Below, one piece after another: positions 1 to 64,000 of a stretch of DNA of 64,000 nucleotides (its first letter is position 1; each line of letters starts with the position of its first letter). Under the pieces are notes generated by a model that saw nothing but the letters and a program-made list of their open reading frames with translations, had not been told where the DNA came from and ran no database searches. The stretch comes from Primulina eburnea (taxonomy: Eukaryota > Streptophyta > Magnoliopsida > Lamiales > Gesneriaceae). The translations under genes were made by a program, and so were the position numbers. The stretch spans positions 16,029,054 to 16,093,053 of the forward strand of contig NC_133101.1 of the NCBI RefSeq assembly GCF_022965805.1, in the 5' to 3' direction.

Positions 1-111
1 AAATTATTCTTACGATGTTTTATGTCAGTTTGTGAACAAGAAATTATGTATTTTATTAAATCGTTTGGTTTGATACATTTAAAAATTATTAGTATTAGAT
101 ATCGGACCCGG
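1..111. other. flank left of the CACTA remnant, nothing recognised
   Basis: AT-rich sequence with no supportable coding region. No CACTA-type left terminus is present here, so the left end of the adjacent transposon is missing, or the element continues to the left of the window. Confidence 0.4.
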
Positions 112-488
112 GGCCCCACATACGACAACGGATAAAAATCCGTTGTCGTATGCCATTTAAAACTGTTGTAACTGAGGGTGTTGTTGAAAGTGTCTTCAAC
201 GACAACGGTTTTAAACCGTTGTCTTTTCTACCAACGACAACGGTTTTGCAACGGTGTTCAACCGTTGTATTTTCTACCAACGACAACGGTTTTGCAACGG
301 ATTTAAACCGTTGTATTATCTACCAACGACAATAAATTAAAACTGTTGTTAAAGCCAGTTTTTCAATTTGCGACGGTTTTAAAAACTGTCGCAAATGAAA
401 AAGTGTTGTCGAAACTACAATTTGCGACAGTTTTCAAAAGATATTTGCGACGGTCAGCATATAACCACCGTCGCTAATTAGAGACTGC
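112..488. mobile_element. CACTA-type transposon, left subterminal hairpin region
   Basis: Short inverted repeats built on GACAACGG...CCGTTGTC (about 118-335) are followed by GCGACGG...CCGTCGC hairpins (about 365-478). The same two motif classes occur in mirrored order at 25583-27190, on the other side of insertion D0. Joining position 488 to 25583 gives a continuous hairpin-rich stretch, so this is one half of a transposon split by D0. The expected CACTACAAGAAAA terminus is absent on this side. No transposase coding sequence is visible, so in this window it is a non-autonomous or truncated element. Confidence 0.7.
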
Positions 489-493
489 TTAAA
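489..493. repeat. left target-site duplication (TTAAA) of D0
   Basis: TTAAA directly before the TG at 494 is repeated at 25578-25582 directly after the terminal CA at 25577. This 5-bp match defines the ends of D0. Confidence 0.85.
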
Positions 494-2790
494 TGTAGAA
501 GCCGTAAATCAGTCTACGTATAAGCCATGCATAATTCTAGATTTTTAAATTTAATTTAACTTCATTGCATGATTATTTTAAATGCAATTCTTTGAAGTTA
601 ATTATTTTATTAGTTCAGTTCAGTAGTTGATTTTTTTTAGCATTTCAGTTATTTCAGTGAGGCCGGACTGGAGATGGAGTATTGAGATAAGTTAATATAA
701 ACTTATTTAAGAAGTGGTAATTTAGCATGTTCATTTCATTAAATTATGTTTTTAATTATTTTATTTAATTTATGCATAATTAATGCATGATTGAATTTAG
801 TTCATGAAATTTTAAAAGTTCGTGCATTAAGATTTTTAAGTTGCGTTTCACGTTCGGACGAGGATCGGAGACCGGAGAATTTTCAGAAAAATTATTTTAT
901 TACATGATTTATTTTTATAAATTAAGGTAAATCATTTTTAAGTGTATTTTACAAAAATGGGAATTTTTGGGTATTTTTACCCGTAAAATTTTATTTTAAT
1001 CGGTACGCAAATTTTATCGGATTGGGAGACTTTTTGAGGGTTTGGTTAATATTTTCAAAAACTTTCTAACACGAATTATTTTTAAGGAGTGCGTTTAAAT
1101 TTAATGAGCCTACTTTTAAGTTTATTGAGCTTAAAACTTTTTTTAAATTTTTAAAAGATCATTTAGGAATCATTATCTTTTCAATTAATTTCCTAATTAA
1201 ATCATAGGATCCACTAAACTTATTACTATCCCCCAACAGCCGACACAACCCATCCCCCCAATCAATTCCTCTCCTTTTCAGCCAACTATCATATGTCTCC
1301 TTCATTAAAGAGCTCTTGGTGCCTCGGTTTCTCTTGTTTCTTGCAAAGGAAAAGCTCTTCCGAGTTCCCCCGTCTCGTTCTTGCTCTCCAAGCATCTTAA
1401 GGCACGCTTTGTAACATCTTTCTTGCATCATTCACGTTATATTACTGATGTATATGTATTTATGCATGTAAAATTCTCGATCCAAGCATGTGTAGGAAGG
1501 ATTATCGAATTTTCTTGAGTTTCTTGTATCTTCTAATGTTTGTTCACGTTTCTTTCTGAAATTTTAAGTGCAAGGGGCTGCCACGATTAGGAAGTGATAA
1601 GGGATGATTTCACATGAATTTAGGGAGTCCTAGAATACCCCAATACGCTGCCCAACAGGAAGAACACAAGCTGGACAGAAAGTTGATGTTTGGTGATCAA
1701 GGGGCTGCGCATGGTGTTCAGCTTGTGCAGGGTTAAAAGGCTCGGCCAGGGGGCTCTGGACTGGGCTAGGGCGACTCTTTAGGGTCCTAGGAGATTGCAT
1801 GTGGGGCTGGTTCAAGGACTGGCTCGTTGGGTAAGAGGCTAAGCAAGAAAACGTAGACTCCACCCGAGAGCACCAAGAAAGCAGCACATGGTAGCAGCTG
1901 GTGCAGGGAGGAGATGGCTCGGCCTGGGGGCTTTGGGATTGGATAGGTCGAGTCATAAGGTTCCTAGGGAGAGCCTAGATAGAGTGGTGCTAGGTCTGGG
2001 CGGTTCAATAAATCTGTAGGACCAGAAAACTCCAGCTGCACAAGAATGGAGCTCACGTGAAGGCTAGTGCTCAAATTCTGGTGTTTGGGGGCTTGGGTCA
2101 GTCCAAGGCCTGGATCAGTGGTTTAGGCAGTCTATAAGAGTCCTTAGATGAGCCTAGTTAAGGTGGTTCATGGCTTGGTTGGCTAAAGAAAGCTGCGGGA
2201 CCAAAAACACGAAAGTTGCACAGTTTGAGTCTCATGTAAGGGCTGTCAAGGTTCTGATTTTTTGGGGCGTAGGCGCTGGTTCTGAGTTAAAAAGGGTTTA
2301 ACCATGGTATTAATTTGTGTCTAAGGTTCGGGTCTAGGGCCTGGTTCAGGTCCGGTTCGAGTCGGTTTAAGCATGAGAGTCGAATTAAGGAAAGATGGTG
2401 ACTAAGGCTTTCGGGTTAGCACATGCTGGAAATTCCAGCAGCTTGCTGGCCTATTATTCGAGTGTCTAAAGGTCTGGTTTTGAGATTTTAGGACCTTTTA
2501 GATGTTTTTAAGGTATGATAAAAAGTTGGGAAAGTTTTGCTTAAATTTCGGTTCTATTCGGGTTAAAACCGGGACCTCAGTCCAAGTTTTAAAACAATTC
2601 GATTAAGTTGTGAAGTTGGCTCGAGTTTACATCTAGAAATACTTTTAAAAATGTTTTGGGACATTTTAAGGAGTTTGGTAAGTTTCGGATCAAAATAATG
2701 AGTTTTGGATTTATTCGGGATTTAGTCGCCGCAAGAGATATTAATTAAAGAATTAATTGAATCGTTTAGATTTAAGCTTAATAAAATTAT
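494..2790 (+). other. D0 segment 1, non-coding LTR sequence
   Basis: This 2.3-kb LTR sequence has no supportable gene. The short open frames at 1159-1431 and 1630-1956 (minus) have no recognisable domain and low-complexity composition. Runs of GGTTCGG/GGTCCGG-like words at 2290-2590 suggest degenerate internal repetition. Confidence 0.6.
2786..2790. repeat. left target-site duplication (ATTAT) of element A
   Basis: ATTAT precedes TGTGAGGCCC at 2791 and is repeated at 14670-14674 after the terminal CCTTACA. Confidence 0.9.
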
Positions 2791-4242
2791 TGTGAGGCCC
2801 ATTTACTCTAATGACAATTAAGGATCAAACAATAATGGTTTGACTTAAAATTGCAGCGGAAAAAGGTTTAAAAATACTTTAAAACGGACCTCAGGGCCTA
2901 AATGCCAATAATATGTCATAATAAATAAACATAGGTCACATTGAAGGCATTTAACAATTTACAACGGTCAACAAGTTATAAACACGATCCATGTAACACA
3001 GAATGACAATTAAACATAATTTATGTTTTACCGTCGTATGTTACCGAACTGTAACATACCTATACCAACTTGACAATCCAATAACAACTTCACTTCAAGA
3101 CCCTTGGCCTAAACAAAACCACAATAAGCCGATCGTGAAAATTACATTCCACACCAATGTCCGATTTGGCACAAAAGAGCATAAAATTCATATCTCGCTC
3201 AATATTAACTCAAATCACTATCCGCCAATTGGACATGAAAGATAACTCAATTATCTAAGTTTTTCTAGAAGAAACCAATTCCAGAATCTGAGTATATTAA
3301 TGCCAGAATTAACAAGAACACGCTGCTACTCACACATTTCGCGGACAGAACTCTATACTGCGCAGCTTCAGTAAAACAGCCATAACTCTCTCAATTATTA
3401 ATGGAATTTAACGAATCTTATATCATTACGAAGATAACACATAGCTATACAACTTTGTTATGAATCACAAGTCCAGAATCCGAGAGCTTATATGCCAAAA
3501 ACCCGAATTACAGTAGGCGTTCTGCACAGAATACTTGCAGAATTTGATTTGACACACTTTGGTAGAAAAATCATATAAATTCCGTTTCTTATCCAAATTC
3601 GATGATTCCAGCGGCTATAGAAAGCTAACAAACAGAGCTACAAGTTCTTTATAAGTCATTTCAACAAATTCGAACTACAAAAGTCGCAGCAACCCAAAAA
3701 CTCTCACCCAAAATCAAAGGAATTCGCGCAGAAACAGGGCATGGGAACAGCAGCTTCGATCTACCCGAATCCTTGCTCAAACTTCGCGATTTCTGACTTG
3801 AATCGAAGCCTAGGATGTTAGGAAGACACCCCTTCAGACGGATTGAGATTTGGACGCCGGACGGAGGAGTTATCGCGATTTTCCCACGGCTGCTACATGA
3901 GTTGCGAAAATGGGGAAGTTTCTTTCTTTCTCTCTTACCTTATTCCTTCTCTCACTTATATGGTAAGTTGTGTGTATATATATGTATATATATATATATC
4001 TTGTGTATTTGGTTACTAAAATAGTAACTCAAGCCCATCTATCCCGGTCTGTATTTATTTTGCTCTCGTGTGTTATTTAAACTCTATATGTATTTTTATA
4101 TTTTTTTAACTCCGATATTCTAAAATACATATTTTTAACACACTTCTAAAATTTGTTTGGCATAAATAATTATTTTAATTTACAACACAATAATTATTCT
4201 AATTATGCCAAATTACCGGATAAATAAATACAGGGCCTTACA
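2791..4242 (-). repeat. element A 3' LTR, internally deleted
   Basis: This 1452-bp copy corresponds to the 2394-bp LTR at 12276-14669. About 944 bp is missing here (equivalent to roughly 12384-13327 of the other copy). The break is at a shared CTA triplet, consistent with a microhomology-mediated deletion. A (TA)n stretch lies at about 3973-4000. Confidence 0.9.
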
Positions 4243-4281
4243 TTTCTCCACCCCTTAAAACAAATTTCGTCCTCGAAATTT
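4243..4281 (-). promoter_or_regulatory. element A polypurine tract with adjacent stem-loop
   Basis: On the minus strand, TTTTAAGGGGTGGAGAAA (4243-4260) directly precedes the 3' LTR and fits a plus-strand primer. Just before it, 4262-4281 forms an 8-bp stem, AAATTTCG/CGAAATTT, with an AGGA loop. The same hairpin sits in the same place in B, C and F. Confidence 0.8.
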
Positions 4282-4313
4282 CTGTTTATACACATACATC
4301 TTACACACGATAC

Positions 4314-4318
4314 GAAAC
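4314..4318. repeat. left target-site duplication (GAAAC) of element B
   Basis: GAAAC precedes the TG at 4319 and recurs at 7559-7563 after the terminal CTACTACA. Confidence 0.9.
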
Positions 4319-5468
4319 TGTAGTGACCCGTTCCAGAATCACCTACTAATGTAGTGACCCGTTCCAGAATCACCTACTAGTTGAGAACTACGCATGCAAT
4401 TAACCTAATTAACCATAATCAGAGATAACAGCGGAAAAATACCAACAAAATAATGGTTATACAACCCAATCGAAGTCTAGAATAACTCAAAATAAAATAT
4501 CCAATACAACCATATCGAATCAAAACAATACCGATAAACTAAACCAACCAGCTACTCAACGTCCTCCTCCTGCTCCTCCTGAGCTGTCCAACCTGAGGCC
4601 TGCCCCGTGGGAATGGGGTGTCCAAGAATAAACAAAACCGAGGACGTGAGCGATAAGAACGCCCAGTACAAAAGTATGAGTATACAGACCTATATGAAAT
4701 GCACATGCTATGATCATGATACCGGGGTAGTCAAGAAACAGGAGTCACAAAAGGATCTCAACAATGCTCAGTCTAGAGGCGCCAAGTGGATAGTGCCGCG
4801 CGGTCCAACCTCTGGGTCACTGCATCCACTACAAGACAGACGTGGACCTAAAATGTCCCGGACCACCGAAGCCCTCCCGACCCGTCGGCCACTGTGTACT
4901 CTCGGTGTCCATGCGTCCACAAGACAGGGCTGAGCGGCCCCAAGATATAGCTTATCTCGAAAGAGATACAGCTCAACAGCAAAGGCTATCTCAAAGGAGA
5001 ATACGGCTCAACATGAAATGCAACGTGCAGTAATAAACGTGACATAATAACATGCATCATATGACATATAACAATGCAGCAAATACTCATGCAACACATA
5101 TATGAATGTATACTCAACCAGGATATCTCGGATAGTACTTTCGTACCTCTATCACAGCAATCCTAATCCACTGGAACCACCAGACAACAGGTCTAATCCA
5201 AGCCTATTCATCAAGTGAAAACCATCACTAAACTTATCTACCAGACTTAACTAGATAATCCTGAGATAAATACTGATAAAATTCCAAACCTTCGTCCGTC
5301 GCTAGCCCGCTGATGCCGCTAGCTCCCAACTAGAGCACAGCTCTGCTACAAGACCAGCAGCTCCCCGCTAGTGCCCAAATCTCGGAACAAGACTAGAACC
5401 TGTCAGAAACGACTGAAATGCTATGGAATTCTCTGAATTGGCGAGTCAAAATGAGGAAATCCGACCAC

Positions 5469-5479
5469 TATTTATAGGC
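5469..5479 (-). promoter_or_regulatory. element B LTR TATA box
   Basis: The minus strand reads CCTATAAATAG here, a good plant TATA box. It lies just downstream (minus sense) of the palindrome cluster at 5483-5698. The 5' LTR copy at 7275-7285 is the one that would drive the element. Confidence 0.6.
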
Positions 5480-5482
5480 CAT

Positions 5483-5698
5483 GTTCGGATCGTCCGAACC
5501 CTCTTCGGAACGTCCGAACTCTTACGTGTCCATAGGCTCTTGACAGCTCATGTTCGGATCCTCCGATCATACACTTCGGACCGTCCGAACATGCACGTGT
5601 CCATCGACTCTTGACACCTCATGATCGGATCCACCGAACTCACTTCGGACCTTCCGAACTCTTCGTTGCTACCGAACCATCTTCAGACCTTCCGATCA
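5483..5698. repeat. TTCGGA/TCCGAA palindrome cluster in B's LTR
   Basis: At least six imperfect palindromes of type TTCGGATCGTCCGAA are arranged in a ~70-bp higher-order unit. The units share TCTTGACAGCTCAT / TCTTGACACCTCAT spacers and an ACGTGTCC word at about 5524 and 5596. ACGTGTC is a known ABRE-type core. The second LTR has the same array at 7289-7504. It lies immediately upstream of the TATA box, so a promoter or enhancer role is inferred. Confidence 0.75.
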
Positions 5699-5752
5699 TG
5701 ATTAATCACCATTAGTCCGTTAATTACCCAATTTGGAATTCGGGCTACTACA

Positions 5753-5788
5753 TTCTCCCCCCCTTAAAACGATTTCGTCCTCGAAATC
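5753..5788 (-). promoter_or_regulatory. element B polypurine tract and stem-loop
   Basis: On the minus strand, a purine run (5753-5767) abuts the 3' LTR. The preceding hairpin at 5771-5788 is GATTTCG-AGGA-CGAAATC. Its outer pair is G-C where A, C and F have A-T, a compensatory difference. Confidence 0.75.
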
Positions 5789-5792
5789 AAGC

Positions 5793-6026
5793 TTAGAGAA
5801 TGAACAAAACGAAACAACCCTCCATGCGCTCTAACCAATCCTCAGCATCATCGGGAGTCTCACCACCAACTAAAGGCTTAGGCCCCATCTGCATGAAACG
5901 ATGCATATCGAAACACCTAGGACCATCCCGACGATAACGATGCTCACGATAACGTCTATGATCGTCCTGGTCACCCCAACGACCTACACTTCCCTGACTA
6001 CTCTCATCACCAAAATGGTCAGCCAT
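5793..6026 (-). pseudogene. element B truncated gag N-terminus
   Basis: An ATG at 6024-6026 opens a 77-codon frame. It contains acidic and Arg-rich N-terminal sequence and the gag-like stretch GPKPLVGGETPDDAEDWLER, which matches the start of plant Ty3/gypsy gag capsid regions. The similarity then stops abruptly and the frame runs into non-coding sequence before the polypurine tract. Everything after the capsid N-terminus (nucleocapsid, protease, RT, RNase H, integrase) is absent. Upstream in-frame codons (to 6179) belong to the primer-site and LTR region and are not part of gag. Confidence 0.75.
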
Positions 6027-6108
6027 CGCTACAACATAGAATGAGGAACTAGTAAATTGGTCAACGGAAATCCCAAAACAGAAATCTATATCCCAAAATC
6101 GTACGCAT

Positions 6109-6120
6109 GCTCTGATACCA
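6109..6120 (-). promoter_or_regulatory. element B primer binding site
   Basis: The minus strand reads TGGTATCAGAGC, complementary to the 3' end of plant initiator-Met tRNA, starting four bases inside the 5' LTR. Confidence 0.85.
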
Positions 6121-6124
6121 TAAA

Positions 6125-7558
6125 TGTAGTGACCCGTTCCAGAATCACCTACTAATGTAGTGACCCGTTCCAGAATCACCTACTAGTTGAGAACTACGCA
6201 TGCAATTAACCTAATTAACCATAATCAGAGATAACAGCGGAAAAATACCAACAAAATAATGGTTATACAACCCAATCGAAGTCTAGAATAACTCAAAATA
6301 AAATATCCAATACAACCATATCGAATCAAAACAATACCGATAAACTAAACCAACCAGCTACTCAACGTCCTCCTCCTGCTCCTCCTGAGCTGTCCAACCT
6401 GAGGCCTGCCCCGTGGGAATGGGGTGTCCAAGAATAAACAAAACCGAGGACGTGAGCGATAAGAACGCCCAGTACAAAAGTATGAGTATACAGACCTATA
6501 TGAAATGCACATGCTATGATCATGATACCGGGGTAGTCAAGAAACAGGAGTCACAAAAGGATCTCAACAATGCTCAGTCTAGAGGCGCCAAGTGGATAGT
6601 GCCGCGCGGTCCAACCTCTGGGTCACTGCATCCACTACAAGACAGACGTGGACCTAAAATGTCCCGGACCACCGAAGCCCTCCCGACCCGTCGGCCACTG
6701 TGTACTCTCGGTGTCCATGCGTCCACAAGACAGGGCTGAGCGGCCCCAAGATATAGCTTATCTCGAAAGAGATACAGCTCAACAGCAAAGGCTATCTCAA
6801 AGGAGAATACGGCTCAACATGAAATGCAACGTGCAGTAATAAACGTGACATAATAACATGCATCATATGACATATAACAATGCAGCAAATACTCATGCAA
6901 CACATATATGAATGTATACTCAACCAGGATATCTCGGATAGTACTTTCGTACCTCTATCACAGCAATCCTAATCCACTGGAACCACCAGACAACAGGTCT
7001 AATCCAAGCCTATTCATCAAGTGAAAACCATCACTAAACTTATCTACCAGACTTAACTAGATAATCCTGAGATAAATACTGATAAAATTCCAAACCTTCG
7101 TCCGTCGCTAGCCCGCTGATGCCGCTAGCTCCCAACTAGAGCACAGCTCTGCTACAAGACCAGCAGCTCCCCGCTAGTGCCCAAATCTCGGAACAAGACT
7201 AGAACCTGTCAGAAACGACTGAAATGCTATGGAATTCTCTGAATTGGCGAGTCAAAATGAGGAAATCCGACCACTATTTATAGGCCATGTTCGGATCGTC
7301 CGAACCCTCTTCGGAACGTCCGAACTCTTACGTGTCCATAGGCTCTTGACAGCTCATGTTCGGATCCTCCGATCATACACTTCGGACCGTCCGAACATGC
7401 ACGTGTCCATCGACTCTTGACACCTCATGATCGGATCCACCGAACTCACTTCGGACCTTCCGAACTCTTCGTTGCTACCGAACCATCTTCAGACCTTCCG
7501 ATCATGATTAATCACCATTAGTCCGTTAATTACCCAATTTGGAATTCGGGCTACTACA
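6125..7558 (-). repeat. element B LTR (5' copy)
   Basis: This 1434-bp LTR has the same length as the other copy and is identical wherever compared, including the 31-bp edge duplication (6125-6187) and the palindrome cluster (7289-7504). TSD GAAAC follows at 7559-7563. Confidence 0.92.
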
Positions 7559-7576
7559 GAAACCATCAATACATTA

Positions 7577-10500
7577 TTAAGAATCAAACAGATATGGATA
7601 AGAGGATCTCATCTTCTCTTCTGTTTCCCACGTTGATTCTTCTACCCCATGCCTCGACCACTGAACACGTACAAGTGGTATAACTTTATTGCGTAAAACT
7701 TTATCTTTATGATTCAAGATACAAACAGGATACTCAGTATATGATAAAGACGGATCAAGTTCAACCTCATCAGGCTGAATCACATGAGATGGATCGGGCT
7801 CATACTTACGCAACATAGAAACATGGAAAACATCGTGGATGCCAGACAAAGACTGAGGCAAATCCAAACGATAAGCACAAGTCCCAATAAGCTCAACAAT
7901 CTCGTAGGGGCCAACGAAACGAGATGACAACTTACCTCTCTTACCAAAGCGAACAACACCTCTAAAAGGAGAGATTCTCAGAAACACAAAATCTCCAACT
8001 TGGAATTCTAGAGGTCGACGACGTCTGTTAGCATAACTAGCTTGTCGGTCTTGGGCAGCTTTCATTCTTTGACGAATCAATTGGACTTTATCATGCATTT
8101 CCTGAACAATCTCAGGTCCAGTCAATTGCTTCTCACCAAATTCATCCCAACAAAGAGGTGATCGACATCGTCTGCCGTACAAAGCTTCAAAAGGAGCCAT
8201 ACCAATAGTCACCTGGAAACTGTTGTTATATGAAAATTCTACCAGCGGTAACGCTTCCTGCCAACTGTCTTTAAAATCCATGATCACTGCTCGAAGCAGA
8301 TCCTCGAGTGTCTGGATCGTACGCTCTGTCTGACCATCTGTCTGAGGATGGTACGCAGTACTCATCGCAAGTCGTGTACCCATTTCTTTTTGGAAACTAG
8401 TCCAAAACTTTGATGTGAATCTACGGTCACGATCTGAGACTATTGCAACTGGAACTCCATGAAGTCTCACAACATTTTCAATATACAGACGAGCCATTTT
8501 CTTGTACGAATACGTCCTCTCATATGGAATAAAATGTGCCGACTTAGATAATCTGTCGACAATCACCCAAATGGCATCGAAATGACGAGAAGTACGTGGC
8601 AAATGCGTGACAAAATCCATAGCCACGTGTTCCCAGTTCCACTGAGGAACCTCAAGACTATGCAATAATCCTCCCGGTCTCATTCGTTCCGCTTTGACTT
8701 GCTGACAGATCATACAACGAGACACAAACTCAGCAACATCCTTTTTCATATTCTTCCACCAAAACTGAGGCCGTAGAATATGATACATTTTCCTCCCTCC
8801 TGGGTGGATACTATAGCGAGTACAATGAGCTTCTTTAAGGATGACTGTACGCAATTCAGGAATATCTGGGACAACCAATCTACCATTCAACCGAAGAGAA
8901 TCATCTGAGTGAATTGAGAAACCAGATTGGTGTCCTTGAGATACTAACTCATAATATTTCAGAACTCGATCATCAGTTTTCTGAGCTGACTTTACACTCT
9001 GAATCAACTCTGGCTCAACAGAAATCTGAGATACACAAACAGCATTACCTTGGATTTGAAAATCCAACCCAGAAGTACAAATATCCTCTCGTAACTTAGA
9101 AACATGAATTGAGGATAAATTAACGTCAACAACCTTACGACTCAAAGCGTCGGCAATGACATTCACTTTTCTCGGATGATACTGGATCTCACAATCATAA
9201 TCTTTCAAAAGATCCATCCAACGTCTCTGTCTCATATTCAGATCTGACTGAGAAAACAAATACTTCAAACTCTTGTGATCAGAATAGATTATAAATTGTT
9301 CTCCAAACAAATAATGCCTCCAAATCTTTAGAGCAAACACGATAGCAGCCAATTCCAAGTCATGAACAGGATACTTAGACTCATGCGGTTTCAACTGACG
9401 AGAACCATAGGCCACAACTCTGCCATGCTGCAACAGAACACAACCTAATCCTCGATTAGATGCGTCGGTACAAACAACGAATCCTCCAGAACCATTTGGA
9501 ATGGTAAGAACTGGTGCAGAAGTCAGTCTTTTCTTCAACTCGACAAAACTTGACTCACATTCATCAGACCAAATGAATCTCTGATTTTTCTGAGTCAGTT
9601 GAGTGATAGGTCTAGCAATCTTTGAGAAATTTTCGATAAATCTCCGGTAATAACAAGCTAAACCCATGAAACTACGAATCTCTGGCACATTGGTCGGTCG
9701 TGCCCAGTTCAGAACTGCTTCCACTTTACTTGGATCGACTGAAATACCATGTTGAGATATGACATGGCTCAGAAACACAACTCTATCTAACCAAAACTCG
9801 CACTTGGATAGCTTGGCGTACAACTGCTTCTTTTGAAGAATTCGAAGAACTATCCTCAAGTGTTTGGCATGCTCTTCCTCAGACTTGGAATAGACAAGAA
9901 TATCATCGATGAATACAATCACAAAACGATCGAGATATTTACGAAATACTCGATTCATCAAGTCCATAAACACAGCATGAGCATTGGTCAAACCAAAAGG
10001 CATAACTAAAAATTCAAAGTGTCCGTATCTCGTGCGAAAAGCTGTTTTCGGGACATCTTCTTGTCTGACTCGCACTTGATGGTACCCAGAACGGAGATCA
10101 ATCTTAGAATACACTGAAGTACCTTGCAACTGATCAAATAAGTCATCAATCCTAGGGAGTGGATATTTATTCTTGACAGTAAACTTATTCAGTTGCCGAT
10201 AATCAATACACATCCGCATAGTACCATCTTTCTTCTTGACAAATAGAATCGGTGCACCCCACGGTGAAGAACTCGGACGAATATAACCTTTACTCAACAA
10301 ATCCTGCAATTGTTCTTTCAGTTCTTTCAGCTCAACAGGGGCTAAACGATATGGTGCTCGAGATATGGGTTCAGTTCCTGGCATTAAATCGATACTGAAC
10401 TCAACTTCTCGTTCTGGTGGAAAACCAGGAATCTCTTCTGGAAACACATCAGGAAACTCACAGACTACAGGAATATCAGAAATCCGTCGCTCATCTTGCG

Positions 10501-12106
10501 ATAGATCAACAGCATAAACCAGAAAACCTTCATGACCAGAATCTAACAATCGATTCATCTCAATGGCAGAAACTAGAGGAATCTTGGCTTGAGAACCACG
10601 ACCATAGAAATTCCATTTAGGAGCAAAGCTAGGTCTGAAACGAACTAATCCTCGATAACAGTCAACAGTGGCACGATTTGCAGTCAAAACATCCATACCA
10701 ACGATACAATCAAAGTCATGCATAGGTAGGACTATGAGATTCAGATATAGAACATTTTCATCGTGAAACAAAACCGCATTGAACACCACATTATCAGTTA
10801 TAATCATTTTGCCCATCGGAGTAGCAACAGATAGATTGGAATTCATACTAGTGGTGCGAAGACCATGCGAAACAACAAATGCATGAGAAACAAAGGAATG
10901 AGATGCTCCAGTATCAAATAACACTCGTGCTATAAAACCACATAGATTACAGTTACCAGAAATGACAGTACCTGGAGCTGCCTGAGCCTCATCCTCAGTC
11001 AAGGCAAATACATGTGCAGATGACTGATTCTGTTGACCACCTTGCCCTCTGCTCTGATGCGAAGGGCGACTAGGCTGATGGGAACACTGGGACGCAGCTG
11101 GAATTCTATTACCTTGAGCTCCACTACCTACCTGGGCTGATTTCCCCGTCTTACTAGGACAAACTCTAGCAAAATGGCCCGGCCGACCACAAACATTACA
11201 AACCCCTTGAACTCCAACACACTGATTACTGGAATGCTTGCCTCCACAGTGATCACAGTAAGGTCCACTATAGCGATATCCCCCACGGTTCCCCGAACTC
11301 CCTGAACTCGAAGAACTAGAACCAGGCTTCTTAAATTGTTTCCCACGTGGACGAAGAGATGCAGAACCAGATGAACTGAATTGTTGTCTTCCCGACTGAT
11401 GATGTTGGGTAGGAACTCGATTGCCACTCCTCTTAAGACTAGCTTCAGCCCTTTTTGCTATTTCCACTGCTTCAAGATAATTCAGTGGTTTACCGGTAGA
11501 AACAAAAGGGTGCAGATGATCGTTCAACCCTTCAATGAAACTTTCGACGACAGCAACTTGACTCGTGGCCACATGAGGAGCATATCTCAGCATAGCATAA
11601 AAAGTATCCGCATAATCCGCAACTGAAATATCGCCTTGTTTCAGGTTATGAAACTCAGAAGCCTTAGAACTGTAGAATGATGGAGGACAATAACTTTCCT
11701 TAAACTTCAGCTTGAATATATCCCATGATGGAATGATCCTCTGAGCATTTAAAGTCATCAATGTAGTAGACCACCACATTTTGGCACGATCCTTCAACTG
11801 ATGCACAGCTAATCTCAATCGACACTCTGGAGGATACTCAATCAAATCAAACAATTCCTCAATCTCAGAAATCCATAACTCAGCTTTCTCAGCTCCCTCT
11901 GAACCACTGAATCGAGGAGGATGCATAGAATGGAAACGCGCAACTAACTCATCCATCCTAAGCTGCTCTAGATGATCAGCAGCTTGTTCAACAAAAGTAT
12001 CATCAACAACACGGACACGAGGTCTACCACGCCCACGACCTCGACCACGACCTCGACCTCGAGCTAAAGGAATCTCATCAACAGGGATTTCTCCACCTCC
12101 TTCCAT
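7577..12106 (-). CDS. element A gag-pol polyprotein, intact, chromodomain type
   Basis: This unbroken frame of 1509 codons starts at the ATG at 12104-12106. Domain order: an Arg-Gly-rich N-terminus (15-32); capsid-like gag (~65-225); two zinc knuckles (CX2CX4HX4C at 284-296, then CX2CX4HX4C at 303-316); aspartic protease with DTGAS at 398-402; reverse transcriptase (~610-790) with FIDD at 732-735; RNase H (~870-990); integrase with HHCC (~1094-1134) and D1164, D1225, E1261 in DD35E spacing; C-terminal chromodomain-like tail (~1450-1509). This order is that of Ty3/gypsy chromoviruses. Compared with the related frame in C, it has His for Pro at 710 in the conserved FGLTNAP motif of RT and Arg for Pro at 1228 next to the second integrase Asp. 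The frame is open but activity is doubtful. Confidence 0.93.
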
Positions 12107-12260
12107 TCTATACGATAAAACACCAAAACAATTAGAATGGAATTAAACAAATCATATAATCACATAAGCATGTTGTCAAGTAGCATACACATGCGCAACA
12201 ACCATTTTAGTGCCAAGACACGAGTGTCCTAGACTCTAGTTCGAGCGTATCCCAGTTTAC

Positions 12261-12272
12261 GCTCTGATACCA
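12261..12272 (-). promoter_or_regulatory. element A primer binding site
   Basis: The minus strand reads TGGTATCAGAGC three bases after the 5' LTR end. It matches initiator-Met tRNA. Confidence 0.88.
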
Positions 12273-12275
12273 AGA

Positions 12276-14669
12276 TGTGAGGCCCATTTACTCTAATGAC
12301 AATTAATGATCAAACAATAATGGTTTGACTTAAAACTGCAGCGGAAAAAGGTTTAAAAATACTTTAAAACGGACCTCAGGGCCTAGAAAAAATTCGGCAT
12401 GACCTCCCCGTAAGTAGGACATTCCGAAAACTCAAACAACAGTTTATATCAAAATATACTCCAACTAGAGTCAACAACCTATAGCCGCACTGGCCAGGAC
12501 TAAACAGAATTTAAAACTTACCAAATACTCACCAGATCAAGAATATCACAGAGTCACCTCAGAACATAACCAGAACAACCAAATATCAATAGAGATACAC
12601 GGGGCATCTCCCCGGCAAATAAAGTACAATACAAGTCTGAAACAAACTCAAAACATACATATAAACTAACTGGGAGACTCCACTGAACAGAACCAAGCAA
12701 TCCAACCTCAATCCCGAGCTCCACTGCCGGAACCTCGGCCTGATGCTGCAAAATGACTCGAAAGATCTACCATGGTGTCCAATAACAACCACAGCAGCCC
12801 CCCCAGTAAACAACTGAGGTTAGGATTCTGGTATGAAACAGTTCAACAATAACAACAATAAACATAAATCATGCATAATCATATAATAAAATGTGATATG
12901 AAATGCATGAAGGGCTCAACGAATGACCGGGATAACAGGAGCCAACAAACGGTACGATAACAACTGGAATAATGCTCGAGCAACAACACAGGGGAGCTAC
13001 ATCGTCATGCAACTAAACCGCCCTGCCAAGTATGCGAGGTATGCCAAGCTGTGCTGAATAACACCCCTGACTCGGCCTCCATACAGCTGATACGCTATAA
13101 CAGGATGGCACAACAGAACGAACTAGATGACACAATCCCAGCGCTCACCTCAAAAGGCTGCACTAACCACGGGATTGTTCAATCACATCCACGGTCTCAT
13201 GTATATAGGCCTATCAACCGCACAATGATCCCGTGATAAACAACAGTGCCAGATAACAACGAATATCAACAATGGGCTAACAAGAACGATAGGCTCAACA
13301 TGAATGTCATAACTGTATGCCCAATGCTAAATGCCAATAATATGTCATAATAAATAAACATAGGTCACAGTGAAGGCATTTAACAATTTACAACGGTCAA
13401 CAAGTTATAAACACGATCCATGTAACACAGAATGACAATTAAACATAATTTATGTTTTACCGTCGTTTGTTACCGAACTGTAACATACCTATACCAACTT
13501 GACAATCCAATAACAACTTCACTTCAAGACCCTTGGCCTAAACAAAACCACAATAAGCCGATCGTGAAAACTACATTCCACACCAATGTCCGATTTGGCA
13601 CAAAAGAGCATAAAATTCATATCTCGCTCAATATTAACTCAAATCACTATCCGCCAATTGGACATGAAAGATAACTCAATTATCTAAGTTTTTCTAGAAG
13701 AAACCAATTCCAGAATCTGAGTATATTAATGCCAGAATTAACAAGAACACGCTGCTACTCACACATTTCGCGGACAGAACTCTATACTGCGCAGCTTCAG
13801 TAAAACAGCCATAACTCTCTCAATTATTAATGGAATTTAACGAATCTTATATCATTACGAAGATAACACATAGCTATACAACTTTGTTACGAATCACAAG
13901 TCCAGAATCCGAGAGCTTATATGCCAAAAACCCGAATTACAGTAGGCGTTCTGCACAGAATACTTGCAGAATTCGATTTGACACACTTTGGTAGAAATAT
14001 CATATAAATTCCGTTTCTTATCCAAATTTGATGATTCTAGCGGCTATAGAAAGCTAACAAACAGAGCTACAAGTTCTTTATAAGTCATTTCAACAAATTC
14101 GAACTACAAAAGTCGCAGCAACCCAAAAACTCTCACCCAAAATCAAAGGAATTCGCGCAGAAACAGGGCACGGGAACAGCAGCTTTGATCTACCCGAATC
14201 CTTGCTCAAACTTCGCGATTTCTGACTTGAATCGAAGCCTAGGATGTTAGGAAGACACCCCTTCAGACGGATTGAGATTTGGACGCCGGACGGAGGAGTT
14301 ATCGCGATTTTCCCACGGCTGCTACATGAGTTGCGAAAATGGGGAAGTTTCTTTCTTTCTCTCTTACCTTATTCCTTCTCTCACTTATATGGTAAGTTGT
14401 GTGTATATATATGTATATATATATATCTTGTGTATTTGGTTACTAAAATAGTAACTCAAGCCCATCTATCCCGGTCTGTATTTATTTTGCTCTCGTGTGT
14501 TATTTAAACTCTATATGTATTTTTATATCGTTTTAACTCCGATATTCTAAAATACATATTTTTAACACACTTCTTGAATTTATTTGGCATAAATAATTAT
14601 TTTAATTTACAACACAATAATTATTCTAATTATGCCAAATTACCGGATAAATAAATACAGGGCCTTACA
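12276..14669 (-). repeat. element A 5' LTR, full length
   Basis: This 2394-bp LTR begins (minus sense) TGTAAGGCCCTG at 14669 and ends GGGCCTCACA at 12276. It is the same family as C's 2349-bp LTR in reverse orientation. Open frames at 12554-12813, 13051-13236, 13432-13674 and 14244-14507 recur as LTR copies elsewhere and show no protein domain. A (TA)n stretch at about 14404-14426 is the likely TATA region. Confidence 0.92.
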
Positions 14670-14674
14670 ATTAT

Positions 14675-15668
14675 AGAAAATTATATTTAAGCTCAAATAA
14701 TTATTAGAAGTATAAGTTTTTATTTTGGGAATTTTATGCTAAAGTTTGGTTTAAATCGGGATTAAAACGCATTAATATGTTATATTTAAAGATTAATTTA
14801 AAAATCATCGATTTAGGCCAAATAAAAATATGGGAAAATTCAAGTAGGCTTAAATAATTATTTGGGACATGTTAGAGTCAATTGAATTAAGAAAATGTCA
14901 ATAATGTGGAATTAGAGGTCCAGGGGTTAAATGGTAATTTTCGGTTTTCCAGGGGCAAAATGGTAATTTTGCACCCGGGGTGAGATTTTTGTCCTAGCAG
15001 CGCCCTGAGCACGAATGATAATATTTTTAAATGTTCATGCATCACGTTTACGATTTTTATGCTATTATAATAATTATGGTGCATGCTTAATTTAAAGGAA
15101 TTAAGTGAGGAAGTGAAGAGCACTCCGTCTCCGCCGCGCCGCGTCGTTATTTCGTTTGTTTTCTGTCAAAACAAACCAAGGCATGTATATACTTTTTCTA
15201 AACCTCAATCAAGTCATATAGGTATTTTTAAATATCGCAAGTACATGATTGTAATTGTTCATATTTAATTATGTTGGTTAATTATATTACGTGCATAGAA
15301 AATATTCATTTTTGAGATTTATGCGATATGGCTTGTGGTTCATTCACTATGTGGGAGCATTATTTATACGGTCGCCAGTGACCGCTCAGTTCAGGTTGGT
15401 ATCATCAGGTCGCCAGTGACCTATCAGTTCCGGATGGTACCATCGGGTCTTCAGTGACCGCCAGCTCAGTTTCAGGCTCCCCGGTAGTCAGTTACCGATC
15501 AGTTTCAGCTTAGTGCAGTGGCCACAGGCGTAAAACATAATCTCAACAGAAAATTTTACCAGTTATTTCAGTACTGGGCTCCAAGGAGCAAACGTTTTTA
15601 CCGTGATTATCAGTTCAGTTATGCACGTATTATAATTATTCAGTACAAATTATTTTCAGCATCAGTAC
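14675..15668 (+). other. D0 segment 2, LTR sequence with short GGTC/GACC repeats
   Basis: No gene. At about 15370-15500 a ~45-bp motif containing GGTCGCCAGTGACC is repeated three to four times in degenerate form, next to a TATTTATA word at 15361-15368. Confidence 0.6.
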
Positions 15669-18017
15669 TGTAAGGCCCTGTATTTAATTATCCGGTAATT
15701 TTGGCTTAATTAGAATAATTATTGAGTTGTAAATTACAATAATTATTTATGCCAAATAAATTCTAGAAGTGTGTTAAAAATATGTATTTGAGAATATCGG
15801 AGAATTTAACGATATAAAATACATATAGAGTTTAAATAACACACGAGAGCAAAATAATTACAGACCGGGATTAATGGGCTTGAGTTACTAGTTTTGTAAC
15901 CCAATATACAATATATATATACATATACATGCACACATATCTATTGGAGAAGAGAGAAGAATCGGGCAAGGGAAGAGAAGAAAAGAAAGAAATCACCATT
16001 TTCGCAACTTTTGTTGCAGCCGCAGAAAAATCGCGATATCTCCTCCGTCCGGCGTCCAAATCACGAACGGTTTGAGGGGTTTTCTTCCTTACATCGGTAG
16101 CTTCGTTTTGAACCATGAATCGCCACTTTTGATGCTCGTTTCAGCCCCAATCGAGCCCTGTTTCGGGACTGCTCCTTTTCGATTTTGTTGTTCGATTTTA
16201 GGTGAGCTATTGTTTGGTTTCCTTGGTTCTTTGGAGTATATTGAGCAAGGATTTGAAGCTTAAATCTTACCTTGCTGTTCCTGCATTTTCCAGCTAGTTT
16301 TCAGTTCGGTTTTTGGTCGTGAATAGTGTTTTCCGGCGTCTTTTCCGGCGAGTAGCAACATTGGACCGCTAGCGACTAGTTTATACTTCGATCTTGGTAA
16401 TTTTTGGATCCAATTCCAGATTTTCGGTGCATAAGTAGGCTGCCCCGAAGTGTAATGTTACTCGCTTCGATTTAATTTCGCTTTGTCGATTTTAATGCAT
16501 TATATTGACGTATATATTGGGTTTATATTGTAGGTTCGATCGTTGGAGAGCCTTGAGGTATAAATTGAAGAGTTTGTGAATTAGTATCGAGTTAATCATG
16601 GGATTATTTTGGAGAATTACGGTTATTTAGTTGAAATTTCAGAATTGTTGAAATTGATTTGGGAATTAAGTTTTGATAATTAAAAATCAATAAGTTGGAT
16701 TAATTTAGTGTTTTGGCGAATTGTGAATTATTCGACCTATTTTTATCATTTTTAGGTCGAGGAGATTAAAGTTGAGCTTGTTGTGATTTTAGAGTCGGTT
16801 TAGGTATGTTACAGTTCGGTAACATACGACGGTAAAACATAAATTATGTTTAATTACCATTCTGTGTTACATTGATCGTGTTTATGAATTGTTGACTGTT
16901 ATAAATTGTTAAATGCCTTCGTTATGATCTATGTTTATTATTATGACATATTATTGGCATTTAGAATTGGGCATACAGTTATAACATTCATGTTGAGCCC
17001 TATCGTTTTTGTTAGCCCATTGTTGATATCCGTTGTTATCTGGCACTGTTGTTTATCTCGGGATCATTGTGTGGCTGATAGGCCTATACACATGATACTG
17101 TAGATGTGATTGAACAATTCCATGGTTAGTGCAGCCTTTTGAGGTGAGCGCTGGGATTGTGTCATCTAGTTCGTTCTGTTGTGCCATCCTGTTATATCGT
17201 ATCAGCTGTATGGAGGCCGAGTCAGGGGTGTTATTCAGCACAGCTTGGCATACCTCGCATACTTGGCAGGGCGGTTTAGCTGCATGACGATGTAGCTCCC
17301 CTGTGTTGTTGCTCGAGCATTATTCCAGTTGTTATCGTATCGTTTGTTGGCTCCTGTTATCCCGATTATTCGTTGAGCCTTCCATGCATTGCATATTACA
17401 TTTCAGTATATGATTATGCATGATTTATGTTATTGTTGTTATTGTTGAACTGTTTCATACCAGAATCCTAACCTCAGTTGTTTACTGGGGGGGGGCTGCT
17501 GTGGTTGCTTTTTGGGCACCATGGTAGATCTCCCGAGTCGTTTTGCAGCATCAGGCCGAGGTTCCGCCAGTGGAGCTCGGGATTGAGGTTGGATTGCTTG
17601 GTTCTGTTCAGTGGAGTCTCCCAGTTAGTTTATATGTATGTCTTGAGTTTGTTTCAGATTTGTATTGTACTTTATTTGCCGGGGAGATGCCCCGTGTATC
17701 TGTACTGATATTTGGTTGCTCTGGTTATGTTCTGAGGCGACTCTGTGATATTCTTGATCTGGTGAGTATTTGGTAAGTTTTAAATTCTGTTTAGTCCTGG
17801 CCAGTGCGGCTATAGGTTGTCGACTCTAGTTGGAGTATATTTTAATATAAACTGTTGTTTGAGTTTTCGGGATGTCCTACTTACGGGGAGGTCATGCCGA
17901 AATTTTTCTAGGCCCTGAGGTCCGTTTTAAAGTATTTTAAACCTTTTTCCGCTGCAGTTTTAAATCAAACCATTATTGTTTGATCATTAATTGTTGTTAG
18001 AGTAAATGGGCCTCACA
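15669..18017 (+). repeat. element C 5' LTR
   Basis: TGTAAGGCCC...GGGCCTCACA. It holds small open frames (15871-16116 minus, 16072-16263 plus, 17478-17776 plus) that recur exactly in the 3' LTR and show no domain, so they are treated as LTR sequence. Confidence 0.93.
15902..15925 (+). promoter_or_regulatory. element C LTR TATA-rich promoter region
   Basis: A run of TATA repeats (AATATATATATACATATAC) is followed by a purine-rich GAGAAGAGAGAAG stretch, as expected around an LTR core promoter. The exact start site is unknown. Confidence 0.4.
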
Positions 18018-18020
18018 TCT

Positions 18021-18032
18021 TGGTATCAGAGC
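18021..18032 (+). promoter_or_regulatory. element C primer binding site
   Basis: TGGTATCAGAGC, three bases after the 5' LTR. Initiator-Met tRNA type. Confidence 0.88.
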
Positions 18033-18188
18033 GTAAACTGGGATACGCTCGAACTAGAGTATAGGACACTTGAGTCTTGGCACTAAAATGGTTGTTGCGC
18101 CTGTGTATGTTACTTGACAACATGTTTATGTGATTATATGATTTTTTTTTACTTCCATTCTAATTGTTTTGGTGTTTTATCGTATAGA

Positions 18189-21100
18189 ATGGAGGGAGGT
18201 GGAGAAATTACTGTTGATGAGATTCCTCTTGCTCGAGGTCGAGGTCGTGGGCGTGGTAGACCTCGTGTCCAGGTTGTTGATGATACTTTTGTTGAGCAAG
18301 CTGCTGATCATCTAGAGCAGCTTAGGTTAGTTGCGCGTTTCCATTCTATGCATCCTCCTCGATTCAGTGGTTCAGAGGGAGCTGAGAAAGCTGAGTTATG
18401 GGTTTCTGAAATTGAGGAATTGTTCGATTTGATTGAGTATCCTCCAGAGTGTCGATTGAAATTAGCTGTGCATCAGTTGAAAGATCGTGCCAAAATGTGG
18501 TGGCCTACTACATTGATGACTTTAGATGCTCAGAGGATCATTCCATCTTGGGATATATTCAAGCTGAAGTTTAAGGAGAGTTATTGTCCTCCATCATTCT
18601 ACAGTTCTAAGGCTTCTGAGTTTCATAACCTGAAACAAGGCGATATGTCAGTTGCGGAGTATGCAGATTCTTTTTATGCTATGCTGAGATATGCTCCTCA
18701 TGTTGCTGCAAGTCAGGTTGCGGTTGTTGAGAGTTTTATTGAAGGATTGAACGATCATCTGCACCCTTTTGTTTCTACCGGTAAGCCACTGAATTATCTT
18801 GAAGCAGTGGAACTAGCAAAAAGGGCTGAAGCTAGTCTTAAGAGGAGTGGCAATCGAGTTCCTACCCAACATCATCAGTCGGGGAGACAACAATTCAGTT
18901 CATCTGGTTCTGCATCTCTTCGTCCACGTGGGAAACAATTTAAGAAGCCTGGTTCTTGTTCTTCGAGTTCAGGGAGTTCGGGGAACCGTGGGGGATATCG
19001 ATATAGTGGACCTTATTGTGATCACTGTGGGGGCAAGCATTCCAGTAATCAGTGTGTTGGAGTTCAAGGGGTTTGCAATGTTTGTGGTCGGCCTGACCAT
19101 TTTGCTAGAGTCTGTCCTAGTAAGACGGGGAAATCAACCCAGGCTGGTAGTGGAGCTCAAGGTAATAGAATTCCAGCTGCGTCCCAGTCTTCCCATCAGC
19201 CTAGTCGGCCTACGCATCAGAGCAGAGGGCAAGGTGGTCAACAGAATCAGTCATCTGCTCATGTATTTGCCTTGACTGAGGATGAGGCTCAGGCAGCTCC
19301 AGGTACTGTCATTTCTGGTAACTGTAATCTATGTGGTTTTATAGCACGAGTGTTATTTGATACTGGAGCATCTCATTCCTTTGTTTCTCATGCATTCGTT
19401 GTTTCGCATGATCTTCGCACCACTAGTATGAATTCCAATCTATCTGTTGCTACTCCGATGGGCAAAATGATTTTCACTGATAATGTGGTGTTCAATGCGG
19501 TTTTGTTTCACAATGAAAATGTTCTATATCTGAATCTCATAGTCCTACCTATGCATGACTTTGATTGTATCGTTGGTATGGATGTTTTGACTGCAAATCG
19601 TGCCACTGTTGACTGTTATCGAGGAATAGTTCGTTTCAGACCTAGCTTTGCTCCTAAATGGAATTTCTATGGTCGTGGTTCTCAAGCCAAGATTCCTCTA
19701 GTTTCTGCCATTGAAATGAATCGATTGTTAGATTCTGGTCATGAAGGTTTTCTGGTTTATGCTGTGGATCTATCGCAAGATGAGCGACAGATTTCTGATA
19801 TTACTGTAGTCCGTGAGTTTCCTGATGTGTTTCCAGAAGAGATTCCTGGTTTTCCACCAGAACGAGAAGTTGAGTTCAGTATCGAATTAATGCCAGGAAC
19901 TGAACCCATATCTCGAGCACCATATCGTTTAGCCCCTGTTGAGCTGAAAGAACTGAAAGAACAATTGCAGGATTTGTTGAGTAAAGGTTATATTCGTCCG
20001 TGTTCTTCACCGTGGGGTGCACCGATTCTATTTGTCAAGAAAAAAGATGGTACGATGCGGATGTGTATTGATTATCGGCAACTGAATAAGTTTACTGTCA
20101 AGAATAAATATCCACTCCCTAGGATTGATGACTTATTTGATCAGTTGCAAGGTACTTCGGTGTATTCTAAGATTGATCTTCGTTCTGGATATCATCAAGT
20201 GCGAGTCAGACAAGAAGATGTCCCGAAAACAGCTTTTCGCACGAGATACGGACACTTTGAATTTTTAGTTATGCCTTTTGGTTTGACCAATGCTCCTGCT
20301 GTGTTTATGGACTTGATGAATCGAGTATTTCGTAAATATCTCGATCGTTTTGTGATTGTATTCATCGATGATATTCTTGTCTATTCCAAGTCTGAGGAAG
20401 AGCATGCCAAACACTTGAGGATAGTTCTTCGAATTCTTCAAAAGAAGCAGTTGTACGCCAAGCTATCCAAGTGCGAGTTTTGGTTAGATAGAGTTGTGTT
20501 TCTGGGCCATGTCATATCTCAACATGGTATTTCAGTCGATCCAAGTAAAGTGGAAGCAGTTCTGAACTGGGCACGACCGACCAATGTGCCAGAGATTCGT
20601 AGTTTCATGGGTTTAGCTGGTTATTACCGGAGATTTATCGAAAATTTCTCAAAGATTGCTAGACCTATCACTCAACTGACTCAGAAAAATCAGAGATTCA
20701 GTTGGTCTGATGAATGTGAGTCAAGTTTTGTCGAGTTGAAGAAAAGACTGACTTCTGCACCAGTTCTTACCATTCCAAATGGTTCTGGAGGATTCGTTGT
20801 TTGTACTGACGCATCAAACAGAGGATTAGGTTGTGTTCTGATGCAGCATGGCAGAGTTGTGGCATATGGTTCTCGTCAATTGAAACCGCATGAGTCTAAG
20901 TATCCTGTTCATGACTTGGAATTGGCTGCTATCATTTTTGCTCTCAAGATTTGGAGACATTATTTGTTTGGGGAGCAATTTGTAATCTATTCTGATCACA
21001 AAAGCTTGAAGTATCTGTTCTTTCAGTCAGATCTGAACATGAGGCAGAGACGTTAGATGGATCTTTTGAAAGATTATGATTGTGAGATCCAGTATCATCC

Positions 21101-22697
21101 AGGAAAAATGAATGTCATTGCCGATGCTTTGAGTCGTAAAGTTGTTGACGTTAGTTTATCCTCGATTCATGTTTCTAAGTTACGAGAGGATATTTGCACC
21201 TCTGGGTTGGATTTTCAAATCCAAGGTAATGCCGTTTGTGTATCACAGATTTCAGTTGAGCCAGAGTTGATTCAGATTGTAAAGTCAGCTCAGAAAACTG
21301 ATGATCGAGTTCTGAAATCTTATGAGTTAGTATCTCAAGGACACCAATCTGGTTTCTCAATTCATTCAGATGATTCTCTTCGGTTGAATGGTAGATTGGT
21401 TGTCCCAGACATTCCTGAATTGCGTACAGCCATCCTTAAAGAAGCTCATTGTACTCGATATAGCATCCACCCAGGAGGAAGGAAAATGTATCATATTCTA
21501 CGGCCTCAGTTTTGGTGGAAGAATATGAAAAAGGATGTTGCTAAGTTTGTGTCTCGTTGTATGATTTGTCAGCAAGTCAAAGCGGAACGAATGAAACCGG
21601 GAGGATTACTGCATAGCCTTGAGGTTCCTCAGTGGAACTGGGAGCACGTAGCTATGGATTTTGTCACGCATTTGCCACGTACTTCTCGTCATTTCGATGC
21701 CATTTGGGTGATTGTCGATAGGTTATCTAAGTCGGCACATTTTATTCCGTATGAGAGGAAGTATTCGTACAAGAAGATGGCTCGTCTGTATATTGAAAAT
21801 GTTGTGAGACTTCATGGAGTTCCAGTTGCAATAGTCTCAGATCGTGACCCTAGATTCACATCAAAGTTTTGGACTAGTTTCCAAAAAGAAATGGGTACAC
21901 GACTTGCGATGAGTACTGCGTACCATCCTCAGACAGATGGTCAGACAGAGCGTACGATTCAGACACTCGAGGATCTGCTTCGAGCTGTAGTCATGGATTT
22001 TAAAGACAGTTGGCAGGAAGCTTTACCACTAGTAGAATTTTCATATAACAACAGTTTCCAAGTGACTATTGGTATGGCTCCTTTTGAAGCTTTGTACGGC
22101 AGACGATGTCGATCACCTCTTTGTTGGGATGAATTTGGTGAGAAGCAGTTGACTGGACCTGAGATTGTTCAGGAAATGCATGATAAAGTCCAGTTGATCC
22201 GTCAAAGAATGAAAGCTGCCCAAGATCGTCAAGCTAGTTATGCTAACAGACGTCGTCGACCTCTAGAGTTTCAAGTGGGAGATTTTGTGTTTCTGAGAAT
22301 CTCTCCGTTTAGAGGTGTTGTTCGTTTTGGTATGAGAGGTAAGTTGTCACCTCGTTTCGTTGGCCCCTACGAGATTGTTGAGCGTTTTGGGACTTGCGCT
22401 TATCGTTTGGATTTGCCCCAGTCATTGTCTGGCATCCACGATGTTTTCCATGTCTCTATGTTGCGTAAGTATGAACCCGATCCGTCTCATGTGATTCAGC
22501 CTGATGAGGTTGAACTTGATCCGTCTCTATCGTATACTGAGTATCCTGTTTGTATCTTGGATCGTAAAGATAAAGTTTTGCGCAATAAAGTTATACCACT
22601 TGTACGTGTTCAGTGGTCGAGGCATGGTGTAGAAGAATCAACGTGGGAAACAGAAGAGAAGATGAGAGCATCTTATCCATATCTGTTTGATTCTTAG
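18189..22697 (+). pseudogene. element C gag-pol, interrupted by one nonsense codon
   Basis: The ATG at 18189 aligns with the start of A's polyprotein. An open reading to 21053 covers gag, two zinc knuckles, protease (DTGAS), reverse transcriptase (FIDD, with normal [10 protein letters not shown]) and most of RNase H. TAG at 21054-21056 replaces the Trp codon found in A (RQRRWMDLL). The same frame continues open to 22697 with the end of RNase H, integrase (HHCC and DD35E with SDRDPRF) and the chromodomain. Relative to A it lacks two Arg-Gly pairs near the N-terminus and three residues after EQLR. Apart from the single stop the coding sequence looks complete, consistent with a very recent copy. 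Confidence 0.93.
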
Positions 22698-22747
22698 TAA
22701 TGTATTGTTGGTTTCGTTTTATGTGTAAGATGTATGTGTATAAACAG

Positions 22748-22786
22748 AAATTTCGAGGACGAAATTTGTTTTAAGGGGTGGAGAAG
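22748..22786 (+). promoter_or_regulatory. element C stem-loop and polypurine tract
   Basis: The hairpin AAATTTCG-AGGA-CGAAATTT (22748-22767) is followed by TTAAGGGGTGGAGAAG (22771-22786), which directly abuts the 3' LTR. Confidence 0.82.
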
Positions 22787-25134
22787 TGTAAGGCCCTGTA
22801 TTTAATTATCCGGTAATTTTGGCTTAATTAGAATAATTATTGAGTTGTAAATTACAATAATTATTTATGCCAAATAAATTCTAGAAGTGTGTTAAAAATA
22901 TGTATTTGAGAATATCGGAGAATTTAACGATATAAAATACATATAGAGTTTAAATAACACACGAGAGCAAAATAATTACAGACCGGGATTAATGGGCTTG
23001 AGTTACTAGTTTTGTAACCCAATATACAATATATATATACATATACATGCACACATATCTATTGGAGAAGAGAGAAGAATCGGGCAAGGGAAGAGAAGAA
23101 AAGAAAGAAATCACCATTTTCGCAACTTTTGGTGCAGCCGCAGAAAAATCGCGATATCTCCTCCGTCCGGCGTCCAAATCACGAACGGTTTGAGGGGTTT
23201 TCTTCCTTACATCGGTAGCTTCATTTTGAACCATGAATCGCCACTTTTGATGCTCGTTTCAGCCCCAATCGAGCCCTGTTTCGGGACTGCTCCTTTTCGA
23301 TTTTGTTGTTCGATTTTAGGTGAGCTATTGTTTGGTTTCCTTGGTTCTTTGGAGTATATTGAGCAAGGATTTGAAGCTTAAATCTTACCTTGCTGTTCCT
23401 GCATTTTCCAGCTAGTTTTCAGTTCGGTTTTTGGTCGTGAATAGTGTTTTCCGGCGTCTTTTCCGGCGAGTAGCAACATTGGACCGCTAGCGACTAGTTT
23501 ATACTTCGATCTTGGTAATTTTTGGATCCAATTCCAGATTTTCGGTGCATAAGTAGGCTGCCCCGAAGTGTAATGTTACTCGCTTCGATTTAATTTCGCT
23601 TTGTCGATTTTAATGCATTATATTGACGTATATATTGGGTTTATATTATAAGTTCGATCGTTGGAGAGCCTTGAGGTATAAATTGAAGAGTTTGTGAATT
23701 AGTATCGAGTTAATCATGGGATTATTTTGGAGAATTACGGTTATTTAGTTGAAATTTCAGAATTGTTGAAATTGATTTGGGAATTAAGTTTTGATAATTA
23801 AAAATCAATAAGTTGGATTAATTTAGTGTTTTGGCGAATTGTGAATTATTCGACCTATTTTTATCATTTTTAGGTCGAGGAGATTAAAGTTGAGCTTGTT
23901 GTGATTTTAGAGTCGGTTTAGGTATGTTACAGTTCGGTAACATACGACGGTAAAACATAAATTATGTTTAATTACCATTCTGTGTTACATTGATCGTGTT
24001 TATGAATTGTTGACTGTTATAAATTGTTAAATGCCTTCGTTATGATCTATGTTTATTATTATGACATATTATTGGCATTTAGAATTGGGCATACAGTTAT
24101 AACATTCATGTTGAGCCCTATCGTTTTTGTTAGCCCATTGTTGATATCCGTTGTTATCTGGCACTGTTGTTTATCTCGGGATCATTGTGTGGCTGATAGG
24201 CCTATACACATGATACTGTAGATGTGATTGAACAATTCCATGGTTAGTGCAGCCTTTTGAGGTGAGCGCTGGGATTGTGTCATCTAGTTCGTTCTGTTGT
24301 GCCATCCTGTTATATCGTATCAGCTGTATGGAGGCCGAGTCAGGGGTGTTATTCAGCACAGCTTGGCATACCTCGCATACTTGGCAGGGCGGTTTAGCTG
24401 CATGACGATGTAGCTCCCCTGTGTTGTTGCTCGAGCATTATTCCAGTTGTTATCGTATCGTTTGTTGGCTCCTGTTATCCCGATTATTCGTTGAGCCTTC
24501 CATGCATTGCATATTACATTTCAGTATATGATTATGCATGATTTATGTTATTGTTGTTATTGTTGAACTGTTTCATACCAGAATCCTAACCTCAGTTGTT
24601 TACTGGGGGGGGCTGCTGTGGTTGCTTTTTGGGCACCATGGTAGATCTCCCGAGTCGTTTTGCAGCATCAGGCCGAGGTTCCGCCAGTGGAGCTCGGGAT
24701 TGAGGTTGGATTGCTTGGTTCTGTTCAGTGGAGTCTCCCAGTTAGTTTATATGTATGTCTTGAGTTTGTTTCAGATTTGTATTGTACTTTATTTGCCGGG
24801 GAGATGCCCCGTGTATCTGTACTGATATTTGGTTGCTCTGGTTATGTTCTGAGGCGACTCTGTGATATTCTTGATCTGGTGAGTATTTGGTAAGTTTTAA
24901 ATTCTGTTTAGTCCTGGCCAGTGCGGCTATAGGTTGTCGACTCTAGTTGGAGTATATTTTAATATAAACTGTTGTTTGAGTTTTCGGGATGTCCTACTTA
25001 CGGGGAGGTCATGCCGAAATTTTTCTAGGCCCTGAGGTCCGTTTTAAAGTATTTTAAACCTTTTTCCGCTGCAGTTTTAAATCAAACCATTATTGTTTGA
25101 TCATTAATTGTTGTTAGAGTAAATGGGCCTCACA
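22787..25134 (+). repeat. element C 3' LTR
   Basis: 2348 bp, nearly identical to the 5' LTR. It is followed by TCTTG and then TTATTTTCAGCATCAATAC (25140-25158), which resembles the 19 bp before the element (15650-15668). Confidence 0.93.
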
Positions 25135-25577
25135 TCTTGTTATTTTCAGCATCAATACAATTTATTTTCAGCATGACTCATGACATTATATTTTATCCCA
25201 TGCATATTTTACTTCAGATTTTACTCGTTACCTGCGATATATGCATGCTGAGTCTTTAGGCTCACTAGACTTGATTGTTGTAGGTACTGATGAGGTCAGG
25301 GTAGAGGACGGGGACTAGTGAGCCAGCTTGGGTCGGCAGTAGTGGCACCCGAGGACCTCAGCGCAGCAGTTGTTATTTTTCCGCCAACTATTTTATCAGT
25401 CGTTAGATATTTTTAAATTGTACTTGTTGACAAACTTTATTTTCTTCCGCTGTTTTAAATTTTAAACATTGAACTTGATTCATCAGTGATTTTATGAATG
25501 AGGCCATTTAAGTTCTTTAAAAAGAAAATTTTTAATTTTCCGCAAATTTTTAAAGCGAGGATTTTCGGGCCTTCACA
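25135..25577 (+). other. D0 segment 3, 3' end of the LTR
   Basis: Non-coding. It contains a tandem TTATTTTCAGCAT motif at the junction with C and ends GGCCTTCACA. TSD TTAAA follows at 25578-25582. Confidence 0.65.
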
Positions 25578-25744
25578 TTAAATCTCCGTCGCTAAATTTA
25601 GCGACGGTTTACTAATCACTGTCGCTACATTTAGCGACGGTTGTTATGTACAAAACAGTCTCTATGTAGCGACGGTTTATATATTCCGTCGCTAATAGTT
25701 TAGGTAAAATAAAAAAAATTTAAGAATTTAATAAATCTGTGTTT

Positions 25745-26030
25745 TGAATTGGTACAATCGTGTAAGAGATAAAAAAATTTAAAAATCGTGAAGTGATAAA
25801 ATCGTGTGTAAGAGATAAAATTTTAATTGTTTTGAAGTGGTAAAAAAATCGTGTAAGAGATAAAAATTTTAAGTGTTGTAAAGTGGTAAAAAAATCGTGT
25901 AAGAGATAAAAAATTTAAGTGTTGTAAAGTGGTAAAATCGTGTAAAAGATAAAAATTTTAAGTGTTGTGAAGTTGTAAAATTGTGTAAGTGAGAAAAATT
26001 TTAATTGTTTTGAAGTGAAGTGGAAGAAAT
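25745..26030. repeat. AT-rich tandem repeat inside the CACTA element
   Basis: About five degenerate copies of a ~50-bp unit, core AATCGTGTAAGAGATAAAAATTTTAAGTGTTGTAAAGTGGT (shown here as overlapping words, not a consensus). A TATA-like word, TATTTATAG, follows at 26048-26056. Confidence 0.7.
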
Positions 26031-26449
26031 TAAGGCAAATTTGCATGTATTTATAGAGAGTGGTGAAAGAAAATGGGGGGAAGTTTAGGCGGCAACGAAT
26101 TATTTTGAAATTGGCGACGGTTTTAAATAACCCGTCGAAGAATTGTAAATCGGCGACGGTTTAATCTAGTTTTGACGACGGTTTATATTTGACCGTCGCC
26201 AAATGTAGCAACGGTTTTATGAAAAACCGTCGCTAGTGTTAAACATGCGACAGTTTTTCTTTAACTGTCGCCAAATTTAGCGACGGTTTACATAAACCCG
26301 TCGCCGATTTATAATTTCGCGACGGGTTATGTACAACCGTCGCTACTTTTTCACTAAATATACCACAAAAAACACTTCCTACAATGGTTTTCTCTTAAAC
26401 CGTTGTCGAATGTCCCAAAAAAACCGTTGTCGTAGCCCGAAAAAAAACA

Positions 26450-27085
26450 CAATAATAGACAACGGTTTTTAAAACCGTTGTCGTAGGCTAACAAAAAACA
26501 AGCTAATAGACAACGGTTTTTAAAAACCGTTGTCGTAGCCCAAAAAAAAACACAATAATAGACAACGATTTTTAAAACCGTTGTCGTAGGCCAACAAAAA
26601 ACAAGCTAATAGACAAAGATTTTTAAAAACCGTTGTCGTAGCCCAAAAAAAACACAATAATAGACAACGGTTTTTAAAACCGTTGTCGTAGGTCAACAAA
26701 AAACAAGCTAATAGACAACGGTTTTTAAAAACCGTAGTCGTAGCCCAAAAAAACAAGCTAATAGGCAACGGTTACTAAAAACCGTTGTCGTATCCCAAAA
26801 AAAACACGCTAATAGACAACGGTTTTTAAAAACCGTTGTCGTAGGCCAAAAAAACACGCAAATAGACAACGGTTTTTAAAAACCATTGTCGTAGCCCAAA
26901 AAAACAAGGTAATAGACAACGGTTACTAAAAACCGTTGTCGTAGCCCAAAAAAAAAACACGCTAATAGACAACGGTTTTTAAAAACCATTGTCGTAGACA
27001 AAAAAAACACGCTAATAGACAACGGTTTTTAAAAACCGTTGTCGTAGACATATCAAGACAACAGTTTCTTAAAACCGTTGTCTAT
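26450..27085. repeat. array of GACAACGG...CCGTTGTC hairpins
   Basis: About twelve copies of a ~30-bp perfect or near-perfect hairpin (GACAACGGTTTTTAAAAACC and its mirror) are spaced about 51 bp apart by A-rich linkers. Such dense subterminal repeats are where CACTA transposases bind in known elements. Function here is inferred from that. Confidence 0.85.
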
Positions 27086-27192
27086 GAGCGGGTTTTTTGA
27101 GCCTACGACAATGGTTTTTCTTAAAACCGTTGTTAAAAGACAAAGCACAATGGTTTTTATAAAAAACCGTTGTCTTTGATGAGTTGTTGAAT

Positions 27193-27210
27193 TTAGATTT
27201 TCTTGTAGTG
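27193..27210. repeat. CACTA right terminal repeat
   Basis: ...TTTTCTTGTAGTG, inverse of CACTACAAGAAAA. Only this terminus is present in the window. Confidence 0.8.
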
Positions 27211-27600
27211 AAAGGAACGAAAGAATTTTGCAATAATTTGTTCATATGAACCACGAATACATTTCTATCTATACTTGCTCTGGTTGCCTATTTAGCAATG
27301 GAATAAGAAAGGATTCTGTGTAATAGATAAATGTATCTATTTATATAAACATATACTAACTTTTTAATATGAATAATTATCAAAATAAATACTAAAAAAG
27401 TCTTTGGGGAATGAATTTGAAATCAATTGATTTCGATTATAATTTTTTTGTTTGCAATTTAACAATAAATAAAATCTTAAATATATATCTTACTTGTTTA
27501 AACTTTATTAATATAAACTAGAATGAATTTTAAATAACATTGTGAACTTGAAATTTATCTTTATTAATATGAAATAATATACAAATTACAAATGTACCTG
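27211..27600. repeat. dispersed repeat R, copy 1 (left part cut by the CACTA element)
   Basis: AGGAACGAA...TTGTTCATATGAACCAC...GAAATAATAT matches 27740-28120 and 29500-29880 along its length. It begins exactly at the CACTA end. No coding capacity. Confidence 0.8.
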
Positions 27601-27640
27601 CAATCCAAAACTTACTTGGATCTTATTTTAAAATCACCAT

Positions 27641-28120
27641 TTAGAATCGGACACATGTGGAACAATGATAAACAGTAAGACAAATAAAAATGCCATGTGA
27701 AAGTAGAATTATAACAACACGTGGAAGTGAAATAATTCATGAAGGAACGAAGGAATTATGCAATGATTTGTTCATATGAACCACGTATACAATTCTATTT
27801 ATACTTGCTCTGGTTGGCCTATTTAGTAATGAAATAAGAGAGGATTGTGTGTAATAGATAAATGTATCTATTTATATAAACTTATACTAATTTTTTAATA
27901 TGAATAATTATCAAAATAAATAATAAAAAAAATCTTTGGGGATCGAATTTTAAATCAATTGATTTCGATTATAATTTTATTGTTTGCAATGTAACAATAA
28001 ATAAAATCTTAAATATATATTTTACTTGTTTATACATTATTAATATAAAATAGAATGAATTTTAAATAACATTGTGAACTTGAAATTTATCTTAATTAAT
28101 ATGAAATAATATATAAATAT
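27641..28120. repeat. dispersed repeat R, copy 2
   Basis: About 480 bp running from ATTTAGAATCGGACACATGTGG to GAAATAATATATAAATATTTG. It is closely similar to copy 3 in direct orientation, and together the two bracket the satellite-like array. Confidence 0.8.
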
Positions 28121-28123
28121 TTG

Positions 28124-29272
28124 CTGCTTCCAACACATATTGCAGCAACAATATCTTTAGGAGTATGTTTCAAGATATGGAAAATGCAGCAAGTAAAATG
28201 CCCCACATCTTAATGACATGAGCAGTAATGGAAGATCGCGACGGCGGAATAAGAAATTCCGTAGCGAAAGGGCGATGTGTTCGGGGGCGAGGTATCAAAA
28301 TTGCAGTTTCCAACATCTGTTGCAGCAACAGTATCTTTAGGAGTGAGTTTTTAGATATGGAAAATGCCTCAAGTAAAATGCCCACATCTTAATGGCATGG
28401 GCAGTGCTGGAGGGCCGCGGCAGTGGAATAAGAAACTCCGTTGCGGTAGGAGGAGGTGTTGGGGGCGAGATATCAAAATTGAAGCGTCCAACACGTATTG
28501 CAGCAACATTATTTTTAGATTAGGTTTTAAAATATGGAAAATGAAGAAATTAAAATTCCTCACATCTTAATGGCATGGGTAGTGCTGGAGTGCCGCAGAA
28601 TGGAATAAGAAATTCCGTAGGGGTAGAAGGAGGTGTTGGGGGTCAGATCTCAAAATTGCAGCTTCCAACACCTATTGCAGCAACAGTATCTTTAGGAGTA
28701 GGTTTTAAGATATGGAAAATGCAGCAAGTAAAATACCCCACATCTTAATGGCATGGACATTGTTGGAGGGCCACAACGACGAAATAAGAAATTCCGTAGC
28801 GGTAGGACGATGTGTTGGGGGCGAGATCTCAAAATTGCAGCTTCCAACACCTATTGCAACAACAGTATCTTTAGGAGTGGGTTTTTAGATATGAAAAATG
28901 CAGCAATTAAATACCCCACATCTTAATGGCATGGGCAGTGTTGGAGAGCCACGGAATAAGAAATTCCGTAGCGGTAGGAAGATGTGTTGGGGGCGAGATC
29001 TCAAAATTGCAGCTTCCAACACCTATTGCAACAACAGTATCTTTAGAAGTATGTTTTAAGATATGAAAAATGCAGCAAGTAAAATTCCCCACATCTTAAT
29101 GGCATGGGCAGTGTTGGAGGGCCACAGCGACGGAATAAGAAATTTCATAGCGGCAGGAGGAGGTGTTGGGGGCAAGATATCAAAATTGTAGCTTTCAACA
29201 CCTATTGCAGCAACAATATCTTTAGGAATAGGTTTTAAGATATGGAAATTGTAGCAAATAAAATGTAACGCC
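28124..29272. repeat. satellite-like tandem array, ~178-bp monomer
   Basis: The phrase (G)CTTCCAACACCTATTGCAG begins monomers near 28125, 28303, 28483, 28659, 28839, 29010 and 29189, a spacing of 170-181 bp. Each monomer also repeats CCCCACATCTTAATGGCATG and GGAATAAGAAATTCCGTAG. There are about six full copies and one partial, with visible divergence between them. Small open frames on both strands recur with the monomer and are not genes. Confidence 0.85.
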
Positions 29273-29397
29273 CCAGATTCGACGACTTTCCTCACTGAAT
29301 CGGACACCTATTTGTAGCTTTCAACACCTATTTAGAATTGTAGCTTTCAACACCTATTTAGAATTGTAGCTTTCAAAATTGTAGCTTTCAACACCTA
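29273..29397. other. LTR-like fragment and short repeats
   Basis: TGTAACGCCCCAGATTCG at about 29275 is the usual opening of many plant Ty3/gypsy LTRs. It breaks off after about 45 bp into several copies of TTGTAGCTTTCAACACCTATTTAGAA. Probably a fragment left by rearrangement. Confidence 0.4.
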
Positions 29398-29880
29398 TTT
29401 AGAATCGGACACGTGTGGAACAATGATAAACAGTAAGACAAATAAAAATGCCATGTGAAAGTAGAATTATAACAACACGTGGAAATGAAATAATTCATGA
29501 AGGAACGAAGGAATTATGCAATGATTTGTTCATATGAACCACATATACAATTCTATTTATACTTGTTCTTGTTGGCCTATTTAGTAATGAAATAAGAGAG
29601 GAATGTGTGTAATAGATAAATGTATCTATTTATATAAACTTATACTAATTTTTTAATATGAATAATTATCAAAATAAATAATAAAAAAATCTTTGGGGAA
29701 TGAATTTGAAATCAATTGATTTCGATTATAATTTTTTTGTTTGCAATGAAACAATAAATAAAATCGTAAATATATATTTTACTTGTTTATACATTATTAA
29801 CATAAAATAGAATGAATTAAAAATGACATTGTGAACTTGAAATTTAATCTAATTAATATGAAATAATATATAAATATTTG
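29398..29880. repeat. dispersed repeat R, copy 3
   Basis: Same 480-bp sequence as copy 2, from ATTTAGAATCGGACACGTGTGG to ATATAAATATTTG, with scattered substitutions. Confidence 0.8.
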
Positions 29881-30347
29881 TAACAGATGGATTTGAATAT
29901 TATATTCTTAATTCTTTAAACAATAAAAATGAATTGAAATCTCATTAATACAAGCACAACCAAAAATACATAAAATATTGTGATGTGGTTCGTATTCAAA
30001 TTATATTTCAAATCATATCTTTTGCTTTTCCTTTCAATTTTACAATATTATAAAGTAATTCTTTATACAATAAAAAAGCTTCCGACGCTTAAATCAGTGC
30101 TACCTATAACCAAGAGAAAAATAAGGGAACTTGAGAGCAAATGAGAACTTGCCCTTTTCAAATGAGAGGATTGGCCTAATTATAGGCTTCTATTGGGCTT
30201 TGATGTCCCCAGGCACTTGCACAGGCTCCCGAAATTTATTTAGACCTAAGAGTTTATGACTCTTTTATTAGGCTAATCTTAATTATGAGTTATTAACCAT
30301 CATTTTTAATAATTAATTATTATATACGTAGGGACCAAAAAAGTGTT
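29881..30347. other. AT-rich sequence, nothing recognised
   Basis: No coding frame, RNA gene or repeat that I can support. Confidence 0.5.
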
Positions 30348-30632
30348 TGTTGGGTGCAATAATTGTCTTTGCTTGATAGAGCGATCAAACCGTGGTCCTT
30401 GAGCAGCTGTGCGGTTTAAAAGATTTGAGTTGCACAATTACTACTAGCTATAGCTTTTGGTAAAGCGGCAAGCGCTCGGTCCTACAATTGGTATCAGAGC
30501 CAAGGTCACGGGTTCGATTTCCATTGATTGCAAGGAGTGCAATTATTGGGAGGGAGATTGTTGGGTGCAATAATTGTCCTTGCACCACGGTTTGATCGCT
30601 CAACAAAGCAAGGACAATTATTGCATCCAAAA
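30348..30632 (+). mobile_element. small TRIM-like element with an inverted tail
   Basis: TGTTGGGTGCAATAATTGTC occurs directly at 30348 and 30559. Between the copies are CTACA (the end of a putative 139-bp LTR, 30486), TGGTATCAGAGCC at 30489-30501 (primer-site-like) and GGGAGGGAGAT at 30548-30558 (polypurine-like), which is the layout of a terminal-repeat retrotransposon in miniature. However, 30585-30628 is the inverse of 30351-30393 (GATCAAACCGTGGT versus ACCACGGTTTGATC), so the unit also has ~45-bp inverted ends. Flanks share an imperfect CCAAAA..GTGT. A box-B-like GGTTCGATTTCC lies at about 30510. The TRIM and foldback readings are both open. Confidence 0.5.
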
Positions 30633-31423
30633 GTGTCCTCAAGATGAAAAGAATGGATTAAATTAGCACTAACCACTACTATTTATTTCCAAGAAAGTTA
30701 ATTAAATTCCTTCTATTATTTATAAAAATGCAAAATTTATCCTTTATAATCTGAAATTTCTTGAAGTACTGTACACTTTAAATCACTCTTGGTCAAGTAA
30801 ATTCACTAAGTCTATCTAACATGTAGCAGTGAACAAATACGGATTGGTTCTATTTTTTAAAGAAAAAAACAACTCGAACCAAATGAAATATTTGGATTAA
30901 TAATAAATCAAGATTTTTCTAAATTAGTATTATAAATTAACAAATATTAATTCACAAACAAACATTGCAACAATTGACGATGTAATGTATGATAATGGCA
31001 TCATGGCTTTAGATAAAAAAAATATAATTAAAAAACATAAAAATAAATTACTTTAATGTTAAAAGTGATTCCATACTAATCCTCTATCACTTATATCAAT
31101 AAATATCTATTGAAAAATAGTAATAAGAAATAAATATATTTAAGAAAGAGAAAATATAAATTAAACCAAATTAAGTTTCTATAGTTAAGAAAAACCATAG
31201 TAAATTAAGTTTTTAACAAAATGTATTATAACCAATTATACTTGAATTTTTTCTATCTAAATTTTGAACTGAATAAACTATTTTATTCTTTGGTTTGATT
31301 GAATTTAAAACCAATCCAAAACATAATTGAATAATACAAAAAAATCAATTAAAACCAGCGATTTAATTTGGCTATGTAGTCTCGTTCGATTTGGATGGAT
31401 ATGTTTCTTCTAACAACTACTTG
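30633..31423. other. AT-rich intergenic sequence, nothing recognised
   Basis: No frame, repeat or RNA gene I can support. Confidence 0.5.
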
Positions 31424-31639
31424 GGTTACGTGTTTAATTTTCACACGTGATGAAAATTAACATGATGACGAGTGAGGTGGATAGGTTTGTCCAAAAAAGG
31501 TCAATTCTGTTGTGAAAAAGTAAAAATTTATGGTTACGTGTTTAACTTTCACACGTGATGAAAATTAACCTGATGATGAGTGAGGTGGATAGGTTTGTCC
31601 AAAAAAGGTCAATTCTGTTGTGAAAAAGTAAAAATTTAT
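31424..31639. repeat. 108-bp tandem duplication across the edge of element G
   Basis: Two adjacent copies with a period of 108 bp (31424-31531, 31532-31639). Each contains TTTCACACGTGATGAAAATTAA and ends with the outer tip of G's LTR (TGTTGTGAAAAAGTAAAAATT). The duplication therefore followed G's insertion. Confidence 0.8.
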
Positions 31640-31883
31640 GGTAAAAAGTAAAAATCTTAAACTCTCAAAATTTACCAAACTACACACTTTATAATATTTT
31701 TCTCTCAACTCAATTGTGAATATCTTCACAAATGGTTAGCCTATTTATAGAATTTTTTTACAAATAATCCAAAAATAAATTCATCATTACCTATTTCATC
31801 ACACACTATTTTTCAATATTTACAACTCTTATTTTCAACATTCAAATATTCAATACACATGTTTTAAATATTAATTTTCAACA
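31616..31883 (-). repeat. element G 3' LTR
   Basis: 268 bp, TGTTGAAAATT...TTCACAACA on the minus strand. CTATAAATAG at 31741-31750 (minus) is a good TATA box. The purine tract AAGGTGGAG (31884-31892) directly precedes it. Confidence 0.75.
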
Positions 31884-31892
31884 CTCCACCTT

Positions 31893-33917
31893 GTGATGAT
31901 GATCATAATGATTGTCTTCATTGCGTGTTTTTATACTGCCTCGTTAATAACCTTACTAGGAAAAACCAATTGGGATAAAAACCATAGTAAGGAAAAAAGA
32001 GTGCAGTCACATTAAATCTCCCTCATGTTGACACAAACAATTCTTCACAAATTTCGTAGATTGCGCATCCCAATATTATATATGTGCTTTCTGAATATTG
32101 TCGTAGGAAGTGCCTTTGTGAAGAGATCTGATGAGTTTTCACTTGATTGAATGTGACGAACATCAATATATTAATTCTTCTCAAGCTCCTTCGTGAATGA
32201 GAAGATCTTAGGAGGAATATGTTTATTTCTGTCGCTTTTTATATATCCTTCTTTCATTTGAGCAACACATGCAGAATTATCTTCATATAGTATCAAAAGC
32301 TTCTCGTCGAATGATAATCCGCATGAGATTTGGATATGTTGGGTCATTGATTTTAACCACACAAATTCACGGCTTGCTTCATGTAGTGCAATAATCTCGG
32401 CCACATTCGGATAATTTCATTAAGTGATCACTTAGTCGATTATACCACATTCGGCCGGATTGCTTTAACCCATATAATGATCTTTGTAATTTCACAGAAT
32501 AACATTCTCTAGGTTTTGAACTTTGTGCTTCAGGCATCTTAAATCCTTCAGGGATTCTCATATATATATTACTATCAAGTGATCCATATATGTAAGCTGT
32601 AACAACATCCATAAGACGCATTTCTAAATTTTCAGATACCGCCAAGCTAATCAAATACCGAAACGTAATTGCATCCATCACGGGAGAATACGTTCTTCAT
32701 AATCAATTCCAGGCCTTTGAGAAAAACCTTGTGCAACAAGTCGAGCTTTATATCTTACTAATTCATTTTTCTCATTTCGCTTTTGAATAAAAACCAATTT
32801 GTATCCAACAGGTTTTACACCTTCAGGTGTACGGACTATAGGTCCAAAAACATTACGTTTATTTAGCGAATACAATTCAACCTGAATGACATCTTTCCAT
32901 TTTATCCAATCCGGCCGATTTTTACATTCACCAAAAGATTTTGGTTCATGATCTTCATTATCATTTATGATGTCGATTGCCACATTATAAGAAAATATAT
33001 CATCAATTTCTTCTATATCTTTTCGGTTCCATATTTTTCCAGTATTAATATAATTGATAGAGAGATTTCACGATTCTCGTCAGTTTGTGGTTCTGACAGA
33101 ACATTTTCATCATCATGTGTTTCTTCAGGTACATCATTCTCTATTTTGTGATCATCATGTGTTTCTTCAGGAACATCATTCTCTATTTTGTGATCATTAT
33201 GTTTCTCTATTAATTTTTTTTTCGAGGATTTTTATCCTTGGAACCGACTGGCCTTCAACGCTTCAGGCGTTTAATGACATCATGAGTATCTTCAATTTAG
33301 TTCTTCAGAATTTCAATTCGAACAGGGGCATTTGCAGCATATATATTTGATTTAGTTACCCATTTTGTGTCTGCAAATGCATCCGGTATTTGATTTGCTA
33401 TTCTTTGCAAGTGCACAATTTGTTGTACATCTTTTTCACATTTTTTGTTCTTGGATCCAGATGTAACAATGATGATACATACCATGTAATTTCCTTTTCG
33501 GTATGTTTCTGTTATCCTCTAACATTGGGAAGATTTCCTCATTAAAATGACAATCAGCAAAACGTGTTGTGAACACGTCGTCTGTCTGAGGTTCAAGATA
33601 TCGAATGATTGATGGACTATCATAACCGATATAAATTCCAATCTTTCTTTGAGGTCCCATTTTCATTCGTTGCGGTGGTGCAATAGGCACATACAACATA
33701 CATCCAAAAATTCTCAAATGAGAAATGTCTGGTTCTTTACCAAATGCAAGCTGCAATGGGGAGTATTTATGATATGCACTTGGTCTGATGCGAATTAATG
33801 CAGCGGCATGTAAAATTGCATGTCCCCGTATAGAAATAGGTCGCTTTGTTTTCATAATCATTGGTCTAGCAATCAGCTGCAGACGTTTAATCAATGATTC
33901 AGTCAATCCATTCTGTG
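31893..33917 (-). pseudogene. element G pol fragment: integrase C-part, reverse transcriptase, RNase H
   Basis: On the minus strand: the integrase second half (NGLTESLIKRLQLIARPMI, then SHLRIFGCMLYVP and GIYIGYDSPSIIRYLEP, about 33490-33915); an acidic linker with a 42-bp in-frame duplication (about 33108-33192); the reverse transcriptase N-half (RYKARLVAQGFSQRPGIDYEE, MDVVTAYIYGSLD, SLYGLKQSGRMWYNRL); a jump without the YVDD region into RNase H (AEIIALHEASREFVWL, ILYEDNSACVAQ, about 32170-32400); and a C-terminal tail (DLFTKALP-like). Several frameshifts and a deletion of about 900 bp of reverse transcriptase (junction near 32404) make it non-functional. Confidence 0.85.
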
Positions 33918-33922
33918 TATGC
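33918..33922. repeat. left target-site duplication (TATGC) of element E
   Basis: TATGC here versus TATAC at 44176-44180, one mismatch. The intact integrase codons of G read through TATAC, so the left copy has mutated. Confidence 0.75.
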
Positions 33923-35332
33923 TGATAGGGCTCGTTTTTACGTGTTTTTAGTGTTGGTTTTGAGTCGCATTCATGCATCATATTAGTTTGTTTTAGTTTA
34001 ATTTTGCATTTTTTTATCATGATTTAGCATTTGATTGATCTCGTGTATTTTTTGGTTATTTTGTAGGAATTGAACCAAAAAGTGGGAGAAAATTTGTCAA
34101 AATATCGAAGAGGATTCGCTAAGGCGGTCAAAAGTGATCGCCCCAGCGAGCATTTTGGTCTGGCCAAGGATTTTATGCGCAAGTGTCTCGCTAAGGCGGT
34201 CAAAAGTGACCGCCCCAGCGAAACCAGGGACATGCTCGAGGAAGTTTATGCGAGGACCTCTCGCTAGGGCGGTGAAAATACACCGCCCTAGCGAGAAGCG
34301 AGATTCAGGAAGATTTGTTTCCAACTTTTTATGGATTCTATCCTACACCTAAACCTAAGACACGAGATCAGCGGTCTTTTTGAGAGAATTTATCATATTT
34401 TTCATCACTTTTCTTGGAGGAGAGGCTAGAAAAAAGAGATTTCGAAGACCTCGAGATTTCCACGCGTCGTGGCCGTCATCCATCGTCATCTTTAGTATTT
34501 TCATTATTCAGTATTTTATTTATTACATTGATTGTTGGTTTTTATCATGAATTTCAGTAGCTAAACTCTAGATTTGTTGGGATTAGAGGGGATCCTACCC
34601 CGTACTCGGTGTTTAACATTATTTCTCGACGTTTTTATTAGTGATTTGTTTATGTTATTGTTCTTTCTTGTTTCAATCGAAGCCTAGCTAACTTCTTTTG
34701 ATTATTTCATGCTGTTGATGATTTCGATAGAACAATTAACAATACGATCAAATAGTATAAACCACGGATTTACAATTTTAGTAGATATACGGAATTGGGT
34801 ACGTGTCGATAGTGATAGTTCACCCGGATGAAAGCTAGTGGATTCCATAGAATGTAATGCAATCTTGAACTGTTAAATAATTGAGGACACTTGAGTACTG
34901 CATGTTTATGATTAGTATTAATATAGCTCGACAGAGTATATTAATTAGTCTAGGGAATTCCGGTGAATGCACGAGTAAAAGTCGAGTGTAATTATTTAAA
35001 CATGAGTGGTAGGTGAACTGCTAATTCCCAACAAATTCATTTCTCAATTGATTTAATCCAAATTAATCATTGCTTTCTTGAATACGTTTTCTTTGCATTT
35101 TAATTATTTTAGTTGTTTAATTTACATTAGTTTAATCATCAACTTATTTTATCGTTGCTAAAGAAATTTTTACTTGAAAATAAAAATAGTGTAACGCAGT
35201 CCTTGTGGAACGATACTCGTATTCACTTACGTTTATTATAACTTGACTATCGTGCACTTGTGATATTTAAATCGAGCTTTCATTTATAAAATAAATTTTG
35301 GGACTATTCACTGTGCAAGTTTTGCTCGATCA
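33923..35332 (+). repeat. element E 5' LTR
   Basis: TGATAGGGCTCG...TTGCTCGATCA. It contains three GC-rich hairpins (34116-34150, 34187-34221, 34260-34295) followed by a TATA-like CTTTTTATGG near 34325. Confidence 0.9.
34114..34296. repeat. CGCTAGGGCGGTC hairpin cluster in E's LTR
   Basis: Three hairpins of the form CTCGCTAGGGCGGTC-n-GACCGCCCTAGCGAG lie about 70 bp apart. The 3' LTR has the same three (42959-42993, 43030-43064, 43103-43138). In the 5' LTR, hairpin 1 has lost pairs through G-to-A-type changes. Confidence 0.8.
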
Positions 35333-35338
35333 AGTTTT

Positions 35339-35356
35339 TGGCGCCGTTGCCGGGGA
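35339..35356 (+). promoter_or_regulatory. element E primer binding site
   Basis: TGGCGCCGTTGCCGGGGA is complementary to the 3' end of plant tRNA-Asp. This primer is typical of Athila elements. Confidence 0.9.
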
Positions 35357-35459
35357 CTGTTGATTCACAATTTTTTTTATTTTCATTTAAATTCTTTAGT
35401 ATTATTTATTCTATTGTTATTTGATACTCTCATTGTGTTGCCGATTTTTCTTGTGGTGC

Positions 35460-38400
35460 ATGCGAAGATCACTCGAGTTTAAGCTTAAGCCTTTTGACCC
35501 CGAGATTGAACGCACAGCTAGACATCGACTACAGCAGCAAAGAGCGAAGGAAAGAATGGAAGACGATCAACACAGAGAGCAGCCAAGGCGTGTACCGATG
35601 ATGGATTATGCACAGCCGTCTCTTGATGGAGCACGCCCAAGCATCGTAAGACCAGTCATCCGAGCTAATCAGTTTGAGATCAAGCCAGCTATCATTCAGA
35701 TGATTCAGAACACTGTCCAATTTGGGGGAAGTACACTTGACGACCCTAATTCTCATATAGCTGACTTTCTTGAAATTTGTGATACTTTTAAGTTTAATGG
35801 CGTGTCTGATGATGCTGTTCGTTTGCGTTTATTTCCATTTTCACTGAGAGATAAAGCTAAGTCGTGGTTAAACTGTTTGCTTGTAGGGTCTATTACTATA
35901 TGGGAGGATATGGCAAAGGCATTCCTGATCAAGTACTTCCCTCCGTCGAAGACTATGAAGCTTAGAGCCGACATTACTACTTTTTCTCAATATGAGCAAG
36001 AGTAACTTTACGAGGCATGGGATCGCTACAAGGACTTGTTGAGGAGATGTCTACACCATGAGCTGCCTCTTGGGTTAGTTGTTCAAACTTTCTACTACGG
36101 TCTGCTTACTCCTAACCGTATTATGATAGATGATGCTGCCTGTGGTAACTTACTGAGAAAAACGGCTGAGGAAGGATATGAGTTATTGGAGTAGATGGCT
36201 GCCAGTAGCTATCATCCTCAGTTTGATAGGCAGAGACGAGGTGCTGGAGTTAATCAAGTTAATGATTTATTGCCGGTTTCAGCACAGTTAGAGGCTTTGA
36301 ATAGAAAGATTGATGGGATGAGCATGAGTGGGTCGGCTATGCGTCTGCAAGAAATTTATTGTGATAAGTGTGGGGGTGAGCATGACGTGCAGGATTTCCA
36401 AGATGGCAATCCATTCTATGTGCCTGAGGGAGCACCGGTAAAACAAGCGGGATTCCAGAACCGTCCTAAAAATGACCCTTATTCGAACACATATAATCCG
36501 GGATGGAGGAATCACCCAAACTTTTCATGGGGAGGTCAAAACAACCAAAATCGCCAACAAAGAGTTCCACCATATGGGATGCACCAAGGATTCAAGCCAG
36601 AACCGCCTCGGGAGGAGAAGTCCAATTTAGAGCAAATGATGACTAAATTTATTTCTGCAACAGAGACGACATTTCAGAACCAAGATGCATCCATAAAGGG
36701 GTTAGAGAATCAAATTGGACAATTGGCTAAGTTGATTGCTAATAGGGAACAAGGAGCTTTGCCAAGCAACATGGAAACTAACCCAAGAGAACATGTGAAG
36801 GATGTGGAATTGCGTAGTGGAAAAGCACTCGAGTCTAATGAGGAAAAGACCAAGCGCGGTGAGGATGAGGTGAAAAATCGAGGAGGTAAGTCTTCTAACT
36901 CTACATCTATACCTATTGCACAGAATAAAATTTTTATCCCTCCACATTTTCCTGAAGCAATGAAGAAAGCTAAATTAGATGCACAATTTGGTAAATTTCT
37001 TGAGATATTTAAAAAATTGCATATTAACATACCTTTTGCTGATGCTTTATTGAATATGCCAAGTTATGCAAAATTCTTGAAAGATATCTTAGCAAATAAG
37101 CGAAAGCTAGAAGATCATATGACGGTGAATTTGACTGAAAATTGCTCCGCTTTAGTTCAAAACAAGATGCCTCCTAAGCAAAAATATCCAGGGAGTTTCT
37201 CTATATCTTGCATTATTGGTGACATTAATTTTCATAAAGCTCTATGTGATCTTGGTGCGAGTATTAATTTGATGTCTTTTTCTGTGTTTAGGAGACTGGG
37301 ATTAGGTGAACCCAAGCCAACTAGGATGTCGTTGCAGCTGGCTGACAGATCTGTCAAGTATCCACGTGGGATTATCGAAGATGTTTTGGTGAAAGTGGAC
37401 AAGTTTATTTTTCCTGTAGATTTTGTGGTACTTGACATGGAGGAAGATTTAGAGATGCCTTTAATCCTAGGGAGACCGTTTCTGGCTACAGGGAAAGCAC
37501 TGATTGATGTTGAAGAGGGGAAATTGAGACTGAGAGTTGGAGAAGAAGAAATTAATTTTGATGTCTTCAATACTCTCAAGCACACAATGCACAATGATAG
37601 TTGTTTTCATATTGATGTCTTAGATTATCTCGTTTGTGATTTTATGCAGGATGGATTGAAAGAACCATTGGAGGCCACTCTCACTACTGAAAAGCAGGAG
37701 GACGAGCTAGACGAGGAAAAGATGGAGATGGTAGCTCACTTGAATTCCATTCCACCTTGGAGAAAGCAAGTGAGGCTTAGACTAGAGGAATTGGGAGACA
37801 GAAAAGATTTAATGCCTCAAAAGTCAAGCCTAGAAGAGCCACCTACTTTGGAGCTCAAACCACTACCTTCACATCTCAAGTACGTATATTTAGGAGAAAA
37901 TAATAAATTGCCTGTTATTATTTCCTCTTCTTTGACAGATGATATGGAGAGTAAGCTCTTGGGAGTCCTTAAGGAGCATAAAGGAGCATTCGCTTGGAAG
38001 GTTTCGGACATAAAAGGGATAAGTCCTTCGATCTGCATGCACAAAATTCTGATGGAAGATAAATACTCACCTCTAGCACAACCACAAAGGAGACTCAATC
38101 CAAAGATGCAAGAGGTAGTAAAAGCTGAAACAATTAAACTTCTGGATACAGGTATTATCTATCCTATCTCTGATAGTGCGTGGGTAAGGCCTGTACAATG
38201 TGTGCCTAAAAAGGGTGGGATTACTGTTATTACTAATGAAAAAAATGAGTTGATTCCCACTAGAACTGTTACGGGTTGGCGTGTGTGCATAGATTATAGG
38301 AAATTGAATGATGCAACCCGTAAAGATCACTTTCCCTTGCCATTTATCGATCAAATGATTGAACGATTAGCAGGTCATGAATTTTATTGCTTTTTAGATG

Positions 38401-39725
38401 GATATTCGGGATACAATCAAATCACAATTGCACCAGAGGACCAAGAGAAAACAACTTTCACTTGCCCTTATGGTACTTTTGCGTTTAGGCGTATGCCCTT
38501 TGGTTTATGCAATGCACCTGCAACATTTCAAAGATGCATGACCGCTATCTTTCATGACATGATTGAAAATTTCCTTGAAATTTTTATGGATGATTTCTCT
38601 ATTTTTGGCCCCTCATTTAATGAATGTTTAGAGAATTTGAAGTTGGTGTTAATTAGATGTGAAGAGAGCAATTTGGTGTTAAATTGTGAGAAGTTTCATT
38701 TTATGGTTCAAGAGGGGATTGTGTTAGGACACAAGGTATCAGAGAATGGAATTGAGGTCGACAAGGCCAAGATGGAAGTAATCAAAAACCTACCACCACC
38801 TTCATCAATAAAAGGAGTTATACGCTTCCTAGGGCATGCTGGTTTTTATAGGCGTTTTATTAAAGATTTTTCTAAAATTGCTAAACATTTATCCTCTTTG
38901 TTGATGAAAGATGTTGAATTTAATTTTGATTCTACTTCTCTGCATGCATTCGAGATACTCAAGGAAAGCTTGGTGACAGCACCTGTTCTGACTGTCCCTG
39001 ATTGGGAGTTACCGTTTGAGGTGATGTGCGATGCTAGTGATACAGCTGTTGGTGCGGTGCTGGGTCAAAGGAAGAACAAGGTATTTCATACCATCTACTA
39101 TGCAAGTAAGACTTTAAATGATGCTCAATTGAATTACGCTACTACTGAAAAGAAATTACTTTCTATAGTATTTGCTTTCGACAAATTTCATTCATACCTT
39201 GTTCTGTCTAAAGTAACTGTGTATACAGATCATTCTGCCCTAAAATACTTGATTGCTAAGAAAGATGCGAAACCTAGGTTAATTAGGTGGATTTTATTAT
39301 TGCAGGAATTTGATCTCGAGATTCGAGATAAAAAGGGTGTGGAAAATGTAGTTGCTGATCATCTGTCTAGGCTTGAGCATGTTAGAATTAAGGGCATTGA
39401 CGATGATATAGATGACTGGTTTCCTGATGAACAATTGCTTGAGGTAAATGCGTACCCTTGGTTTGCCGATTTTGCAAATTTTCTTGTCACTGGCACACCT
39501 CCACCTAATTTATTGTTTCACCAAAGAAAGAAATTCTTTCCGGGCAAGCTAAAGTCAAGGTGGTCAGGATCATTCACTATAGCCAAGGTGTTCCCATCGG
39601 GTGCAGTGGTGTTGCATGATGGCAAGGAAGGGACATTTACTGTGAACGCTCAAAGATTGAAGCACTATATCGGTGGCACAATTGAGCCACAAATTGGAGT
39701 CACTCGGCTCCATGACAGTCATTGA
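35460..39725 (+). pseudogene. element E gag-pol with two nonsense codons and no integrase core
   Basis: The likely start is the ATG at 35460 (MRRSLEFKLKPFDPEIERTA). One frame runs to 39725 but is broken by TAA at 36003-36005 and TAG at 36192-36194, both in gag. Following in order: a zinc knuckle with Phe in place of the last Cys (CDKCGGEHDVQDF), protease (LCDLGASINLM), reverse transcriptase with FMDD (EIFMDDFSIF), RNase H (VMCDASDTAVGAVLG, YTDHSALKYL) and the integrase N-terminal approach (DDWFPDEQLL). The sequence then jumps from HQRKKFF directly to PGKLKSRWSGSF, which belongs to the integrase C-terminal end. HHCC and DDE residues are gone, yet the frame is kept. Confidence 0.92.
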
Positions 39726-40281
39726 GGACATGGGTGAAAAGTCGAGCTCTAGACTATAAATTGAGAACTACTTCTACTCCTTATATAGATCTTAATTATT
39801 TTTTCTGTATTTATTAATCACATCATTTGCATTTAGGTAGTTGCATGGCATTGCATTCATTTTTAGACGAGAATGTCTCGCTAGGGCGGTCAGTTTAGCG
39901 GGCACTCGAATTTTTCAATAACATAGTCGCCGAAAACTTCTCGCTAGGGCGGCAATAATAGACCGCCCTAGCGAGTCGCGCAGATTAAAAAAGAATTTTC
40001 CTCTTCTCTTTTCTTCTCCACTTCGAACCCTACCCCTCCACCTCCAATTTTCGGCGCCTCCTTCCATCTTTTGTGCTCAAGACTTATTATTTGGTGATTT
40101 TTCAGGGCAAAGACTCAATCTTGGTCTATACACTCCACCAGGAAGCATTTAGGCTACAATATTTTCTTTTCCGGTGGTCTTTCAAGCAACTCCGGTCATC
40201 TTCCACAGATTCCGGTGAGCATCTCCGACGACCCTCAAGAATTTTCCGGCGTTTTGATACTTTGTGCACTCCAGTCGCGAC
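39726..40281 (+). promoter_or_regulatory. region before E's third ORF, with hairpins like those of the LTR
   Basis: CTCGCTAGGGCGGTC (39877-39891) and a full hairpin (39940-39975, CTCGCTAGGGCGG...CCGCCCTAGCGAG) repeat the LTR motif. They are followed by GATTAAAAAAG (about 39984), a CT-rich leader and the third ORF. A second, internal promoter is inferred. Direct evidence is only the motif reuse. Confidence 0.45.
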
Positions 40282-41429
40282 ATGGCACCCAAAGATCTAA
40301 GGTAACTCATGGTGCTTCTAGTTCTCGGTCCACTCCGTCTATGTTTGTGAATGAAAAAACTAGGGAGAGATTTGAACATGCTAGACTACATAGGAAATCA
40401 ATCCCTGAGCGTGGATTTAGCTCGTCTATTATCGATCAATTTTCGGAGTCCCAAGTAGAAAGAAGAGGGTTGAATATCTTTGTAGCACAACCGAATGCAG
40501 CAGTGGTTCCGGTTGTGCGTGAATTTTATGCCAATGCTCCGGAGGGGAATGAGTATAGGGCATTTGTGAGGGGACATCTAGTACCGTATGATTCCAAGAC
40601 GATCAATGAAATGTTGGGTTTACCGTCGGTGGACGATTCGGTGTTTCAGACGTGGGTGCTTAACCCGGATTATGATTTGATCATCCGCACACTCTGTTAT
40701 CCGGGCACCACGTGGAAACAACCGGGTACTTATACAATCTTTCTTGAAAAGATTTTGAAAGTGGAGGAGGCATTGTGGTATGCATTCTTGTCTAAGAGAT
40801 TGATGCCGGTCGGTCATACGAGTGATGTGCAGCGTGAGCGGGCGGTTGTTCTTTATGCCATCTGTACTGGGCTGGTGATTGATGTGGGCAAGCTCATTTT
40901 CGGACAGCTTAACATGTGTAAATATAGCAGCAATTTGGCTTTTTACTTCCCGACGATAGTGACTGAGCTGTGTGCCCGAGCGGGGGTGATATTCGCAGAT
41001 GATGATGAGTGGTTACCGCCAATGAGAGCCATTGATGAGGCTCTTTATAAATCCAAGAGGGAGAAAAGACAGGCTGAGCTGCTCGAGGAGGTATTTTTCG
41101 GTTATGGGAGAGCAGCTCAACCACCTCCGGCCTTAGGACATACACCACCACCTCCGCAGCCACGCCGCCGTGCCATGCGAGATTGCGTCGACGAATTGGG
41201 CGCTTGGGCCAATTATCAGACTCACTACCAGGCCGTTAATCAGGCTCACATTCAGAACATCGAATACTTGGTGCAGGGGATCTCAACTCATTTGGGCATC
41301 AACACTTCTGGACGGCCACCTACACCCGCATACCCGCCACCCTTCCATTTTCAGTACAATTATCCTATGCCCCCAGCAGCTGAAGAGGGAGTTCCACCGC
41401 CAGAAAATGAGGAGGAGGATGATTTCTGA
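40282..41429 (+). pseudogene. element E third ORF (Athila-type plant transposon protein), frameshifted near its start
   Basis: The frame open to 41429 contains a block (FVRGHLVPYDSKTINEMLGL and following, about 40550-41000) that I recognise as the domain of plant Athila-type third-ORF proteins. A Pro-rich region (about 41100-41170) and an acidic Pro-rich C-terminus ending EEEDDF follow. The natural-looking ATG at 40282 (MAPKDL) hits a stop after seven codons. The long frame joins one base off, within the AAA run near 40290, so a one-base loss is the likely cause. In-frame codons upstream of 40282 are leader, not protein. No transmembrane segment is evident. Confidence 0.7.
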
Positions 41430-42765
41430 TCAGGGGAGTTTCCTGTTTCCCCTTTCTTTTTATTTTGCATATTCTGTCTTTTCATTTACATTCATGAGTT
41501 TTTATGTTTTTAGTGTTTGTTTCGTTTTGTGCAATGAAGGCATTGCACAACTCTAGTATGAGGGGGGTAGATTGTTATGTTTGCTTAGTTAATTGGTTTT
41601 AAGTTCGTTACATTTCTTTTGTTTGGTGGAGTTTATATTACTTTGGTGGTGTCAAGTTTCAGTTATGGGAGTTTATTTGGTGTTGTTAGTATTGCTTGTT
41701 TGTTTTTAGTCCGTTAGAGTATTGCATGTTTGGTGTCGTTTATGGTGAGAAGACATAGTTTATGAGCCAATGATGATGTTGAATTGATAGTATACAAAAG
41801 TATTGATTGAGTCACTTCATGAATGGTACTCTTGATTGTTAAAGAATGAATTTTGGTACAAAGTTTGAACTTTTTGAGCACATATGTGTGGGGACTAGAA
41901 TTTTGTAGGAATAATGGTGAAATTTGAAGGTTTTGTGTGGTTAACTTGAAAGGCATCATTTATGAGTTGATTTAGCATGTAAACCCGTGAAAATAAGTCA
42001 CTAATTGGGATCTTGAATGAGAATATTTGATTTGCCTTGAACTTTACATATACCCCATTTTCAATGCACTGAATTAAAATATCATACCCCTAACCAGCTG
42101 TAATCCAAAGTTATATATTCTTAGCCAAGGGAGTACATGTGTGAAAATTGTGCATCTTAAAAAAAAAAGGAGATGTAAGGTGAGGGGGAGCGGAAATAAA
42201 AGGAATGAAATTCTATTCCTAGGCTAAAATTTGGAGATGTAAGGAGACGAGGAAAGTCAGACGAAAAGTCTTGACGATTTCACAATGAAAATGATTGGTG
42301 TACTCCCAACTTTTAGCCACTTGATCTTATTTTCCTTCTTTTCGACACCCTTATCTGCACTTAAGAATTGAATAAAGTTCAATTTATGGTTAGTGATAAA
42401 TGGACACGGTGGTGCATGCTAGTGAGACTTGTATTGAAGTGTTAATTGAGTGACTCGCATGATTTGATAATTGATCTATTTGAAGTACGAATGACTAGAC
42501 CCATCATGACACACACACACGTTCAAATTAGTGTCAAGATTTATGTGTAGATGAGAATGAGTATTCGTTTGTGATTTGACTTGATTATGATTTGTATGTG
42601 GGAAAGTTCACTGAGGCATGAGCATAAAAGTTGTTAACTCACCATTGACATTTACTTGTGTTGGTTATTTCTTGTTTGAGTATTTTGTGTTTGTTGTGTT
42701 TGTTTAGAATCTCGTGCTTTAACCTATTTTGCTCGAGGGCGAGCAAAAGATTAGTATGAGGGGGT
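41430..42765 (+). other. element E 3' untranslated region with two polypurine-like tracts
   Basis: No gene. TAGTATGAGGGGGGTAG at 41554-41570 and TAGTATGAGGGGGTTG at 42752-42767 are nearly the same. The second abuts the 3' LTR and is the polypurine tract proper. The first is an internal copy about 1.2 kb upstream. Confidence 0.65.
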
Positions 42766-44175
42766 TGATAGGACTCGTTTTTACGTGTTTTTAGTGTTGG
42801 TTTTGAGTCGCATTCATGCATCATATTAGTTTGTTTTAGTTTAATTTTGCATTTTTTTAGCATTATTTAGCATGTGATTGATCTCGTGTATTTTGTGGTT
42901 ATTTTGTAGGAATTAAACCAAAAAGTGGGAGAAAATTTGTCAAAATATCGAAGAGGATTCGCTAGGGCGGTCAAAAGTGACCGCCCCAGCGAGCATTTTG
43001 GTCTGGCCGAGGATTTTATGCGCAAGTGTCTCGCTAAGGCGGTCAAAAGTGACCGCCCCAGCGAAATCAGGGACATGCTCGAGGAAGTTTATGCGAGGAC
43101 CTCTCGCTAGGGCGGTCAAAATACACCGCCCTAGCGAGAAGCGAGATTCAGGAAGATTTGTTTCCAACTTTTTATGGATTCTATCCTACACCTAAACCTA
43201 AGACACGAGATCAGCGGTCTTTTTGAGAGACTTTATCATATTTTTCATCACTTTTCTTGGAGGAGAGGCTAGAAAAAGGAGATTTCGAAGACCTCGAGAT
43301 TTCCACGCGTCGTGGCCGTCATCCATCATCATCTTTAGTATTTTCATTATTCAGTATTTTATTTCTTACATTGATTGTTGGTTTTTATCATGAATTTCAG
43401 TAGCTAAACTCTAGATTTGTTGGGATTAGAGGGGAACCTACCCCGTACTCGGTGTTTAACATTATTTCTCGACGTTTTTATTAGTGATTTGTTTATGCTA
43501 TTTTTCTTTCTTGTTTCAATCGAAGCCTAGCTAACTTCTTTTGATTATTTCATGCTGTTGATGATTTCGATAGAACAATTAACAATACGATCAAATAGTA
43601 TAAACCACGGATTTACAATTTTAGTAGATATACGGAATTGGGTACGTGTCGATAGTGATAGTTCACCCGGATGAAAGCCAGTGGATTCCATAAAATGTAA
43701 TGCAATCTTGAACTGTTAAATAATTGAGGACACTTGAGTACTGCATGTTTATGATTAGTATTAATATAGCTCGACAGAGTATATTAATTAGTCTAGGGAA
43801 TTCCGTCGAATGCACGAGTAAAAGTCGAGTGTAATTATTTAAACACGAGTGGTAGGTGAACTGCTAATTCCCAACAAATTCATTTCTTAATTGATTTAAT
43901 CCAAATTAATCATTGCTTTCTTGAATATGTTTTCTTTGCATTTTAATTATTTTAGTTGTTTAATTTACATTAGTTTAATCATCAACTTATTTTATCGTTG
44001 CTAAAGAAATTTTTACTTGAAAATAAAAATAGTGTAACGCAGTCCTTGTGGAACGATACTCGTATTCACTTACGTTTATTATAACTTGACTATCGTGCAC
44101 TTGCGATATTTAAATCGAGCTTTCATTTATAAAATAAATTTTGGGACTATTCATTGTGCAAGTTTTGCTCGATCA
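42766..44175 (+). repeat. element E 3' LTR
   Basis: 1410 bp, the same length as the 5' LTR with about two dozen substitutions. It ends TTGCTCGATCA and TSD TATAC follows at 44176-44180. Confidence 0.9.
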
Positions 44176-44180
44176 TATAC

Positions 44181-44301
44181 ACATGAGCAACATGATTCTC
44201 AACAGTGATTCCCATAGACATACAATAATCATTAAAAGTCTGGAAAGTGGATTCACTAGCATTATCAAGTATAATTTTCTTGATTGTATAATTGGGAAAT
44301 T
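44181..44301 (-). pseudogene. element G integrase core fragment between E and F
   Basis: The minus strand encodes FPNYTIKKIILDNASESTFQ...YCMSMGITVENHVAHVY, the copia integrase stretch around the second catalytic Asp. It joins the fragment ending at 33917 (NGLTESLIKR) once E is removed, and the sequence right of 52041 once F is removed. AAATT at 44297-44301 is F's TSD. Confidence 0.85.
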
Positions 44302-45899
44302 TGTGACACCTCTGACCCGATACCATAAAATACACAGCGGAATTTAAAATTTTCTTTAAAATATATGGAAGGAGTTTCAAAAATACATTTCTTTAAACAT
44401 CTTTACAAAATATAAATACATGATCATTTAAATGACATAACAAAATACAAAATATCATTCCTATGATCATGTCCAAAATCATCCTTCCAACAGGGTATGC
44501 ATATGACCCCCTGTCCACAGTCAACGTCCCGGTCCGTCGCTCTTATCTGCATCACATGAATAACTGAAATGAGTATAAACTCAGCAAGTGGAACTCTTAC
44601 ATAGCAATGACATAACATGCTCTGTAAAACATAGCTTTGAAATCATAAATACAATCAACTCTGAAATATAAACTCTGAAACATGAATATCATAGCAATAG
44701 CATAACAATGAGATGGTATTTCTCTTTACTCTGGGATTGATATCAATAGTATCTCTGCTCTCACTTATACCCCATCGATATAAACCGATTACTCTGTCGG
44801 GATATAAGCCTAAGGTCGTTGATCAACTAATTGCATGCAATCTCTGACTATGTATTTATCAATCCAGAAAACATTTAAACTCTCTATGGCATTAACAACA
44901 CTTTGAATACTCTTTCTTTCTCTTGTATTCCCTTTTATATAATTGAAACATAAAAGTCTCCAATATATATAACAAATGAATCAATACATACAATGGATCA
45001 ATTGGAAGGGAATATCATCATAAAACTCTTGAAACACAATACATATACTATCATGTGAGCAAAAATGATGAAATTCCACTTACAAACCAATAGAACACCT
45101 CAATCTAAGCTCTTGGTTCACCACCTACAACAATAATCCATAAATAACACCAACATCAACTCAATAATAAAGAACCCATGCCAAATAATCCATAATTCCA
45201 ACATAAACATTAAACCCAAGACATCTCTCTTCCAAAACCATGAAATAATCCCACCAAAAGCTTACCTTAGCTTCCTAGCACCAAGGAGAACCTCGATCTC
45301 AAGTCGAATCGCCAACTAGAAGCTTGAATCGAAGATAGGAAGCAAAGAAAATGGAAGAAAACCCTATGTTCTAGAGAGGAAATCGAAAATGAGAAGAAGA
45401 AAATGGGGAAAAGTGAAGTCAACCACTCCAAAAAGGTACTAAATAACTCGGCCATACCTCAATAAAGCATGACCGCGGTTGCGCTCCTATAAGCACCGCG
45501 GGTGCGCCATGCCTTCGGCCAAACCAACAAATTCTGAAACTCCACCACCGCAGGTGCGGCGTTGCTAATACCGCGGGTGCGGTCTCCACCGCGGGTGCGG
45601 TCCTCTTCTACCGCGGGTGCGGTGATGCTACGGCCACTCCACTCTAAAATGATGAATAGTACACCGCGGGGGCACTCCTACTAAGAGCGCGGGTGCACTC
45701 TGGTCACGAAAATGAACAATTCCCATGCAACTAAAATCGATCCAAAACTCTGAAACGAACAACCAACAACAACTAACACCTCAAGAACATAATAACCAAT
45801 AATACTATGGCCCATAAACACGACTCTAAACATCTAATCAAATAACCCAAATAACATACAAAGCTTAAACCGTACCGTACACCGGGCTCGGCTATTACA
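44302..45899 (-). repeat. element F 3' LTR
   Basis: TGTGACACC...GGCTATTACA in plus reading. It has one more copy of the ACCGCGGGTGCGG unit than the other LTR (extra ~18 bp near 45583-45600), which accounts for nearly all the length difference. Confidence 0.9.
45468..45710. repeat. ACCGCGGGTGCGG repeat cluster in F's LTR
   Basis: Seven to eight GC-rich units (core CCGCGGGTGCGG, containing the palindrome CCGCGG) at irregular 15-60 bp spacing. The 5' LTR copy is at 51628-51842 with one unit fewer. On the minus strand the cluster lies upstream of a TATA-like GTTATTTAGTACC (about 45428-45441). Confidence 0.8.
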
Positions 45900-45935
45900 A
45901 TCTCCCCTCCTTCATGGAATTTCGTCCTCGAAATT
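45900..45935 (-). promoter_or_regulatory. element F polypurine tract and stem-loop
   Basis: The minus strand reads GAAGGAGGGGAGAT (45900-45913) directly before the LTR, preceded by the hairpin AATTTCG-AGGA-CGAAATT at 45918-45935. Confidence 0.8.
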
Positions 45936-45939
45936 GACG

Positions 45940-48900
45940 TCACTGCACAAATAACTCAGGATACTTCTCTCTCATCTCATCCTCTGGTTCCCACGTAGCC
46001 TCTTCGATCAAATGATTCCTCCAAAGGACTTTAACAATGCAAATCTCTTTGTTTCTCAATACTCTGACTGTGCGATCCAGAATTTGAATCAGAATCTCTT
46101 GGTAGGTCAAATTCGGCGTCAAGCCCAATGGCTCGTGGCGAAGAACATGGGAAGGATTTGCAATATACTTCCTGAGCATCGATACGTGAAACGCATTGTG
46201 AACTCTGTCAAGATCTGGTGGTAGGGCTAATCCGTAAGCTCGATCACCGACTCTGTCCAGTATCTGAAATGGACCAATAAACCTTGGACTCAACTTACCC
46301 TTTTTGCCAAATCTCATCACACCCTTGAGAGGTGCTATCTTCAGAAACACATGGTCGCCAACCTCAAACTGCAAAGGCCTACGACGAACATCTGCATAAC
46401 TCTTCTGTCTCGACTGCGCAGTCTTCATCCTCTCGCGGATAACAGCAACAACATCAGCAGTCTGTTGGACCAACTCTGATCCCAACATCTTCCTCTCACG
46501 AATCTCGTCCCAATACAAGGGCGATCTGCACTTCTTGCCATAAAGTGCTTCATACGGTGCCATGCCAATTGTCGCTTGGTAACTGTTATTATACGTGAAC
46601 TCAACCAAAGGCAACATAGAATCCCAGCTACCTGGATAATCAATAGTACAAGCTCTGAGCATATCATCTTGAATCTGAATGACTCTCTCTGATTGACCGT
46701 CGCTCTGAGGGTGATAAGCTCTTCCAAAACTCTGAAGTAAATCTAGGGTCACGATCAGACACAATCGACACAGGCACACCATGAAGTCTAACAATCTCTG
46801 CTATATATTCCTCGGCATACTGGTTCATGGAATACGTCATCTTTACTGGGAGAAAATGCGCTGACTTGGTCAATCGATCAACAATAACCCAAATGGAATT
46901 GAAACCTTTCTGCACTCTGGGAAGACCAGTCACGAAATACATCGTAATATGCTCCCACTTCCACTGAGGAATCGGCAATGACAGCAATGTCCCAGCAGGT
47001 CTCTGATGCTCGATCTTTACCTGCTGACAAGTAAGGCACTGAGAAATAAACATGGCAACATCTTTCTTCATACCTGGCCACCAATAGAGTCTACGAAGAT
47101 CCTGATACATCTTGGTACTGCCTGGATGAATCGAATATGGCGCAGTATGAGCCTCTGTCAGAATATCTCTACGAATATCATCACCAACAGAAACACAAAT
47201 ACGACCTCTGAAAGTCACAAAACCATCACCATTCGCTCCAAACTCTGAATTACCTCTCTCCTCTGCTCTAGCTCTCAACTCTGTCAACTGAACATCGTCA
47301 ATCTGATCTCTACGGATCCTGTCCGTTAATGTAGCCCGAATGACCAACGCTGAAAAGCGAGCAATGGTCCCCGGAACCACTAAAGCAATCTCCTTTCTCT
47401 GTAAATCCATCAACAATGGCCTCTGAATCAAAGAACTCAAGGAAGAACTCGACTTACGGCTCAAAGCATCAGCCACAACATTCGCCTTCCCTGGGTGATA
47501 ACTGATCGTCACATCATAATCTTTGACAAGCTCTAGCCACCTCCTCTGTCGCATATTGAGCTCTCTCTGAGAAAACAGATACTTCAAACTCTTGTGGTCC
47601 GTGAAGATCTCACACTTTTCGCCATACAAGTAATGTCTCCAGATTTTCAAGGCGAAAGCCACAGCTGCCAGCTCTAAATCATGCGTAGGATAATTCTTCT
47701 CATAGTCCTTCAACTGGAGAGAAGCATAGGCAATGACCTTACCTTGCTGCATCAACACTGCACCGAGACCCTTCTTCGACGCATCAGTATAGACAACAAA
47801 ATCCTCTGAACCACTAGGCAATGCAAGAATAGGAGCTGTCGTCAATCTATCCTTCAGCTCCTGAAAACCACTCTGGCAATCGTTGGACCACTCGAACTTC
47901 AAAGTCTTCCTCGTCAAATTGGATAATGGCAGGGCAATCTTGAAGAAATCTGAAATGAAACGACGATAATAACCCGCCAAACCAAGGAAACTGCGCACCT
48001 CTGAAACAGTAGTGGGAATAGGCCACTTCTGAATCGCCTCGATCTTTATTGGAACCACTGCTATACCATCCTTTGAAACGACATGGCCTAGAAAAGAAAT
48101 CTGATCCAACCAAAACTCACACTTCTTCAACTTGGCAAATAACCTTCTCTCTCTCAACAACTGAAGAACAACTCTGAGATGCTCTGAATGAAGCTCTCTG
48201 GTCTTGAAATAGATCAGGATATCATCGATGAAAATAATGACAAAGCTATCCAAATATGGCTTGAACACTCGGTTCATAAAATCCATGAAAACTGAAGGGG
48301 CATTGGTCAAACCAAAAGACATCACAAGAAACTCATAATGACCATACCTGGTCCTGAACGCCGTCTTAGGGATATCAGACTCCCTAACCTTCAACTGATA
48401 GTAACCAGACCGAAGATCAATCTTCGAAAAGACAGTAGCACCATGAAGTTGGTCAAACAAATCATCAATCCGTGGCAACGGATACTTATTCTTGACAGTC
48501 ACTTTGTTGAGCTCTCTGTAGTCAATACACAGCCGCAACGACCCATCTTTCTTCTTGACGAAAAGAACCGGAGCTCCCCAAGGCGAAGAACTCGGACGAA
48601 TGAAACCTTTGTCCAAAAGATCCTGCAACTGCATCTTCAACTCTTTCATCTCGGTAGGAGCCATCCTATACGGAGCCTTAGAAATAGGAACCGTACCTGT
48701 AGCTAGATCAATAACGAACTCAACATCTCTGTCCGGCGGCAACCCCGGAACATCATCCTCAAACACATCAGCAAACTATCTCACCACATCAATATCATCA
48801 ATATTCAACTTCACAATATTATCCACATCCACAATAAAAGCCAAAAACCCATCACAACCTCTACACAGAAATCTCTCAGCCTCAAGACAAGAAATAAAAG

Positions 48901-50329
48901 GAAGGACCAGCGAAGTACCTGCACTGGCGAGCATACCTTCTCTATTGCCATCATCTGCTAAAGTCACCGTCTTAGCAACGCAATCAATCACTGCACGGTA
49001 AGTCGATAGCCAATCCATGCCAAGAATAACATCAAAGGCAACCATCGGGATGACAATCAAATCAGCAAAAACAAATCGCTCCTCAATACGAACAGGGCAT
49101 GCATACACTATAGACGTCGGGCACAACACGTCCCCCGAAGGCAAAACAACATTGAACTGGAGGGGAATAACAGAAGGAACTATACCCAAAGATCTCAAAA
49201 ACAATTCAGACATAAAAGAATGAGTAGCACCAATATCAATCAAAGTCGTAGCTACTCTGCCTGAAATTAAAATAGTACTAGAGATCATAGAAGAATCATG
49301 ATTAATACATTCCTTGGTCATCGTAAAGATGCGACCCTGCACCTTCTCTTGGCTCGCTCCTCTGGGACAATCTCCGGCAACGTGGCCTGCCGTGCCACAA
49401 CGATAACAAGCATGAGTGCCAAATCTGCACTCTCCACGATGAAGTCTACAACACTTAGGACACAAAGGCTTCTCTGGATCAGATGGAACAACTGGAACTG
49501 TCGGTGGTCTAGGACTCGACTCCATCTTGCCTTTCCCCTTGAAACGATCTCTGTCTCTCTGACTCGAACTCTGGCCTCTCTGAGCAATGGCCTGATGTCT
49601 CGCTTGCCTCTCCCGGGCAATGTCCTTCTCGTCCTGCTCGGCCAACAAAGCCTTGGACACAATCTCTTTGAACGTCACAGCCTTGGACATATTGATATCT
49701 CGTCTAATCTCTGCTCTAAGGCCTCGAATGAAATGAGCGCCTTTATCTCTGTCGTTGGAAGCAACGTACGGAGCAAACAAACAACCCTCCTCAAACTTCA
49801 GGATATACTCATCGACATTCATGCTCCCCTGTCTAAGCTCCAAGAACTCTGTAACCTTCCTCGCTCGAAGTGCGTCGGGGAAATACTTGTCGTAGAACAA
49901 ATCTGTAAACTCTGACCACTTCAATGTCGAAACATCAATGCCAACCTTGGTCGCATTCCACCATATGCGAGCAGCTTTAACCAACATGAATACTGCACAG
50001 CTGATACGGTCTCTGTCCTCGTAGTTTAGATGATCGAAGATCGCCTCCAGAGCTTTGATCCACTCCACAGCAGCTAAAGGATCGGTGCTCCCTGAAAATT
50101 CTGGCGGATCCATCCTCTTAAATGCAGAAAAGATGCCATCGGTACCAACAACTGGAGCAACTTGCCCTCTACCTTGACCTCTGCCCTGGCCTGCTCCTTG
50201 CAATCGAAGCAACTGCTGGATCTGCTCACTATGAACTTTGGCCTGCTCTTTCAGTAACTTGCCGAACTCATCGACAACTCTCGAGGAAGAACTATCCTCA
50301 CCCTCTACTGCTTTCCTCTTAGGTGGCAT
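45940..50329 (-). pseudogene. element F gag-pol, broken by a nonsense codon and an integrase deletion
   Basis: The ATG at 50327-50329 opens gag (MPPKRKAVEGEDSSSS), with a capsid region (FSGSTDPLAAVEWIKALEAI), a zinc knuckle (CYRCGTAGHVAGDC) and protease (LIDIGATHSF, Ile for the usual Thr). TAG at 48773-48775 interrupts just before reverse transcriptase. From about 48772 the frame is open through reverse transcriptase ([10 protein letters not shown]), RNase H and integrase HHCC to [12 protein letters not shown] near 46735. There about 13 codons are missing at a repeated AGCTT-like word, shifting the frame. The rest ([12 protein letters not shown] with the catalytic Glu, then a chromodomain-like tail to PELFVQ) continues in another frame to 45940. 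Confidence 0.92.
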
Positions 50330-50444
50330 ACTCTACAATGTGCTCACAAAATACATATCAATAGATAACAATGGATAGATGCAAAAAAACATACCCGGAA
50401 AGTTGAAAGTAGACGAAGTCATATGCATTGGTCCGAAAAATGGG

Positions 50445-50456
50445 GCTCTGATACCA
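50445..50456 (-). promoter_or_regulatory. element F primer binding site
   Basis: The minus strand reads TGGTATCAGAGC, five bases inside the 5' LTR. Initiator-Met tRNA type. Confidence 0.87.
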
Positions 50457-50461
50457 CTAAA

Positions 50462-52040
50462 TGTGACACATCTGACCCGATACCATAAAATACACAGCGG
50501 AATTTAAAATTTTTTTCAAATATATGGAAGGAGTTTCAAAAATACATTTCTTTAAACATCTTTACAAAATATAAATACATGATCATTTAAATGACATAGC
50601 AAAATACAAAATATCATTCCTATGATCATGTCCAAAATCTTCCTTCCAACATGGTATGCACATGACCTCCTGTCCACAGTCAACGTCCCGGTCCGTCGCT
50701 CTTATCTGCATCACATGAATAACTGAAATGAGTATAAACTCAGCAAGTGGAACTCTTACATAGCAATGACATAACATGCTCTGTAAAACATAGCTTTGAA
50801 ATCATAAATACCATCAACTATGAAATATAAACTCTGAAACATGAATATCATAGCAATAGCATAACAATGAGATGATATTTCTCTTTACTCTGGGGATTGA
50901 TATCAATAGTATCTCTGCTCTCACTTATACCCCACGATATAAACCGATTATTCTGTCGGGATATAAGCCTATGGTCGTTGATCAACTAGTTGCATGCAAT
51001 CTCTGACTATGTATTTATCAATCCAGAAAACATTTAAACTCTCTATGGCATTAACAACACTTTGAATACTCTTTCTTTCTCTTGTATTCCCTTTTCAATA
51101 ATTGAGACATAAAAGTCTCCAATATTTATAACAAATGAATCAATACATACAATGGATCAATTGGAAGGGAATATCATCATAAAACTCTTGAAACACAATA
51201 CATATACTATCATGTGAGCAAAAAGGATGAAATTCCACTTACAAACCAATAGAACACCTCAATCTAAGATCTTGGTTCACCACCTACAACAATAATCCAT
51301 AAATAGCACCAACATCAACTCAATAATCAAGAACCCATGCCGAATAATCCATAAATACAACATAAACAACAAACCCAAGACATCTCTCTTCCAAATCCAT
51401 GAAATAATCCCACCAAAAGCTTACCTTAGCTTCCTAGCACCAAGGAAAACCTCGATCTCAAGTCGAATCGCCAACTAGAAGCTTGAATTGAAGATAGGAA
51501 GCAAAGAAAATGGAAGAAAACCCTATGTTCTAGAGAGGAAATCGAAAATGAGAAGAAGGAAATGGGGAAAAGTGAAGTCAACCACTCCAAAAAGGTACTA
51601 AATAACTCGGCCATACCTCAATAAAGCATGACCGCGGGTGCGCTCCTATAAGCACCGCGGGTGCGCCATGCCTTCGGCCAAACCAACAAATTCTGAAACT
51701 CCACCACCGCGGGTGCGGCGTTGCTAATACCGCGGGTGCGGTCCTCTTCTACCGCGGGTGCGGTGATGCTACGGCCACTCCACTCTAAAATGATGAATAG
51801 TACACCGCGGGGGCACTCTTACTAAGAGCGCGGGTGCACTCTGGTCACGGAAATGAACAATTCCCATGCAACTAAAATCGATCCAAAACTCTGAAACGAA
51901 CAACCAACAACAACTAACACCTCAAGAACATAATAACCAATAATACTATGGCCCATAAAAACAACTCTAAACATCTAATCAAATAACCCAAATAACATAC
52001 AAAGCTTAAACCATACCGTACACCGGGCTCGGCTATTACA
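50462..52040 (-). repeat. element F 5' LTR
   Basis: 1579 bp with scattered substitutions and one fewer GC-rich unit relative to the 3' LTR. Adjacent TSD AAATT at 52041-52045. Confidence 0.9.
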
Positions 52041-52850
52041 AAATTGATTCCTCAATTTTATTATTTGAGCAAGTAATCTTGCAAATGCAACATTTCGAGT
52101 TGATAATAAACATAAATGTGATCATCTGCTGGAGGCATCAATCAATACCATAAAGTATCTAAATGGTCCACATGGTGGATGAATTGGTCCACAAATATCA
52201 CCCTAAATATGTTCAAGAAACATTGGTGATTAAGTTTGGATTTTGGCTGGTGATGGTCTTATAATAATTTTTCCAAGAGAACAAGCTTTACATTGAAACT
52301 TATTATTCTGAAAGATTTTCTGGTCTTTCAGCGGATGACCATGTGTATTCTCTATAATAATTCGCATCATTGTTGAACATGGATGTCCTAATAGATCATG
52401 CCAATTGGTTAATATTGAAGAATTATCAACTACCATGTTTGATTCAATGGAACTTATATGTGTATAATGCAATCCAGTAGGGATCATTGGTAGTTTTTCA
52501 ATCACATATTTCTTTCCTGATTTATATGTGGTAAGACACATATATTTCTCATTCCTTTCATTCATTGTTTGAGTATCATACCCATGGGAGTATATATCAT
52601 TAAAACTCAACAAAATACTTTTCGATTGTGGTGAATACAAAGCATCATTGAAAAAAATTTTTGTACCATTAGGTAACAAAAATTGTGCTTTACCGCATCC
52701 TTTAATCAAGTTTACAGGACCTTATATTGTATTTCACCATTGCTTTTGTTGGTTTTAGTTCTAAGAAATATCTTTTATCTCGAAGAATAGTGTGCGTTGT
52801 ACCACTATCAGGTATGCAAACTTCCATTAGATTAGTTTCTTGTTTAGCTT
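52041..52850 (-). pseudogene. element G protease and integrase N-part
   Basis: The minus strand encodes a copia protease signature (CIPDSGTTHTILRDKRYF, about 52775-52835). A frameshift and stop follow near 52715-52730. Then an open stretch (GCGKAQFLLPNGTKIFFNDALY, to CKACSLGKIIIRPSP) covers the post-protease and GAG-pre-integrase zinc region. It joins 44301 after F is removed. Gag is not recognisable to the right. Confidence 0.8.
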
Positions 52851-52978
52851 TGTTCATGACATTTTCCATATTTGAACTTCAAAAATATGCAATGAAAAAA
52901 AATTGCTGACAATACATATGTAAATATAACACATATCATAATTGTACAATATGTTAGACATGAATTTAATTGTGACGA
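52851..52978. other. junction between G and H, nothing recognised
   Basis: AT-rich. Possibly G's 5' continuation, but no gag signature is seen. GACGA at 52974-52978 would be H's TSD. Its partner lies outside the window. Confidence 0.35.
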
Positions 52979-53966
52979 TGTTAACTAAAACCAGCAGACC
53001 AGAACAGTAGACTAACTAATCAGAAGCTACTGGTCTTGTAAAACTAAAACAGTAGAAAGACTAGTAATATAGAACCAGTAGAAGATGTTGCCTAACGTGA
53101 GTACTTTAAATGTTACCGTTAAAGTCACCAAGTACTAGTATTAATTGCAGCATTAAATACTATACGAAGTCATTTAATGCACTTTACCCAATTTAGTATA
53201 AAACAAGACTGATTGTTTTATAGCTTTTCTGCAGGAACTTTTTTTGGTAATAAAGCTGACTCTATCAGTTTTCTGAAGACATCTTCTGATTATAGACGTT
53301 GAACTCAGTCGCTTATATATACATGAAACAAACCCTTACGAAGAGACGACAGACGACACTACGCATAATATATTTTCAAGGATCAAAGCTAATTTTCTCT
53401 ATACGAGACAACCTCGAAATTCCTTGATTACTTAGAGTTCAACACAAAGAATAGTATCACACGCTTCATAGCAAATATCTGATCTACCAAAGATCATCTT
53501 GTGCTACTGATTCTTACTCTGTTCACAATCTTTACATCACATATATTTTATCAGGAAGAGATTGTAATCTGAAAAGAGTCTTTTCAGAACTTTGTGTACT
53601 ACATTATTTGTGAGTTGAGTAACTAAGAGTTTCAGTAGGCTGAGGTGTAAGTCCTTCTGAAGTGGGTGTGTACAAGAGTTGTACTGTAATATCCAAAGTC
53701 TTTTAATTATACCTTCTGGAAACAGAAGAAGGTGAGACGTAGAAGATTTCATCTTCGAACTTCCATAAACAACTGCTGCCTACTGTTTTTATTGTCTTTC
53801 AATTACTTCATCAGATTGTTTCCGCACGTTTTTATTGTAATCTAGGTGAAGGTATACGCAACAAGATAAACTACTATCTCTTACAGGATTTTAGTACCTC
53901 AGCAGACGAAGGAAAAACCAGTAGAGTTTATTCACCCCCCTCTAAACTCAACTTCGATCCTCAACA
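52979..53966 (+). repeat. element H 5' LTR
   Basis: TGTTAACTAAAACC...GATCCTCAACA, 988 bp. A likely TATA box, CTTATATATAC, lies at 53312-53322. The left edge is inferred from TGTT/AACA symmetry because the second LTR is not available. Confidence 0.65.
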
Positions 53967-53968
53967 AT

Positions 53969-53980
53969 TGGTATCAGAGC
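53969..53980 (+). promoter_or_regulatory. element H primer binding site
   Basis: TGGTATCAGAGC two bases after the LTR. Initiator-Met tRNA type. Confidence 0.87.
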
Positions 53981-54012
53981 AGGTTATTCTTGTTCGTGAA
54001 AAACTACAACAG

Positions 54013-56031
54013 ATGGCACACTTTAGCAAGATCCCTATGTTCTCTAAGGAAGATTTCGATGATTGGAAGATTAGAATGCAAGCTCATCTTGCGGCACAAG
54101 ATGATGACATGTGGTATGTCATCACAGATGGTCCATTGAAAATATTAAAGCCTAACACAGCCGTTGCTGTTACTGAGGGTGCACCACAGATGGTTGAAAA
54201 ATCAAGAAGTGAATGGACTAGCGAAGATAAGAAGAAGGCCAATTTTGATAATGTTGCAAAGGATATATTATATAAAATGCTCGACAAGAACACCTTCAGC
54301 AAGATTAAAATGTGTTCTACTGTAAAAGATATTTGGGAAAAGCTCATTCAGATATGTGAGGGAAATGAGCAGACGAAAGAAAACAAACTGTCTGTAGCAA
54401 TACAGAAGTTTGAAAATCTGAAAATGAGAGCTGGTGAAACTCTAAATGAGTTCGATGAAAGATTCAACAGCTTAGTAAATGAGCTAACAGCCCTGGGTAA
54501 AGAGCATAGCAACAGAGAAATAGCTCTCAAGGTGATGAGAGCCTTACCCAGAGAATGGGATGTAAAAACAATGGCTATAAGAGTATCCAAAGATCTAAAT
54601 AAGTTGGAACTGCACGACCTGTTTGCAGACCTGAAAGCATACGAGTTCGAATTGGAGGTAAGAAGTGAAGAAGAGCCTTCAAGTTTACCTACCAAGGTTC
54701 TTGCTGCTACTGCTACTGCTACTGCTACTGCTACTACCTCGTCTACTGCTGCTATAGCTGTACCTCAAGCATTACCTACTGTGATCATTGACAGTACATT
54801 GGAGAAGACTGCTAAACAAATCAGTAGTGATGCTATGTCCTTGTTTGTAAAGAAATTCTCTAGGTTCATGAAAAAGAACCAACGAACGTATCAAGGTCCC
54901 AATCGCAACTTCAAGAAAGATTCACCATCTGGTGATATGGGATGCTTTAACTGTGGAAAAATAGGTCATTTCATTGCTGATTGTCCTAAACCAAAGAAGG
55001 ATGACCAAAAGAGAAAGGATCACAAGAGGAATGACAAAAATTCCAGAAGAGATCGAAAAGCAATGATTGCTGAAGAAAGAAAATCCAAATGGGCAGACTC
55101 TAGCTCTGAGTCATCTGACTCAGAAAGTCATTCCAGTGACAGTGATGCAGAAGAAGTCAAATGTCTGATGGCAGACACTGATTCAACCTCGACATCTGGA
55201 GAGGTATTTGATTTTGATTCTAACGAATTCACACGAACTGATTTGATTAATGCTTTACATGACATGGTAGAAGAGTATTCTAGACTGTCTCAATCATTCG
55301 AAGAAGTCAAGATCAAAAATCAGAACTTGAAGAATCAGAACAGTAAGTTAACTTGCTTGCAAGTAGACAGCTGTAATGATTTACAAGTTGAGATGAGTAA
55401 ATTGAATGCGGAGAATGAGAGAGCAAAAGCAGATTACCAGGAGATGCTTTCTGAAAACCAGAAGTTATCACTACTGGTAAATGCTTGGAACAAGTCTTCT
55501 ATTTCACTGGAAAAGATGCAAGAGTTACAAAAACAATCTGGAGACAGGAGTGGTCTCGGCTTTTGTAATAATGAAGGCACTTCTGAAATGAATACTAAGC
55601 CAAAACTAGAGATGTGCAAAGGGAAGTATATTCACTTTGTGAAATCCAGTATGTTACAGAAACAAGAAGTACCTACTGTTTCAGTAGAAAGAAATGCAAA
55701 TCAGATGAACAGAAGAATGCATTATGGTCTGGGTTATGTTGAACCTAAGGAAAAAGTTGACCAGAGTTCTAGATTCAGAAAAGAATTCAACTCTGGAAGA
55801 CAACCTCCTATGAAGGTTAAAAACTACAAGTACTACGACTCTAAACCTGTTCAGAAGAGATACAGGCTGGACAACAGAAACAGAAGGGAAGAACAACATT
55901 TGAACATGCATACTGTTAGCAATAACAGATCTTCTGTTGCACACACATCTTTGAATACCCGAAGTACAAGGTCACCAAAAATTGTACAAATGTGGGTTTC
56001 CAAAGGACTGATAAGGCTTGGACCCAAATAG
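54013..56031 (+). CDS. element H gag
   Basis: The ATG at 54013 (MAHFSKIPMFSKEDFDDWKI) starts a typical copia gag. In-frame codons before it lie in the primer site and begin with TTG, so they are excluded. The capsid region (WEKLIQICEGNEQ..., LNEFDERFNSLVNEL, ALPREWD) is followed by an Ala-Thr run from a CTACTG hexamer repeat (about 54703-54740). Then come one zinc knuckle (CFNCGKIGHFIADC, about 54941-54982), a Lys/Arg-rich stretch, a Ser/Asp/Glu-rich stretch and a coiled-coil-like segment. The frame ends at TAG 56029-56031, where related elements would read on into pol. About 672 residues, long for copia gag but usual for SIRE-like elements. Confidence 0.88.
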   Translation: MAHFSKIPMFSKEDFDDWKIRMQAHLAAQDDDMWYVITDGPLKILKPNTAVAVTEGAPQMVEKSRSEWTSEDKKKANFDNVAKDILYKMLDKNTFSKIKMCSTVKDIWEKLIQICEGNEQTKENKLSVAIQKFENLKMRAGETLNEFDERFNSLVNELTALGKEHSNREIALKVMRALPREWDVKTMAIRVSKDLNKLELHDLFADLKAYEFELEVRSEEEPSSLPTKVLAATATATATATTSSTAAIAVPQALPTVIIDSTLEKTAKQISSDAMSLFVKKFSRFMKKNQRTYQGPNRNFKKDSPSGDMGCFNCGKIGHFIADCPKPKKDDQKRKDHKRNDKNSRRDRKAMIAEERKSKWADSSSESSDSESHSSDSDAEEVKCLMADTDSTSTSGEVFDFDSNEFTRTDLINALHDMVEEYSRLSQSFEEVKIKNQNLKNQNSKLTCLQVDSCNDLQVEMSKLNAENERAKADYQEMLSENQKLSLLVNAWNKSSISLEKMQELQKQSGDRSGLGFCNNEGTSEMNTKPKLEMCKGKYIHFVKSSMLQKQEVPTVSVERNANQMNRRMHYGLGYVEPKEKVDQSSRFRKEFNSGRQPPMKVKNYKYYDSKPVQKRYRLDNRNRREEQHLNMHTVSNNRSSVAHTSLNTRSTRSPKIVQMWVSKGLIRLGPK

Positions 56032-59000
56032 ATTTGGGTACCAGATACTAAAATTTGTGTTTGCAGGAACAGAAGAAGAAAACAGAAATCAGAAACTCTA
56101 CATGGTATCTGGATAGTGGATGTTCCAGACACATGACTGGACAGAAAAACCTACTCTCCGAGATAGTGAGTTGCACTGGACCAAAGATAACCTTTGGAGA
56201 CAACTCAAAAGGTAAAACCGTGGGTAAAGGTAAGATTATCCATGGTAACATAACCATTAATGATGTGCTATTAGTTGACAATCTTTGTTACAATTTAATT
56301 AGGATTAGCCAACTATGTGATAATGGTTATTCTGTAGCTTTTCAGAAGCACTCATGTGTAGTCAGAGATTCTGCTGAAACCACTGTATTAACTGGAAAGA
56401 GAGAAAGCAACACCTATAGAGTCTCTTGGAACTCAAATCATGTCAACTCACCTACATGTTTAGTTGCCTCACTTAGTAATAAGCACTGGCTATGGCACAA
56501 GAAATTGAATCATCTAAATTTCAAGTCAATCAATCATCTCAAAAAACAGAATCTTGTTGATGGATTACCTGATATTAATTTTGTTAAAAATCATGTTTGT
56601 TCTGCGTGTCAGCTTGGGAAACAGATAAGATCTAGTTTCAAGAACAAAGATAACAAGTCAACTTCAAGATGTCTTGAATTACTGCATATGGATTTATTTG
56701 ATCCAATCTCTATCATGAGCTTAGGGGAATGAAATATACTCTTGTTGTGATTGATGATTTTTCTAGATTCACTTGGGTAGTATTTCTCGCAGGAAAAGAT
56801 CAAACCAGTAGCCTCTTGATCAAGCTCTTGAAAAGGATTCAAAATGAAAAATCTTCTTCCATCATTAAAATCAGAAGTGATCGGGGTACTGAGTTCACTA
56901 ACAAATATATTGAGTTATATTTGGATGAACAAGGGATTCATCATGAATATTCAGCTGCCAGAACATCTCAACAAAACGGAGTAGCTGAGAGGAGGAATAG
57001 AACTCTAAAAGAAGCATCTAGAACAATGCTAGCAGATGCAGACATCTCTCAGCGCTTTTGGGCTGAAGCAATTAACACTGCTTGTTACACACAAAACAGA
57101 ACAATGGTCAACAAAAGGCACAATCAAACTCCGTATGAAATATGGAAAGGGAAAAAGCCCAACGTATCTTATTTTCATGTATTTGGTTGCAGATGTTTTG
57201 TGTTAAATAATGGTAAAAATCATTTAACTGCATTTGACTCAAAATCAGATGCTGGACTATTTCTAGGTTACTCTGTTGTAAGCAAAGCCTTTAGAATTTT
57301 TAACAATAGAACTCTTAATGTTGAAGAGTCAATTCATGTTGTCTTTGATGAAGGCAGCAGTGCTCCTGAAATATCTAACACGTTTGATTTAAGTAACAGG
57401 TTAGACAGGATCCACTTGGAACTGGATAGTGAAGATGATGTAGAAGCAAACATCAAGGATATTCAAAATCCAGAACCAGACATTCCGATAGTAGAACCAG
57501 AAGTACAGACATTAGATCTGCCTATACCAGCAGAAGACTCTCAAGAACCTAATACTGGTTCTGTCGAGAACGATCTCAACATATCAAATCAGGAAGATAT
57601 CCTTTTAAATCCTTTTATTTGGAGAAAATCTCATCCTCCATCATTGGTTATTGGTAATCCAGCAGCGCCTTTGAGAACCAGAAGGAAAATGATTAATGAA
57701 TACATGCATGCTGCTTTTATTTCTCAGGACGAACCAAAGAAAATTGAAGAAGCTCTTCTGGATCCCAGTTGGATTGAAGCTATGCAAGAAGAGCTGAATC
57801 AATTCAAACGAAACGAAGTTTGGTTTCTAATACCCAGACCATCTCACCAAGCGGTCATTGGAACTCGGTGGGTATTCAGAAAAAAACTCAATGAAGAAGG
57901 CACAGTGATCAGAAATAAAGCAAGACTAGTAGCTCAAGGCTTCAAACAAGAAGAAGGAATAGATTATGATTAGACCTACGCACCAGTAGCAAGGCTCGAA
58001 GCTATCAGAATATTCTTGGCCTTTGCTGCTTTCAAAAATTTCAAAGTATATCAAATGGATGTGAAGAGTGCTTTTCTAAATGGTCTTTTACAAGAAAAAG
58101 TTTACGTCGAACAACCTCCAAGTTTTATCGATCATTTTTCACCTCACCATGTATTTAAATTACACAAAGCATTATATGGTCTAAAACAGGCACCTAGAGC
58201 ATGGTATGAAACCTTATCGCAATTTCTTATTAATCATGATTTTACAATTGGAGCAGTAGACAAAACTCTGTTTACTTTAGTAAAAAATAATCATATACTT
58301 TTAGTACAGATCTATGTTGATGATATTATTTTTGGGTCAACTAACCCCAAATTGTGTGCAAAGTTTGGAAAATTGATGCAGGACAAATTCGAAATGAGCA
58401 TGATGGGAGAATTAACATTCTTCTTAGGGCTACAGATTAAACAGCTTGATACTGGAATTTTTATTAATCAAGCCAAATACACCAAGGAGCTTCTGAAAAA
58501 GTTTGGTATGGAAGCATGCTCTGCTGCTTCTACTCCAATGAGCTCATCTACTAAACTTGATAAAGATGAAAGTGGAATTCCTTTAGAGGTAACTCAGTAT
58601 CGCGGTCTTATTGGTTCTTTATTATATCTGACTGCCAGTAGACCAGATATCATGTTTGCTGTTTGCATTTGTGCGAGATTTCAATCTAACCCCAAAAAAT
58701 CTCATTATATTGCTGCTAAACGTATTTTGAAGTATTTAAAAGGAACTCAAAATGTCGGCTTATGGTATCCCAATGATTCATCGTTAAATCTTATTGGATA
58801 TTCAGATGCTGATTATGCAGGTTGCAAACTAGACAGGAAAAGCACAAGTGGTTTTTGTCAATTTCTTGGTGATAGGCTGATATCGTGAATCAGTAAAAAG
58901 CAGACTTCCATAGCCACATCTACTGCAGAGGCAGAATATCTGGCTGCTGGAAGCTGCTGCTCTCAAATATTGTGGATTTAGCAACAGTTGAAAGACTATG

Positions 59001-59255
59001 GAATTCAAGCTTCCGAATCACCTATTTTCTGTGACAATACCAGTGCCATTGCAATCACACAAAATCAGTACTTCATTCCAGAACGAAGCACATATACATC
59101 AGACATCACTTCATCAGAGATCATGTGCAGAAAAAGAACATTCGTCTGGAATACATTCCTACTGATCAGCAAGCAGCAGACATCTTTACAAAACCTCTTC
59201 CTGAGAATAAGTTTTCTTACTTTCGGAATACACTTGGATTGATAGATTTAACTTA
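56032..59255 (+). pseudogene. element H pol: protease, integrase, reverse transcriptase, RNase H, multiply broken
   Basis: Protease (WYLDSGCSRHMTG, about 56100) and GAG-pre-integrase (HKKLNHLNF) lie one frame away from gag. A one-base loss near 56725 shifts to integrase (VVIDDFSRFTWVVF, SDRGTEFTN, SQQNGVAERRNRT). TAG at 57971-57973 interrupts the start of reverse transcriptase (ARLVAQGFKQEEGIDYD). The frame continues with [10 protein letters not shown] and [11 protein letters not shown], then TGA at 58886-58888, TAG at 58979-58981 and a frameshift near 59065 in RNase H. The last recognisable residues are at about 59252. A TTTGCAG splice-acceptor-like word sits at the gag-pol boundary (about 56060-56066). 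Confidence 0.88.
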
Positions 59256-59365
59256 ATTATTTATCATTATCTGATATTTCCTTTAATTTTTGTGATTATT
59301 CAGTATCTCATTTTGCAGAAGCTAAAATTTGAACGATAGAGATAATCAGTAGAAGTCATACTTCA

Positions 59366-59776
59366 TTAAAGATAATAGAAACGAGGGCGTACATTTTTCA
59401 CTTCTGCCCTAACGTAACCTCTCCAGGATGCCAACCAAGCGGTCAGCTCTCCAGTAGAGATACGGAGAAACTCCTCTGAAGAAGCAATATTCATCAGAGT
59501 CTTTAGCTCTTTTAAGAGCATGAGAAGGTAGACGCCGTCATCAGAGACAACGTCTTCACTATCAGCACTATGAAGACGTCGATAATATTTGGGTATCATT
59601 ATCAACTCCTTGGTGGTAGATCTTCGCCCACTCTCGAAGGAAGACCTTAGCTCCTGGACTTTAGTCCAAGTAGCAAATGTCTTATTCAGCACCTTGATCT
59701 CTATTGCCTCTTTTCTTGCAGCAATCACCTCTCTCATGAACTCATCAGCCAAATCAGGACTATTCTCATTTGCCAT
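59366..59776 (-). CDS. antisense ORF 1 within element H, unknown protein of 136 aa
   Basis: The ATG at 59774-59776 opens 136 codons ending TAA at 59366-59368, opposite in strand to H's own genes and lying between pol and the env-like frame. The protein is well mixed in composition (MANENSPDLADEFMREV...), rich in predicted helix, with no signal peptide, membrane segment or known motif that I can name. A TATAAATAT box lies at 59810-59818 (minus), about 35-40 bp before the ATG, which implies a very short leader. AATAAT-type words lie past the stop (about 59255-59310). Not recognised. It could be a captured host gene fragment or a lineage-specific accessory gene. Confidence 0.5.
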   Translation of the reverse strand: MANENSPDLADEFMREVIAARKEAIEIKVLNKTFATWTKVQELRSSFESGRRSTTKELIMIPKYYRRLHSADSEDVVSDDGVYLLMLLKELKTLMNIASSEEFLRISTGELTAWLASWRGYVRAEVKNVRPRFYYL

Positions 59777-59809
59777 GTTTTAAATGACTATCTGGTTTAA
59801 CCCTTGTTC

Positions 59810-59818
59810 ATATTTATA
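59810..59818 (-). promoter_or_regulatory. TATA box before antisense ORF 1
   Basis: The minus strand reads CTATAAATATG, matching the plant TATA consensus. Its position upstream of the ATG at 59776 makes chance less likely, but no transcript evidence exists here. Confidence 0.5.
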
Positions 59819-60137
59819 GATGAAAACCATGGACCAAAGCTCGAGCAAATCTTGACTACAGAAGATATATGAAACATCATAGATCTCATCGGATTTGTTA
59901 CCATTTATTGCACTAATTTAGGAAAAACTTTATTCTTATATTCTGTGATTCTGTGTCAGAAGCAAAAGGTACTTTGTCTCTTTAACAAAACGAGGCATGT
60001 TTTATCTTCCAGTAGAAGCTATCTAGTTGACTTCTTTTTTTCTGAATTTTATCAGTCATCAGTTATTTGTCTTATTTGACCAACAATAAGTTATTTGCAG
60101 GAAAGCAGAAGGAAACATCAAGTACTCAAAATGAAAT

Positions 60138-60143
60138 TTTATT
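60138..60143 (-). terminator. AATAAA signal after antisense ORF 2
   Basis: The minus strand reads CTAATAAAATTTC, a canonical poly(A) signal about 220 bp beyond the stop of the frame at 60363-60620. Confidence 0.4.
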
Positions 60144-60362
60144 AGAAACCATTCCAGTACATTAAACGATGCAGAAGTAAAAACAGTAGATCTTCAAATT
60201 TTGTTTAACCAGTAGTGTTACACTAAGCTTTTGTCTTCTGTAATAGCACTTTGCAGAAGGTTTGCAAAGTACTTCAGCAGAAATGAAGATTCCAGCAAGC
60301 CTGAGTCTAGAAAGAATCTAGCAAGCTTGGATCTTGTTAGTACTAATCTATAATCAGATGCC

Positions 60363-60620
60363 TTAAAGGGCATCATAGATGATATCAGCTTCATCGATCC
60401 ACCAGCACTCTCTTATTGCATTAGCATGCTTCTGGAAAGGATCGACGCTACATATCAATATCAATGATAGCAACAAATCTATTTGATTGTTGTCATTACA
60501 ACTCCAGGAGTTTGATCCAAGGATCATTACGTGAAGAATGACATCTTCAAACAGACTTCTGAACATTCTTGCTTCGGCTCCTGGATCAGACTCTAACTCT
60601 TCTTTAACCTGAGATTTCAA
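60363..60620 (-). pseudogene. antisense ORF 2 within element H, start codon lost
   Basis: An 85-codon minus-strand frame (KSQVKEELESDPGAEARMFRSLFED...IDEADIIYDAL). The codon in the expected start position (60618-60620) is TTG after an A-rich leader (AACAACAAAAAAAAA). An ATG changed to TTG is the simplest reading. The next in-frame ATG is at about 60566. A TATAAAA box lies at 60669-60675 (minus), about 50 bp upstream, and AATAAA lies 220 bp downstream, so a whole transcription unit is suggested. No domain recognised. Confidence 0.4.
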
Positions 60621-60668
60621 TTTTTTTTTGTTGTTATGAATGATTAACTTCGTTCAAGTTGTGCAGGC

Positions 60669-60675
60669 TTTTATA
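60669..60675 (-). promoter_or_regulatory. TATA box before antisense ORF 2
   Basis: The minus strand reads TTCTATAAAAGCC, a strong TATA box match. Confidence 0.5.
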
Positions 60676-61226
60676 GAAGAATCAAAGACACATGCGACTG
60701 TTCACTTTTGACGGTTCAGATTGAGGGATTGCCAAGAGCCACTTGACGTTTTAATGACCACTTATTAGTTGCATTTACCGAGGGGAAATAGTATCTTAGT
60801 CAGACTAAGATTTTTTTACCTTTTTCAGTAAACAGATAGACTATTTGTCTTTTCGATAAAACAGCAAGTCTGCTGGTTTTGTCTCAGTGCTCAAATATTT
60901 CAGCACTCTGAAACTTCCAGCAGACGTTATCATAAAACGACAAATCCTCTTCTAATTATTCTTAGTAACCGTCTGGACAGCCCGCCTAATTCAAATTTTA
61001 AAATCATTCGTATCTCTGACATTTTCTGCAAATCTTTTCAAACACTCAATCATAAACATACTGACACGTGTCCTTATGTTTACTTGATGGCTGTACATTC
61101 ATTTTAAAATATCTCTTTCTCATTTTTCACTTTTACCGTTTCATAAACTGTTGCGACTTAGCTACTGATTTATCTTTATCATCTCTATCTACTGCAAATA
61201 TTATCTGATTCTATCTTCATACAGAA
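60676..61226. other. spacer between antisense unit 2 and the env-like ORF
   Basis: No gene. It would hold the promoter of the antisense unit. Its end, CTATCTTCATACAG just before AAATGG, resembles a splice acceptor (AG at 61223-61224), as expected if the env-like frame is expressed from a spliced RNA. Confidence 0.4.
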
Positions 61227-63962
61227 ATGGCCGGAGCATACACTCTCAATGCATATCAAGTCAATTTTGCTTCATTTCTCAACGTCAAGGATGAGAACCT
61301 TGTTAAAATGTTTCAAGCTCTTGAGAAATCAGGACTTCGAAAATTCCTGGAAGCACCAGCAGTGATATACAAAAATTCTCTTCTGGATTTCTACGCTAAA
61401 GCAACAGTGTATGAAGGAAAGATCGTTCACTCGCAAGGAGATGCATCCATCTCCATTGATGCCATACTATTGGGAGCAACCTTCTTCCTCCCACTTGCAG
61501 GTATGTCTGAACTATCTGATATTTCTAAACTGGATATGTCTATTGCGCTCAGCAATTTTTCAGCCTCTGGAGAGGAATTGTCTCCCTCTTGTCACAAGAA
61601 ATTACTCAAAATGGAATATCAAATTCTGGCTGATATTGTGGCAAAAGCTATTTTAGTCAAAGCCGGTACTTTCGACAAATTGACAAAGGAGAAAGTTCAA
61701 GTGATGACTGTCATCACCAAGGGAACCAAAGTGGATTGGATTCGTTTCATCTTCAGAATCATGAAAGACATGGTTGTCAAGAAAAGTTCTGGTTTTGCGG
61801 TTCAGATCAGCAAAATGCTGAAGGATGCTGGTTTTGCTTCTACAAATGAACACGATGATGTTTCGGTAACAATGATTGATGCCGAGAATGTGCTTGCTTT
61901 GAGGCTCAAGCTAACGGTGGCTGAATTTGTTGCCTTGAAAAAGGAGATTGGAGAGGGTCCTTCTGAGGTTCAGAAACCTCAACAAAAGATTAAGAGAAAA
62001 AAAGTGATCGTTTCTACTGATTCTGATAAAACAGTATCAGAAGAGTCTGTTGCTGATGTTCAACCATCCCTACCAACTCCAATCAAGAAGAAATCTCGTA
62101 CTGTCCTTAAGATAAAAAAGACAGCAGCACTTTCTGAAATTGAGAAAGTACCTATCAGACAGGTATTTCCAGAAGTGGTTCCTTCTGCACGACCCATTGC
62201 TCCTACTTCTGTACAAGCTGCTGTGTCTATTCCAACAACATCTACTGCTTCTGCTTTCAAGCCGTTGTCTGGAATAGTTATTCGAGAACCAACAATGGGG
62301 TCTTCTGCATTTCGACCCATTTTTCCTGTTTCATCAACAGACAAAGGCAAAGGAAAGTTAATTGAAGCACCGAAAGGTTTCTGACTCAGCACAATTGTGA
62401 CCACAGGAGTTGATCTTCATATGGAAGAAATAGAAAGTTCTGCCAATGATGACATGAATTTTTTTTATGAGTGGCACAAGGTTCGAATTTTTCATTCTTT
62501 TGCTTACTTCAAAAAGAAAGGATCTTATGGGAAAATAATGAATGCTGAGAAGAGGGTCTTTCAGCTTGCCAAAACAGAAAATGTGATCGAGGCCTTGCGC
62601 AGAAGGAGTTACATCCTCGATCAGTTGAAAAGTCAGAAGCTGGAATCGGTTCTGAAAGTTCTTGAATCAAATTTTGATCCTGTTGTTCCTACTGCTGTTC
62701 AGGATCAAAATGTCATTCTGACTCTGACTGACAAGTTGAATCAAATGAATGAGCAACTTTTTGCTCAAGAAAAGGGATTTGGCGAGCCAATTGAATATCA
62801 AGTCGGCCTTATTCCAGACTTTCAACAGATCCAGACAGTTGAGGAACGAACTACAGCCTCACCAAAGGCTTCTGTTCTCAGTACTCATGCTTCTCCAACA
62901 AGGCCTATTCCATCATCATCCCTGTTATCTGTACATGAACTGGCTTCAGTTGAAGAAGTCATTGAGTTGATTGTTCCAACGGCCTCTACTCAGGAAGCAG
63001 TTCCCGCTTCTTCATTGCCACCATCAGTCTCTCCAACCGCAGAACAACAGATGGCAGAATCAGATTCTATATCTATCTTGCCAAATCTAGAGATATTTTC
63101 TGCTGCTCATCAAGCAGAAATGAAAACTCTTCTGGATCAGCCTTCTGCACCTTCAGCTGCAGAATCATCAGATTCACCTGCTGCCATTGCACCAACAGAA
63201 GAGAATTTGGCCTCTGATTTGGCTGTTCCTGCTGAAGAAATTGCTCCTCCAATGGTTACTGTTGAACCAACTGTCTCTACTTTTCCAGAAGAAAGCCATG
63301 CTGACCCTGGTCCTTCTACTGCTGTGATTGACACCAATCAAGTTTCTGCTGCACTGATTGTCACAGATCCTGTTCAGACAAACACTCGTATTACTGAAAT
63401 CAAGCAACGCCTGCTTGAGCGAACCCCCTCACCTGAATCAGATTTATTCAACTTGGAGTTCCAGATTGACGTTCTGCAAAGGGAACTCAATAACGTGTCT
63501 GATTTAGTCAAGCGAATGTCCCATGAAAGCATATCAGAATTTAGTGGTGCTCAGTCTTTCAGAGAACGAATGAGCAAACACATATATAACACGGCGGAAA
63601 CCATCCAAAAAATGTGTGCTGAAACCATTGTTTTCAGACAAGCTATAACGAGAAATAACAGTCAAATCGTGCTTGTTCAAGATGATATACTCAATCGTCT
63701 CAACGGACATGATGATCTCATTCGATCACTTTCAACCTCCATGGAAGTCATGGATGCCAAGATTGACTCTCAAACTCAATCTCTCGCTACTATCAATGAT
63801 CGCATCTTTACTCAAGCTCCGTATCTAGAGATGTTGACCAATAGCATTCAAAATTTGTCTGGAAGAATGAATGATCTCTTGGCCCATGTCATTGCCGCTG
63901 ATGCCAAAAAGGGGGAAGAAAGAAGAGATCCAGCAGAAGCTCTAAGGCAATCAGAAGCTTAA
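61227..63962 (+). pseudogene. element H env-like third ORF, interrupted by one TGA
   Basis: The ATG at 61227 (MAGAYTLNAYQVNFASFLNV) opens 385 codons to TGA at 62382-62384. The same frame continues without another stop to TAA at 63960-63962, giving about 911 codons in all. Codons right after the TGA are in frame, so this is one gene with a single nonsense codon, or a read-through design. The N-terminal half is globular with a hydrophobic patch (AILLGATFFLPLAG), then Lys/Arg-rich segments (KIKRKKV, PIKKKSR). A long Pro/Ser/Ala/Thr-rich middle follows (about 62850-63400), then a heptad-rich, coiled-coil-like C-terminus (about 63440-63900). This layout resembles env-like ORFs of SIRE elements. 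No clear signal peptide or membrane anchor is seen. Confidence 0.65.
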
Positions 63963-64000
63963 GCTCAACCTTCAGACAGAAGACTTCAGGATCCTCAGAA

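Follow-up and report, generated by a model that had tools for sequence, protein, structure and literature searches.

Candidate antisense gene pair between pol and an env-like ORF in a Sirevirus-type retrotransposon family of Primulina eburnea

Introduction

Between pol and the env-like ORF of a copia retrotransposon in Primulina eburnea, the strand opposite to gag-pol carries two protein-like frames, each preceded by a TATA box. Are these frames genes of the element, genes taken from the host, or accidents of a long spacer? The window, by which we mean the whole stretch of 64,000 nucleotides that was analysed (NC_133101.1, positions 16029054-16093053, in a genome of 812 Mb), contains most of the element. 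An initial annotation, made from the letters of the window, had suggested captured host genes or antisense regulators. Here, we address the question with copies of the element found elsewhere in the genome. Our reading, for which we see a good likelihood from the sequence comparisons, is that a Sirevirus-type family carries two independent antisense genes in its pol-env linker.

Results

The element and its affiliation

The frames lie in a full-length copia element of about 12.2 kb, here called element H, which spans 52952-65161 in window numbering and has the TSD CAATA (Table 1). Its LTR pair is 98.0% identical over 1019 aligned bases and CAATA flanks both ends, so element H is one complete insertion. 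With a substitution rate of 1.3e-8 per site per year, LTR divergence gives an insertion age of about 0.7 million years; element H is young. Domain profiles place rve before RVT_2, that is, integrase before reverse transcriptase, the copia-type order, and gag-pol in the window copy is broken by stops and frame changes.

The label SIRE-like, given in the initial annotation, fits. The 5′ LTR end CA/ATTGG and the nine-base PBS TATCAGAGC both match the Sirevirus signature (PMC2829016), and the PPT octamer AGGGGGAA is placed 10 bp before the 3′ LTR, exactly the distance described for the Sirevirus PPT, AGGGGGAG (PMC2829016). The final A in the PPT is a variant known from ToRTL1 and Tnd-1 (PMC2829016). 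The same description, as far as it was accessible, gives about four PPT copies in the linker and repeated CGG-CCG boxes in the LTRs (PMC2829016); a scan limited to the stretch between 61001 and the 3′ LTR of element H returned two PPT matches. The sequence evidence supports placing element H among Sirevirus-type copia elements, in a large family to which soybean SIRE1 is related. Elsewhere in the window, two long frames in opposite orientation (7577-12142 and 18087-22697) have gag-pol translations that are near-identical by eye.

Table 1. Features of element H, in window numbering
Feature	Position	Strand	Basis or remark
5′ LTR	52952-53966	+	TSD CAATA just before, at 52947-52951
gag-pol	53743-59242	+	profiles Retrotran_gag_2, zf-CCHC, rve before RVT_2
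gag-pol frame pieces (five)	53743-56031, 56052-56732, 56702-57973, 57974-58888, 58982-59242	+	
Sirevirus-type junction ATTGG + PBS TATCAGAGC	53967-53980	+	sequence compared with signature in PMC2829016
Antisense ORF1	59776-59366	-	136 aa + stop, 408 bp, ATG at 59776
ORF1 TATA box TATAAATA	59811-59818	-	15/15 aligned copies
AATAAA downstream of ORF2	60143-60138	-	220 bp past ORF2 stop; 13/15 aligned copies
Antisense ORF2	60620-60363	-	85 aa + stop, 255 bp; TTG start in window copy
ORF2 TATA box TATAAAAG	60668-60675	-	TATA[AT]A in 46/47 copies
AG of putative splice acceptor	61223-61224	+	just before env-like ATG
env-like sense ORF	61227-63962	+	in-frame TGA at 62382-62384 in window copy
3′ LTR	64147-65161	+	LTR comparison; beyond window end, in locus L072

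At the far side of the linker, an AG stands at most 6 nt before the env-like start in 40 of 46 copies. Here (61185-61226 and copies), a T-rich run ending in ACAG just 5′ of the env-like ATG looks acceptor-like. The first part of the env-like ORF (61227-62381) has a weak likeness to Pfam Transposase_32, at an E value of 2.6e-5 that is below the curated cut-off.

Two frames on the antisense strand

Spacer DNA had 42 matches in the genome, and 39 places besides the window were compared; both anchors are present in 36 of these 40 spacers, window included. A spacer alignment of 15 copies includes the window and leaves out the rearranged copy L023.

Both frames are present where the initial annotation had put them, antisense to gag-pol, between pol and the 3′ LTR and before the env-like ORF. 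Measured from stop to stop on the minus strand, the ORF1 frame has 137 codons (59366-59779) and the ORF2 frame 96 (60363-60653). In 2000 first-order Markov simulations of the minus-strand spacer, a frame of at least 137 codons never appeared, and one of at least 96 codons appeared in 5%; length alone is therefore unlikely only for ORF1. As a frame, ORF2 stands with its 96 codons, but the window copy is without an ATG at the natural start, position 60620, where it reads TTG. ATG is present there in 13 of the 15 aligned copies (window among the 15) and absent in the window copy and L022. Codon-usage scores are highest in the ORF1 and ORF2 minus frames, by a slight margin, and comparison of the two proteins with each other found no similarity (best E 2.3). 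Upstream of ORF2, several copies share a minus-strand frame (60728-60916) that has about 63 codons and no Met.

Promoter words before both frames

The 1984-bp spacer contains TATAAA twice on the minus strand (59818-59813 and 60675-60670) and not at all on the plus strand, with about 1.5 expected per strand. TATA boxes had been noted 35-55 bp before the frames, and the distances from TATAAA to start are 42 bp for ORF1 and 55 bp for ORF2. Across the window, 3% of minus-strand positions have TATAAA 25-65 bp upstream, which means that both ORFs would have one by chance about once in 1000 cases. Among copies with a placeable start, 25 of 27 have TATA[AT]A before ORF1 and 46 of 47 have it before ORF2; the boxes whose loss from other copies had been set beforehand as a refutation are thus retained.

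We also ranked 10-mers by conservation in 230 bases around each start, using chosen divergent copies. At ORF1 (13 copies) the TATA-box 10-mer ranks first, with 0.98 against an upstream mean of 0.64, and at ORF2 (16 copies) it shares the top rank with the word GTGGCTCTTG, with 0.89 against 0.70. This word lies near -120 of ORF2; in the window it corresponds to minus-strand GTGGCTCTTGGC at 60731-60742, conserved like the TATA box. GTGGCTCTTGGC, about 120 bp before ORF2, is possibly a factor-binding site. Among nine distant copies compared at ORF1, CTATAAATA is replaced by CAATAAATA in L061. Some 35 bp downstream of the ORF1 TATA box a C-A is conserved which, if used as the start, would give a very short leader.

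The AATAAA reported 220 bp past ORF2 is there, and 13 of the 15 aligned copies keep it. Further minus-strand AATAAA words occur at 59934 and 59909 and 2.5 are expected per strand in the spacer, so its mere presence says little.

Unequal constraint on ORF1 and ORF2

Estimates of dN/dS were made from open copies at set length only (21 of 29 for ORF1, 41 of 51 for ORF2). They replace an earlier run that counted the leader within ORF2 and used the single best HSP of each copy, with results of 0.53 for ORF1 and 0.81 for ORF2. ORF1 has an overall dN/dS of 0.33; in the same run the start of the env-like ORF gave 0.29 and the end of RNase H 0.21. In the 21 open copies the ratio falls with rising divergence class (0.56, 0.42, 0.31, 0.25), and differences by codon position, 3509/2760/6190, show a third-position excess. 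The ORF1 frame has w of 0.30-0.33 and four of the five other frames have 0.87-1.40; the fifth, on the plus strand, shares third positions, has w of 0.35-0.36 and carries about 0.036 stops per codon.

Indels tell a similar story for ORF1. Across the 15 aligned copies, events per 100 bp number 0.2 in ORF1 (one in 408 bp), 1.6 in ORF2 and 2.5-6.7 in non-coding parts. Stop and indel counts by reference copy used 23 (ORF1) and 42 (ORF2) of 44 copies kept by coverage and divergence, and they take copies as independent although ancestry is shared. Some of the stops counted, in either ORF, probably mark the natural end of a distant ORF that is slightly shorter. On this basis ORF1 has 9 stops against about 40 expected (39.6 with reference L020). 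From these comparisons, ORF1 is very probably a real gene under purifying selection.

The signal for ORF2 is mixed. Its dN/dS is 0.76, with codon-position differences of 10516/8347/7572 and without a third-position excess (41 open copies), and six gapless copies in the earlier run gave 1.18. With reference L014, however, ORF2 has 11 stops where 38 are expected. Of its indels, 33 preserve the frame and 10 shift it; in a non-coding control made of 35 near pairs only, the numbers are 38 and 67. Reference L020 gave 10 stops where 76 are expected, and 75 indels in frame to 10 that shift it. Among the frames that overlap ORF2, dN/dS is lowest in the opposite plus frame, at 0.51 overall and 0.63 in the distant set; this frame carries 0.024-0.041 stops per codon. 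In many copies (for example L028, 1849-2232) the plus strand is open for 115-140 codons in register opposite ORF2, and in the window copy this frame is closed.

Because the opposite plus frame has the lower dN/dS, our confidence that ORF2 is a gene is set lower, although its sequence features still make this fairly likely; weak amino-acid constraint and the TTG of the window copy make it the weaker case as a protein. We read it as a fast-evolving small protein, the rival readings being a non-coding function or constraint imposed by the opposite strand. Comparison of dN/dS across copies, which the initial annotation had proposed for both frames, thus bears out ORF1 (0.33 overall, 0.25 among the most diverged) and gives a mixed answer for ORF2. 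Stops and indels at neutral rates, which had been named as evidence against the proposal, are not seen in ORF1; ORF2 has few stops and mostly in-frame indels, yet a dN/dS of 0.76.

Distribution of the pair and loss of ORF1

A search of the genome with the ORF1 protein gave 151 matches, of which 150 were listed (window included, 61-100% identity), the best 150 of 4801 candidates being scored; 131 of the 150 span at least 130 of 136 residues, as counted by eye. The ORF2 protein gave 150 matches, with the best 150 of 653 candidates scored. Among the listed matches, 89 of 150 for ORF1 and 124 of 150 for ORF2 are stop-free. Thirty ORF1-ORF2 pairs are common to both lists, all with identical order and strand, and ORF1 adjoins the env-like ORF in nine of nine distant copies examined, which had been picked from ORF1 matches. 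By tblastn, ORF2 was not found at its usual place in L060 and L062.

The copies fall into groups. One has both ORFs, and 20 aligned copies of another retain ORF2 but are missing the complete ORF1 unit, approximately 59250-60080. The large ORF1-less, ORF2-bearing subfamily comprises L027-L047, L067, L070 and L071, and the ORF2 TATA box is directly visible in the last three. In a tree of the pol end (about 380 bp, 50 of 53 sequences used) ORF1 is absent from 24 of 50 copies and is therefore dispensable in them. A single nested clade (35 copies, support 0.92) contains all 24, together with 11 copies that have ORF1. The deeper branches all carry ORF1; since the deepest copies had been chosen by ORF1 match, deep ORF1-less branches would have been missed. 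The simplest reading of these sequences is that ORF1 is ancestral and that loss followed, with recombination between element types.

Homologue searches and predicted structure

No homologue was found in the protein collection for ORF1 alone, ORF2 alone or the ORF1 alignment, and the viral and prokaryote collections gave no matches. Searches of Pfam with the window ORFs and 10 and 9 aligned members gave no convincing match (five stray families with one member each, best E 0.013), nor did the PDB (best E 0.024). PF04195 (Transposase_28) had no match at E 1 to the window ORFs or to the 10 and 9 aligned members. Lack of homologues is weak evidence, because the collections may hold few plant proteins. 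Structure models are helical and of low confidence (mean pLDDT 56 and 54); for the conserved, charged ORF1 protein of 136 aa, a helical fold is thus predicted with low confidence.

Discussion

Comparison of copies shows that the genes and their promoter words are conserved, that ORF1 is under purifying selection, that ORF2 is kept open, and that ORF1 is present or absent as a unit. From the initial proposal, conserved antisense units in a SIRE-like element stand, with strong selection on ORF1, and the case for ORF2 is mixed. In the reading that we favour, each antisense gene would have its own TATA-type Pol II promoter, from which Pol II would transcribe two short, intronless antisense mRNAs. 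If translated, ORF1 would give a protein maintained by the element itself and ORF2 a small, fast-evolving one, and the proteins may serve the element's own cycle in trans, in an accessory capacity like that proposed for gene23 of Grande. By this analogy, an accessory or regulatory role for the pair is plausible, if tentative, and antisense regulation of the element H family is possible.

Several other explanations have to be weighed. That open frames and TATA boxes arose by chance on the antisense strand is extremely improbable: the length of ORF2 is unremarkable (P about 0.05), but ORFs and boxes are conserved across diverged copies, which already contradicts chance. Capture of both genes from the host, the origin raised in the initial annotation, would agree with their ordinary plant-gene signals and with the lack of any detected relation to gag or pol. 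The searches of the protein collection, Pfam and PDB nevertheless give it no support, and ORF1 stands beside the env-like ORF in every distant copy examined. A distant host relative could escape these searches, because the copies examined had been picked by their ORF1 match and scoring was limited to the best 150 candidates; we regard capture as improbable.

Perhaps only ORF1 is a real gene. ORF2 would then be a relic, decaying or non-coding, that recent amplification has kept open or that the opposite strand has shaped. Its dN/dS without third-position excess, the value above 1 in gapless copies, the lower ratio of the opposite plus frame and the missing ATG in two copies are all what such a relic would show; the near-universal TATA[AT]A, the ATG in 13 of 15 copies and the in-frame indel bias are not, and we consider this rather unlikely. 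The antisense transcripts might instead act mainly as RNA, through pairing with genomic RNA that leads to siRNA or transcriptional interference, with the ORFs mattering little. ORF2 keeps its promoter word, start and AATAAA despite weak amino-acid constraint, and for other retroelements the accessible text of PMC7264820 considers non-coding antisense transcripts and control through dsRNA. Protein-level selection and indel avoidance in ORF1 are clear, however, and in ORF2 indels are mostly in frame and stops below expectation, so that a mainly RNA-based role seems unlikely to us.

Two antisense genes as part of the element, our preferred reading, also allow a more speculative extension. Were env-like RNA spliced at the putative AG acceptor, the intron would contain both antisense genes; antisense RNA could then anneal to genomic RNA, whereas spliced env-like RNA would lack the complementary stretch. 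The pair might then form a modular cassette of two separately promoted genes inside the stretch spliced out for env, with antisense RNA pairing as one layer and ORF1 protein acting in trans as the other, a two-layer control new to copia; we consider this doubtful.

Among known systems, the antisense extra ORF of the Ty3/gypsy elements Grande and Retand comes closest. RIRE2, like Grande, is a Ty3/gypsy element. Grande, RIRE2 and Retand are all known to carry extra ORFs in antisense orientation (PMC7264820, PMC11963269), and our comparisons draw on the accessible parts of these and the other papers cited. In maize, Grande gene23 is an antisense ORF between pol and the 3′ LTR whose own promoter drives its transcription (PMC7264820). 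ORF1 and ORF2 resemble it in orientation and position, with candidate promoters that are marked here by TATA conservation. In the text available, a single antisense gene is described for Grande, whereas element H has two, in a Ty1/copia element with an env-like sense ORF. The antisense ORFs of Retand carry Transposase_28, unlike ORF1 and ORF2, which are without a match and belong to the other superfamily, and every Retand cluster has an ORF of more than 600 bp in the region (PMC11963269), compared with 408 and 255 bp here.

Within its own lineage, element H has the PBS junction, PPT and sense env-like ORF in common with SIRE1 and ToRTL1 (Sirevirus / SIRE; PMC2829016). Forward 3′ extra ORFs occur in 74% of SIRE elements in a survey with a cut-off of at least 250 codons (PMC6317226). 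The REXdb class eORF-3′R has the same minimum (PMC6317226), and ORF1 and ORF2, with 136 and 85 codons, fall below it. The position of the aORF-3R class, between pol and the 3′ LTR and antisense to gag-pol, is that of both ORFs; for its conservation trait, ORF1 has 0.33 against 0.29 and 0.21 yet is absent in 24 of 50 copies, and ORF2 is widespread and weakly constrained. For the two copia families that have extra ORFs in PMC4093653, the proteins are described as likely env-like. In the open literature searched, as far as its text was accessible, we found no description of an antisense ORF pair in SIRE-lineage copia.

SIRE-lineage copia elements are an abundant plant group, and antisense accessory ORFs have been described in Ty3/gypsy plant elements. 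Should the pair be expressed, accessory genes on the antisense strand would have originated, or have been kept, in both superfamilies. Because 85-136 codons is less than the 250-codon survey cut-off, genes of this kind may go unnoticed in many elements, and the many copies with and without ORF1 make the role testable. Judged from sequence, the elements of this Sirevirus-type family appear to possess an antisense layer of accessory or control functions, one that is invisible to long-ORF surveys.
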